Part shown: positions 1 to 40,800 of the stretch, one piece after another
Position numbering within the stretch: position 1 is the first letter of the stretch
Layout of the letters: every line of letters begins with the position of its first letter
Assembly: GCA_017462385.1 (NCBI GenBank)
Contig: JAFTRE010000015.1
Span: 1-40,800 of the forward strand
Length of the DNA stretch: 40,800 nt
Direction of reading: 5' to 3'
DNA from: Clostridia bacterium
Lineage (GTDB): Bacteria; Bacillota; Clostridia; Oscillospirales; CAG-272
Position numbers and translations under genes: made by a program
Notes under the pieces: generated by a model
The model's database searches: none
Told to the model about the DNA's origin: nothing
The model's input: only the letters and a program-made list of their open reading frames with translations

Positions 1-954
1 GGCCACGCTGACTACGTTAAGAACATGATCACCGGTGCTGCTCAGATGGACGGCGCTATCCTGGTCGTTGCTTCTTCTGACGGACCTCTGCAGCAGACCC
101 GCGAGCACGTTCTGCTCGCTCGTCAGGTTGGCGTTCCTGCACTTGTTGTTTTCATGAACAAGACTGACCTGGTTGACGACCCCGAGCTTCTCGATCTCGT
201 TGAGATGGAGACTCGTGATCTGCTCTCTTCTTACGAATTCCCTGGAGATGACATTCCTTTCATTCGCGGTTCCGCTCGTGCAGCTCTCGAGAGCACTTCC
301 ACCGATCTGTCTTCTCCTGAGTACGCTCCCATCCTCGAGCTGATGGCTGCCGTTGATGAGTATATTCCTACTCCCGAGCGTAAGGCTGATCTGCCTTTCC
401 TGATGCCCGTTGAGGACGTCTTCTCCATCTCCGGCCGTGGTACTGTTGCTACCGGTAGAGTTGAGCGTGGTACTGTTAAGGTTGGTGACACTGTTGAGAT
501 CGTTGGTCTTACCGACGAGCGCAAGACCACTGTTGTTACCGGCGTTGAGATGTTCCACAAGCTGCTCGACCAGGCTGAGGCAGGCGATAACGTTGGTCTG
601 CTTCTCCGTGGTATCGACAAGAACGGTATCGAGCGCGGACAGGTTCTCTGCAAGCAGGGTTCCATTAATCCTCACACTCAGTTCGTTGGTCACGTTTACG
701 TTCTTACCGAGAAAGAGGGCGGCCGTAAGAAGCCCTTCTTCCCCGGCTACAGACCTCAGTTCTACTTCAGAACAACCGACGTTACCGGTGTTATCGAGCT
801 TCCTGAAGGCGTTGAAATGTGCCGTCCCGGCGATAACGTTGATATGACCGTTGAGCTTATCACACCTATCGCTATCGAGGTTGGACTCCGTTTCGCTATC
901 CGTGAGGGTGGTAGAACCGTTGGTTCCGGTATCGTTTCCGAGATCATCGAGTAA
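1..954 (+). CDS. tuf: Elongation factor Tu, 5'-truncated by the window edge
   Basis: EF-Tu is the GTPase that delivers aminoacyl-tRNA to the ribosome. The frame is open from base 1, which reads [19 protein letters not shown], the region just after the switch II DxxG motif, so roughly the first 80 residues lie outside the window. Visible are the guanine-specificity motif NKTDLVDD (usual form NKCDxVDD), the [14 protein letters not shown] stretch that opens domain II, and domain III ending in a conserved [11 protein letters not shown] tail. Codons are strongly biased (gtt, cgt, ctg, gac), unlike the neighbouring genes, as expected for a very highly expressed gene. The stop is followed by an exact tandem 10-base repeat (951-970) that includes the stop codon, then a strong hairpin. 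Identification is essentially certain. Confidence 0.98.
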
Positions 955-980
955 TTTAAAGTAATTTAAATTCGATACTA

Positions 981-1007
981 TGTCCCGAGGGCAATGCCCT
1001 CGGGACA
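981..1007 (+). terminator. Strong hairpin after tuf without a clear U-run
   Basis: A 27-base palindrome, with arms TGTCCCGAGGGCA and TGCCCTCGGGACA around a single base, lies 27 bases after the tuf stop. It is followed by GTCAATTATCATTTT, so there is no proper U-tract. The FMN aptamer begins only about 10 bases later. It may be a weak terminator or an mRNA 3'-end stabiliser that lets some transcription read through into ribU. Confidence 0.5.
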
Positions 1008-1016
1008 GTCAATTAT

Positions 1017-1137
1017 CATTTTGGGGAATTGGTGAAATTCCATGCCGGCGGTATAGTCCGCGAACGCACAAGCAGTGCGCCGATCGGGTGTGACTCCCGA
1101 ACCGACGGTAAAGCCCGGATGAGATAAGATGAAAATG
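1017..1137 (+). ncRNA. FMN riboswitch (RFN element)
   Basis: The conserved RFN blocks are in order: GGTGAAATTCC, GCCGGCGGTATAGTCCGCGA, GGTGTGACTCC, ACCGACGGTAAAGCCCGGAT and GAGATAAGATG. The closing P1 helix pairs CATTTT (1017-1022) with AAAATG (1132-1137). FMN binding should favour the terminator that follows, switching off ribU and the gene after it when riboflavin cofactors are plentiful. Confidence 0.97.
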
Positions 1138-1138
1138 T

Positions 1139-1177
1139 CCCCGCCGTACTATGCGCGCGGGGGCTTTTTCTCTTAAA
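1139..1177 (+). terminator. Expression-platform terminator of the FMN riboswitch
   Basis: CCCCGC and GCGGGG arms close a GC-rich hairpin followed directly by CTTTTTCTCTT. This is the usual arrangement for an FMN riboswitch acting by transcription termination. The ribU start codon follows 26 bases later. Confidence 0.85.
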
Positions 1178-1202
1178 TATTAATTATATTTGAGAGGTAA
1201 AA

Positions 1203-1934
1203 ATGAAAAGAAACAATTCAATAGTTAACACCAAAAAAATAGTAGTGCTGGCGATGTTTTGCGCCATAGCATATATAACTTGTTTCATTTTAAGAATAAG
1301 CGGTATAGGCGGTTTTTTGTCCTTTGAGATCAAAGATACTGTAATTACCATTGCTGCCATGCTGTTTGGTCCCCTTGCAGGCGTGGCAATATCGTTTACC
1401 GTCGCTTTTTTGGAAATGATATCCTTCAGCAGTACGGGTATATGGGGGGCTATAATGAATTTTGCATCCAGTGCTGTGTTTTCGGTGTGTGCGAGCACAG
1501 TTTACATATATTGTCCCGGTATTAAGAAAAAAATATCGGGGGCGATAGTCGGTTTGGCAACAGCTATCATTTCAATGACCGCTGTTATGATGGTACTAAA
1601 TCTTATTATTACTCCGATTTATCAAAATGTCTCCGTGGAAGTGGTAAAAGGGATGCTGCTGCCGTTGCTGTTGCCCTTTAACGCAATCAAAGCGACACTC
1701 AATTCGGCTCTTATTATGATGCTGTATAAACCGATATCTATGGCGCTCAAACGCGCTAAGGTTGTCGGAATAGATACTTCTGACGATGAACTTGCCGCAG
1801 TAAATGTTTATCATATGGGCAAAAAGAGCATACTGATACTGATCGTCGCGGCGATTGTTGCGATTGCGTGCCTTGTCCTTTTGATGGTGGTCTTGGGCGG
1901 CGAGATTTCATGGATAAGAGACATGAGTAAATAA
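1203..1934 (+). CDS. ribU: Riboflavin ECF transporter S-component RibU
   Basis: RibU binds riboflavin in the membrane and works with the shared EcfA/EcfA'/EcfT module, which is not in this window (group II ECF arrangement). The FMN riboswitch immediately upstream is the strongest evidence for the substrate. The protein is very hydrophobic; residues 1-185 match the RibU core, with an LSFEIKDTVITIAAMLFGP region typical of riboflavin S-components. The start ATG is preceded by TGAGAGG. Oddly, residues 186-243 form an extension with a polar linker (TSDDELAAVNVYHMGKK) and a further hydrophobic segment at about 209-232, whereas RibU proteins usually end near 190-200 residues. The DUF368 gene begins 16 bases after the stop, so the two are probably co-transcribed. 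Confidence 0.93.
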   Translation: MKRNNSIVNTKKIVVLAMFCAIAYITCFILRISGIGGFLSFEIKDTVITIAAMLFGPLAGVAISFTVAFLEMISFSSTGIWGAIMNFASSAVFSVCASTVYIYCPGIKKKISGAIVGLATAIISMTAVMMVLNLIITPIYQNVSVEVVKGMLLPLLLPFNAIKATLNSALIMMLYKPISMALKRAKVVGIDTSDDELAAVNVYHMGKKSILILIVAAIVAIACLVLLMVVLGGEISWIRDMSK

Positions 1935-1950
1935 CAAAGGCGAACGCAAA

Positions 1951-2799
1951 ATGAAAAAAAACAAGATATTACAAATTATAATGTGGATCGTGCAAGGCTG
2001 TATAGTAGGTATCGGCGCGATTTTGCCCGGAGTCAGCGGTGGCACGCTTTGCTACGTTTTCGGTATATACGATCCACTGCTTGAAACGCTGTCAAACCCC
2101 ATAAAGGGACTAAAAAAATATTGGTTTATGCTGATATTTGTTATGCTTGGCGTTGGAGTCGGATTTGTCGGCTTCGCCGGCGTGACAAACTGGCTGCTTG
2201 GACTTAACGAGGGTGTGGTGCTATGCGTTTTTGTGGGACTTATTGCGGGTACATTGCCCGAGCTGTGGCGTGATGCCGGTGAGCAGGGTAGAGGTAAAGC
2301 ATCTATTGTTTCAATGATAGTCAGCTTTGCCGCCATTTCTGCGGTGTTCTTTGTATTTAAGAATGTCTGGCATCTGACTATTCAGCCGAATTTTGTGGGA
2401 TGGTTGCTGTGCGGTCTGCTTTGGGGACTTAGCTTTATCGTTCCCGGGTTCAGCTCGTCGACATTGCTTCTGTTTTTCGGCATATACGAGAAAATGTCAG
2501 AGGGTATATCCCATCTCGACTTCGGCGTTCTCATCCCGCTCGGTATTGCAATGCTGGCAACTTTGCTGCTGTTCTCGCGGCTTATGAAGCTGGTGTTTAG
2601 TAAATACCACTCCATAGTTTCGCACTGCGTTTTGGGATTTGTCGTTGCTACAACGCTGATGATACTCCCATCGTTCAACACATCACTAATTAATATTTTT
2701 ATCTATATTTTTTGCATCATTTGCGGTTGCGCGGCATCCATTTTGCTTTCCAAAGCATTCGACAAGATACGCGGTGCATCCGAAAATGGGGCGCGGTAA
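1951..2799 (+). CDS. DUF368 membrane protein (PopT-type undecaprenyl phosphate translocase family)
   Basis: This is a 282-residue multi-spanning membrane protein. The N-terminal GIGAILPGVSGGTLCYVFGI stretch (about residues 21-40) and the repeat-like LSFIVPGFSSSTLLLFFGIY stretch (about 159-178) are the two inverted-repeat signature loops of DUF368. Members of this family (PopT) have been shown to recycle undecaprenyl phosphate, the lipid carrier for peptidoglycan and surface polymers, across the membrane; assignment here is by family. It sits 16 bases after ribU, behind the same FMN riboswitch and with no terminator between, so its expression should follow flavin status unless an internal promoter exists. 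The start ATG is preceded by a weak AAAGGCGAACG site. Confidence 0.88.
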   Translation: MKKNKILQIIMWIVQGCIVGIGAILPGVSGGTLCYVFGIYDPLLETLSNPIKGLKKYWFMLIFVMLGVGVGFVGFAGVTNWLLGLNEGVVLCVFVGLIAGTLPELWRDAGEQGRGKASIVSMIVSFAAISAVFFVFKNVWHLTIQPNFVGWLLCGLLWGLSFIVPGFSSSTLLLFFGIYEKMSEGISHLDFGVLIPLGIAMLATLLLFSRLMKLVFSKYHSIVSHCVLGFVVATTLMILPSFNTSLINIFIYIFCIICGCAASILLSKAFDKIRGASENGAR

Positions 2800-2830
2800 A
2801 AGAAAATTTAACCGAGCCTGTGCAAACCTA

Positions 2831-2859
2831 TTGACATTTGTCGACTTACATGTTATAAT
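2831..2859 (+). promoter_or_regulatory. Consensus sigma-A promoter of the metK leader
   Basis: TTGACA (2831-2836) and TATAAT (2854-2859) are separated by exactly 17 bases, a perfect consensus. The predicted transcription start near 2866 is about 20 bases before the SAM-I aptamer. Confidence 0.92.
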
Positions 2860-2886
2860 GCATTGTAAAAATTCATCAAAATAAAA

Positions 2887-2972
2887 ATCTTATCAAGAGT
2901 GGCGGAGGGACAGGCCCTGTGAAGCCCGGCAACCTGCATTATGTAAGGTGCCAATTCCCGAGAGATGAGTGC
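2887..2972 (+). ncRNA. SAM-I riboswitch (S-box)
   Basis: The S-box core is clear: CTTATCAAGAGTGGCGGAGG, GACAGGCCCTGTGAAGCCC, GGCAACC, AAGGTGCCAATTCC and the closing GAGATGAG. It lies between a consensus promoter and metK. High SAM should stabilise the aptamer and permit the following terminator, giving feedback control of SAM synthesis. Confidence 0.97.
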
Positions 2973-2988
2973 TTTTTATCGGCTATTC

Positions 2989-3015
2989 GACCCTCGGGAC
3001 ACCGAGGGTCTTTTT
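2989..3015 (+). terminator. Expression-platform terminator of the SAM-I riboswitch
   Basis: A 9-base-pair stem (GACCCTCGG / CCGAGGGTC) with loop GACA is followed by TTTTT. It ends about 20 bases before the metK start. Confidence 0.92.
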
Positions 3016-3036
3016 ACCGCATTTCAGGAGGAATAA

Positions 3037-4215
3037 ATGAAAAAACGTTTTTTTACTTCGGAGTCTGTAACAGAAGGACATCCCGATAAAATATGTGATA
3101 AAATTTCCGACGCGGTACTGGACGATATTCTGCGTCAGGATCCCATGGCGCGCGTTGCCTGTGAGACATTCTGTACCACGGGTATGGTCGCGCTTATGGG
3201 CGAGATAACAACCGAGGCATATGTCGATTTTCAGACTATTGTGCGCGAGACCGTGCGCGAGATCGGTTATGACCGCGCAAAATACGGCTTCGACTGCGAT
3301 AGCTGCGCCGTTATCAGCTCTATTCACGAGCAGTCGCCCGATATTGCAATGGGTGTCGATAAATCTTTCGAGGCCAAGGAAAACGGCGGAGACGGATATG
3401 ACATTGGCGCGGGTGACCAGGGACTTATGTTCGGCTATGCCTGCAATGAAACAGATGAGCTTATGCCGTTGCCCATTTCGCTGTCACATAAGCTGGCAAA
3501 GCGCTTGAGCGAGGTGCGCAAGAATAAAACTCTTGACTATCTTCGCCCCGACGGCAAGACGCAGGTTACCGTTGAATATCAGGACGACATCCCCGTGCGT
3601 GTTGACACTGTTGTTATCTCGACACAGCACAGCTCCGATGTCGAGCTGTCGCAGATACGTCGGGACATGATAAAATACGTTATAGAGCCGGTAATTCCCG
3701 CCGCATTGCTTGATGATGCTACCAAAATATATGTCAACCCCACCGGACGCTTTGTTGTCGGCGGACCTGCCGGCGACACCGGACTTACCGGACGCAAGAT
3801 AATCGTCGATACATACGGCGGATATTCGCGCCACGGAGGCGGCGCGTTCTCGGGTAAAGACCCGACCAAGGTTGACCGTTCCGCGTCCTACGCCGCACGA
3901 TATGCCGCAAAGAACATCGTCGCGGCCGGACTGGCATCGCGCTGCGAGGTGCAGATAGCTTACGCTATCGGCGTTGCGCGTCCTGTCTCTGTGCTGGTCG
4001 AAACATTTGGTACGGCTGTTTGCCCCGAGGAGGAAATCGCAAAGGCACTGCTTGAACGCCTCGATCTGCGCCCTGCGGCTATTATCGAGAAATTCGGTTT
4101 GCGCCGTCCCATTTACTCACCGCTTGCCGCTTACGGACACATGGGTCGTGAGGATCTGGGCGTGAGTTGGGAGGCTCGCGACCTCGCACCTGCCCTTCGT
4201 TCGGCGCTGCTTTAA
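3037..4215 (+). CDS. metK: S-adenosylmethionine synthetase
   Basis: MetK makes SAM from methionine and ATP in the cytoplasm. The 392-residue length is normal for the family. Hallmarks are [18 protein letters not shown] near the N-terminus (methionine/ATP site), the [12 protein letters not shown] hexapeptide region, and the P-loop-like [20 protein letters not shown]. The start is fixed by CAGGAGGAATAA directly upstream. Control by the SAM-I riboswitch agrees with the function. The gene appears to be transcribed from its own promoter; a small membrane-protein gene follows 47 bases later with no obvious terminator between. Confidence 0.98.
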
Positions 4216-4262
4216 GTCAATGCCTACGCCTTCCGCATATAATATTGTGGGAGGGAAGGCAA

Positions 4263-4562
4263 ATGCATATTGTATTAATTTTTGAAATTATCGGGGCTGT
4301 TTTTGCGGCGTTCGGCATGGTGTGCCTGTGGCATTTTGTGACCGACGCGTGGCGCGGCCCCGAAAAAATCTTAACGGCATTGGTGTATGACGGCAGCTTT
4401 GAGGCGGAGGAACTGGGATGCCTTGTCAGCTGCTCACGCCGCCGTTTTTCTTCACAACGCCGCACCGCCGTGATAGTAACGCCGCAGGCAAGGCTGCCTG
4501 ATGAGGTGGCCCAAGCGCTTAAGGACAATAATGTTGAAATTTATTATATCACATATCAATAA
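4263..4562 (+). CDS. Small membrane-anchored protein of unknown function
   Basis: I do not recognise this 99-residue protein. It has one N-terminal transmembrane segment (about residues 3-25, IVLIFEIIGAVFAAFGMV) followed by a basic and polar domain with RRRFSSQRRTAVIV and a C-terminal NNVEIYYITYQ. The ATG at 4263 is chosen because GGGAGG lies just upstream; the frame is open further back into metK, but without a better start. The upstream GCCTTCC (4228-4234) and GGAAGGC (4254-4260) could form a stem that overlaps the ribosome binding site. It ends 30 bases before recD2 and is probably in one transcript with it. Function unknown. Confidence 0.7.
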   Translation: MHIVLIFEIIGAVFAAFGMVCLWHFVTDAWRGPEKILTALVYDGSFEAEELGCLVSCSRRRFSSQRRTAVIVTPQARLPDEVAQALKDNNVEIYYITYQ

Positions 4563-4592
4563 TTAGAGGCTGTGATAGAAAGGAAGTTGCAG

Positions 4593-6836
4593 ATGCCGGA
4601 CATGAATAACATAGCACGCCCCGATGAACGGGACGCAGGTGGACTTATACGCATTGATGGCGTGGTCGAGAATATCATATATTCCAACAAAGAAAACGGT
4701 TATACCGTGTGCGATGTCGAGGACTCGAACGGCGAGCCCGTCACCGTTACCGGCATCATGCCTTATGTAAGCGAGGGAGATGCCGTCAGCTTTTTCGGAA
4801 AATGGATACACAGCCCGAAATACGGCAGACAGTTTCGCGCCGAGCAGTTTGAGCGCTCATTGCCCGCCGATACAGCATCAATTCTGCGCTATCTTTCCTC
4901 GCGTACGATAAAAGGTATAGGCCCGAGACTCGCGCAACGCATCGTAGCCGAATTTGGCGAAGATACTTTTGATGTTATGGAAAATCACCCCGATTGGCTG
5001 GCGCAAATAAAGGGTGTATCGAGAAAGGTCGCCGAGGCGGCGTGCGAGGATTTTCGCGAAAAATCGGGCATGCGCAATGCTTTGCTGTTTTTCCGTGACT
5101 ATTTCGGCTCGGCAACAACTATAAAAATATATAAAAAATACGGCAACAGTGCCATTGATATCGCTCGCGAAAATCCGTACAGACTGTGCGAGGAGGTCGA
5201 AGGTATCGGATTTGAGAGAGCCGACCTCATGGCGCAAAAAATGGGTATGCCGCATGATTCGCCCGAGCGTATCATGAGCGGTATCGTTTATCTGCTGTCC
5301 TCAAACGCCGCGCAGAACGGACACGTTTGCTTGCCCGAGAGCAAGCTGATTGAAACCGCGGCAAATCTGCTGGGGTGTACGCCCGCGGCGGCGAGCGAAG
5401 CGCTGACCTCGCTTGTCGGACAGGGCAGAGTTATTGCGGATGTCAGAGGCAAAATAAGATACATTTATATGCCATATGCCTACGACTGCGAAAAATATAT
5501 TGCCATGAAGCTTGCGTTGCTGGATAAGCTGTGTCCCGCAGTCGACATTGTCGATATCTCGGCGTTTATTGATAAGGAAGAGCGCCAGAACGCACTGTCC
5601 TATGCTGCCATGCAGCGCCGAGCCATTGCGGATGCGCTCGGCAACGGTGTTTTTGTGCTGACGGGAGGCCCCGGAACGGGTAAGACTACCATTGTCAAGG
5701 CGCTTATCGATATTTTTGAGAGCATGGGCATGAAGGTAGCGCTTGCCGCGCCTACAGGCCGCGCGGCAAAGCGTATGTCCGAGGCGACAAGCCGCGAGGC
5801 AAAAACGGTACACAGATTGCTTGAAATGGAGTTCGGCGCCGAGGGCGGAGACAGCTTCCGCCGCAACGAAAAGGATCCGCTTGATGAAAACGTCATAATT
5901 ATAGACGAGGCATCCATGTTAGATAGCTCGCTGACCGCTTCATTGCTTCGTGCCATCAAGCCCGGGGCACGTCTGCTTCTCATCGGCGATGCCGATCAGT
6001 TGCCATCGGTGGGGGCGGGGAATGTGCTGTCCGATATTATTGCGTCGGAAAGGTTTGCAACTGTCAGACTGAACGAAATATTCCGCCAAGCTCAAAAAAG
6101 CCTGATAGTTACCAACGCACACGCGGTCAACGAGGGCAGAATGCCCGAGATGGGTGTTAAGGACAACGACTTTTTCTTTCTGCCTCGTTCGTCAGACCGT
6201 GACATAGCGGCTACTATCGTCGACCTTTACCGCAACCGCCTGCCCAAAAGCTACGGACCGGACACGGTGAATAATATACAGGTCATCTCGCCGTCGCGGA
6301 GAGGCGAGGCGGGAACGGAAAACCTCAATATACTGCTTCAAAACGCACTTAATCCCGCCGCACCGCTCAAAAACGAATATCAGTTCCGCCAGACCACATT
6401 TCGCGTCGGCGACCGCGTTATGCAGGTGCGCAACAACTACGAGCTGAGCTGGGACAGACCCGACGGTGAGGGTATGGGCGTTTTCAACGGCGATATCGGA
6501 GTTATAACCGATATCAACCGCGGCTCCTCCTGCTTTGAGATAATGTTTGACGACAGGCATGTCGTTTATGATTTTTCATTGCTCGAGGACCTGGAGCACG
6601 CATACGCTGTTACGGTGCATAAAAGCCAGGGCAGTGAATATCCCATCGTTATATTGCCCGCCTACAACGCACCTCAAATGCTGCTGACGCGCAATTTGCT
6701 GTATACGGCAGTCACAAGAGCGCAGAGAATGGTTATAATCGTTGGGCGCGAGGATATTGTGGGCTGTATGGTGGGCAATAACCGTACCACAATGCGATAT
6801 ACAGGGCTTGCCGCTCGTATAGGCGAGTGTGAATAA
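4593..6836 (+). CDS. recD2: ATP-dependent helicase RecD2
   Basis: RecD2 is a stand-alone SF1B 5'-3' DNA helicase of bacteria lacking RecBC, linked to DNA repair and replication-fork maintenance. From the chosen start the protein is 747 residues, the usual size. An N-terminal OB-like region is followed by helix-hairpin-helix repeats (IKGIGPRLAQRIVAEFG from about residue 106). The helicase core has Walker A GGPGTGKTT (358-366), Walker B IIIDEASMLD (about 435-444), a VTVHKSQGSEYPIV motif (from 673) and a C-terminal LLYTAVTRAQ motif. I prefer ATG 4593 over the GTG at 4572 because GAAAGGA lies 8 bases before it. The comFC-like gene begins 2 bases after the stop. Confidence 0.96.
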   Translation: MPDMNNIARPDERDAGGLIRIDGVVENIIYSNKENGYTVCDVEDSNGEPVTVTGIMPYVSEGDAVSFFGKWIHSPKYGRQFRAEQFERSLPADTASILRYLSSRTIKGIGPRLAQRIVAEFGEDTFDVMENHPDWLAQIKGVSRKVAEAACEDFREKSGMRNALLFFRDYFGSATTIKIYKKYGNSAIDIARENPYRLCEEVEGIGFERADLMAQKMGMPHDSPERIMSGIVYLLSSNAAQNGHVCLPESKLIETAANLLGCTPAAASEALTSLVGQGRVIADVRGKIRYIYMPYAYDCEKYIAMKLALLDKLCPAVDIVDISAFIDKEERQNALSYAAMQRRAIADALGNGVFVLTGGPGTGKTTIVKALIDIFESMGMKVALAAPTGRAAKRMSEATSREAKTVHRLLEMEFGAEGGDSFRRNEKDPLDENVIIIDEASMLDSSLTASLLRAIKPGARLLLIGDADQLPSVGAGNVLSDIIASERFATVRLNEIFRQAQKSLIVTNAHAVNEGRMPEMGVKDNDFFFLPRSSDRDIAATIVDLYRNRLPKSYGPDTVNNIQVISPSRRGEAGTENLNILLQNALNPAAPLKNEYQFRQTTFRVGDRVMQVRNNYELSWDRPDGEGMGVFNGDIGVITDINRGSSCFEIMFDDRHVVYDFSLLEDLEHAYAVTVHKSQGSEYPIVILPAYNAPQMLLTRNLLYTAVTRAQRMVIIVGREDIVGCMVGNNRTTMRYTGLAARIGECE

Positions 6837-6838
6837 GT

Positions 6839-7585
6839 ATGGGAGTACTTCGCAATCTTCTGTTTCCGCCGCGCTGTGCCGCCTGCCGTAAGCTTTTGCC
6901 CTTCGACGGCGCGGGCGGCGAGCATATCATGTGCCTTGAATGCCGCGGTGCTTTTGAGGCGGAAAAAATAAAGCTGTGCCGCATGTGCGGTTCGCTTATG
7001 ATGGATTGTCGCTGTATGCCCGATATGTTGGGAGACGTCGGCTGTGCCGCGCTTGTCAAGCTGGCAAGCTACAGAGCCGCCGATCTGCGCGGCGTTATCA
7101 ATAAAATTGTCAATAATAACAAACGGTATAAATACAACGAAAGCTTTGAATTTGCGGCGCGTCAGCTGTTGCCGTGTATAGGGCGGTCCCTTGATGAGCG
7201 CCAGACGCAAGCAGAGAATGTCATAGTTTCGTTTTGTCCGCGCAGTCGTCGTGCATACCGACAAAACGGTTTTGACCAAGCGCAGATGCTTGCCCAATAC
7301 ATAGCGGCACTTGGCGGTTTTACATGCGAGCGATTATTGTCACGCAGACGGCGGGACAGCTCGCAAAGCCAGAAAAAGCTGGGCTTTGAGGCGCGAGCAA
7401 CAAATGTCCGCGGCGCGATAATGCTTTCGTGTGACCGAACGCTTGAGGGAAAAACGGTATTGCTTGTAGACGATGTCGTGACAAGCGGCGCTACCATGTC
7501 GGCGTGTGTCTCACTGCTTCTCGGTGCGGGTGCGGCGGCGGTTATCGGTGTGTGCATTGCCGCCGCCAAAAGCGAAAATCGGTAA
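6839..7585 (+). CDS. comFC: ComF-family phosphoribosyltransferase-like protein
   Basis: ComFC-type proteins combine an N-terminal zinc-binding cysteine cluster with a phosphoribosyltransferase fold and are needed for DNA uptake in competent Firmicutes; many members are found in non-transformable species. The 248 residues contain CAACRK, CLEC, and a CRMCGSLMMDCRC cluster in the first 60 positions, then RRAYRQNGFDQAQMLAQ and the PRPP-binding loop VLLVDDVVTSGAT. The start ATG is 2 bases after the recD2 stop, so translation is coupled and both proteins may act on DNA. Transcription probably ends soon after, since mreB has its own promoter. The competence role is inferred from the family only. Confidence 0.88.
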   Translation: MGVLRNLLFPPRCAACRKLLPFDGAGGEHIMCLECRGAFEAEKIKLCRMCGSLMMDCRCMPDMLGDVGCAALVKLASYRAADLRGVINKIVNNNKRYKYNESFEFAARQLLPCIGRSLDERQTQAENVIVSFCPRSRRAYRQNGFDQAQMLAQYIAALGGFTCERLLSRRRRDSSQSQKKLGFEARATNVRGAIMLSCDRTLEGKTVLLVDDVVTSGATMSACVSLLLGAGAAAVIGVCIAAAKSENR

Positions 7586-7592
7586 AAAATCA

Positions 7593-7621
7593 TTGATTTT
7601 TTGTCATATATATGGTACAAT
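7593..7621 (+). promoter_or_regulatory. Sigma-A promoter of mreB
   Basis: TTGATT (7593-7598) and TACAAT (7616-7621) are 17 bases apart. A small hairpin (about 7627-7647, arms around an AAAA loop) lies in the leader before the mreB ribosome binding site. Confidence 0.75.
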
Positions 7622-7671
7622 AAAACAAAGGGCAAAAATGCCTTTTGACAGAACATGAAAGGAGCCTGTCC

Positions 7672-8715
7672 GTGGGTGTTTTTAAAAATCTTTCCGAACG
7701 CTTCGGTTCGCGCGACATAGGAATAGATCTCGGTACTGCGACAGTGCTCGTTTATGTGGACGGAAAGGGCATAGTACTTAATGAGCCGTCGGTCGTTGCC
7801 ATCGATACCGCCGCCGATAAAATAATCAAGGTCGGTCGCGAAGCGCAGGCTATGATGGGACGTACGCCGGGACACATCAAGACCATTCGTCCGTTGAAAA
7901 ACGGAGTCGTGGCTCAGTATGAGGTCACGCTTCGTATGCTTCAGTATTTTATCAGCCGTGCTTGCGGGGATATGTTTTTCCGCCCGCGCGTTATGATATG
8001 CATTCCGGGCGGTATTTCGGATGTCGAGCGTCGTGCTGTTATGGACGCGGCGCTGGAGGCGGGTGCGCGGTCGGTTCAGCTTATCGCCGAGCCGCTTGCC
8101 GCCGCTATCGGTGCGGGGCTTAACGTAAACGCTCCCGAGGGACATCTGGTGGTCGATATCGGCGGAGGAACTACCGATGTCGCAGTGGTATCGCTGGGCG
8201 GCATCGTAGTGTCCGAGACCATACGCGTCGCGGGCGACCAATTTGACGAGGCGATAGTGCGCCACGTCAAAAACAAATATCGCGTTCATATCGGCGAGAG
8301 AACCGCCGAGCAGATAAAAATACGCATTGGCGCGGTCTATGAGCATAAAAATATCAAGACCATGAAGGTGCGCGGCAGATGTATGAGCGAGGGATTGCCA
8401 AAGGAGATCACTATCAGCTCCCGCGAGATGCTGGAGGCTATGAAGGATCCTATCGCGGAGATAATCGAGGCGATATGCCGCGTTGTCGAGCGAACAACTC
8501 CGGAGCTTATTCCAGATATCATCAACAACGGTATCACTATGACGGGAGGCGGCAGTCAGCTTGCCGGTCTTGACCGTTTGCTTGCCGACGTTACCGGCAT
8601 TCGAGCCACAGTTGCCAAGGACGCCCCACTTTGCGTGGTGCAGGGAACGGGGCGCTCGCTCTCAAAGCTTTCCTATGAAGAGGACGGCAGCGGTGGAGAA
8701 GCCAAGCTGATCTGA
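7672..8715 (+). CDS. mreB: Rod shape-determining actin homologue MreB/Mbl
   Basis: MreB polymerises under the membrane and positions the elongation cell-wall machinery. The protein is 347 residues, the family norm. It carries the actin-fold phosphate 1 motif DIGIDLGTATVLVY, the phosphate 2 motif VDIGGGTTDVAVVSLGG and the adenosine motif MTGGGSQLAGLD. GTG 7672 is chosen because AAAGGAG lies 7 bases before it and an amphipathic VFKNLSERFG N-terminus follows; a TTG at 7645 would add nine residues with no ribosome site. It is monocistronic or leads into pepD 35 bases downstream. mreC and mreD are not adjacent, so this may be the solitary Mbl-type paralogue; the sequence alone does not separate MreB from Mbl. 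Confidence 0.93.
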   Translation: MGVFKNLSERFGSRDIGIDLGTATVLVYVDGKGIVLNEPSVVAIDTAADKIIKVGREAQAMMGRTPGHIKTIRPLKNGVVAQYEVTLRMLQYFISRACGDMFFRPRVMICIPGGISDVERRAVMDAALEAGARSVQLIAEPLAAAIGAGLNVNAPEGHLVVDIGGGTTDVAVVSLGGIVVSETIRVAGDQFDEAIVRHVKNKYRVHIGERTAEQIKIRIGAVYEHKNIKTMKVRGRCMSEGLPKEITISSREMLEAMKDPIAEIIEAICRVVERTTPELIPDIINNGITMTGGGSQLAGLDRLLADVTGIRATVAKDAPLCVVQGTGRSLSKLSYEEDGSGGEAKLI

Positions 8716-8750
8716 AGCGTATCTGTAAGTATTTTGAAATGAGGGTCATT

Positions 8751-10187
8751 ATGGATTATATTATTAAAGGCTACGAGCCCGAGTGCATGTTCCGCTTTTT
8801 TGAGGACATATCGGCTATTCCGCGCGGGTCAAACAATGAAGCGGGTATTGCTGACTTTCTTGTGTCGTTTGCGCAGGAACGGAATCTCAAATATTTTCGG
8901 GACGATCTCAACAATGTGTTGATCAAAATGCCGGCAACAGCGGGATATGAAAGCGAGCCTGCGGTATTGCTTCAGGGACATACCGATATGGTTTGTGAAA
9001 AAAATGCGGCTACCGAGCATGATTTCCTAACCGATCCTTTGCGTCTTTATATAAAGGACGGATATCTGCACGCCGACGGAACCACACTGGGGGCTGATAA
9101 CGGCGTTGCCGTGGCGCTCATGATGGCGCTGCTTGACGGGGCGGCGGCAGAGCATCCCGCGCTGGAGTGCCTGTTTACGTCCTCCGAGGAGACAGGACTT
9201 ATCGGCGCGATCGGCTTTGACTATTCGCACGTCACCGCTCGCAGTATGATAAATCTGGATGTTGAGGGCGAGGGACAGGTAACTGTCGGCTGTGCCGGCG
9301 GCTGCAGAACGGATATAAGAATTCCCGTTGAGTTTGTTAAGGCGGCAGGAGACGCGATGACGCTGAGCATATCGGGCCTTATGGGCGGCCACTCGGGCGC
9401 GGATATAACGCTTGGGCGTGCTAATGCAAATAAGCTTATGGGACGTATCCTGTTGGCGCTTCGCAGAGAATATGACTATAATCTTATCAGCTTTAACGGC
9501 GGCTTGATGGGCAATGCTATCCCGCGCGAATGCGAGGCGGTCATTACCTGCGCAAATGCCCAAGAGCTGAAGTCAAAGGCACTGAAGATCGCTGACGATA
9601 TAGCGGCGGAGCTGTGTGCCGCGGATGAAGGCTTTAAATTTAGCTGTCAACGCATTGACACGCCTCAATTGATGATGAATTGCGCCAGCACCCGTCGCGT
9701 AGTCACCGCGATAGGTACTGTTCAGGACGGCGTTCTGCGCATGAGCACCGATATTGAAGGCCTTGCCGAATTTTCGTGTAATCTGGGTGTTGTGACCACC
9801 GATGAGCACGAGGTCGAGCTGGTGTTTAACAGCCGCTCTGCTATCGAGTCACAGCTTGAAGCTGCGATAGATTATCTTGATGCACTTGCTGATATGTGCG
9901 ACTCGACGGCGGAGCATTACAGCCGCTATCCCGGTTGGAAATATGCAAAGCAGTCGCCTTTGCGTGACAAATATATGGTGGCGGCTCGCGAGGTGCTGGG
10001 CGTTGAGCCCGAGGTGCTCGCGATACATGCGGGACTTGAGTGCGGTGTTGTAAAATCGCATGTTCCCGATATGGATATAATCGCTATAGGACCAAATGCG
10101 CAAAATATTCACACGCCCGACGAACGTTTGGAGCTTTCAAGCTTTTCGCGTATGTTCAAGATAGTGGAGAGAATGCTGAAAAAATAA
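8751..10187 (+). CDS. pepD: Cytosol non-specific dipeptidase (aminoacyl-histidine dipeptidase)
   Basis: PepD is a two-metal M20 peptidase that cleaves dipeptides in the cytoplasm. The 478-residue length fits. Metal and catalytic residues appear in order: QGHTDMV (His77, Asp79), TLGADNGV (bridging Asp116), TSSEETG (Glu146 catalytic base and Glu147 ligand), NLD (Asp170) and a C-terminal NIHTPDERL histidine. The dimerisation-domain signature is GLMGGHSGADI. I chose the ATG at 8751 because GAGGG precedes it; an in-frame ATG lies 12 bases upstream. The small membrane-protein gene starts 19 bases after the stop. Confidence 0.95.
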   Translation: MDYIIKGYEPECMFRFFEDISAIPRGSNNEAGIADFLVSFAQERNLKYFRDDLNNVLIKMPATAGYESEPAVLLQGHTDMVCEKNAATEHDFLTDPLRLYIKDGYLHADGTTLGADNGVAVALMMALLDGAAAEHPALECLFTSSEETGLIGAIGFDYSHVTARSMINLDVEGEGQVTVGCAGGCRTDIRIPVEFVKAAGDAMTLSISGLMGGHSGADITLGRANANKLMGRILLALRREYDYNLISFNGGLMGNAIPRECEAVITCANAQELKSKALKIADDIAAELCAADEGFKFSCQRIDTPQLMMNCASTRRVVTAIGTVQDGVLRMSTDIEGLAEFSCNLGVVTTDEHEVELVFNSRSAIESQLEAAIDYLDALADMCDSTAEHYSRYPGWKYAKQSPLRDKYMVAAREVLGVEPEVLAIHAGLECGVVKSHVPDMDIIAIGPNAQNIHTPDERLELSSFSRMFKIVERMLKK

Positions 10188-10206
10188 AATTCGGAGACTG
10201 CGACCT

Positions 10207-10578
10207 ATGACACCAAAACAATTTACGGCGTTTGTTGTTGCGATATGCATGACGGTGTTGGCTGTTTTGTGCGCTGTTGCTGTTGTGTCACTGTCGGTTT
10301 GGACATTTGATTCTTTTTTCGAAATACCTGATGACGGCCCAAACGGAAGTATCGGTGCGGCATTTGGCATCATGGCGTACTCACTGATGTGGGCGATAGT
10401 AACTCCTATTTGCGCTGTCGGGGCAGCGGTGTTCTCGGGCATTGGCATTGTTACCGCTATTGCCGCTATAAATACACCAACCCAAGGCGTTCGTGTTACG
10501 TCTATCATACTGTTGTGTATCAATGGCGTTATATTTGCAGTGCCCGTGCTATTGCTGATTGTTGCTTTTATTGCATAA
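10207..10578 (+). CDS. Small membrane protein of unknown function
   Basis: This 123-residue protein is almost entirely hydrophobic, with segments at about residues 7-32, 50-85 (likely two passes) and 98-122, and a short acidic loop (FFEIPDDGPNG). The start ATG has GGAGA 10 bases upstream. It follows pepD by 19 bases and is probably co-transcribed. The stop codon lies inside the left terminal repeat of the palindromic element that follows, so the last codon or two could have been altered when that element inserted. I do not recognise the family. Confidence 0.65.
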   Translation: MTPKQFTAFVVAICMTVLAVLCAVAVVSLSVWTFDSFFEIPDDGPNGSIGAAFGIMAYSLMWAIVTPICAVGAAVFSGIGIVTAIAAINTPTQGVRVTSIILLCINGVIFAVPVLLLIVAFIA

Positions 10579-10779
10579 ACACAAAAGGGGCTGTCTCAAA
10601 TGCATAAATGCATTTGGTCGACAAGCCCCCGGTTTTTGCTTGGCGGCTGAACACCGCCATTTTTGCGTGTTAAAACACGCAAAAACCGCAAATTCCCGGT
10701 GTAAAGAAACCTACCTTCGGTTTCTTTACACGAGAGGCTGTCTCAAATTATCAATTTGAGACAGCCTCTTTTGTGTTTA
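10576..10779. mobile_element. MITE-like palindromic element with 26-base terminal inverted repeats
   Basis: The left end (10576-10601) and right end (10754-10779) are inverted repeats of 26 bases with one mismatch, containing AACACAAAAG and GGCTGTCTCAAAT. Inside are further hairpins: GGCGG/CCGCC (around 10642-10658), TTTTTGCGTGT/ACACGCAAAAA (10660-10685), a 13-base-pair stem 10699-10711/10719-10731, and a perfect 17-base-pair stem 10733-10749/10753-10769. No open reading frame fits a transposase in 204 bases. The hexamer CATAAA occurs at 10574-10579 and 10780-10785, a possible target duplication that overlaps the repeat edge. The element sits between convergent genes and will also terminate transcription. 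The end sequence resembles insertion-sequence ends of the GGCTGTCTCAAA type; the parent element is not in the window. Confidence 0.75.
10733..10773. terminator. Bidirectional terminator hairpin at the right end of the MITE-like element
   Basis: A 17-base-pair perfect stem with an ATC loop is followed by TTTTGTGTTT on the plus strand. The convergent minus-strand gene ends at 10777, so the hairpin can serve both directions. Confidence 0.65.
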
Positions 10780-11070
10780 CATAAATTCATTAAGCCGATA
10801 GCCTCTGCCGCGGCAGGAGACGATAAGACGTCTGCCGCTTATGGCGGCGGCCTTTTTGTTAATGGTGGAAACCATGACAGGCAGGCTTTTGGGCGCGATC
10901 CCAATATCGGTTATGTCCTCAACACTTGTGCATTCGGGAGAATGCTCCGCGATCAGGCGCAAAAGATCAAATTCCCCGCGTCCCAGCTGAAGATCATATC
11001 CGAAAAAACGTATTTTGCGTCCGCTGACAAAAACCAACCGCTGCTCGGTAGAAATGGCGCTTATCATCAT
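10777..11070 (-). CDS. Stand-alone OmpR/PhoB-type winged-helix DNA-binding protein
   Basis: The 97 residues consist only of an OmpR/PhoB C-terminal effector-type domain: FFGYDLQLGRGEFDLLRLIAEHSP (strands and helix 1), an SLPVMVSTINKKAAAI recognition-helix region, and the wing SCRGRGYRLNEF, close to the canonical V.GxGY.L ending. There is no receiver domain. The ATG lies just after the ATPase gene stop (2-base gap), so it is the last gene of the lysine-riboswitch operon and translationally coupled. Its stop codon touches the right end of the MITE-like element. It may bind DNA to regulate related genes or may be a decayed response regulator. Target unknown. Confidence 0.7.
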   Translation of the reverse strand: MMISAISTEQRLVFVSGRKIRFFGYDLQLGRGEFDLLRLIAEHSPECTSVEDITDIGIAPKSLPVMVSTINKKAAAISGRRLIVSCRGRGYRLNEFM

Positions 11071-11072
11071 GC

Positions 11073-11819
11073 TCAGTTACCCAAAACGCGGGAAAGAAAT
11101 TCGCGTGTGCGCTGTTTTTCCGGATTGTTGAAGATGACCTCGGGAGAATTATCTTCCTCGATAACACCTTGATCCATAAATACTACGCGATTGGATACAT
11201 CGCGGGCGAAGGACATTTCGTGTGTTACGACCAGCATAGTCAGTCCCTCATTAGCGAGCGAGCGCATAACAGAAAGTACCTCGCCGACCATTTCGGGGTC
11301 AAGCGCCGAAGTGGGCTCGTCAAACAGAATGACCTCGGGGGACATTGACAGCGCCCGCGCAATGGCAACGCGCTGCTTCTGGCCGCCCGAAAGCTGACGG
11401 GGCTTGGCGTTGATAAACTGCTCCATGCCGACCTTTTTAAGAAAGTGCCGCGCGGTTTCCAGCGCCTCGTTGTTGCCGCGCCCAAGTACCAGTTTTTGAG
11501 GGGAGACACAGTTTTGAAGCACTGTCATGTTGTTGAAGAGATTGAACTGCTGGAATACCATGCCTACCTCTGCACGGTAACGCGAGAGGGAAGGGATGCC
11601 TGTCTGAATGTTCTGCCCCTTGTAAAGTATCTCGCCGTCGGAGGGCGTTTCAAGCAGGTTGACGCAACGCAAAAGCGTGCTCTTTCCCGAGCCCGACGCG
11701 CCGATGATGCTGACGACCTCGCCGCGGCGAACCGTCATGTTGATGTCGCGCAACACTTCATGATCGCCGAATTGCTTTTGAAGGTGCTTGATCTCAAATA
11801 CTGTTTCGTTAGTGTTCAT
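11073..11819 (-). CDS. Polar amino acid ABC transporter ATPase (lysine predicted)
   Basis: This is the cytoplasmic ATPase subunit of a GlnQ/HisP/ArtP-type importer, 248 residues. Walker A is GASGSGKST (about residues 37-45), the signature is [17 protein letters not shown], Walker [21 protein letters not shown], and the H-loop VVTHEMSFA. It follows the permease gene with 1 base between, and sits downstream of a lysine riboswitch, so lysine is the most likely substrate, which the ATPase sequence itself cannot show. Confidence 0.95.
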
Positions 11820-11820
11820 T

Positions 11821-12588
11821 TCAAGCCCCCTTCTCTACGTGTATCTCAGCGTCGGGATCCGACTGCGAGCCGAAAATAGTGTAGTTTTCTTTGCCTTCGA
11901 GCTTTTTCTCAATCAAACGAAGTATGCGAGTGACAGTAAATGTCATTATAAAATAGATGACACAAACAACAAAATATGTCTGGAAAGTCTTGAAATTTTG
12001 CCGTTTTATGATGTCGGACATGTAATACAGCTCCGCAACACCGATAACGTTGAGCACCGAGGTGTCCTTGATGTTGATGACGAATTCGTTGCTGACAGAG
12101 GGAAGTATGTTGCGCATAAGCTGGGGGATGATGACGTGTAGCATGGTCTGCCCGTGCGTCATGCCGACCGCTGCCGCACCCTCAAACTGACCCTTGTCGA
12201 TAGAGATGATGCCGCCGCGCACGATCTCCGCCATATAAGCACCCGTGTTGATGGAAACAATGATGATTCCCGAAAGCGTGAGCGGGAGCGTGTTGCCTCC
12301 CGTCGCAAATGCGTAGCCCCAGAAAATGACCATTGCCTGAACCATCATAGGTGTTCCGCGGAATATCTCAACATAGGCGGCGATAATGCCGTTTGCGGCT
12401 TTGTGAAGTATGCGGAGAAAAAGATTTTTGGAGAGCGGCGCGGTGCGGAGTATGCCCGTCAGTATACCTATGATAAGACCGATCACCGTGCCTGTCAGGG
12501 CGAGCAGCAGTGTTTTGCCGACGCCCTGAAGCAGTTGGGGATAATATTTTGTTATTATATCCCAGACATCACTGAAAAACTGTATCAT
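11821..12588 (-). CDS. Polar amino acid ABC transporter permease (lysine predicted)
   Basis: A HisM/GlnP-type permease of 255 residues with about five membrane segments. The cytoplasmic coupling helix (EAA loop) reads [20 protein letters not shown], and the [19 protein letters not shown] region is typical of the His/Glu/Gln/Arg/opine permease family. The start ATG overlaps the last base of the binding-protein stop codon (TAATG), so the two are translationally coupled. The C-terminal tail (about 30 residues, polar and acidic) is slightly longer than usual. A single permease gene means it probably works as a homodimer. Confidence 0.95.
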
Positions 12589-13463
12589 TATTTCTTGTAA
12601 ATAACAACAAGGTTGGAGGTGTAGTACATATTGGTGAAGTCGACCTCAGCCTCGCGATCGGGTGTGGGGCTCATGCCAGCGACGATAGCGTCAACAGCGC
12701 CCGACTGAACTGCGGGGATGAGTGCATCCCATTCATAGGCGTAAATCTCAAGCTTCAGACCCAGCTTGTTTGCAACGTACTGCGCGATCTGAACGTCGTA
12801 GCCGTTAGCGTAGCGGCCTTCCTGAGCAACTCCGCCCTCACCGTAGATCGGAACAGCGCCGAGCGAGGGTGTGTTGAGGTCGGTCCAGTTGAAGGGCTCG
12901 TAAGCGCACTCCATGGCGATTCTGAGCGTGCCGGTGGGGTTTTCGGGGATCTCGGAGGAGAGAACAAGCGATTCAACAGTCTTGCCCGCACTCAGGTCAG
13001 CCATTTGAAGCATGAGGTTGTAGCGGACATCTTCGCTTATCTCGGCGAGAACCGAGTTGATCTGCTCGCGAAGCGCGGAGTCGGTCTTAACGGCGATAGC
13101 GATACCGGTTTCGTTTTCGGTAGCGGTGAAGCCGGTGGTGTTGTTCTTAAGTCTGAGGTAGTCGAGAGTTTCGTCTGCAAGGCAAGCAAACAGCGCGGTG
13201 GGCTCCTCGGCTATGTAACCGTCAATAGCACCCGACTTGAGCGCGGTCAGCAGGTCAGAAAACTCGGGATAGGTGGAGGATTTGACGTTTTCGATTTGCA
13301 TCATGGCGTCGGCATGGAAAGTACCTGCCTGAGCGGCGATCTTGGCGCCTGCAAGGTCTGCGAGCGACTGTGCGCCCGAGATGTCCGTCTTTTGATTGGA
13401 GCAAGAGACGAATGCGAATACCGTTACGAGAACAGCGAGGAGAAGGGAAAGTGTTCTTTTCAT
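12588..13463 (-). CDS. Amino acid-binding lipoprotein with circularly permuted SBP_bac_3 fold (lysine predicted)
   Basis: This is the extracellular substrate-binding lipoprotein of the ABC importer, 291 residues. The signal peptide ends at FAFVSC (lipidated Cys21). The domain order is unusual. The segment that normally follows the hinge (SLADLAGAKIAAQAGT, residues 33-48) comes first and runs through the lobe 2 region (LLTALKSGAIDGYIAEEP, 71-88) to the returning helix (TGIAIAVKTDSALREQINSV, 119-138). The segment that normally begins the mature protein (GTLRIAMECAYEPFNW, 178-193; GYDVQIAQYVANKLG, 221-235) comes second, and the protein ends at YYTSNLVVIYK, normally the end of the first half. Residues about 150-177 link the old termini. 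The ATG at 13463 is preceded by GAAAGGA. It is the first gene after a lysine riboswitch. Identity as a binding protein is secure; the permutation is read directly from motif order. Confidence 0.92.
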   Translation of the reverse strand: MKRTLSLLLAVLVTVFAFVSCSNQKTDISGAQSLADLAGAKIAAQAGTFHADAMMQIENVKSSTYPEFSDLLTALKSGAIDGYIAEEPTALFACLADETLDYLRLKNNTTGFTATENETGIAIAVKTDSALREQINSVLAEISEDVRYNLMLQMADLSAGKTVESLVLSSEIPENPTGTLRIAMECAYEPFNWTDLNTPSLGAVPIYGEGGVAQEGRYANGYDVQIAQYVANKLGLKLEIYAYEWDALIPAVQSGAVDAIVAGMSPTPDREAEVDFTNMYYTSNLVVIYKK

Positions 13464-13494
13464 TTTTTGAGTCCTTTCAGATTTTGATTTGCAT

Positions 13495-13524
13495 AAACAA
13501 AGCCGTGACGGCACGCGTCACGGC
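13495..13524 (-). terminator. Expression-platform terminator of the lysine riboswitch
   Basis: On the minus strand GCCGTGACG and CGTCACGGC form a 9-base-pair stem around 5 bases, followed by TTTGTTT. It lies between the lysine aptamer and the binding-protein gene. Confidence 0.8.
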
Positions 13525-13549
13525 AATAAATACGGGCATAACTGTATCA

Positions 13550-13713
13550 TTGCTATGATAGCGCTCCACTTTCGTGACAGTACAACGCATATTTTGCGTT
13601 GCCCCAGCAGACGGACCCCATTCATGACCCGAAAGCTTCGGCGACGATCCCTTTTTCTCGCGGGTGAATGCCCGTACATCGGGATACTTTTGATCATCGC
13701 GCCTCTATCAAGA
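13550..13713 (-). ncRNA. Lysine riboswitch (L-box)
   Basis: Read on the minus strand, the conserved L-box blocks are in order: TGATAGAGGCGCGATGATCA, AAAAGTA, GGGATCGTCGCCGAAGC, GCTGGGG, ACTGTCACGAAAGTGGAGCG and the closing CTATCA, which pairs with the opening TGATAG to form P1. This closely follows the Bacillus lysC leader. Lysine binding should promote the terminator downstream, so the transporter operon is expressed when lysine is scarce. Confidence 0.95.
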
Positions 13714-13729
13714 CTTTTTATGATATAAT

Positions 13730-13758
13730 ATAATATCACATCCGCGCTCAAATTGCAA
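13730..13758 (-). promoter_or_regulatory. Sigma-A promoter of the lysine transporter operon
   Basis: On the minus strand TTGCAA (13758-13753) and TATTAT (13735-13730) are 17 bases apart, about 15 bases upstream of the riboswitch 5' helix. The 200 bases further upstream (13760-13960) are AT-rich and I see no other feature in them. Confidence 0.75.
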
Positions 13759-13978
13759 TAGGTTTGGGCGAATTTTTTATTAATATGTAGGAATTTTTTG
13801 CTTGCATATTCATGATATATGTTTTGTGTTCTTGCAGGTAGTGGTTATAGGTTGATAACAGATGTTAATTTTCATCCATGCTTCGCCCTTTTGCGGCAAA
13901 AATCGCCCGCGCGAATACAACCTTTTCACATTTAATTTGAGAAAATGCGAAAATTCTCTATACAAAAAGTTTGCAATA

Positions 13979-13987
13979 TGTTATAAT
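13979..13987 (+). promoter_or_regulatory. Probable extended -10 promoter of rlmB
   Basis: TGTTATAAT is a TGn-extended -10 element, with a second TATAAT at 13989-13994. No good -35 sits at 17 bases; TTGAGA (13937-13942) with TATACA (13959-13964) 16 bases later is an alternative start. The start codon is 35 bases downstream. Confidence 0.4.
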
Positions 13988-14021
13988 TTATAATGAATAA
14001 ATGGCAACTTGGAGAATGATT

Positions 14022-14831
14022 ATGAAAGATAATTTTGAAAAAAAAGAACATATGCCGAAAAACGGCTCTTATCGTGCGTCGACACCCCGCGAGCCCGCGC
14101 CGGGCGCGGTCATCGGGCGCAATGCCGTCCGTGAATTGCTCAAATCCGGCCGCGAGATAGACAAGCTTTTTGTCCGCCGCGGCGATCGCGAGGGCTCTAT
14201 CGTCGTGCTTATCGCCGAGGCCAAGTCTGCGGGTATTCCCGTTGTTGAGGTCGAGCGCAACAAACTGGACGAGCTGTCGGGCGGCGCAAACCATCAGGGC
14301 ATTGTCGCTATGGCGGCCGAAAAGGATTACTGCGATATCGAGGACATTTTAGCCATCGCCGCAGAGCGGGGAGAAGCGCCGCTTATCGTCATCGCCGACG
14401 GCATTACCGACCCGTACAATCTCGGTTCTGTCATTCGTTGCGCCGAGGGCGTGGGCGCGCACGGACTTATCATACCCAAGCGCCGCGCGGCGGGGCTTAC
14501 TCCGCTGGTCACAAAGGCGTCGGCGGGCGCGGTTGAGCACCTCGCCATTGCCAAGGTGCCCAATATCGCCGCGGCGGTCGATAAGCTGAAAGAGGCGGGC
14601 GTGTGGGTGTATGCCGCCGATATGGAGGGGCAGAATTATTACGATACCGACTTCACCGGCGCTTGCGCCATAGTTATGGGCAGCGAGGGCGACGGAATTT
14701 CAAGACTGGTGCTTGAAAAATGCGATGTCAAGGTGACTATCCCCATGTACGGCAAGGTCAATTCATTCAACGTCGCGACCGCGGCGGCGGTGCTGCTTGC
14801 AGAGGCATCTCGCCAGCATCATAAAAAATGA
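14022..14831 (+). CDS. rlmB: TrmH/SpoU-family rRNA 2'-O-methyltransferase (RlmB-like)
   Basis: SpoU-type enzymes transfer methyl from SAM to a ribose 2'-OH; RlmB modifies 23S rRNA. The 269 residues show an N-terminal substrate-binding domain (VIGRNAVRELLKSGREIDKL) and the three SPOUT motifs: NLGSVIRCAEGVGAHGLIIP (motif 1), IVMGSEGDGIS (motif 2) and IPMYGKVNSFNVATAAAVLL (motif 3), which form the knotted SAM site. ATG 14022 is chosen because TTGGAG precedes it by 7 bases; an ATG 21 bases upstream lacks a ribosome site. The N-terminal 25 residues are polar and variable. The exact rRNA position is inferred from the subfamily. Confidence 0.92.
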   Translation: MKDNFEKKEHMPKNGSYRASTPREPAPGAVIGRNAVRELLKSGREIDKLFVRRGDREGSIVVLIAEAKSAGIPVVEVERNKLDELSGGANHQGIVAMAAEKDYCDIEDILAIAAERGEAPLIVIADGITDPYNLGSVIRCAEGVGAHGLIIPKRRAAGLTPLVTKASAGAVEHLAIAKVPNIAAAVDKLKEAGVWVYAADMEGQNYYDTDFTGACAIVMGSEGDGISRLVLEKCDVKVTIPMYGKVNSFNVATAAAVLLAEASRQHHKK

Positions 14832-14863
14832 AGCCACCCATTCCAAGCAAAGGAGATTGACGC

Positions 14864-17635
14864 ATGAGCGGCAAAAATGAAAATGATATAAATGACGTGC
14901 TGGGTAAGCTGCGCGCGTCGGTGGATAAGACGGAGAAAAGTTCAAAAAAGCCGAGCAAAAGCGATGTTTTTGACCGCGAGATAGCGGCGCTGATACAAAA
15001 ACAGCTCAACACCCGAGAAAGCGCCGGCGGCGTTGCGAACGATGCCGAGCCGCAGGAGGAGGGCAGCTCTCCGTTTTACTCGGACGAGATACGTTTGGAG
15101 GACTTTGTCATTGAGAATGACGCGTCGAAAGGAATTGAAAATGAGTCTATACCCGAGACTGTTGTAGAACCGATTGAGCCAACTTCCGAGGATATTCCCG
15201 AAGAACTTCCGAGGGAACCTGCAGAAGAGGTTTTCGGGGATGCTGACGAGCCTGTTGTTGATGAAATTGTCGAGGAAATGGTCGACGGGATCACAGACGA
15301 GATTACAGACGGGGACTTGCCCGTTGAGCAACAGGAAATGCCGCCCGCTGTCATGCAGGCGCTTGAAGATGCGTTCAGCGCTTCCGAAACGGCAGAGCCG
15401 GATGAGCCTATCGATTTTTTTGACGAGTCCGAGGAGATCGAGCCTGTTGAGATCATAGAGGATGAGCCCGAAGAGATTGAGCCTACCGATGTCATAGAGG
15501 ACGAGCGCGAGGATATCGAGCCCGTCGAGACCATAGATGATGAGTCGGAAGCGCCCGAACCGCTCGACACAGTTGACGATATAGATGTTGCTCCGCGCAT
15601 TAGAACATTGGAGGAGCTTGAGATACCCGAGCAGCTTGATATACTTGATGATGCGGAACTGAATGACGGGCTTGAGGCTGAGTCTGCTGACGAGCCGCAG
15701 GGTAGTATTGAATTATCTGAGCTTGAATCGGAAACGTCGGAGGTCGTTGAGACACTTCAGCTTGTGGAACAGTCGACGCCCGAAGATACAAATGAAGCTG
15801 AATTGGAAACGGTAGCGCAGGAGACTGAGACCGCGGAGCCGGCTCCGGAACAAATATCCGAGCCGGAGAAAACGGAGCCATCTCCCGTACTTCCGGGCGC
15901 ATGGGCATATCGAGGTGCCGAATACCGTTCCCATGAGCAGGATGCTCAAATAAACGCGGACTACAATAAGTGCCGTGCCATTGCCGTGATAAAGCTTATA
16001 GTCGGAGTCATACTTTGCGGACTGTGCGGCTTTATGGAGAATGTGGGCTATTTCGGCTTTTTGCTGATACGTCCCTTTGAGCCTACCGAGAACCCTGTGA
16101 TATATGCGACAACATTGACAGTGCTTCTTGTGTGTTGCGCACTGCTGTGCTTGCGTCAGCTTAAAGACGGTATTGTGAGTGTGTTTGCGTTTGAGCCTGA
16201 ACCTCACGCAATAACATTTTTTGCAGTGGCTGTCAGCTTTATTTATAATATTGTGATGCTGATAATCCGCCCCGAGCATATGATGCTTTATAATTTCCCC
16301 GCGACACTTTGTATTGTAATGACACTTGTCGGCGAGCTTTTGAGCATATGCCGCGAGAAAAACAGCTTTGATGTTGTCAGCTGTGAGAGCGTGCGCTATT
16401 CACCGGAACGAGAAACCAAGGCCTTCGAGGAGAAGTATAATGCTCGCGCGATCAGAGCGGGAGCAGAGCCGAGGCGCGTTTATAACATGGTAACCACCCG
16501 CTTCAGCGGCGGATATTTCAAATATACCAACCAAAAGAAAAAGGGAATATATATTCTCAACTTTATGCTGTTGCCGCTGCTTGCGGTGGGCTTTGTCGAG
16601 TTTGTTATAGCGCTGTCGACACGTCAAGCCGTGTCTGTGGCGCTCGGAGCGTTTACGGCGACTGTGCTGATAGCATTACCGGCGCCCTTGCTCATTTCAC
16701 TTGTACTGCCTCCGCTTATGTCGTCATTGCGACTTAAAAAGCGGGGAAGTGCCGTGCTCGGTGACGGCTCGGTCGATGAATTTGCGCACCCGAAGCTGTT
16801 GGTGTTTGAGGACCGCGATATGTTTCCCGCCGAGCGCATCGGTACAAAAGGGCTCAAGCTTTACGATGGCTTTGAGCTTTACGACGTGCTCATCAAAACG
16901 GGCTCGCTGTTCGCTCATATCGGCGGACCGCTGGGCGAGCTGTTTGAAGCTGAGAATTCCAAATATCACCGCATACGCGATGTAAAGCTGGTCAAGGTGG
17001 AGCGCGGTGGCGTTGAAGCCGTGCTTGACGGGAACGTCAATATACTTGCCGGCAACATAGATTTTATAGAAAAATACGGCATATATCCCAAGCGTGTCCC
17101 GAAAGACGAGCAGCTTATCGCCGAGGGCGAGGTGTCGGTCATATACATCGTTATCGATTCGCGGCCTGCCGCACGTCTGTATGCCGATTACCGTACAGAC
17201 GAGTTGTTTGAAAAACGCATTTCCGAGCTGTGTCGCTCGCAGGGCGCGGCGGCGATACGCACCTCCGACCCCGGTATCGACGAGACAATGATCTCGCGCA
17301 AGCGTACCGTGAGCGAATATGAGCTTGCCGTTATTCGTCCGGGCTTTGCTCGCGAAGGAGAGGAACGAGAGTCATTTGAGGCGGGAATTGTGAGTCTCGG
17401 CGATCCATGCGGCGTCGTGGATGCGGTCAACGAGTGTCACAAACTCAAAAAAAGCAGGCGAGCAGGCATGATGCTTTACTTCTTTGTGTTCCTTGCGAAC
17501 ATTATTGTGTCAACACTTCTCGTTGTTTTCAAGCTCATTCCATATATCGCTTCGGGACTTGTTGTGTTGTATATGCTGCTGTGGCTGCTCCCGATCGTAT
17601 TTTTGCCCGGCGTGTTTGATACCTCTAAAAAGTAA
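14864..17635 (+). CDS. Large acidic-tailed membrane protein resembling a catalytically dead P1B-type ATPase
   Basis: This 923-residue protein is not a standard family. Residues 1 to about 350 are a soluble, very acidic region with a 13-residue tandem repeat (EEIEPVEIIEDEP-type, about 190-240). Then come eight hydrophobic segments arranged 4+2+2: about 373-390, 412-430, 450-468, 477-495; 562-584, 588-617; 869-889, 893-915. That is the P1B ATPase layout. Segment 6 has IALPAPLL (603-610) where transporters have CPC or similar. It is followed by LKKRGSAVLGDGSVDEFAHP and VFEDRDMF (647-654) exactly where VFDKTGT is expected, so the phosphorylated Asp is replaced by Glu. Later RTSDPG (T800, D802) sits at the TGD position and FEAGIVSLGD at the AADVVLxxD position. 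The A-domain TGE motif and GDGxND are absent. The homology is my inference by motif alignment. The gene lies 32 bases after rlmB with AAAGGAG before ATG. Confidence 0.6.
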   Translation: MSGKNENDINDVLGKLRASVDKTEKSSKKPSKSDVFDREIAALIQKQLNTRESAGGVANDAEPQEEGSSPFYSDEIRLEDFVIENDASKGIENESIPETVVEPIEPTSEDIPEELPREPAEEVFGDADEPVVDEIVEEMVDGITDEITDGDLPVEQQEMPPAVMQALEDAFSASETAEPDEPIDFFDESEEIEPVEIIEDEPEEIEPTDVIEDEREDIEPVETIDDESEAPEPLDTVDDIDVAPRIRTLEELEIPEQLDILDDAELNDGLEAESADEPQGSIELSELESETSEVVETLQLVEQSTPEDTNEAELETVAQETETAEPAPEQISEPEKTEPSPVLPGAWAYRGAEYRSHEQDAQINADYNKCRAIAVIKLIVGVILCGLCGFMENVGYFGFLLIRPFEPTENPVIYATTLTVLLVCCALLCLRQLKDGIVSVFAFEPEPHAITFFAVAVSFIYNIVMLIIRPEHMMLYNFPATLCIVMTLVGELLSICREKNSFDVVSCESVRYSPERETKAFEEKYNARAIRAGAEPRRVYNMVTTRFSGGYFKYTNQKKKGIYILNFMLLPLLAVGFVEFVIALSTRQAVSVALGAFTATVLIALPAPLLISLVLPPLMSSLRLKKRGSAVLGDGSVDEFAHPKLLVFEDRDMFPAERIGTKGLKLYDGFELYDVLIKTGSLFAHIGGPLGELFEAENSKYHRIRDVKLVKVERGGVEAVLDGNVNILAGNIDFIEKYGIYPKRVPKDEQLIAEGEVSVIYIVIDSRPAARLYADYRTDELFEKRISELCRSQGAAAIRTSDPGIDETMISRKRTVSEYELAVIRPGFAREGEERESFEAGIVSLGDPCGVVDAVNECHKLKKSRRAGMMLYFFVFLANIIVSTLLVVFKLIPYIASGLVVLYMLLWLLPIVFLPGVFDTSKK

Positions 17636-17655
17636 ATGAAAGGCATTGTTTTAAA

Positions 17656-19545
17656 ATGACTAATGATAAAAAAGATATACGCCGCATGAGTGGTGTGCTC
17701 GGCTCGGTTCAAAAGCCTGGACGCTACTCGGGCGGTGAGTACGGTGAGGTGCTGAAGGACAAATCGCTCGTCAAGGCACGCTTTGCTTTCTGCTTTCCCG
17801 ACTCATACGAGATAGGAATGTCCAACCTCGGCATGCGCCTGCTTTACGGCGCGCTGAACTCCGACCCCGATATCTGGTGCGAGCGTGTTTTCGCGCCGTG
17901 GGTAGACATGGAGGAGCAGATGCGGGCTCATGACATACCGTTGTGCGCACTTGAGAGCGGTGACCCGCTTTCCGAATTTGACATCATCGGCTTTACATTG
18001 CAATATGAAATGTGCTACACCAACGTGCTCAATATGCTGCAGCTTGCTAAGCTGCCCATTCGGGCGGTAGAGCGCGGCGAGGATTGCCCCATCATAATCG
18101 GCGGCGGTCCCTGCACATATAATCCCGAGCCCGTAGCCGACTTTTTCGATTGCTTCTCTATCGGAGAGGGCGAGACAATGCTCAACGAGTTCACCGAGCT
18201 GTACATAAAAATGAAAGCCGAGGGACGCTACAGCCGTGCTGAATTTCTACACGAGGCGGCGCGCACCATCAGCGGCATTTATGTTCCGTCGCTGTTCGAG
18301 GTCAGCTATAACGATGACGGCACAGTAAAGGCATACACTCCAAAATACGATGACATACCGCCACGCGTTGTCAAGCGCATAATGACGGATATGGACACCG
18401 CATTTTTTCCGCAACGTGTTGTTATGCCGTACATCGAGACGGTGCACGACCGCATAATGTTGGAGGTGTGCCGCGGATGCATACGCGGTTGTCGCTTCTG
18501 TCAGGCGGGAATGGTGTACAGACCCGTGCGCGAAAAGTCACCCGAGGTGCTTGACAGACAGGCGAGAGAGCTTTACGAGCAGACCGGGTATGAAGAAATG
18601 TCGCTGTCCTCGCTGTCTATCAGCGACTATACAAAGCTGCCCGAGCTGACCGACAGACTGCTGTCTTGGACGGACGAAAAAATGGTCAGCCTGTCACTGC
18701 CGTCGCTTCGCGTTGACAGCTTTTCAAAGCAGCTCATGGAGCGAGTCGCGTCGGTGCGTTCGTCATCGCTGACGTTTGCGCCCGAGGCGGGAACACAGAG
18801 ATTGCGCGACGTTATCAATAAAAACGTAACACTTGACGACCTGCTGAATGCCGTCGGTGTTGCGTTTGAGGGCGGCAAGACTTCGGTCAAGCTGTACTTT
18901 ATGCAGGGACTTCCGACTGAGACCGAATCCGACCTTGACGGTATCGCCGACATGGCGCGCGAGGTCATTGAGGCATATTACCGCTCGCCCGGAAGGGTGA
19001 AGGGAAGACAGCCGTCGGTCACCGTCAGCGTTTCCAACTTTATTCCCAAGCCCTTCACACCCTTCCAGTGGGAGGCGGCTGACACACCCGAGCAGCTTGA
19101 AGCAAAGCAGAAATACCTGCGCGGGCGCATCACTGACCGCAAGATACATTATCAGTATCACAATGTCGGCACCTCGCATATCGAGGCGGTTCTGGCGCGC
19201 GGTGATAGACGTCTGTCGAGAGTACTCGAAGCGGCGCTTGATGCGGGCTTTAAATATGATGCGTGGGACGAGTTCTTCAATTATGAGGGCTGGATGGAAT
19301 TGTTCCGTAAAACAGGCATTGACCCCGCCTTTTATGCTAACCGCACTTTTGGGCGCGATGAGGTGCTGCCGTGGGATGTTATCGACTGCGGCGTGACAAA
19401 GTCATTCTTACTTCGCGAGCGCGACCGCGCATACGCCGAGAAAACAACGCCCAACTGCCGTGAAAAGTGCAGTGGTTGCGGCGCAAATAAACTGGGCGGC
19501 AAGGGCATTTGCTGTCCGCAGACTTGTGGGGAGGATGCGCAATAA
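17656..19545 (+). CDS. B12-binding-domain radical SAM protein (TIGR03960 family)
   Basis: The 629-residue protein has an N-terminal cobalamin-binding-like Rossmann region (FAFCFPDSYEIGMSNLGMRL, DIIGFTLQYEMCYTNVLNML, IIIGGGPCTYNPEP). The radical SAM core carries the 4Fe-4S motif CIRGCRFC (Cys275, Cys279, Cys282) and ends in a cysteine-rich tail (CREKCSGCGANKLGGKGICC). It matches the conserved Firmicute TIGR03960 family, nearly always adjacent to TIGR03936 as here, where the stop overlaps the next start. Its substrate is not established as far as I know. Association with YlmH and RlmB suggests a role in RNA or ribosome modification, which is inference. Confidence 0.92.
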   Translation: MTNDKKDIRRMSGVLGSVQKPGRYSGGEYGEVLKDKSLVKARFAFCFPDSYEIGMSNLGMRLLYGALNSDPDIWCERVFAPWVDMEEQMRAHDIPLCALESGDPLSEFDIIGFTLQYEMCYTNVLNMLQLAKLPIRAVERGEDCPIIIGGGPCTYNPEPVADFFDCFSIGEGETMLNEFTELYIKMKAEGRYSRAEFLHEAARTISGIYVPSLFEVSYNDDGTVKAYTPKYDDIPPRVVKRIMTDMDTAFFPQRVVMPYIETVHDRIMLEVCRGCIRGCRFCQAGMVYRPVREKSPEVLDRQARELYEQTGYEEMSLSSLSISDYTKLPELTDRLLSWTDEKMVSLSLPSLRVDSFSKQLMERVASVRSSSLTFAPEAGTQRLRDVINKNVTLDDLLNAVGVAFEGGKTSVKLYFMQGLPTETESDLDGIADMAREVIEAYYRSPGRVKGRQPSVTVSVSNFIPKPFTPFQWEAADTPEQLEAKQKYLRGRITDRKIHYQYHNVGTSHIEAVLARGDRRLSRVLEAALDAGFKYDAWDEFFNYEGWMELFRKTGIDPAFYANRTFGRDEVLPWDVIDCGVTKSFLLRERDRAYAEKTTPNCREKCSGCGANKLGGKGICCPQTCGEDAQ

Positions 19546-20270
19546 TGATATTGACCGAACAACAAATAAAGGCTCTGCCGTATCTTGATCCGCCCAAGAC
19601 CGTGCGCATCAAGTTCCGCAAGGCGGGCAGACTTAAACACATATCCCACCTTGATCTTCAACGCTCGATGGCGCGAATCATAGCTCGCGCGGGTCTGCCC
19701 GTGTGGTATACAAAGGGCTTCAACCCGCATCCCAAGCTGGTGTTTGGTGTGCCGTTGCCCGTAGGAGTCGAGAGCGAGTGCGAGCTGCTTGATCTGCGGC
19801 TGGATCGCGACATTCCTAACGAGGCAGTCCGCGATATGCTCAACGCCAAGCTGACGGACGAGCTGTGCGCACTTGAAGTGAGAGAAGCAGGGGCGAAATT
19901 CGTCGAAATATCCGCGGCGGATTACAGCATAACCATCAAAACGGCGGGCGCTTGCAACGAGCTTGCAGCGGAAATTCAACAAATGCTGACGTCCTCGCCG
20001 CTTGTGATAATCAAAAAATCCAAGTCGGGCGAAAAAGAGGCGGATATAATTCCTATGATAAATAATGTAAGCGCGAAATACTGTGCCGATGAGGATGTTG
20101 TACGACTATCTGTTCGACTTTCTTGCGGACAGACCGAAAATCTGAACGCCTCTGCAGTCGTTTCCGCACTGCGCGAGCGACTCGGCATTCTTTCGGGAGA
20201 CCCAACGGTAGAATACTGCAATATCCGCCGCGAGCGCTTTTACGGTGCTGACGGCAAGCAATTTGTCTGA
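19545..20270 (+). CDS. TIGR03936 / DUF2344 radical SAM-associated protein
   Basis: A 241-residue partner of the preceding radical SAM protein. The hallmark N-terminal motif is VRIKFRKAGRLKHISHLDLQ, followed by ARAGLPVWYTKGFNPHPKLV and FGVPLPVGVESE. The start ATG shares its A with the upstream TAA stop (TAATG) and GGGGAGG precedes it, giving translational coupling. In some bacteria the two are fused as one protein, which supports a direct complex. The first 12 residues of a longer reading frame, lying within the previous gene, are not included. Function unknown beyond this association. Confidence 0.9.
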   Translation: MILTEQQIKALPYLDPPKTVRIKFRKAGRLKHISHLDLQRSMARIIARAGLPVWYTKGFNPHPKLVFGVPLPVGVESECELLDLRLDRDIPNEAVRDMLNAKLTDELCALEVREAGAKFVEISAADYSITIKTAGACNELAAEIQQMLTSSPLVIIKKSKSGEKEADIIPMINNVSAKYCADEDVVRLSVRLSCGQTENLNASAVVSALRERLGILSGDPTVEYCNIRRERFYGADGKQFV

Positions 20271-20274
20271 TTAT

Positions 20275-21057
20275 ATGGATGTCGAACTGATTCTTCGCCA
20301 CGCCAAAACGCCCGAGGAAAAGCTGTTGGGACGGCGACTTATGGATCTTGCACAGCGGTGCGACAGAACGGGATGGTATACCTCAACCGATTTTCTGTCC
20401 CCCGCCGAGCAGGCGTTCTGCAAGCTGATATTGCCGCGCTTGGGCATAGCTTACTCCTTTGACGGCGGCTATGACGGTGCGGAGCGCGCCTGCCTCATAT
20501 TCTTTCCCGATTACCTCGAAGCTCCGGCGCGGGACAGCGAGCAATATCCCATATCGGCGTTGCACATCGCGCATCCGGCGCCGCTGACGCATCGCGATTT
20601 TCTCGGTTCGGTGTTGGGTCTTGGTCTTGAACGCCACGCCATCGGCGATATACTTGTCGGCGAGCGCGAGACTGTCATGCTGGCAACCGATAGCATTATG
20701 CCGTTTTTGCTGACAAATCTGTCTTCGGTGGGACGTGTGGGCGTTGCGGTGGAGCAAGTATCACCCGCCGATATAACACCGCCCGAGCTGAAATTTGAAA
20801 TTATCAAGGATACCGTGGCATCGTTGCGGTTTGACAGCGTTGTGGCGACGGCGTTTCGTGTATCTCGCGAGACGGCTCAAAAGGCGATACGAAGCGGCGC
20901 TGTGCGGCTGAACCACCTTGAGCAGCTTTCCGTTTCCGCAAACATCGCCGAGGGAGATATATTGTCTTTCCGCGGAAAGGGAAAGGCGGTGCTTGAAACT
21001 GTTGGCAACGAGAGTCGCAAGGGACGTATTTGGATACAGGTAAAAAGATATATTTAA
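20275..21057 (+). CDS. ylmH: YlmH-family S4-domain RNA-binding protein
   Basis: YlmH (RqcP) is an S4-domain protein associated with the ribosome and, in Bacillus, with rescue of stalled 50S subunits. The 260 residues start MDVELILRHAKTPEEKLLGR, then a central domain (DFLGSVLGLGLERHAIGDIL, FLLTNLSSVGRVGVAVEQV) and a C-terminal S4 domain (FRVSRETAQKAIRSGAVRLN, then GDILSFRGKGKAVL). ATG 20275 lies 4 bases after the previous stop; a GTG 30 bases upstream is in frame but lies within the upstream gene. It closes the rlmB cluster. In many Firmicutes ylmH lies in the dcw/division cluster; here it does not. Confidence 0.9.
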   Translation: MDVELILRHAKTPEEKLLGRRLMDLAQRCDRTGWYTSTDFLSPAEQAFCKLILPRLGIAYSFDGGYDGAERACLIFFPDYLEAPARDSEQYPISALHIAHPAPLTHRDFLGSVLGLGLERHAIGDILVGERETVMLATDSIMPFLLTNLSSVGRVGVAVEQVSPADITPPELKFEIIKDTVASLRFDSVVATAFRVSRETAQKAIRSGAVRLNHLEQLSVSANIAEGDILSFRGKGKAVLETVGNESRKGRIWIQVKRYI

Positions 21058-21076
21058 TAATGAATAGGTGAACGCT

Positions 21077-23602
21077 ATGAAAAAAACACTTCTTCGTGTA
21101 CTTTCCGCTCTGTTGGCGCTGTTGTGCCTGTTGCCTATATTTGGTGCGTGTAACTCTGCGGACTATGTCGGCGAGACGTCAGATACGACGTCCGATACAA
21201 CTACAGCGCAACAGGTCCTCGAAGAGACAACGACTTCTGTTGACAACGGAAGCCTCGGTGCGGTATCCGAGAACGGCACCCTTGAATGGACTTTGTTGGG
21301 AACACGTCAGTTTGACAGCTTTGCGGGAATCAACGCCGCTGATGGAAGAGTATTGCTTGTAGTATATCTTGAGGCGTGCAACAAATCGCTTTACACGCAG
21401 ACTGTTTATCGCGCCTGTCTTGATACAAATATTGATCCTATGAATATTACTGAGGATAAACTTCCCGAGCCCTATAGCAATTTTGGCGGTGATGTGGCAT
21501 CGGGCAAGCGCAGATTGTTTTGCCTCTGCTTTGATATGGAGCAGGATTGGTTCAAGCTGGAGCTGGTATACGATGATTTCAGCAATAAGAAAATGGATCA
21601 TTTGCTGATGGGAAAAACATATGTGGAGGGGGCGGAAATGTTGCAGGGGAACCCCGATTATCCGATACATAACGGAGCAAATGCTCTTAGTGATACACAG
21701 ATACAAGCTGATTTTAATATTTTGTTTGACCGTTACTATAGTGCTCAGTGGGGTACGCCTGATGAGGCAAGTGCGGATGCCACCGCGGCAAGCTTGGAAA
21801 AAACGGATAAGGGGATGCGCTTTACCAATATTGATTATTCCTCTGGCAGTGCGTCAGCTTGGGACAACGCAAACCATCTGATATATCTCAAAAATCTTAT
21901 CAGTGCCTACGGCGAGGCGCGGTTAAAGACTGACGCTGCCGCCCGTGAGACCGTGCTGTCTGTACTGGATTATTGGCTCAACTGTGACTTTAAGGCAGGC
22001 AACTGGTGGTATAACGAGATACAAACTCCACGTTATATGGCTTGGATAGGCATTATGATAAAGCCCTATCTCAGCGAGGCACAGATAACCAAGATGGACA
22101 AGATCATAGGTCGCGGTACGCCGCGCGGAAGCTCAAAGGCGGTGACGTATACGGGAGCAAATCTTTCGGATATGATGGCGACCACCATTGTTCATGCGCT
22201 GTTTGTTGATGACCCCGACCTGATATTTGCCGCCGTAGCACGTATGTCTGCAGAAGTGGTCATTGCCAAGAACGGCGACGAGGGAATGCAGGCTGACGGC
22301 TCTTACTTCCAACACGGCAAGCTACTATGTGCGGCAGGAAGCTACGGCGCGGTGTTTATTCAAGGTATGTATACATTTGTCACGCAATTGCAGGGAACCT
22401 GTTTTCAGTTGCCTCAAAGCAAGATAGAGCTGTTTGCTGATCATATTCTTGACGGTCAGCGCTATTTCCATCGCGGTACGGGCACGGCGTATTTCAGCAT
22501 AGGAAGAAGCGCCGTATATGCAAACGGCGCGGGAAATTTAATGGGTATTTCACGAGTACTGTCACAGATGGAGGGCGTAGAACGTGCAGAGGAGCTTGCA
22601 CAGTATCGTGCAAGCTTTGACGATCTATCCAAGACTATCGATTCTCATAAATTCTTTACAATGTCGTATGTGCTGGTGCGCACTCGCCCCGAATATTACA
22701 TGGCAGTGAGAGGAGCGCATGAGGATTTTATTCTTACCGAGGTGGTCAACCGTCAGAATTTGTTGGGTTATAACCTTTCTTATGGTGCAAATACCTGCTA
22801 TATGTATTATGGCGACGAATATCAGGCGATCGGCGCTGTGTTGGATTTCGCAATGTTCCCGGGAATTACCACATATCATGAGACCGATGCCCAGCTGCTT
22901 TCACGCTATGATAAGTCATATGCCAAGAGCTGGGGCAAGTCCACATATGAGGGCACACATTGCGACGGAGTTGTTGATGAAGAGGCGGGTCTGGGCGCTA
23001 TGTACATGGAGCTCAAAAACGACGGTATCACGGGCAAGCTGTCATTTATTACATATGATGGCGGTATGATCGCACTCGGAGCGGGACTTGATTGCTCCAA
23101 GAGTTCAAATGTTGAAATACGCACCTCGTTGGATCAATGCAAGCTGAACGGCGCTCGTGTAGGCGATACCGCGCTGACAGTTGACGGCGAAGACGTTACA
23201 GTGACAGGTAATGGCGCGGTGTATAACGGCGCGTTTGCATACTATAATCTGGGAGAGGGCAATTTGACAGCTTCTGCAAAGCGTATGACGGGCTCTTACA
23301 GCCGTACTGACTCTGCGGCTGCGGCTGTAGAGCAGACCGCAGATGTTTTCCAACTCTATATTGACCACGGTAAGTCGTTGAATAACAACAGTTACGCCTA
23401 TGCAGTTGTCGGCAATGCAGACGGCAAAGCGCCCGTAAATACGGACGGTCTGCCCATAAAGAGCATCACAAATACCGAAACGGTTCAGGCGGTGGAATTT
23501 ACCGATGGACATTATGCGGTTATTTTCCACTCCGCGGGCTCTCACATGCTGTCAAGCGGCGAGGTTGTGACTGCAACCGAGGCGGGGATAATTATCAAAT
23601 AA
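21077..23602 (+). CDS. Secreted polysaccharide lyase family 8 (hyaluronate/chondroitin/xanthan lyase type)
   Basis: PL8 enzymes cut uronic acid-containing polysaccharides by beta-elimination outside the cell. The 841 residues begin with a lipoprotein signal peptide ending LLPIFGAC and a Thr/Asp-rich linker (about 30-60), so the enzyme is surface-anchored. The alpha/alpha toroid includes NWWYNEIQTPRYMAWIGIM and the catalytic residues: Asn362 (TGANLSDMM), His413 (DGSYFQHG) and Tyr423 (GSYGAVF), with spacing close to the known Asn-His-Tyr triad. The C-terminal half is the beta-sandwich. Start ATG 21077 has AGGTG upstream. No sulfatase, unsaturated uronyl hydrolase or PTS lies next to it, so the exact polymer (host glycosaminoglycan or bacterial) is not shown. 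Confidence 0.9.
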   Translation: MKKTLLRVLSALLALLCLLPIFGACNSADYVGETSDTTSDTTTAQQVLEETTTSVDNGSLGAVSENGTLEWTLLGTRQFDSFAGINAADGRVLLVVYLEACNKSLYTQTVYRACLDTNIDPMNITEDKLPEPYSNFGGDVASGKRRLFCLCFDMEQDWFKLELVYDDFSNKKMDHLLMGKTYVEGAEMLQGNPDYPIHNGANALSDTQIQADFNILFDRYYSAQWGTPDEASADATAASLEKTDKGMRFTNIDYSSGSASAWDNANHLIYLKNLISAYGEARLKTDAAARETVLSVLDYWLNCDFKAGNWWYNEIQTPRYMAWIGIMIKPYLSEAQITKMDKIIGRGTPRGSSKAVTYTGANLSDMMATTIVHALFVDDPDLIFAAVARMSAEVVIAKNGDEGMQADGSYFQHGKLLCAAGSYGAVFIQGMYTFVTQLQGTCFQLPQSKIELFADHILDGQRYFHRGTGTAYFSIGRSAVYANGAGNLMGISRVLSQMEGVERAEELAQYRASFDDLSKTIDSHKFFTMSYVLVRTRPEYYMAVRGAHEDFILTEVVNRQNLLGYNLSYGANTCYMYYGDEYQAIGAVLDFAMFPGITTYHETDAQLLSRYDKSYAKSWGKSTYEGTHCDGVVDEEAGLGAMYMELKNDGITGKLSFITYDGGMIALGAGLDCSKSSNVEIRTSLDQCKLNGARVGDTALTVDGEDVTVTGNGAVYNGAFAYYNLGEGNLTASAKRMTGSYSRTDSAAAAVEQTADVFQLYIDHGKSLNNNSYAYAVVGNADGKAPVNTDGLPIKSITNTETVQAVEFTDGHYAVIFHSAGSHMLSSGEVVTATEAGIIIK

Positions 23603-23605
23603 GTT

Positions 23606-23653
23606 AAAACGACACGACCAACGGAAACTCCGTTGGTCGTGTCGTTTTGTATT
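23606..23653. terminator. Bidirectional terminator between lyase and tyrS
   Basis: A perfect 19-base-pair stem (23606-23624 with 23630-23648, loop AAACT) has an AAAA tract on the left and TTTTGTATTTT on the right. It lies between convergent genes and works as a U-tailed hairpin in both directions. Confidence 0.93.
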
Positions 23654-24877
23654 TTATTCTGCGATAACTTTGATAAAGTTCTTTTTGCCCTTGCGCAGCA
23701 TTTTGCCCTCGGCAAGGTCTGCGGGAGAGAATGTGGTGCGGGGATCGGTGATCTTTTCGCCGTCCAGAGTTACGCCGCCCTGCTGGATAGCTTGACGTGC
23801 TTCGGATTTGGATTTGACAAATCCCGCCTTGACCAGCATTGTAGGCACGTCTGCGCGACCGTCCATATAAAAGTCCTCGGCAGTGAGCGTCAGTGTGGGA
23901 AGTTCGGCATCGTCTCCGCCACCAAACAGCGCGCGCGCGCTGGCGCGAGCCTTGTCGGCTTCCTCTTTGCCGTGTACGAGAGAGGTAAGCTCATATGCGA
24001 GAATATCCTTGGCCTCGTTGAGTTTGGATCCCTCCCATCCGTCCATAGCGTTGATTTCTTCGATGGGCAGGAAGGTAAGCATTCTGATGCACTTGAGCAC
24101 GTCTGCATCGTCAACATTTCTCCAGTACTGATAGAAATCGTAGGGAGCGGTCTTATTGGGATCAAGCCAAACGGCGCCCGATGCCGTCTTGCCCATCTTT
24201 TTGCCCTCGGAATTGAGCAGAAGCGTGATGGTCATAGCGTGAGCGTCCTTGCCCAGCTTGCGGCGGATAAGCTCGGTGCCGCCCAGCATGTTGGACCACT
24301 GGTCATTCCCACCGAACTGCATATTGCAGCCGTACTTTTGGTACAGGTAGTAGAAGTCGTAGGACTGCATTATCATATAGTTGAATTCAAGGAAGGACAG
24401 ACCCTTTTCCATGCGTTGCTTATAGCACTCGGCACGGAGCATATTGTTGACAGAGAAGCAAGCGCCGACTTCGCGGAGAACATCTACATAGTTAAGGTCA
24501 AGCAGCCAGTCTGCATTGTTGACCATAATAGCTTTTCCTTCGCCGAAGTCAATAAAACGCTCCATTTGCTTTTTAAAGCAATCGCAGTTGTGCTGGATGG
24601 TGTCGCGTGTCATCATACTGCGCATGTCGGTACGGCCGGAGGGGTCACCGATCATGGCAGTGCCCCCGCCGATAAGAACAACAGGCTTGTTTCCTGCCAT
24701 TTGAAGTCTTTTCATAAGGCACAGAGCCATAAAGTGACCTACGTGCAAAGAGTCTGCGGTGGGGTCAAAACCGATATAGAAGGTGGCCTTACCGTTGTTG
24801 ATCATTTCTTTTATCTCGTCTTCGTTGGTTACCTGCGCGATGAGACCGCGAGCAACGAGTTCGTCATAAATTGTCAT
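23654..24877 (-). CDS. tyrS: Tyrosyl-tRNA synthetase
   Basis: TyrS charges tRNA-Tyr in the cytoplasm. The 407 residues include the class I signatures HVGH (residues 45-48) and KMGKT (the KMSKS loop), tyrosine-site motifs YIGFDPTADSLH and GGNDQWSNMLGG, and a C-terminal S4-like domain (LVKAGFVKSKSEARQAIQQG). AAGGAG precedes the ATG. A consensus promoter puts the transcription start about 32 bases from the ATG, too close for a T-box leader, so this copy does not look tRNA-regulated. Confidence 0.98.
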   Translation of the reverse strand: MTIYDELVARGLIAQVTNEDEIKEMINNGKATFYIGFDPTADSLHVGHFMALCLMKRLQMAGNKPVVLIGGGTAMIGDPSGRTDMRSMMTRDTIQHNCDCFKKQMERFIDFGEGKAIMVNNADWLLDLNYVDVLREVGACFSVNNMLRAECYKQRMEKGLSFLEFNYMIMQSYDFYYLYQKYGCNMQFGGNDQWSNMLGGTELIRRKLGKDAHAMTITLLLNSEGKKMGKTASGAVWLDPNKTAPYDFYQYWRNVDDADVLKCIRMLTFLPIEEINAMDGWEGSKLNEAKDILAYELTSLVHGKEEADKARASARALFGGGDDAELPTLTLTAEDFYMDGRADVPTMLVKAGFVKSKSEARQAIQQGGVTLDGEKITDPRTTFSPADLAEGKMLRKGKKNFIKVIAE

Positions 24878-24915
24878 TTTTTAAAGTCTCCTTAAAATAT
24901 AATGCCATTCGTATA

Positions 24916-24944
24916 ATTATAACATAACTTGAATGTTTTTGCAA
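24916..24944 (-). promoter_or_regulatory. Sigma-A promoter of tyrS
   Basis: On the minus strand TTGCAA (24944-24939) and TATAAT (24921-24916) are 17 bases apart, followed by a short leader with AAGGAG. Confidence 0.85.
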
Positions 24945-24956
24945 CACCCGAACAGT

Positions 24957-24996
24957 AAAAAAATACGCCGTATGGGACGGTATGTCCCATACGGCG
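24957..24996 (-). terminator. Terminator of the sugar-binding lipoprotein gene
   Basis: On the minus strand CGCCGTATGGGAC and its complement form a 13-base-pair stem around 5 bases (24966-24996), followed by TATTTTTTTACTG. It lies 21 bases after the stop codon. Confidence 0.92.
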
Positions 24997-25016
24997 ATGA
25001 AAATTAATTGAAGCTA

Positions 25017-26510
25017 TCAATTAAGCTCTGCAATGGCGTCATTTATATCATCGAGCGCTCTGCCCATGATTCTGTCTGCTGCCTTGTATGTACTGGACCA
25101 GGTGGACGCGGCGTTTTTAACGCAGGAGTTGCGGAAAACAGAGTAAGAGAAGTTTTGCAGCTCGGTGGAGAAGATACGACCAACGTCAATACTTACCCCC
25201 GCGCGAATAATATCGTACATGGCGGATGCTTCGTTGTCGGACGAATATTTCAGCTTCATGGAGGTCTCAAACAGCATGGGAGTTACCTCACGGTAGCCCT
25301 CGGATGCGAGACACTCAAGCGTTGCCGCTGCTGCCTCAACGTTCTTGGAGGCTATCGAGATAGCATACATAGTGTAGGGGAAGCCGAGGCAGGTTACATA
25401 ATTTGTTTGACTTTCATCAAACTTCGGAACGGGAACGATACCATATTCAAAGTTGATCTCATCCTTGCGCTTCAAGCCCATATATGAGCGGTCAAGCGTA
25501 AATATGGTGTATCCCTTGGCGAATACCTCTCCGGTGGAGCCGTGGTAGCCGTCCTGACCGTCCCACATGAAGGAGCATATGCCCTCAAGCAGGGATATGG
25601 TCTTTTCGGAGTTGAAGCTGGGCGAGATGATGAGCTTGTCGGAGGAATCCTTTTCGACAGTATTCAGTCCCGCACCGGTGAAGAATGCGTCATAATGTAT
25701 GTCGGCGGTGCAAAAGCCGTATGCGTCGTCCGCGTCGCGCAAGCCATCGCCGTTGTTGTCTGCGTAGCGGCCGCTTGCCATTTCGAACATCTTTTCATAT
25801 GTCCACTTGCCGCTCTCTACAAGCTCATAGGGGTTTTCGAGATCGTAGTCTGTGATGAGCTGCTTGTTGAAGAACATAGCATACATCATGTGCAGCATGT
25901 TGGTGGAAATGTCACCGGATGCAAAATAAAGCTTGTCATTTATTGTAGCTTGACTGATGAGCGAATCGGGCCACCAGGGCATATCGAAATCGAGATAATC
26001 AAGCGACTTTAGGTTATATGCGTAGCCGTTGACCGCAAGCGTAGCACCTACCATGCTGTAGCCCGCAAAAATGTCGTGTTCGCCGCCCGAGCTGATGCTG
26101 TTAAGCGCAGTAGAGACGAAGTTCTGCTGGTTTTTGAAATTGCCGAGTGTGCCGACAAAGTTGAGGTCAACGCCGAGGCGTGTCTCTGTGTTGAGGTTTC
26201 GCATATAGATACCGTCTGTTACGATATCACCGGTCTGTTCCAACACCTCAAATTCGGGCTCCTCGACGTCCTCCCAGTAGAGGATGGAAATGGTGGTGCC
26301 GCTGAAGTTAAGATCCTCGGGAAGATTGTCTTCAACATAAAGCGTGGTTTCTTCCGAGGCGTTGGGCGCGGTGGTGTCGGATGGTGTCCCTTGCGTGCCG
26401 CCTGCGGACTCGGTAGTGGTGGTTACATCGTCATCGCCCGGTTGTGCGCAGGCAACAAGTGTTGCGACGAGCATCAGGAGCGCAAGAACGATAGCAAGTA
26501 CTCTTTTCAT
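25017..26510 (-). CDS. Family 1 extracellular solute-binding lipoprotein (carbohydrate type)
   Basis: The 497-residue protein has a signal peptide ending LVATLVAC and a Thr/Ser/Glu linker, so it is a surface lipoprotein. The following fold reads as a family 1 (sugar-type) ABC binding protein, with typical segments such as LYFASGDISTNMLHMMYAMF, FMWDGQDGYHGSTGEVFAKG and the FEYGIVPVPKFDESQTNYVT stretch. It contains a calcium-loop-like DNNGDGLRDADD at about residues 245-256. AAAGGA precedes the ATG. No permease or ATPase genes are adjacent; it is divergent from an AraC regulator, which probably controls it. Substrate unknown. It ends with an intrinsic terminator, so it is monocistronic. Confidence 0.88.
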   Translation of the reverse strand: MKRVLAIVLALLMLVATLVACAQPGDDDVTTTTESAGGTQGTPSDTTAPNASEETTLYVEDNLPEDLNFSGTTISILYWEDVEEPEFEVLEQTGDIVTDGIYMRNLNTETRLGVDLNFVGTLGNFKNQQNFVSTALNSISSGGEHDIFAGYSMVGATLAVNGYAYNLKSLDYLDFDMPWWPDSLISQATINDKLYFASGDISTNMLHMMYAMFFNKQLITDYDLENPYELVESGKWTYEKMFEMASGRYADNNGDGLRDADDAYGFCTADIHYDAFFTGAGLNTVEKDSSDKLIISPSFNSEKTISLLEGICSFMWDGQDGYHGSTGEVFAKGYTIFTLDRSYMGLKRKDEINFEYGIVPVPKFDESQTNYVTCLGFPYTMYAISIASKNVEAAAATLECLASEGYREVTPMLFETSMKLKYSSDNEASAMYDIIRAGVSIDVGRIFSTELQNFSYSVFRNSCVKNAASTWSSTYKAADRIMGRALDDINDAIAELN

Positions 26511-26561
26511 ATGACATCCTTTCTTACATTATAAGTATTTATTGTATATACATACAAATTA

Positions 26562-26590
26562 ATTATACAACCTATATAAGTTACGGTCAA
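26562..26590 (-). promoter_or_regulatory. Sigma-A promoter of the solute-binding lipoprotein gene
   Basis: On the minus strand TTGACC (26590-26585) and TATAAT (26567-26562) are 17 bases apart. It lies back to back with the AraC promoter, the layout expected for shared control. Confidence 0.85.
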
Positions 26591-26649
26591 TGTTGTGTTC
26601 AAAATTCAGCCTAAAAAACAAAAACAACAGCCAAAAAACGAAAATTTTG

Positions 26650-26678
26650 TTGACATGTCCGAATCAAAATGATAAAAT
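26650..26678 (+). promoter_or_regulatory. Sigma-A promoter of the AraC regulator gene
   Basis: TTGACA (26650-26655) and TAAAAT (26673-26678) are 17 bases apart. The 60 bases between this and the divergent promoter are AT-rich with runs of AAAACAA and are a likely place for an operator, though I see no clear inverted repeat. Confidence 0.8.
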
Positions 26679-26719
26679 AATTACACGGCGACAACAATAA
26701 AGAAAGGCAGCGAAATGAT

Positions 26720-27478
26720 ATGAGGCTTCCCGATATAGAATATGCCCTACGGCGCACACGTTCGGCAGGCGGCAATATTACCGCGCATAGTCATGAGTCG
26801 TGGGAAATGGTTTGTTACATAAGCGGAGAGGGTAAAACCGTTTGTGGAAATGTTAGCTATGACTACCGCGCCGATACAGTTTGCCTGATACCCCCCAATA
26901 CACATCACAAAGAAATCAATACAACCGAAACCGAATTGGTTTTTTGCGCATTTGTGCCGGGAGATCAGGAGTGCCGCGCCGGCGTATATAATGGCGATGC
27001 CGAAATATCGCAGATTGCTGTTATGCTTGCATCTGCGATGGCATCGCGGAATGTGACCGACGGTACCGTGGCAGGGCTGTATCTTGCTGTGATATTGACA
27101 AAGCTGATGTCCAGCGAGGGCATCGAGGGGGTAGACGGCGGCGAGCAAAATCGATCGCTCGAAAGTGCCTTTCACTATATTTTCGACTATTACAATACCG
27201 ATATAAAGCCGCGCGAGTTGGCGGCGTCGGTAGGCTACAGCTATGACCGTTTTCGGCATATTTTCAAAGACCGTTTCGGCATAACGCCCAAGCAAATGAT
27301 ACTTTACAAGCGCATCGACGCGGCAAAACAGATGTTGCGTTCGGACGGCAAAATAGAAAATATAGCTCGCGATTGCGGCTTTGGGTCGGCATCGCAGTTT
27401 AATGTTATTTTCAAAAAAACACAAGGAATGACGCCCGGCGAGTACCGCGCGGTATCGCGAAAACGTCAAGCAAATTGA
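26720..27478 (+). CDS. AraC-family transcriptional regulator
   Basis: The 252-residue protein has an N-terminal cupin-like sensing domain (ITAHSHESWEMVCYISGEG, VCLIPPNTHHKEIN) and a C-terminal AraC domain with two helix-turn-helix motifs: ELAASVGYSYDRFRHIFKDR and IENIARDCGFGSASQFNVIF, ending in the typical QGMTPGEYR. It is transcribed divergently from the solute-binding lipoprotein, so it probably regulates sugar uptake from that promoter in response to a sugar bound by the cupin domain. A two-codon frame (ATG ATA TGA) overlaps the start; the AGAAAGG site is 12 bases from the chosen ATG. Confidence 0.92.
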   Translation: MRLPDIEYALRRTRSAGGNITAHSHESWEMVCYISGEGKTVCGNVSYDYRADTVCLIPPNTHHKEINTTETELVFCAFVPGDQECRAGVYNGDAEISQIAVMLASAMASRNVTDGTVAGLYLAVILTKLMSSEGIEGVDGGEQNRSLESAFHYIFDYYNTDIKPRELAASVGYSYDRFRHIFKDRFGITPKQMILYKRIDAAKQMLRSDGKIENIARDCGFGSASQFNVIFKKTQGMTPGEYRAVSRKRQAN

Positions 27479-27565
27479 GTCTTTCCGCAGATTTATGAAA
27501 TTGTTGTATAAAAAAGGGCATATACAGGCACAATTATCATAAGTCTGTTTGGAGAGCTAAAATAC

Positions 27566-28207
27566 ATGAACGATATAAATAGCGCCCGTCCGTCTGTGCG
27601 AGCGGTTTCTCGAGGATACGGTGGGTTGCCCAAAAGAATACTTGATATTGCCGTGGCATGTTCGGGACTGTTGATTTCGGCGATCCCTATGTGTCTTTGT
27701 GCGGTAGCTATAATGATGGAAGGGGGAGGGCCGGTAATATTTCGCCAAAAGCGAATTGGAGCCGATCTTCGTCCTTTTGTGTGCTATAAATTCAGGACCA
27801 TGAGCTGTGACGCGCCGCCCGAATGTGCCACGGCGGCGCTTGAGCACCCCGAGCGTTATATAACAAAGGTGGGGGCTTTTTTGCGGCGGACCAGCCTTGA
27901 TGAGCTACCTCAGCTTTTCAATGTACTTCGAGGCGACATGAGTCTTATCGGCCCCCGTCCCGTTGTTGCCGCCGAGAGTGAGCTGATACATCTGCGCAAC
28001 AGCCTCGGTGTCTACGGTATACGCCCCGGGCTTACTGGACTGGCGCAGGTGAGAGGGCGTGACTCGGTCAGTGTGCGGCGCAAGGCGGCTTATGACGCGC
28101 AGTATGTAGAGCGCATGTCGTTTGGCTACGATATGGGCTTGCTTGTACGAACACTGGTCAATGTAATTTGCTGTCGTGGCGTGCGGGAGGGAAGCGAGCG
28201 TGGATAA
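27566..28207 (+). CDS. Bacterial sugar transferase (undecaprenyl-phosphate sugar phosphotransferase)
   Basis: The 213-residue enzyme belongs to the WcaJ/WbaP/PglC family, which moves a sugar-1-phosphate to undecaprenyl phosphate to start surface polysaccharide assembly. The signature blocks are KRILDIAVACSGLLISAIPM (the re-entrant membrane helix, about 18-37), GGPVIFRQKRIG, CYKFRTMSCDAP, LRRTSLDELPQLFNVLRGDM and SLIGPRPV, then PGLTGLAQVRGR. It is the short monotopic (PglC-like) form without the multi-pass N-terminal domain. TTGGAGAG precedes the ATG. The flippase gene overlaps its 3' end. It is the first committed step of a locus that is otherwise not in the window. Confidence 0.93.
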   Translation: MNDINSARPSVRAVSRGYGGLPKRILDIAVACSGLLISAIPMCLCAVAIMMEGGGPVIFRQKRIGADLRPFVCYKFRTMSCDAPPECATAALEHPERYITKVGAFLRRTSLDELPQLFNVLRGDMSLIGPRPVVAAESELIHLRNSLGVYGIRPGLTGLAQVRGRDSVSVRRKAAYDAQYVERMSFGYDMGLLVRTLVNVICCRGVREGSERG

Positions 28208-29615
28208 GCGTCGGTTGACACGCGCCGTTTCGGTTGCCTTTGCGGCGCAGGGCGTGACGGCGGCTGTCAATGCGTTTACGGTGCTGATGCTGGCAGGAGG
28301 ACTCGATGCCGCGGGCTACGGATTGTGGCAATTTTTCCTTTTGATAGGCTCGTATGCGGGGCTGTTTCATCTGGGACTTTGCGACGGAGCATATCTGAAC
28401 AACGGCGGTGTCGAGCCGCAAGCACTTGACGCCTCGCGCCTGGGCACACTGTTTCGCCGTGCTACCGCTGTTCAGTTTGGCGTAGCGTGCCTGTCGGTGC
28501 CCGCCGTACTGTGGTTGGGTGGTATGAGCGGAAGAGCGTGGGCGATCGCGTTGGCACTTATATATATGCCCATTTTCAATGCCGACGCCTACCTCGGATA
28601 TATTTTGCAGGCGACGGGAAACACCGTCGCCTATTCGGTATCCGTCATGATCGACCGTGTGGGCTTTATACTGCTCGCACTCGCCGCAGCAGCAGGTGGG
28701 GCGACGGATTTCCGTGTTTATGCTGTTGCGAGTATTGTGTCGGAATCGGTGTCGCTGGTGTATTGCGTGTATAAGACGCGCCGTCTGGTATTCGCGCCGC
28801 GCGCGTCGGGCGGCGTTGCGGACATGGCAAGACGGGATATTTCGGTCGGCTCTCGCCTTATGATATCCAATCTTTCAGGTCAGCTGGTGACGGGCGCGGC
28901 AAGGCTTGCTGTCATCTGGCGTTACGGGGACGCCGAATTCGGGCGTATATCCTTTATCATGACACTCTCCAATGTGTTTTTACAGCTTGTCTCGCAGTTC
29001 AGTATGGTGCTGTTTCCGTCGTTGAGGCGCGAGGATGAGCATATCCGCCGTCGTGTAATAGAACGCATGCGTTCGGTTGCAGGTTTGCTGTTGCCTGCCG
29101 TTTTTCTGGCGTATCTTCCGATAAAGCTGTTTATAGGTAAGTTTTTACCGCAGTATGAGGAGGGTATCGCATATCTCGCGTTGCTGTTGCCGCTGTGTCT
29201 GTTTGACGGAAAAACGCATCTTATAGGAGACACTTATTTTAAAGTAAAGGGGCGTTCGGACGAGCTGATGCGTCTCAATCTCAGCTCGGCGGCACTTAGC
29301 CTTTTGCTGTGCTTCGGTGCGGCGCGGTTGGGGGAAGATGTCGGAGCGGTGCTGATTGCGGCAGTGGTCGCTTCGGCGGTAAGAAGCGTGGCGTTTGATA
29401 TCAGATGCCGACAAGGCGAGGGTGAGCACATCAGAATAGTGGTGATACAGCAGTTGTCCGAGATAGCGCTTTGCTTGGCTTTCATTTTCAGTGCATTGTT
29501 GTTGCCTGATATTCCGGCGCTGTTGACATATGCGTTTTGCTATCTCGTTTATGTGTATATTCGCCGCGATGAGTTTGGGCGGCTGTTGCCTGCGGGCAAA
29601 TCAAAAAGCGTATAG
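28200..29615 (+). CDS. Wzx-like polysaccharide flippase (MATE/MVF superfamily)
   Basis: This 471-residue membrane protein has about 12-14 hydrophobic segments and the N-terminal pattern of polysaccharide export proteins (SVAFAAQGVTAAVNAFTVLM, YGLWQFFLLIGSYAGLFHLG). It should move undecaprenyl-linked glycan across the membrane. GTG 28200 is chosen because GGAGG lies 9 bases before it; it overlaps the last codons of the sugar transferase gene by 8 bases. The frame is open further upstream. The stop codon lies inside a perfect terminator hairpin. Sequence does not distinguish teichoic acid, capsule or exopolysaccharide transport. Confidence 0.88.
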   Translation: MDKRRLTRAVSVAFAAQGVTAAVNAFTVLMLAGGLDAAGYGLWQFFLLIGSYAGLFHLGLCDGAYLNNGGVEPQALDASRLGTLFRRATAVQFGVACLSVPAVLWLGGMSGRAWAIALALIYMPIFNADAYLGYILQATGNTVAYSVSVMIDRVGFILLALAAAAGGATDFRVYAVASIVSESVSLVYCVYKTRRLVFAPRASGGVADMARRDISVGSRLMISNLSGQLVTGAARLAVIWRYGDAEFGRISFIMTLSNVFLQLVSQFSMVLFPSLRREDEHIRRRVIERMRSVAGLLLPAVFLAYLPIKLFIGKFLPQYEEGIAYLALLLPLCLFDGKTHLIGDTYFKVKGRSDELMRLNLSSAALSLLLCFGAARLGEDVGAVLIAAVVASAVRSVAFDIRCRQGEGEHIRIVVIQQLSEIALCLAFIFSALLLPDIPALLTYAFCYLVYVYIRRDEFGRLLPAGKSKSV

Positions 29616-29639
29616 ACCGAATCGGTCTATACGCTTTTT
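29603..29639. terminator. Bidirectional terminator overlapping the flippase stop codon
   Basis: Arms AAAAAGCGTATAGACCGA (29603-29620) and TCGGTCTATACGCTTTTT (29622-29639) form an 18-base-pair stem with a one-base centre, A- and T-flanked. The flippase TAG (29613-29615) is inside it and azlD ends two bases after it. Confidence 0.92.
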
Positions 29640-29640
29640 G

Positions 29641-29940
29641 TCAGAATATAAATCCGGATATAAACGCGGCAAGTGATGCGGCGAGCGCGACTACTATGAG
29701 CGGCTTGCCGAAGTATGCCAGCACCGCCGCGACGACCGTGCCGACTATTGCTGTTGCAATATTGCCGGTAGAGTAGAAAATGGCGGGAATGGTCATGGCG
29801 CTGAGCACCGCATAAGGGATGTAAGCGAGAAAGCTACGGAAAAATGGCGAGCGTATCTTTTTGCGGAAAAGCGTGAAAGGGAGCATTCGTATGAGATACG
29901 TAACGCCTGCCATTACGGCTATGTAAATATAAGTGTTCAT
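29641..29940 (-). CDS. azlD: AzlD-type branched-chain amino acid export subunit
   Basis: The 99-residue membrane protein has three to four hydrophobic segments and the AzlD pattern MAGVTYLIRMLPFTLFRKK near the N-terminus, then FLAYIPYAVLSAMTIPAIFY. AzlD partners with AzlC to export branched-chain amino acids or related compounds. Its ATG overlaps the azlC stop by 4 bases (ATGA), indicating translational coupling. Confidence 0.93.
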   Translation of the reverse strand: MNTYIYIAVMAGVTYLIRMLPFTLFRKKIRSPFFRSFLAYIPYAVLSAMTIPAIFYSTGNIATAIVGTVVAAVLAYFGKPLIVVALAASLAAFISGFIF

Positions 29941-30662
29941 GCGTCGCCACCTTCTTTCGGTGTGTCCGACTCGCTGTCATCATTCATAGGGAAGAGAAGC
30001 GCGCACACTGCTGCCGATATAACAGCGCTGATTATGACCGAAAAGCCGCTTGATATAAATGTGAAAACATATTTTATAAGAATACTGCACAGCGCTCCGA
30101 TCACGACCGCCATCAGTATTCCGCGACTTTTGCGCGAGGGTGGTATTATGATGGCGAGAAACATACCGTAGACCAGTATGCCCATGGCGGCGGTAAGCGC
30201 GGAGGGAAGTATATGCCCCGCAACAGCGCCGAGCAAAGTTCCGAACACCCAGCCTACCATAGACACCAATATCATTCCGTACATGTATGCGGGGGTGATG
30301 TCGCCTTTTTGAGAATAGGCGACGGCAAAATTTTCGTCGGTAATTCCAAAAGATATCACCATTCTGTGAAAAGTGTTGAATTTGCTGTCAAGCTTTTGCG
30401 AAAGTGACAGCCCCATCAGGGAATATCGCACATTCAGGACAAATTGTGTCAGTATCATTTCGATCAGTGTACCGCCTGCCGCGATGATGCCGACTCCCGC
30501 CACCTGACCGGCGGAGGTCAGGTTTGTGGCGGACATGACCACCGATTGCGCGATGGTAAGCCCCAGATTTACCGCCAATATACCAAAACCGAAGGACACC
30601 GAAAGATAGCCGAGCGCGGTCGGGATGCCGTCCTTCATGCCCTTGAAAAAATGTTTTCTCAC
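29937..30662 (-). CDS. azlC: AzlC-type branched-chain amino acid export permease
   Basis: The 241-residue permease shows the AzlC signature GIPTALGYLSVSFGFGILAV near the N-terminus and FQRMVISFGITDENFAVAY-like residues (FHRMVISFGITDENFAVAYS). The start is a GTG at 30662 with AAGGAG 10 bases upstream. It follows the acyltransferase-like gene by 36 bases, so the three genes are probably one transcript. The C-terminus is polar (DDSESDTPKEGGDA). Confidence 0.93.
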   Translation of the reverse strand: MRKHFFKGMKDGIPTALGYLSVSFGFGILAVNLGLTIAQSVVMSATNLTSAGQVAGVGIIAAGGTLIEMILTQFVLNVRYSLMGLSLSQKLDSKFNTFHRMVISFGITDENFAVAYSQKGDITPAYMYGMILVSMVGWVFGTLLGAVAGHILPSALTAAMGILVYGMFLAIIIPPSRKSRGILMAVVIGALCSILIKYVFTFISSGFSVIISAVISAAVCALLFPMNDDSESDTPKEGGDA

Positions 30663-30698
30663 GGAAAATTTGCTCCTTAATGATCAGAAGATGTTGCG

Positions 30699-31670
30699 TC
30701 AGTCTATATCCTCGTACACGACCTCGGGAGCAAGCTCGAGCTGTGCGGGATTTTCGACCATTCGCTTGAAGTGCTTGAATGCGGCGGCGAAATAATATCC
30801 GTCGCATATGCGCTCGTCGGTGACAACTTTGAGGTCTATATAACGGCGCTTGTGTATATTGCCGTTGCTGTCAGGCTCGTAAGCGGTGCGCTTGGCGCCG
30901 TATGCAAGAAAGACAGGCAAGTTGCCGAAATCGTAAAGATGATGATATATGGGTTTGATGCCGAGCGAGCCCATGCTGGTGATTATCATTGATCCGTGGA
31001 ATGGACTGAGTCGGGTCAGCTTCTCGGGCAGCCAGCCGAAATAATCCATAAAGGCGAGCAGTTTGACAGTCCAGCGCAGAAACAGTCCGGGAATGAACAG
31101 CAGGGCACGGTTGAGCTTGTCGAAGGAGTTGACCTCGCCCTCGACGGCGTTCTGTTCTACTACCTTGTTGAATTTTTCATAGATATTGTCGAGTGTGTCG
31201 GTAGGCTCGAAAACGACCTTTATGCTTGTATCGGGAGCGTCGATCGCCATTTTGCGCTTTATTACCATTATGACCGATATTTCATTTCTGGCATATATTT
31301 TCTGACCGTTGACAAAACGGTTGACGGCAGGGAACTGTGATACCGTGCGCACATATGCAGAGAGAAAAATATGAAGCATTCCGAAATTGGCCATCCCCTC
31401 CTTTACCTTGCGTCGGCAAAGCGCATCGGCGCGAGCAATATTGAAGCTTTCCGCAAAGGTATTGCAGGCATCATATCTGCGCGCCATTATGTAAGGTGTG
31501 ATACGATTCATTGGTTGAAGCGTGCGCAGCTTGCGTCCGTCCTTGCGGTCACCCCAGCGGCGACGGCATTTTTTCTTTTTGGTAGCGGTGCTGTCGTCGA
31601 CTTTCGAGGCAGGCTCTTGTGCGTTGCTTTCGACGGTGGCCTGAGAGAGATCCTGTAATTTTTCTGTCAT
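30699..31670 (-). CDS. Acyltransferase-fold (2-oxoacid dehydrogenase E2 catalytic-like) protein lacking the catalytic His
   Basis: The 323 residues resemble the E2/chloramphenicol acetyltransferase catalytic fold. MARRYDACNTF, FGMLHIFLSAYVRTVSQFPA and FHGSMIITSMGSLGIKPIYH match the trimer-forming core, and the protein ends with KVVTDERICDGYYFAAAF (282-299). In E2 enzymes this last site reads DHRVxDG, so the catalytic histidine is Glu286 here. No lipoyl or peripheral subunit-binding domain is present; the N-terminus is a basic linker (TKKKKCRRRWGDRKDGRK). It is not next to E1 or E3 genes. AAAGGAG lies 5 bases before ATG 31670. It may be a pseudoenzyme or use another nucleophile. Function unknown. 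Confidence 0.75.
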   Translation of the reverse strand: MTEKLQDLSQATVESNAQEPASKVDDSTATKKKKCRRRWGDRKDGRKLRTLQPMNRITPYIMARRYDACNTFAESFNIARADALCRRKVKEGMANFGMLHIFLSAYVRTVSQFPAVNRFVNGQKIYARNEISVIMVIKRKMAIDAPDTSIKVVFEPTDTLDNIYEKFNKVVEQNAVEGEVNSFDKLNRALLFIPGLFLRWTVKLLAFMDYFGWLPEKLTRLSPFHGSMIITSMGSLGIKPIYHHLYDFGNLPVFLAYGAKRTAYEPDSNGNIHKRRYIDLKVVTDERICDGYYFAAAFKHFKRMVENPAQLELAPEVVYEDID

Positions 31671-31720
31671 TGCGTCTCCTTTGTGTATGGACAATTATTT
31701 GTTTTGGAGCATACATAATA

Positions 31721-31749
31721 ATTTTACCACATCATAATCCAAATTTCAA
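31721..31749 (-). promoter_or_regulatory. Sigma-A promoter of the acyltransferase-like / azlCD operon
   Basis: On the minus strand TTGAAA (31749-31744) and TAAAAT (31726-31721) are 17 bases apart, giving a leader of roughly 45 bases before ATG 31670. Confidence 0.75.
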
Positions 31750-31771
31750 GTAAAATCTGCGCAATATACGA

Positions 31772-31798
31772 CAAAAAACGGCGGGGAGCCCCCGCCGT
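31772..31798 (-). terminator. Terminator of the esterase gene
   Basis: On the minus strand ACGGCGGG and CCCCGCCGT arms form a GC-rich hairpin followed by TTTTTTGTCG, 9 bases after the esterase stop and just upstream of the next promoter. Confidence 0.92.
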
Positions 31799-31806
31799 GG
31801 TGTGCA

Positions 31807-32616
31807 TTATTTAAAATCCTTTATCCATTTGATCGCAAGCTCTATCCATCCCTCTGTATGGGGCATGATCATGTTGGGCTTTTGTGACCAGGTCTGCTCG
31901 TTGGACAGCGACAGTCCGTGATCGCCCTCGGGATAGATATGAAGCTCGAAGGGAACGCCGTTGTCCTTCAGCTTTTGAGCAAATGTCAGCGCGTTCTGAA
32001 CATCGACGGTTTTATCCGTGAATGTGTGCCACAGGAACGTAGGCGGAGTATCGGGTGAGACATGCTTTTCAAGCTCGAAGCGCTCAAGCTGCTCGGGTGT
32101 GGGTTGCTCGGTGCCGCAGAGATTCCAGAACGATTTTTTGTGCGAGAAAATAAGCACAGCATAGCAAAGTACCATGCCCGTGGGGCGGTTGATACCGAGC
32201 GGAGCGTCGCCCATAGCGGCAAGCACCTCGGGAATGTTCCAGAGTGTGCCCGTTGAGGCGGCAAGATGACCGCCTGCGGAGAAGCCGGTTATGAAAACAT
32301 AATTGGGATCGATATTATACTCCTCGGCATGCTCGCGGACATGCTTTATGGCAAGTGATGCCTGAATGAGGGGTGCGTAATTTGCTGCACCCGCACCGAC
32401 AGTGTAGCGGAGCAGAAATACATTGAGGCCTGCCGCCAGATACATTTTGACTATAGGCTCGGCTTCTCGTTCGGAGAGAAAATGATATCCGCCGCCGGGG
32501 CAGACGACGATAGCGCGGCGGGGAGGCATTTTGAGCTCGGGCGGGTCGTCCGAGATATATGTGGTGAGTGTTGCGCCGGGATATTTTTCGGAAAGCTGTA
32601 TGGTTTTGTGAAGCAT
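31807..32616 (-). CDS. Alpha/beta-hydrolase esterase (acetyl-xylan-esterase-like, BD-FAE type)
   Basis: The 269-residue cytoplasmic hydrolase has the oxyanion loop AIVVCPGGGYHFLSEREAEP, the nucleophile elbow GFSAGGH, an Asp in FTDKTVDV and His in PEGDHGLSL. The opening PGATLTTYISDDPPELKMPP is typical of carbohydrate-ester esterases of the endo-1,4-beta-xylanase B-like group. The ATG at 32616 has GAGGTG 6 bases upstream; a longer frame of 20 residues is charged and lacks a ribosome site. With no signal peptide it should act on imported acetylated sugars. Substrate not shown. Confidence 0.85.
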   Translation of the reverse strand: MLHKTIQLSEKYPGATLTTYISDDPPELKMPPRRAIVVCPGGGYHFLSEREAEPIVKMYLAAGLNVFLLRYTVGAGAANYAPLIQASLAIKHVREHAEEYNIDPNYVFITGFSAGGHLAASTGTLWNIPEVLAAMGDAPLGINRPTGMVLCYAVLIFSHKKSFWNLCGTEQPTPEQLERFELEKHVSPDTPPTFLWHTFTDKTVDVQNALTFAQKLKDNGVPFELHIYPEGDHGLSLSNEQTWSQKPNMIMPHTEGWIELAIKWIKDFK

Positions 32617-32647
32617 GCGGAGCACCTCGTGTTTTTGTTTTTCTTTT

Positions 32648-32676
32648 ATTTTATCATGACTTGGTGCATTTGGCAA
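32648..32676 (-). promoter_or_regulatory. Sigma-A promoter of the esterase gene
   Basis: On the minus strand TTGCCA (32676-32671) and TAAAAT (32653-32648) are 17 bases apart. Confidence 0.7.
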
Positions 32677-32705
32677 TAGTTTGACTAAAATATAAATATG
32701 AATTA

Positions 32706-32734
32706 TTGACTTTTTGACTCAGATATGATATTAT
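32706..32734 (+). promoter_or_regulatory. Sigma-A promoter of the HAD hydrolase gene
   Basis: TTGACT (32706-32711) and TATTAT (32729-32734) are 17 bases apart. An 8-base-pair hairpin GCTCTACT/AGTAGAGC (32760-32778) follows in the leader before the GAAAGGA ribosome site, and has no U-run. Confidence 0.72.
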
Positions 32735-32795
32735 TAATATGTATTGAGCGAGAAATACGGCTCTACTCGGAGTAGAGCTGCCGAAAGGATAAAAA

Positions 32796-33473
32796 ATGAA
32801 CAAAGACATCAAGGGCGTTATATTTGATTTTAACGGCACCATGATATTCGATACCGATATCCATCGCGCAGTGTGGCACAAATTTATGCCGAGCCTTACA
32901 GGCAAGCCCATTACCGACGAGGAGATCAATAAATACATAATCGGCCGCGGTAACACGCATATTTTTACGAGTTATATCCCCGGTATCAGCAATGAGTTGA
33001 TTGAAAAGTATACATATGAAAAGGAAGCCGCGTATCGCGATGAATGCCGCTGTGATCCAGTGCGCTTCAAGCTTGTGCGGGGACTTGTCGAATTTCTCGA
33101 CTGCCTCAAGGACAAGGGCATACCCATGACCATAGCCACAGGCTCCGAGATCAATAATATCACCTTTTACTTCGAGCAATTCGGACTTGAACGGTGGTTT
33201 GACTTCGACAAAGTCGTTTATGACGATTGTACTTTCCCGGGTAAGCCCGATCCCGAGGTATATATTCGCGCGGCGGCAAAGCTGGGGCTTACGCCTGCCG
33301 ATTGCATTATTTTTGAGGACTCATATTCGGGTGTCAAGGCGGCTCGCGCCGCGGGCGCCGCGCTTGTGCTTGCTGTAAGCGAAAATACCCCCGACCAAGC
33401 TTATGCGGAGGCGGGTGGAGTTGATGCTGCGGCACATGATTTTGTTGGTTACCGTGCACTGCTCGGACTTTGA
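32796..33473 (+). CDS. HAD-superfamily sugar-phosphatase / phosphoglucomutase-like hydrolase
   Basis: The 225-residue protein has the HAD motif I IFDFNGTMIF (nucleophile Asp; the second acid of the usual DxD is replaced by Asn), a helical cap inserted after motif I (about 20-85, subclass I), motif II ATGSE, motif III KPDPEVYIRAA and motif IV IIFEDSYSGVKAARAAGA. The sequence DFNGT rather than DxDGT occurs in some beta-phosphoglucomutase-like and phosphonatase-like groups, so the reaction may not be a plain phosphatase. GAAAGGA precedes the ATG. Substrate unknown. Confidence 0.85.
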   Translation: MNKDIKGVIFDFNGTMIFDTDIHRAVWHKFMPSLTGKPITDEEINKYIIGRGNTHIFTSYIPGISNELIEKYTYEKEAAYRDECRCDPVRFKLVRGLVEFLDCLKDKGIPMTIATGSEINNITFYFEQFGLERWFDFDKVVYDDCTFPGKPDPEVYIRAAAKLGLTPADCIIFEDSYSGVKAARAAGAALVLAVSENTPDQAYAEAGGVDAAAHDFVGYRALLGL

Positions 33474-33499
33474 GATACGCGGAAAGGCGTTTGAAAAAT

Positions 33500-34204
33500 A
33501 TGGTTGAAAACGAACTTAAACAAAATATCGCACGCAATATAACGGCGCTTCGAAAACAGCATAATATGACGCAGGCAGAGCTTGCCGAGCACCTGAGTTA
33601 TTCGGATAAATCCATATCCAAATGGGAGAGGGGAGACGGTCTGCCTGATGTCTTTGTGCTTACCAAGATTGCAGAGCTGTTCGGTGTCACCGTCAACGAT
33701 ATAATAGGCTCTGAGCCTGCTCATGTCGAACCCGCACCTCTGCCGGATACGGCACGTCCGCGCCGCTTCTTGATAACGGCGCTATCAACGGGCCTTGTGT
33801 GGTTTGTGGCGACGCTTGTGTTTTTCTTGCTGAACGTATTTTTGCCCGGTTCAAATTGGCTTTGGATATCATTCATATATGCGTTGCCCGTGTCGGCAAT
33901 AGTGCTTGTTGTATTTACACATCTGTGGTGGGGCAATGTTCAGCGTTGTCTGTCGGTAAGCTTATTGGTCTGGATGCTGACACTTAGCGTGTATCTGACG
34001 GCGGTGTTTGCCAATGACGTCCAAAACATGGCGCTTATATATGTGGCGGCTGGAGTATTTCAGGTGCTTGTCATACTGTGGTATGTTTATCGCCATATGC
34101 GCAAAAAGTATGCTCGCGGAGGGGCGACAGTTTCGCTCACGCCTGCGGAGCAGGCAGACTCTCCTGCGGACGAGACACAGGATACCGACGAGTCGGTCGA
34201 ATAA
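33500..34204 (+). CDS. XRE-family regulator with a C-terminal membrane domain
   Basis: The 234-residue protein has an N-terminal XRE helix-turn-helix (IARNITALRKQHNMTQAELA, SYSDKSISKWERGDGLPDVF, about 9-65). A proline-rich linker (EPAHVEPAPLPDTARPRR) is followed by about four membrane segments from residue 95 (LITALSTGLVWFVATLVFFL, WISFIYALPVSAIVLVVF and others). This architecture is common in Clostridia as membrane-tethered repressors. It follows the HAD gene by 26 bases and its own 3' end leads into the next gene after 34 bases. ATG 33500 is chosen; a TTG at 33491 is possible. Signal and targets unknown. Confidence 0.82.
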   Translation: MVENELKQNIARNITALRKQHNMTQAELAEHLSYSDKSISKWERGDGLPDVFVLTKIAELFGVTVNDIIGSEPAHVEPAPLPDTARPRRFLITALSTGLVWFVATLVFFLLNVFLPGSNWLWISFIYALPVSAIVLVVFTHLWWGNVQRCLSVSLLVWMLTLSVYLTAVFANDVQNMALIYVAAGVFQVLVILWYVYRHMRKKYARGGATVSLTPAEQADSPADETQDTDESVE

Positions 34205-34238
34205 AACGTAAATTATTTTAATGAAAGGATATAACCCC

Positions 34239-35711
34239 ATGAAAAAGTTTATTTTGCTTACAGCCATGCTTTTGCTATCTGTTTTGTTGCTCGCGGCGTG
34301 CGGCGGAGATCCCGGCAATACTCCTGCTGACGGCACCACTACAGCCGATAACGACAGTGATGCAAATGTTACTACCACCGAGCCTCCCGTCGCCGAAGAT
34401 TCAACCGAGCCTCCCGTTACCGAAGATCCAACCGCGCCTCGCGTGATCTTTGACGGTACGACCTGCGAATATACCATCATTCGCTCCGAGTACTGCAACG
34501 ATATGGTTAAAGAGGCATCCATCGATCTGAGAAACGCCATGAAAGAGTATATTAGCGAAGAGGCGACAAAAGCAGTAAGTCTCAAGACCGACTTTGATAA
34601 AAACGCAGGTCGTGACGGCACTATCGAAAACGACAACAAGGAAATACTTATCGGTTCCACCAACCGCAAGGAGTCCAAGGACGTGTTGGCGACTCTTGGT
34701 GATAAGGAATACGTTATCAAGTGGGTTGGTAATAAGTTGCTTATCCTCGGCGCGGATGATTATGCTACCGCTCAGGCAGTTGCGGAGTTTATCAAGCAGT
34801 ATCTCGGCTCCGCGCAGGAGTCTCTGACGGTTGCCGCTGATGTTAATATTACAGGCACGGCATCCATTCAGAAGTTCATGCTTGAGGACGGCGCAGATCT
34901 GCGCATTATGTCATTCAATATCGCAGGCACTTCTAAGGAATATGATGACCGTAAGAGCAACATGATTCAGGTCATACTTGACTATCTGCCCGATGTTGCC
35001 GGATTCCAGGAGGCCAATGCTACGACTCACAGCGATATACTGAAGAACGATATCATAGCGGAGTATTATTCCATCAATAAAGCCTATCATACCGGCGGCT
35101 CTCCCGCAAACTATACCCCCATACTTTACCTTAAATCTAAGTATAAGCAGATAGAAAGCGGTGTTGAGTGGAACAACAGCCGCTATACCGGCACCAATAC
35201 CAAGTCTAACTCCTGGACTGTGCTTGAGCGCATCTCGGATGGCAAGCGCTTTATAGTACTCAATATTCACGGCTCACTGTGGAGTGAAGATTATAAGCTG
35301 CCCGCGGGAGAAACTCATGCGTCCATGAAAGAAAAGGCAGCAGTTCAGTGGAAAGTCGATAATGTTAAGCAGTTGCTTGCAAAAATCGACGAGTTGCGTG
35401 CAAAGTACGGCGATATTGCGGTGTTCACAACGGGCGACTATAACTTTAATAATACCCATTCCGCACATCAGGTCATGTTGGGCGCAGGTATGTCGAGTGC
35501 ACAGCAAACGGCAACCGTCAGTGCAACCACCTCCAATGCAAGTTATCATGGTACGGTTGGAAGTATGCCTGCCGCAAACGGACTTGCTATCGATCATATT
35601 TTCTATGATCCCGATAATGCAACCGCGCTGACTTATGGTATCGGTTTGCGCAAAGTAGACCTCGACGCATCTGACCATTGTCCGGTCTATGCGGATATAA
35701 AATTAAAATAA
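34239..35711 (+). CDS. Endonuclease/exonuclease/phosphatase-fold lipoprotein
   Basis: The 490-residue protein has a lipoprotein signal peptide ending LLLAAC and a linker with imperfect repeats (TEPPVAEDSTEPPVTEDPTA). A middle region (about 65-205: EYTIIRSEYCNDMVKEASID, NKEILIGSTNRKESKDVL, LLILGADDYATAQAVAEF) resembles the small domain found N-terminal in several surface carbohydrate enzymes. Then comes the EEP catalytic fold: LRIMSFNIAG, DVAGFQEA (metal-binding Glu), VLNIHG, TGDYNFN, and the C-terminal SDHCPVYADI (catalytic Asp-His). It could act on nucleic acids, phospholipids or sugar phosphates outside the cell. AAAGGA precedes the ATG. Confidence 0.85.
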   Translation: MKKFILLTAMLLLSVLLLAACGGDPGNTPADGTTTADNDSDANVTTTEPPVAEDSTEPPVTEDPTAPRVIFDGTTCEYTIIRSEYCNDMVKEASIDLRNAMKEYISEEATKAVSLKTDFDKNAGRDGTIENDNKEILIGSTNRKESKDVLATLGDKEYVIKWVGNKLLILGADDYATAQAVAEFIKQYLGSAQESLTVAADVNITGTASIQKFMLEDGADLRIMSFNIAGTSKEYDDRKSNMIQVILDYLPDVAGFQEANATTHSDILKNDIIAEYYSINKAYHTGGSPANYTPILYLKSKYKQIESGVEWNNSRYTGTNTKSNSWTVLERISDGKRFIVLNIHGSLWSEDYKLPAGETHASMKEKAAVQWKVDNVKQLLAKIDELRAKYGDIAVFTTGDYNFNNTHSAHQVMLGAGMSSAQQTATVSATTSNASYHGTVGSMPAANGLAIDHIFYDPDNATALTYGIGLRKVDLDASDHCPVYADIKLK

Positions 35712-35729
35712 AATATTTAAAATAAAATG

Positions 35730-35761
35730 CCCGCCCGCACTTGACACAGAGTGCGGGCGGG
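35730..35761 (+). terminator. GC-rich hairpin overlapping the folT promoter
   Basis: CCCGCCCGCAC (35730-35740) and GTGCGGGCGGG (35751-35761) form an 11-base-pair stem around the loop TTGACACAGA, which holds the -35 element of the next promoter. It is 19 bases after the lipoprotein gene stop. There is no U-run, so it may end the upstream transcript weakly or be protein-bound. Confidence 0.45.
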
Positions 35762-35769
35762 TGTATAAT
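35741..35769 (+). promoter_or_regulatory. Sigma-A promoter of folT-folC
   Basis: TTGACA (35741-35746) and TATAAT (35764-35769) are 17 bases apart, a perfect consensus. The -35 lies in the loop of a strong inverted repeat, so accessibility may depend on DNA or RNA structure. Confidence 0.85.
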
Positions 35770-35780
35770 ATGATCATCTT

Positions 35781-35876
35781 GAAGAGTAAGGATCCGGGCG
35801 TGAAGTGTCGGGTGGACGGGGAGTTGCCAGCCGAACGAAGGGATGTTCCCGCGGTCAGGATCCTGCATCCCGCTTC
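35781..35876 (+). ncRNA. Tetrahydrofolate (THF) riboswitch
   Basis: The THF aptamer blocks are visible: GAGTAAGGATCCGGGCGTGA, AGTGTCGGGTGGACGGGGAG, CCGAACGAAGGGATG, GCGGTCAGGATCCTGCATCC and closing CGCTTC, with P1 GAAG/CTTC. The adjacent gene is a folate transporter. Below it is a ribosome-site-sequestering stem, suggesting translation control. Confidence 0.93.
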
Positions 35877-35926
35877 ATACGGCAATAGCTGTCGGTAGCG
35901 GGGCGTGTTATCGACGCGCCCTTGTG

Positions 35927-35964
35927 TCCTCCTTTTTGCCATATAAAGTGTGGAAAAAGGAGGA
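35927..35964 (+). promoter_or_regulatory. Stem sequestering the folT ribosome binding site
   Basis: TCCTCCTTTTT (35927-35937) is perfectly complementary to AAAAAGGAGGA (35954-35964), which contains the AGGAGGA ribosome site 7 bases before ATG 35972. Together with the THF aptamer upstream it can form the off-state for translation of folT. Confidence 0.8.
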
Positions 35965-35971
35965 TTTTTAT

Positions 35972-36574
35972 ATGAAAACACAACAGTCACCCACCGCACC
36001 CAAAAGAACACTGCGCAAGGATTTGGCGATGTTCGGCAATGTCAGAGTTTTGACAGCCGCGGCACTGCTTGCGGCAATGAGCTTGATACTCGGCAAATTT
36101 TTGCAGATACCAAACCCGCTGTCGGATATTTTCCGTATAAGCTTTGAAAATCTGCCTGTTATATTTGCGGGCTTTTGCTTCGGACCCGTGGTCGGTGGCA
36201 CGGTAGGAGCGGTCGCCGATATTGTCGGCTGTCTGCTTTACGGATACACGATAAACCCGATCATTACGCTCGGCGCGGCGGCGGTCGGTATTGTGTCGGG
36301 CATTATGGCTAATTATATTGTTAAAAGACCGCGCTGGCTGTCAATAGCAGCGGCAACATTTGCGGCGCACGCTGTCGGTTCGGTAGTTGTAAAGTCATTG
36401 GGACTTGCAGCGTGGTATCTGTCGAGCTATAATATGGGGCTTGTTGAGTTGATGCTGTGGAGAGCGTTGCTTTACGCTGTCATCGGGACAGCCGAGTTTT
36501 TGCTGATTTATCTTCTGACCTCTCACCGCGCCGTGGCGGGGATAATTGAAAGACTGAGGACGTTAAGATCATGA
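35972..36574 (+). CDS. folT: Folate ECF transporter S-component FolT
   Basis: FolT binds folate in the membrane and needs the shared ECF module, which is not here. The 200-residue protein has about six hydrophobic segments and the pattern VRVLTAAALLAAMSLILGKF, IRISFENLPVIFAGFCFGPV and GAVADIVGCLLYGYTINPII typical of FolT/ThiT-like S-components. The THF riboswitch upstream assigns the substrate. The longer frame back to 35843 lies inside the aptamer and is not coding. folC overlaps its stop by 4 bases (ATGA). Confidence 0.93.
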   Translation: MKTQQSPTAPKRTLRKDLAMFGNVRVLTAAALLAAMSLILGKFLQIPNPLSDIFRISFENLPVIFAGFCFGPVVGGTVGAVADIVGCLLYGYTINPIITLGAAAVGIVSGIMANYIVKRPRWLSIAAATFAAHAVGSVVVKSLGLAAWYLSSYNMGLVELMLWRALLYAVIGTAEFLLIYLLTSHRAVAGIIERLRTLRS

Positions 36575-37869
36575 ATTATACCGAAGCACTTGAATATATA
36601 CATTCGGTCTGTTGGATGGGGAGCCGACCGGGGCTTGAGAGAATAACCGAGCTGTGCCGCTGCCTGGGCGACCCACAGAAGGGCATGAAGTTTATTCATG
36701 TTGCGGGTACAAACGGCAAAGGCTCGTTCTGCGCTATGACTGCGTCTATATTGCGACAGGCGGGCTATCGGACGGGACTTTATGTCTCACCTTACGTCAA
36801 GCATTTTAATGAACGCATGAGCATAGACGGCGTCGATATATCGGACGACGAGCTTGCCGAGATTACTTCATATGTCCGACTTCAAGCCGACAGCATGCAG
36901 TCGAAGCCTACCGAATTTGAGCTGATAACCGCTATTGCCTTTGTTTATTTCAAGCGGCATAATTGCGATGTTGTCGTGCTTGAAACAGGCATGGGCGGCA
37001 GACTTGACGCCACCAATATCATCGACTCGCCTCTGCTGTCCGTCATAACCGGCATCGCGCTGGATCACGTGGCATTTCTGGGTGATACAGTCGAAAAGAT
37101 AGCCGCCGAGAAGGCGGGTATCATAAAGGCGGGCGCGCCCGTTCATTGGGGTGGCAAGGATGAGGCGGCGGGACGCGTCATCGCTGAGAGGGCAGAGCAG
37201 ATAGGCGTCGAATTTAACAGCGTTGACTATTCAAAGCTCAAAAATGTTCGTCCCTCTATTGATGGCACGACCTTTGATTACGGTGAATATTCTGATCTTA
37301 AAATACAGCTTTTGGGGCTTTATCAGCCCGAAAACGCAGCAAGCGTTGTCAGCGCGATACCCCTGCTTCGCGCACGCGGACTCAATATAAGTGATGACGA
37401 TGTGCGCCGCGGACTTGAGGCTACCCGCTGGGCGGCGCGGTTTGAACTGCTGTCGACATCTCCAACCGTCATATATGACGGCTCGCACAATCCGCAGGGG
37501 ATAGAGGCGGCAGTGCGCAGTATAAAAGGGCTTTTCGGAGCGCGGCGTGTTAATATACTGACGGGTGTGCTCCGCGATAAGGACTACAGATATATTGCCG
37601 CAACACTTTCGAGCGTTGCCGACCGTGTCTGGTGCGTGACGCCCGCCAACGAGCGCGCGCTTGCCGCGGCGGAATATGCTGAACTGTTCCGTAGCTGTGG
37701 ACGGGACGCTGTTGCATGTGATACATTGGTGAAGGGTGTTGCTGCCGCTTTTGAGGACTCAAACAGACGCGGAATACCAATGGTCGCGCTCGGATCGCTC
37801 TATATGTACGCCGAATTTTGCGCGGCGCTTGACGGCGTCAAGGGTAATAAAATGATATATTTTCAATGA
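36571..37869 (+). CDS. folC: Folylpolyglutamate synthase / dihydrofolate synthase
   Basis: FolC adds glutamates to reduced folates, which traps imported folate in the cell. The 432 residues contain the P-loop HVAGTNGKGSFCAMTA, the YVSPYVKHFNERMSIDG region, VVLETGMGGRLDATN, GIALDHVAFLGDTVEKIAAE and a C-terminal Mur ligase domain with GSHNPQGIEAAV. The ATG is coupled to folT (4-base overlap), so salvage and trapping are co-regulated by THF. This fits a folate scavenger; no folate biosynthesis genes are present in the window. Confidence 0.96.
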   Translation: MNYTEALEYIHSVCWMGSRPGLERITELCRCLGDPQKGMKFIHVAGTNGKGSFCAMTASILRQAGYRTGLYVSPYVKHFNERMSIDGVDISDDELAEITSYVRLQADSMQSKPTEFELITAIAFVYFKRHNCDVVVLETGMGGRLDATNIIDSPLLSVITGIALDHVAFLGDTVEKIAAEKAGIIKAGAPVHWGGKDEAAGRVIAERAEQIGVEFNSVDYSKLKNVRPSIDGTTFDYGEYSDLKIQLLGLYQPENAASVVSAIPLLRARGLNISDDDVRRGLEATRWAARFELLSTSPTVIYDGSHNPQGIEAAVRSIKGLFGARRVNILTGVLRDKDYRYIAATLSSVADRVWCVTPANERALAAAEYAELFRSCGRDAVACDTLVKGVAAAFEDSNRRGIPMVALGSLYMYAEFCAALDGVKGNKMIYFQ

Positions 37870-37882
37870 AAATATAAATAAA

Positions 37883-37926
37883 CGGTGAGTTCGAAACCAT
37901 CCTCACCTAAATAAAAACTAAGGAGT
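37883..37926 (+). ncRNA. PreQ1-I riboswitch
   Basis: The compact preQ1-I layout is seen: stem GGTGAG/CTCACC around a C/A-containing loop, an A-rich ATAAAAACTAA tail that can insert in the stem to form the H-type pseudoknot, and GGAG inside the tail. The AAGGAG ribosome site overlaps the switch, so it should act on translation of queT. Confidence 0.87.
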
Positions 37927-37935
37927 GACCCCATT

Positions 37936-38433
37936 ATGAAAAGGGAAATGCACAAAAGTACGTTGTATGTCTGCTATGCGGCCGTGATAGCCGCGCTGTA
38001 TGTTGTTCTGACACTGCTGTCAGCCGCATTCGGACTATCCTCAGGCGTAATTCAGTTCCGACTTTCCGAGGCACTGTGTGTACTGCCGATATTTACCTCG
38101 GCGGCGATACCGGGGCTGACGGTCGGCTGTCTTGTTGCCAATCTTGTCACCGGAGCCGCCGTTTGGGATGTTGTGTTCGGTAGCCTTGCGACATTGCTCG
38201 GCGCGCTCGGCGCGTACGCTTTGCGGAGGTGGAGATATCTTGCCTCGTTGCCGACGGTTATAGCCAATGTCGCTATCATACCGCCCGTGCTGATATATGC
38301 GTACAATGTATCGGATGGCTGGCTGTTTTTGGTGCTGACGATAGGAGTGGGCGAGCTGGTCTGCTGTACGGGCATCGGAAGCGTGCTTGTTGCTGCACTC
38401 GCACGCCGCGCGGACAAAATATTTAGAAAATAG
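37936..38433 (+). CDS. queT: PreQ1 / queuosine-precursor ECF transporter S-component QueT
   Basis: QueT takes up queuosine precursors for tRNA modification. The 165 residues match the QueT family: YAAVIAALYVVLTLLSAAFG, GVIQFRLSEALCVLPIFTSA, AIPGLTVGCLVANLVTGA and VWDVVFGSLATLLGALGAY. The preQ1-I riboswitch over its ribosome binding site supports the substrate. The gene follows folC by 66 bases with no terminator, so it may share the folT transcript, and the next gene starts 11 bases after its stop. Confidence 0.95.
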   Translation: MKREMHKSTLYVCYAAVIAALYVVLTLLSAAFGLSSGVIQFRLSEALCVLPIFTSAAIPGLTVGCLVANLVTGAAVWDVVFGSLATLLGALGAYALRRWRYLASLPTVIANVAIIPPVLIYAYNVSDGWLFLVLTIGVGELVCCTGIGSVLVAALARRADKIFRK

Positions 38434-38444
38434 GAGAAAGACCC

Positions 38445-39641
38445 ATGCAAAAGCAACTCAGAATTGGTGTTTTCGGCACATGGCGCGGAAACGCGTACAT
38501 AAAAGCCGCAAAATATGTCGACGGCGCGGTAATTACCGCACTGTGCGATAAAGCGCCGGCGCGCATAGAATCGGCAAAAAATAATTGCCCGCCTGATGTT
38601 GCTGTGTTTGATAACTTTGATGATTTTATTGATTCGGGGCTGTTTGAGGCGGTGTTTTTGTGCAACTACTTCCATGAGCACGCCGAATATGCCATTCGCG
38701 CCATGGATAAGGGAATACATGTTTTCAGCGAGACCATGGCGGCATCAACAATGGCAAAGTGTGTCAAACTGTGTCGCACTGTCGAGAAAACGGGATGTGT
38801 CTATATGCTGGCGGAAAACTATCCCTTCACCCGCGGCTGTCTTGAAATGAAGCGGTTGTATGAAAGCGGCAAACTGGGCAAAGCAATGTTTGAGGAAGGC
38901 GAATATATTCACCCTATGAGTCCCGAGGAAAGCTGGAAATATAACGATCCATCAGTTCACGGTGACTTCCATTGGCGGCGCTATCTGCCCGTTACATATT
39001 ATTGCTCGCACGCATTGGCACCTATCATGCATATAACAAATGCTGTGCCAAAAACGGTCGTCGCAATGGCGGCGCAGGATACCGATGAGCATATAGCTAA
39101 GTATAAAAATTCCCGCACGGATTGCGTGGGCGTCATGTTGCTCGGTATGAGCGATGGCGCGGTCTGCCGCATCAACGGCTCGTCCTATATAGCTCCTCAC
39201 GGCAACTGGTATCGCATCGGTTGTCTGGCGGGAGGAGCAGAGACAGTGCGCGGAGACGAAAAGCGTGTGCGTGTGGTCTATAATGCCTGGTCGACTCCCG
39301 AGGGAGAGCACCGCGACAGCGTATATGAGGCGCAGTGGCAGGCGGATGCCGACAAGGCAAACGCTAACGGTCACGGAGGTGGTGACTATTGGGTGGTAAA
39401 GCATTTTGTAGACGCAGTTCTTGAGGGCAAGCCCTGCTACTTCGATGTTTACCGTTCTACTGCTATTGCCGCTGTTTCGATACTTGGCTGGCGAAGCGTG
39501 CTGAACAAGTCCAAGAGATACGATATTCCCGATTTCCGCCGCGAACGCGATAAGAAAAAGTGGGAAAACGACGAGCTTACGCCGTTCCCCTCGGCAGACG
39601 CTCCAAATACATTGCCTTTTAACAGCAGAGATAAAATATAA
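38445..39641 (+). CDS. Gfo/Idh/MocA-family NAD(P)-dependent oxidoreductase
   Basis: The 398-residue protein begins with the Rossmann segment RIGVFGTWRGNAYIKAAKYV, a variant of GxGxxG with Trp/Arg in the loop, then FLCNYFHEHAEYAIRAMDKG (the usual CTPNxxH site region), HVFSETMAAS (EKP-like site, here SET) and MLAENYPFTRGCLEMKRLYE, which starts the C-terminal domain, followed by WRRYLPVTYYCSHALAPIMH. The EKP lysine is replaced by Thr, so either the active site is altered or the substrate differs. GGAG precedes the ATG, 11 bases after queT. Likely substrate is a sugar or inositol derivative, not shown. Confidence 0.86.
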   Translation: MQKQLRIGVFGTWRGNAYIKAAKYVDGAVITALCDKAPARIESAKNNCPPDVAVFDNFDDFIDSGLFEAVFLCNYFHEHAEYAIRAMDKGIHVFSETMAASTMAKCVKLCRTVEKTGCVYMLAENYPFTRGCLEMKRLYESGKLGKAMFEEGEYIHPMSPEESWKYNDPSVHGDFHWRRYLPVTYYCSHALAPIMHITNAVPKTVVAMAAQDTDEHIAKYKNSRTDCVGVMLLGMSDGAVCRINGSSYIAPHGNWYRIGCLAGGAETVRGDEKRVRVVYNAWSTPEGEHRDSVYEAQWQADADKANANGHGGGDYWVVKHFVDAVLEGKPCYFDVYRSTAIAAVSILGWRSVLNKSKRYDIPDFRRERDKKKWENDELTPFPSADAPNTLPFNSRDKI

Positions 39642-39661
39642 AATACTGTCAGGGTAATACG

Positions 39662-40474
39662 ATGGGTGACAGAGTCATGTTTATCGGCAACAGCTTTACA
39701 TATTATGGGCGTTGCTGCGGTTCAAAAGAAAATAATCCGCTCGGCGGGATTGACAAGGGATATTTTTATCAGGTTGCCAAGTCTTACGGAGATAATGTTA
39801 CGGTGACTAATTTTACCGTAGGCGGCGCGAGCTTGTGGCATAAAAACAATAAGGTCGCCGAACCCGCGTTGTATGAAGAGCTTATCGAAAAGTATCCTAA
39901 TTATTATCAAAACCTCAAAGGCATGCCAATAGATGACATATACGATCAGGATCATGTCATACTTCAGCAAGCGGGATCAAATATAAGCACCACCTATTCC
40001 GACGCCAAGGCAATAATGTCGCTTTTTCCACCGGAGACAAAGTTTTATTTTTATATTACCACACATGATCTCAGCAGTAATCATACGCCCACGCTTTCCG
40101 CGGCACAAAAAATGAAACGCGAAGGAACAGCCGCATATATACCGCTCGGACACATGGTCTATAGCGTTTGGTCGGGAGAGGAGAAAATACCGTCGTCTTC
40201 GATCGAGTATAACAAATATTCTTTTGTTGTCAACAGAAGCTCGTCCGACGGATACCATCCAAACTATCTTACGGGATATTTGACCGCGCTGATGACGTAT
40301 TGCACCATAACGGGTCAGTCCGCGCAGGGAGCGGATTATTCGTTTGTTTCAATGGACGACAAAACACATTATACAAACGGTACAACGAATTTCAAAAGTG
40401 TGCTTGAGTCTGCGGCGGAGATGGCGGCGTGGCAAAAGCTTACGGATGAATATATAGCAAAGTATAACAAATAA
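39662..40474 (+). CDS. SGNH-fold esterase-like protein (DUF4886 type)
   Basis: The 270-residue protein shows block I MFIGNSFTYYG (Ser nucleophile), an NFTVGGASLWHK region (block II Gly), DHVILQQAGSNIS (block III-like) and block V SDGYHPN with the catalytic Asp-His pair. This matches small SGNH hydrolases and the DUF4886 group. There is no signal peptide. It follows the oxidoreductase gene by 20 bases and may share a carbohydrate-related transcript. Substrate unknown. The ribosome site is weak (CAGGGTAA). Confidence 0.82.
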   Translation: MGDRVMFIGNSFTYYGRCCGSKENNPLGGIDKGYFYQVAKSYGDNVTVTNFTVGGASLWHKNNKVAEPALYEELIEKYPNYYQNLKGMPIDDIYDQDHVILQQAGSNISTTYSDAKAIMSLFPPETKFYFYITTHDLSSNHTPTLSAAQKMKREGTAAYIPLGHMVYSVWSGEEKIPSSSIEYNKYSFVVNRSSSDGYHPNYLTGYLTALMTYCTITGQSAQGADYSFVSMDDKTHYTNGTTNFKSVLESAAEMAAWQKLTDEYIAKYNK

Positions 40475-40478
40475 AATT

Positions 40479-40526
40479 AAACCAAAAATCCGGGCGGGGA
40501 AGGCTTCCGCTCGGATGTTTTGGTTT
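40479..40526 (+). terminator. Imperfect terminator after the SGNH gene
   Basis: AAACCAAAAATCCG and CGGATGTTTTGGTTT form a long stem with a mismatch and an inner GGAAGGCTTCC hairpin, directly after the stop codon and before the tRNA promoter. Confidence 0.55.
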
Positions 40527-40584
40527 GTAAAAACGGTTTTTTTCTGACTTGTGGAAAATAAATAAGTTTTTTGCAAAAAAGGTG

Positions 40585-40613
40585 TTGACAAAACAAAATG
40601 AGTGTGGTATAAT
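40585..40613 (+). promoter_or_regulatory. Consensus sigma-A promoter of the tRNA operon
   Basis: TTGACA (40585-40590) and TATAAT (40608-40613) are 17 bases apart, perfect consensus, 31 bases before the first tRNA. Confidence 0.93.
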
Positions 40614-40643
40614 AATCGGGCGTTGTGAGTGACGCAAAAATGT

Positions 40644-40720
40644 GGCGGAGTAGCTCAGTTGGCTAGAGCAACCGGTTCATACCCGGTAGGTCATGGGTTC
40701 AAGTCCAATCTCCGCTACCA
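40644..40720 (+). tRNA. tRNA-Met (CAT anticodon)
   Basis: Acceptor GGCGGAG pairs with CTCCGCT, the anticodon loop is in CCGGTTCATACCCGG with CAT, the T arm carries GGTTCAAGTCC, and CCA is encoded. The G1 pair with U72 is a wobble, and one T-stem pair is mismatched. Elongator Met or Ile2 cannot be told apart by eye. Confidence 0.95.
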
Positions 40721-40795
40721 GGCCCGTTGGTCAAGCGGCTAAGACACCGCCCTTTCACGGCGGTAACGGGAGTTCGATTCTCCCACGGGTCACCA
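40721..40795 (+). tRNA. tRNA-Glu (TTC anticodon)
   Basis: Acceptor GGCCCGT pairs with ACGGGTC, the anticodon stem-loop CCGCCCTTTCACGGCGG carries TTC, and CCA is encoded. It begins on the base after the previous tRNA ends, so the two are processed from one precursor with no spacer. Confidence 0.97.
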
Positions 40796-40800
40796 TAGAC

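Follow-up and report, generated by a model that had tools for sequence, protein, structure and literature searches.

A probable pseudo-ATPase of P1B descent conserved beside rlmB across one order of Clostridia

What role might keep an ion-pump fold in a genome once the residues for its chemistry are gone? The question is raised by an open reading frame with an ATG start at positions 14864..17635 of the window, the stretch of 40,800 nucleotides of clostridial DNA analysed here; this frame and all features described below lie on the forward strand. The earlier note had read its 923-residue product, here called X, as a dead P-type ATPase kept intact. Pseudoenzymes are well known among kinases, phosphatases and caspases. 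A search of open-licence papers revealed no bacterial P-type pseudo-ATPase among the matches listed, the nearest case being human TMEM94. On the strength of a profile match to P1B ATPases and of homologues spread across a whole order, we describe X as a pseudo-P1B-ATPase, and the sequence makes it very probable that it is a pseudoenzyme. X is a near-universal gene of one order, yet the copy in the window is missed by Pfam and NCBIfam. It can serve as a marker gene for this order and offers a direct test of what the P-type fold does without pumping.

Descent from P1B ATPases

Taken alone, the X sequence of the window matched no family in Pfam or NCBIfam at E values up to 10, and a phmmer search of the PDB returned two SusD chains only (E 0.23-0.24). 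A profile was built from the window and 29 further loci, the loci being those kept for the best 30 of 38 X-bearing genomes. Compared by hhalign with 15 P1B pumps taken from genomes of the window's order, this 30-core profile matched at 99.8% (E 9.1e-28) over 548 columns; with 12 of 15 available P2-type loci, the match was 37% (E 3.5e-4). A PDB search with this profile retrieved CopA (3rfu) at E 2.4e-24 and ZntA (4umv) at E 5.5e-5, along with other Cu ATPases. These profile matches to P1B pumps, CopA and ZntA assign X, by its sequence, to the P1B (CopA-like) ATPases by descent, and the kinship with P-type ATPases first suspected from the letters of the window is borne out; the lack of any such match, named in the earlier note as grounds for refuting it, did not occur. 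In a tree of 18 of the 30 X rows, 15 P1B pumps and 6 of the 12 P2 pumps, the X rows formed a single group (SH-aLRT 100) on a stem of 2.86 changes per column. The length of this stem, for which the program warned that long branches may meet, means that X cannot be placed among the P1B pumps in trees.

The core of X spans residues 352-923. Family-averaged hydropathy over 81 rows has eight membrane maxima, at residues 382, 421, 459, 484, 573, 602, 879 and 904, in agreement with the 4+2+2 layout proposed earlier. Ahead of the first helix lies a juxtamembrane segment, EY....Q.......Y (15917..15991), with its Glu in 29 of 30 rows and a gap in the remaining row. Helices 1-4 (residues 372-494; 15977..16345) correspond to MA, MB, M1 and M2 of P1B pumps, as judged from the hydropathy maxima and hhalign, and are followed by a remnant of the A domain (16355..16534), located by hhalign and inspection of rows. 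Helices 5-6 (residues 563-612; 16550..16699) carry P606 at the position of the CPC proline, with no CPC-type ligands beside it. Within the P and N domains, the aligned columns of hhalign place EDRDMFP (residues 649-655; 16808..16828) at the DKTGT position, GGPL (687-690; 16922..16933) at the EHPL position of the N domain, and TSDPG (800-804; 17261..17275; T.DPN in the family) at the TGD position. The site of the deleted GDGxND segment falls near residues 837/838 (17372..17377), and helices 7-8 (residues 869-914; 17468..17605), assigned by hydropathy, complete the core.

Fate of the catalytic motifs

We counted the residues in each motif column in alignments of 30 and 81 X rows, with the window as the first row of each. 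The column of the catalytic Asp of DKTGT holds D in 9 of 30 and 66 of 81 rows, and otherwise E, S, N, A or others, while the Lys column next to it is D in 30/30 and 80/81 rows and the Phe at residue 654 is kept in 27/30 and 79/81. In the N domain, the His column of SEHPL has become G (23/30 and 81/81 rows) and the nucleotide-binding Glu column F (24/30 and 80/81). The outer columns of TGD are retained, as T or S in 30/30 and 81/81 rows and as D in 30/30 and 81/81, with a P after the Asp in 26/30 and 81/81; the middle Gly is not kept, and the letters TGD occur at these columns in none of the 30 or 81 rows. The proline of the CPC motif is kept in 28/30 and 81/81 rows, but CPC, CPH, SPC or TPC is found there in none of either set: the preceding residue is L, A, T, V or M in 30/30 rows and the following one mostly V, F, L or A, with a Cys two residues ahead of the proline in 11/30 and 11/81 rows. 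The letters TGE occur somewhere in the core in 14/81 and 4/30 rows, and inside the A-domain remnant in one row of each set, at differing places.

Much of what the earlier note had proposed from the window alone holds in these alignments. Its collinear sites, namely the helix-6 proline (xPx, residue 606), VFEDRDMF (residues 647-654) at the DKTGT columns and TSDPG at the TGD position, are aligned in the same way by hhalign, and the A domain, put at about 65 residues, is indeed reduced to a remnant of about 60 without a conserved TGE. Homologues, in which the note had advised checking the missing motifs, lack them as well: the DKTGT and GDGxND patterns were found in 0 of 110 homologues, and the columns are replaced across the 30 and 81 rows. 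The described loss of the phosphorylated Asp site, TGE and GDGxND stands in that the motifs are absent, but GDGxND has been deleted rather than altered, as about 33 P1B residues including GDGIND have no counterpart in X.

A further candidate, AGIVSLGDPCG near the C terminus, had been taken as the counterpart of GDGxND. This assignment was wrong: hhalign pairs AGIVS with the next strand, ADVVLM. AGIVSLGDP is ruled out as a GDGxND remnant because the segment holding GDGIND is missing just before it, and the pattern is absent from all 110 homologues.

Few parts of the X head are as well conserved as the loops of the former active site. Their columns are more conserved than windows drawn at random from the P+N head, a level reached by 2 of 20000 draws in the 30-row alignment and by 0 of 20000 in the 81-row alignment. 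The windows followed the P1B motif mapping and were chosen with the alignment in view, so the test is supportive rather than independent. Conservation of this kind suggests that the loops probably bind a ligand or a partner.

Distribution and selection

X was present in 38 of the 39 genomes first searched, the window's own included, and the genome that lacked it is 55% complete. A wider search of the window's order with the 30-core profile (E 1e-34) found X in 275 of 295 genomes, and in 219 of the 225 good ones (completeness of 90% or more, contamination of 5% or less). Two matches each were seen in 2 of the 275 genomes, and G013 also had two in the search of 39. Re-searching the six good genomes without X, together with G027, at E 0.001 yielded partial matches only, of at most 83 bits. 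Most of these partial matches resemble ordinary P1B pumps, and one genome (G479) has an ambiguous 27-bit match.

Among 196 genomes of the class, full-length matches of at least 195.8 bits occurred in 7, all 7 from the window's order; the best match outside it among those listed reached 102.3 bits and covered the region that X has in common with ordinary P1B pumps. Three of 299 genomes of the phylum carried X, all of this same order, and X was found nowhere else in the class and phylum genomes sampled. The proposal of a possible new family of pseudoenzymes is thus sustained as far as a single clade of homologues goes, but the family is order-wide and not a local oddity. The named records of the order come mostly from guts and rumens.

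The core of X is under strong purifying selection, with a median dN/dS of 0.046 as against 0.20 in the tail. These values come from 14 pairs of close homologues (core identity 0.90-0.96), drawn from 87 candidate pairs with each protein used at most twice, and are rough, since dS exceeded 1 in several pairs. The frames of 77 of the 80 named loci are closed at both ends, the other three being open at a contig 5' end. Profiles, motif columns, distribution and core dN/dS all agree with the idea of a dead ATPase kept intact, of which the inactivity itself is what we infer.

The acidic tail

Residues 1-351 (14864..15916) form an acidic N-terminal tail, probably disordered to judge from its composition. 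Its 113 D+E against 19 K+R match the acidic domain of roughly 350 residues noticed at the outset, and the 13-residue repeats reported within it are likewise found, as a 39-bp array of 3.2 copies (15422..15544). Full-length proteins from the window and from 77 of the 80 named loci, 78 in all, have tails of 172 to 827 residues, with a median of 327.5 and a median net charge of -68.5.

Short motifs recur in these tails. A helix motif near the N terminus (motif A, s.eELL.rLk), defined from the N termini of homologues, fits a strict pattern in 34 of the 78 proteins, whereas 200 shuffles gave 2.3 on average and never more than 7; its counterpart in the window, assigned by eye, is DINDVLGKLRASV (residues 8-20; 14885..14923). 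A possible motif B, eLdi.dLL.kYLpe, would have its counterpart in FDREIAALIQKQLNT (residues 36-50; 14969..15013), again by eye. Motif C, with the consensus DETDINLMxAFGMEDEL, lies about 35-62 residues ahead of the core and was matched by a regular expression in 57 of 80 proteins, with several more divergent cases apparent by eye. The window protein lacks it, and two proteins from the same genus (L002 and L003) have it. In 23 genomes, motif C gave six hits at E below 1e-6, all of them X and none in other proteins; 12 further matches at E 0.007-0.83 comprised three weak X and nine elsewhere that look like chance.

The tail is missing from family f10, in which the open frames measure 547-596 residues in all 13 cases listed, of 19 f10 genomes with X. 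The core is therefore the common unit and the tail an add-on, and a scaffold based on the tail cannot be the universal function of X. The earlier picture of an acidic tail added to a dead ATPase consequently describes the window well, but not a fixed part of the family.

Gene neighbourhood

Directly upstream of X lies a gene for an rRNA methylase of the SpoU family (14001..14831), identified by Pfam and synteny, which from its family we take to be rlmB. Downstream are a radical SAM gene (Pfam Radical_SAM_N2 and Radical_SAM; 17656..19545), a neighbour of X in the window's family and its relatives, and a gene with a DUF2344 match in Pfam. We compared this arrangement with the named-genome loci, that is, the best 80 of 115 relatives. 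In 76 of the 80, rlmB lies upstream of X on the same strand, and in the other four the contig ends within 358 bp of the X frame on that side. Between the stop of rlmB and the earliest possible start of X lies a median of 45.5 bp, with 72 of the 76 distances between -100 and 150. Among 20 longer stretches, both from the window's family and 17 of the 18 from other families have rlmB immediately before X on the same strand; the exception (L141, from G024 of family f2) has 6.5 kb upstream of X without rlmB. Clustering of all frames from these 20 stretches put rlmB together in 15, and no other neighbour cluster occurred in more than four.

Of the 80 named loci, 62 have the radical SAM gene and 58 the DUF2344 gene near X, with flanks often cut; among the longer stretches both adjoin X only in the two from the window's family. 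One other stretch of the 20 has a DUF2344 match 6.4 kb off, on the opposite strand. Of the RNA-modification neighbourhood first described around X, the link to rlmB is thus general, but that to the radical SAM gene was seen only in the vicinity of the window's family. The stable pairing with rlmB hints that X serves a need linked to ribosome maturation or to growth rate, and the persistence of the pair suggests co-expression of X with ribosome maturation.

We also examined the N-terminal extension of RlmB for a charge complementary to the X tail. Of the 76 loci with rlmB, 65 had a usable start and 52 of these the expected motif; in these 52, the extension measures 12-141 residues with a median charge of +2.5, and 37 are positive. 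No consistent signal of complementarity emerged at the level of the whole set.

A non-pumping role and its alternatives

In P-type ATPases, the residues replaced or deleted in X serve phosphorylation, dephosphorylation, Mg2+ binding, contacts with ATP and metal ligation. The loss of these contacts and ligands argues against pumping, and we infer that X does not pump. We lean, with some reserve, towards X being a P1B-derived scaffold or receptor that is anchored in the membrane and does not pump. Near the root of the order, a P1B ancestor would have given up phosphorylation and dephosphorylation, its binding of metal and its normal binding of ATP, and X would since have been retained as a core gene. 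As a scaffold or receptor anchored in the membrane, it could bind a small ligand or a partner at the old N-P active site, rebuilt as.DxDVFP / GGPL / T.DPN, where ATP once sat; in proteins that have an acidic tail, the short motifs of the tail might draw in cytosolic partners. Several observations sit less well with a scaffold or receptor: the tail is absent in f10, motif C is absent in the window protein, six good genomes seemingly lack X, and the charges of RlmB showed no consistent complementarity. A bolder form of the idea, to which we give a low probability, is that a copper pump became a receptor whose old ATP pocket senses a cytosolic ligand and which, co-expressed with rlmB, links ribosome maturation to the membrane as a core regulatory device defining the whole order.

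The conserved loops could instead belong to a rewired enzyme, in which the Asp at residue 650, D652 and T800/D802 make up a new HAD-like site and phosphate hydrolysis or transfer persists. Set against HAD motifs I, II and IV, the DxDVF loop resembles motif I and T.D keeps motif II, and both loops are among the best conserved of the head; the Thr/Ser and Asp of TGD and the nearly invariant Asp of the DKTGT loop leave room for such chemistry. We nevertheless consider it quite unlikely, as motif IV (GDGxND) is deleted, no replacement Lys or Asp pair stands out in the conserved columns listed, and only 16/30 and 27/81 rows have D at the second Asp position of DxD. A regulatory or structural subunit that tunes an active P-type pump of the same cell would have pumps at hand, with P-type ATPase genes (PF00122) in 19 of 19 genomes searched from the order and DKTGT in all 30 loci read, and other enzyme families often include partners without catalytic activity; but no pump gene is conserved beside X, rlmB being the sole neighbour found conserved across families, and this reading seems unlikely to us.

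The eight-helix bundle might also pass an ion or move a lipid independently of ATP, with the head as a gate. Retention of the membrane domain and of its helix-breaking proline (28/30 and 81/81 rows) fits such a transporter, as does the lipid-shaped density reported within the bundle of TMEM94 (PMC12134183). Conservation is, however, slightly lower in the membrane segments than in the head (mean JSD 0.37-0.40 versus 0.39-0.44 in 30 rows, and 0.40-0.46 versus 0.50-0.60 in 81), and CPC-type ligands appear at the proline in 0 rows, with a Cys two positions before it in 11/30 and 11/81; we regard transport as improbable. Loss of the catalytic motifs could also mark a decaying gene, a pump on its way out, but this is refuted by the core dN/dS of 0.046, the closed frames in 77 of 80 named loci and the order-wide presence, and we accord it next to no probability.

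Comparison with known systems

Like the P1B ATPases CopA (3rfu) and ZntA (4umv), X has 4+2+2 helices, and its P and N domains are equally spaced, with about 153 residues from the DKTGT column to the TGD column in both; the xPx proline, a Gly of the N domain, and the Thr/Ser and Asp of TGD are also common to both. Unlike these pumps, X lacks DKTGT, TGE, the N-domain His, the CPC ligands and GDGxND, its A domain is about halved, an acidic tail usually replaces the metal-binding domains, and it was found in one order only.

A possible trace of its origin is found outside that order. In family f36, a canonical CopA lies directly downstream of rlmB (L233-L236; 4 of 4 read intact), the same gene order as that of X and likewise P1B, but with fully canonical motifs: CPC, DKTGT, TGE, TGD and GDGxND, plus an N-terminal GMxCxxC. 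By coordinates, rlmB followed by a P1B gene (cut-off 1e-60) occurs in 5 of 14 f36 genomes with an rlmB match, and in the class sample the adjacency was found only in G055 and G089, both f36, of 56 rlmB-matching genomes outside the window's order. With the X profile, the f36 pumps do not outscore other P1B pumps, and a tree of 59 rlmB rows did not place f36 relative to the window's order, whose 29 rlmB rows were not one group. X may have inherited its gene order from an arrangement such as that of f36, or the resemblance may be coincidental.

The window's order also contains a second pseudo-P-type family (L167-L172), again with a P-type layout and missing catalytic motifs. It differs from X in resembling P2 (Ca2+-ATPase) pumps and in keeping the A domain (PF00122 in 6/6), with TGE in place in 3 of 6; its profile, from five sequences, matches P2 pumps at E 4.7e-73 and X weakly, at E 2.8e-5.

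The nearest case found elsewhere is human TMEM94, or ERMA. In one study it has no TGES, no ATPase activity was detected, micromolar binding of AMPPCP is reported, and a role as a pump was left open (PMC12134183); another report argues that it is a Mg2+ ATPase or pump (PMC13322241). TMEM94 is eukaryotic, has ten helices and is closest to SPCA in the first of these studies (PMC12134183). What it has in common with X is a P-type-like architecture, without TGES in the one and without a conserved TGE in the other.

A second pseudo-P-type family in the order

The order to which the window belongs holds a second family of pseudo-P-type ATPases, which resemble the P2 (Ca2+-ATPase) pumps in sequence (L167-L172, from genomes G001, G008, G005, G010, G011 and G004). 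All six loci read matched the A domain (PF00122), and DKTGT and GDGxND were absent from all six. A profile built from five of them matched P2 pumps with an E value of 4.7e-73. In a search of 19 genomes of the order, these six loci accounted for 6 of the 9 PF00122 matches below 100 bits.

Variation in the acidic tail and the rlmB neighbourhood

Conserved tail motif C (DETDINLMxAFGMEDEL) is absent from the window's pseudo-P1B-ATPase, X (14864..17635, + strand; tail 14864-15916), and is present in its genus mates L002 and L003. X proteins of family f10 (for example, L029 and L148) have no acidic tail, and their open frames spanned 547-596 amino acids in 13 of 13 rows among the matches listed.

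Near the SpoU-family methylase gene rlmB, 38 of the 80 named X loci (L061-L140, the best 80 of 115 relatives) carried a sigma-factor-like gene and 26 of the 80 a short zinc-ribbon-like gene, both named by eye. Clustering of frames found these two genes in none of the 20 longer X stretches and not in the window. At loci L233-L236 of family f36, outside the window's order, a canonical CopA gene lies directly 3' of rlmB, occupying the same slot that X does in the window's order.
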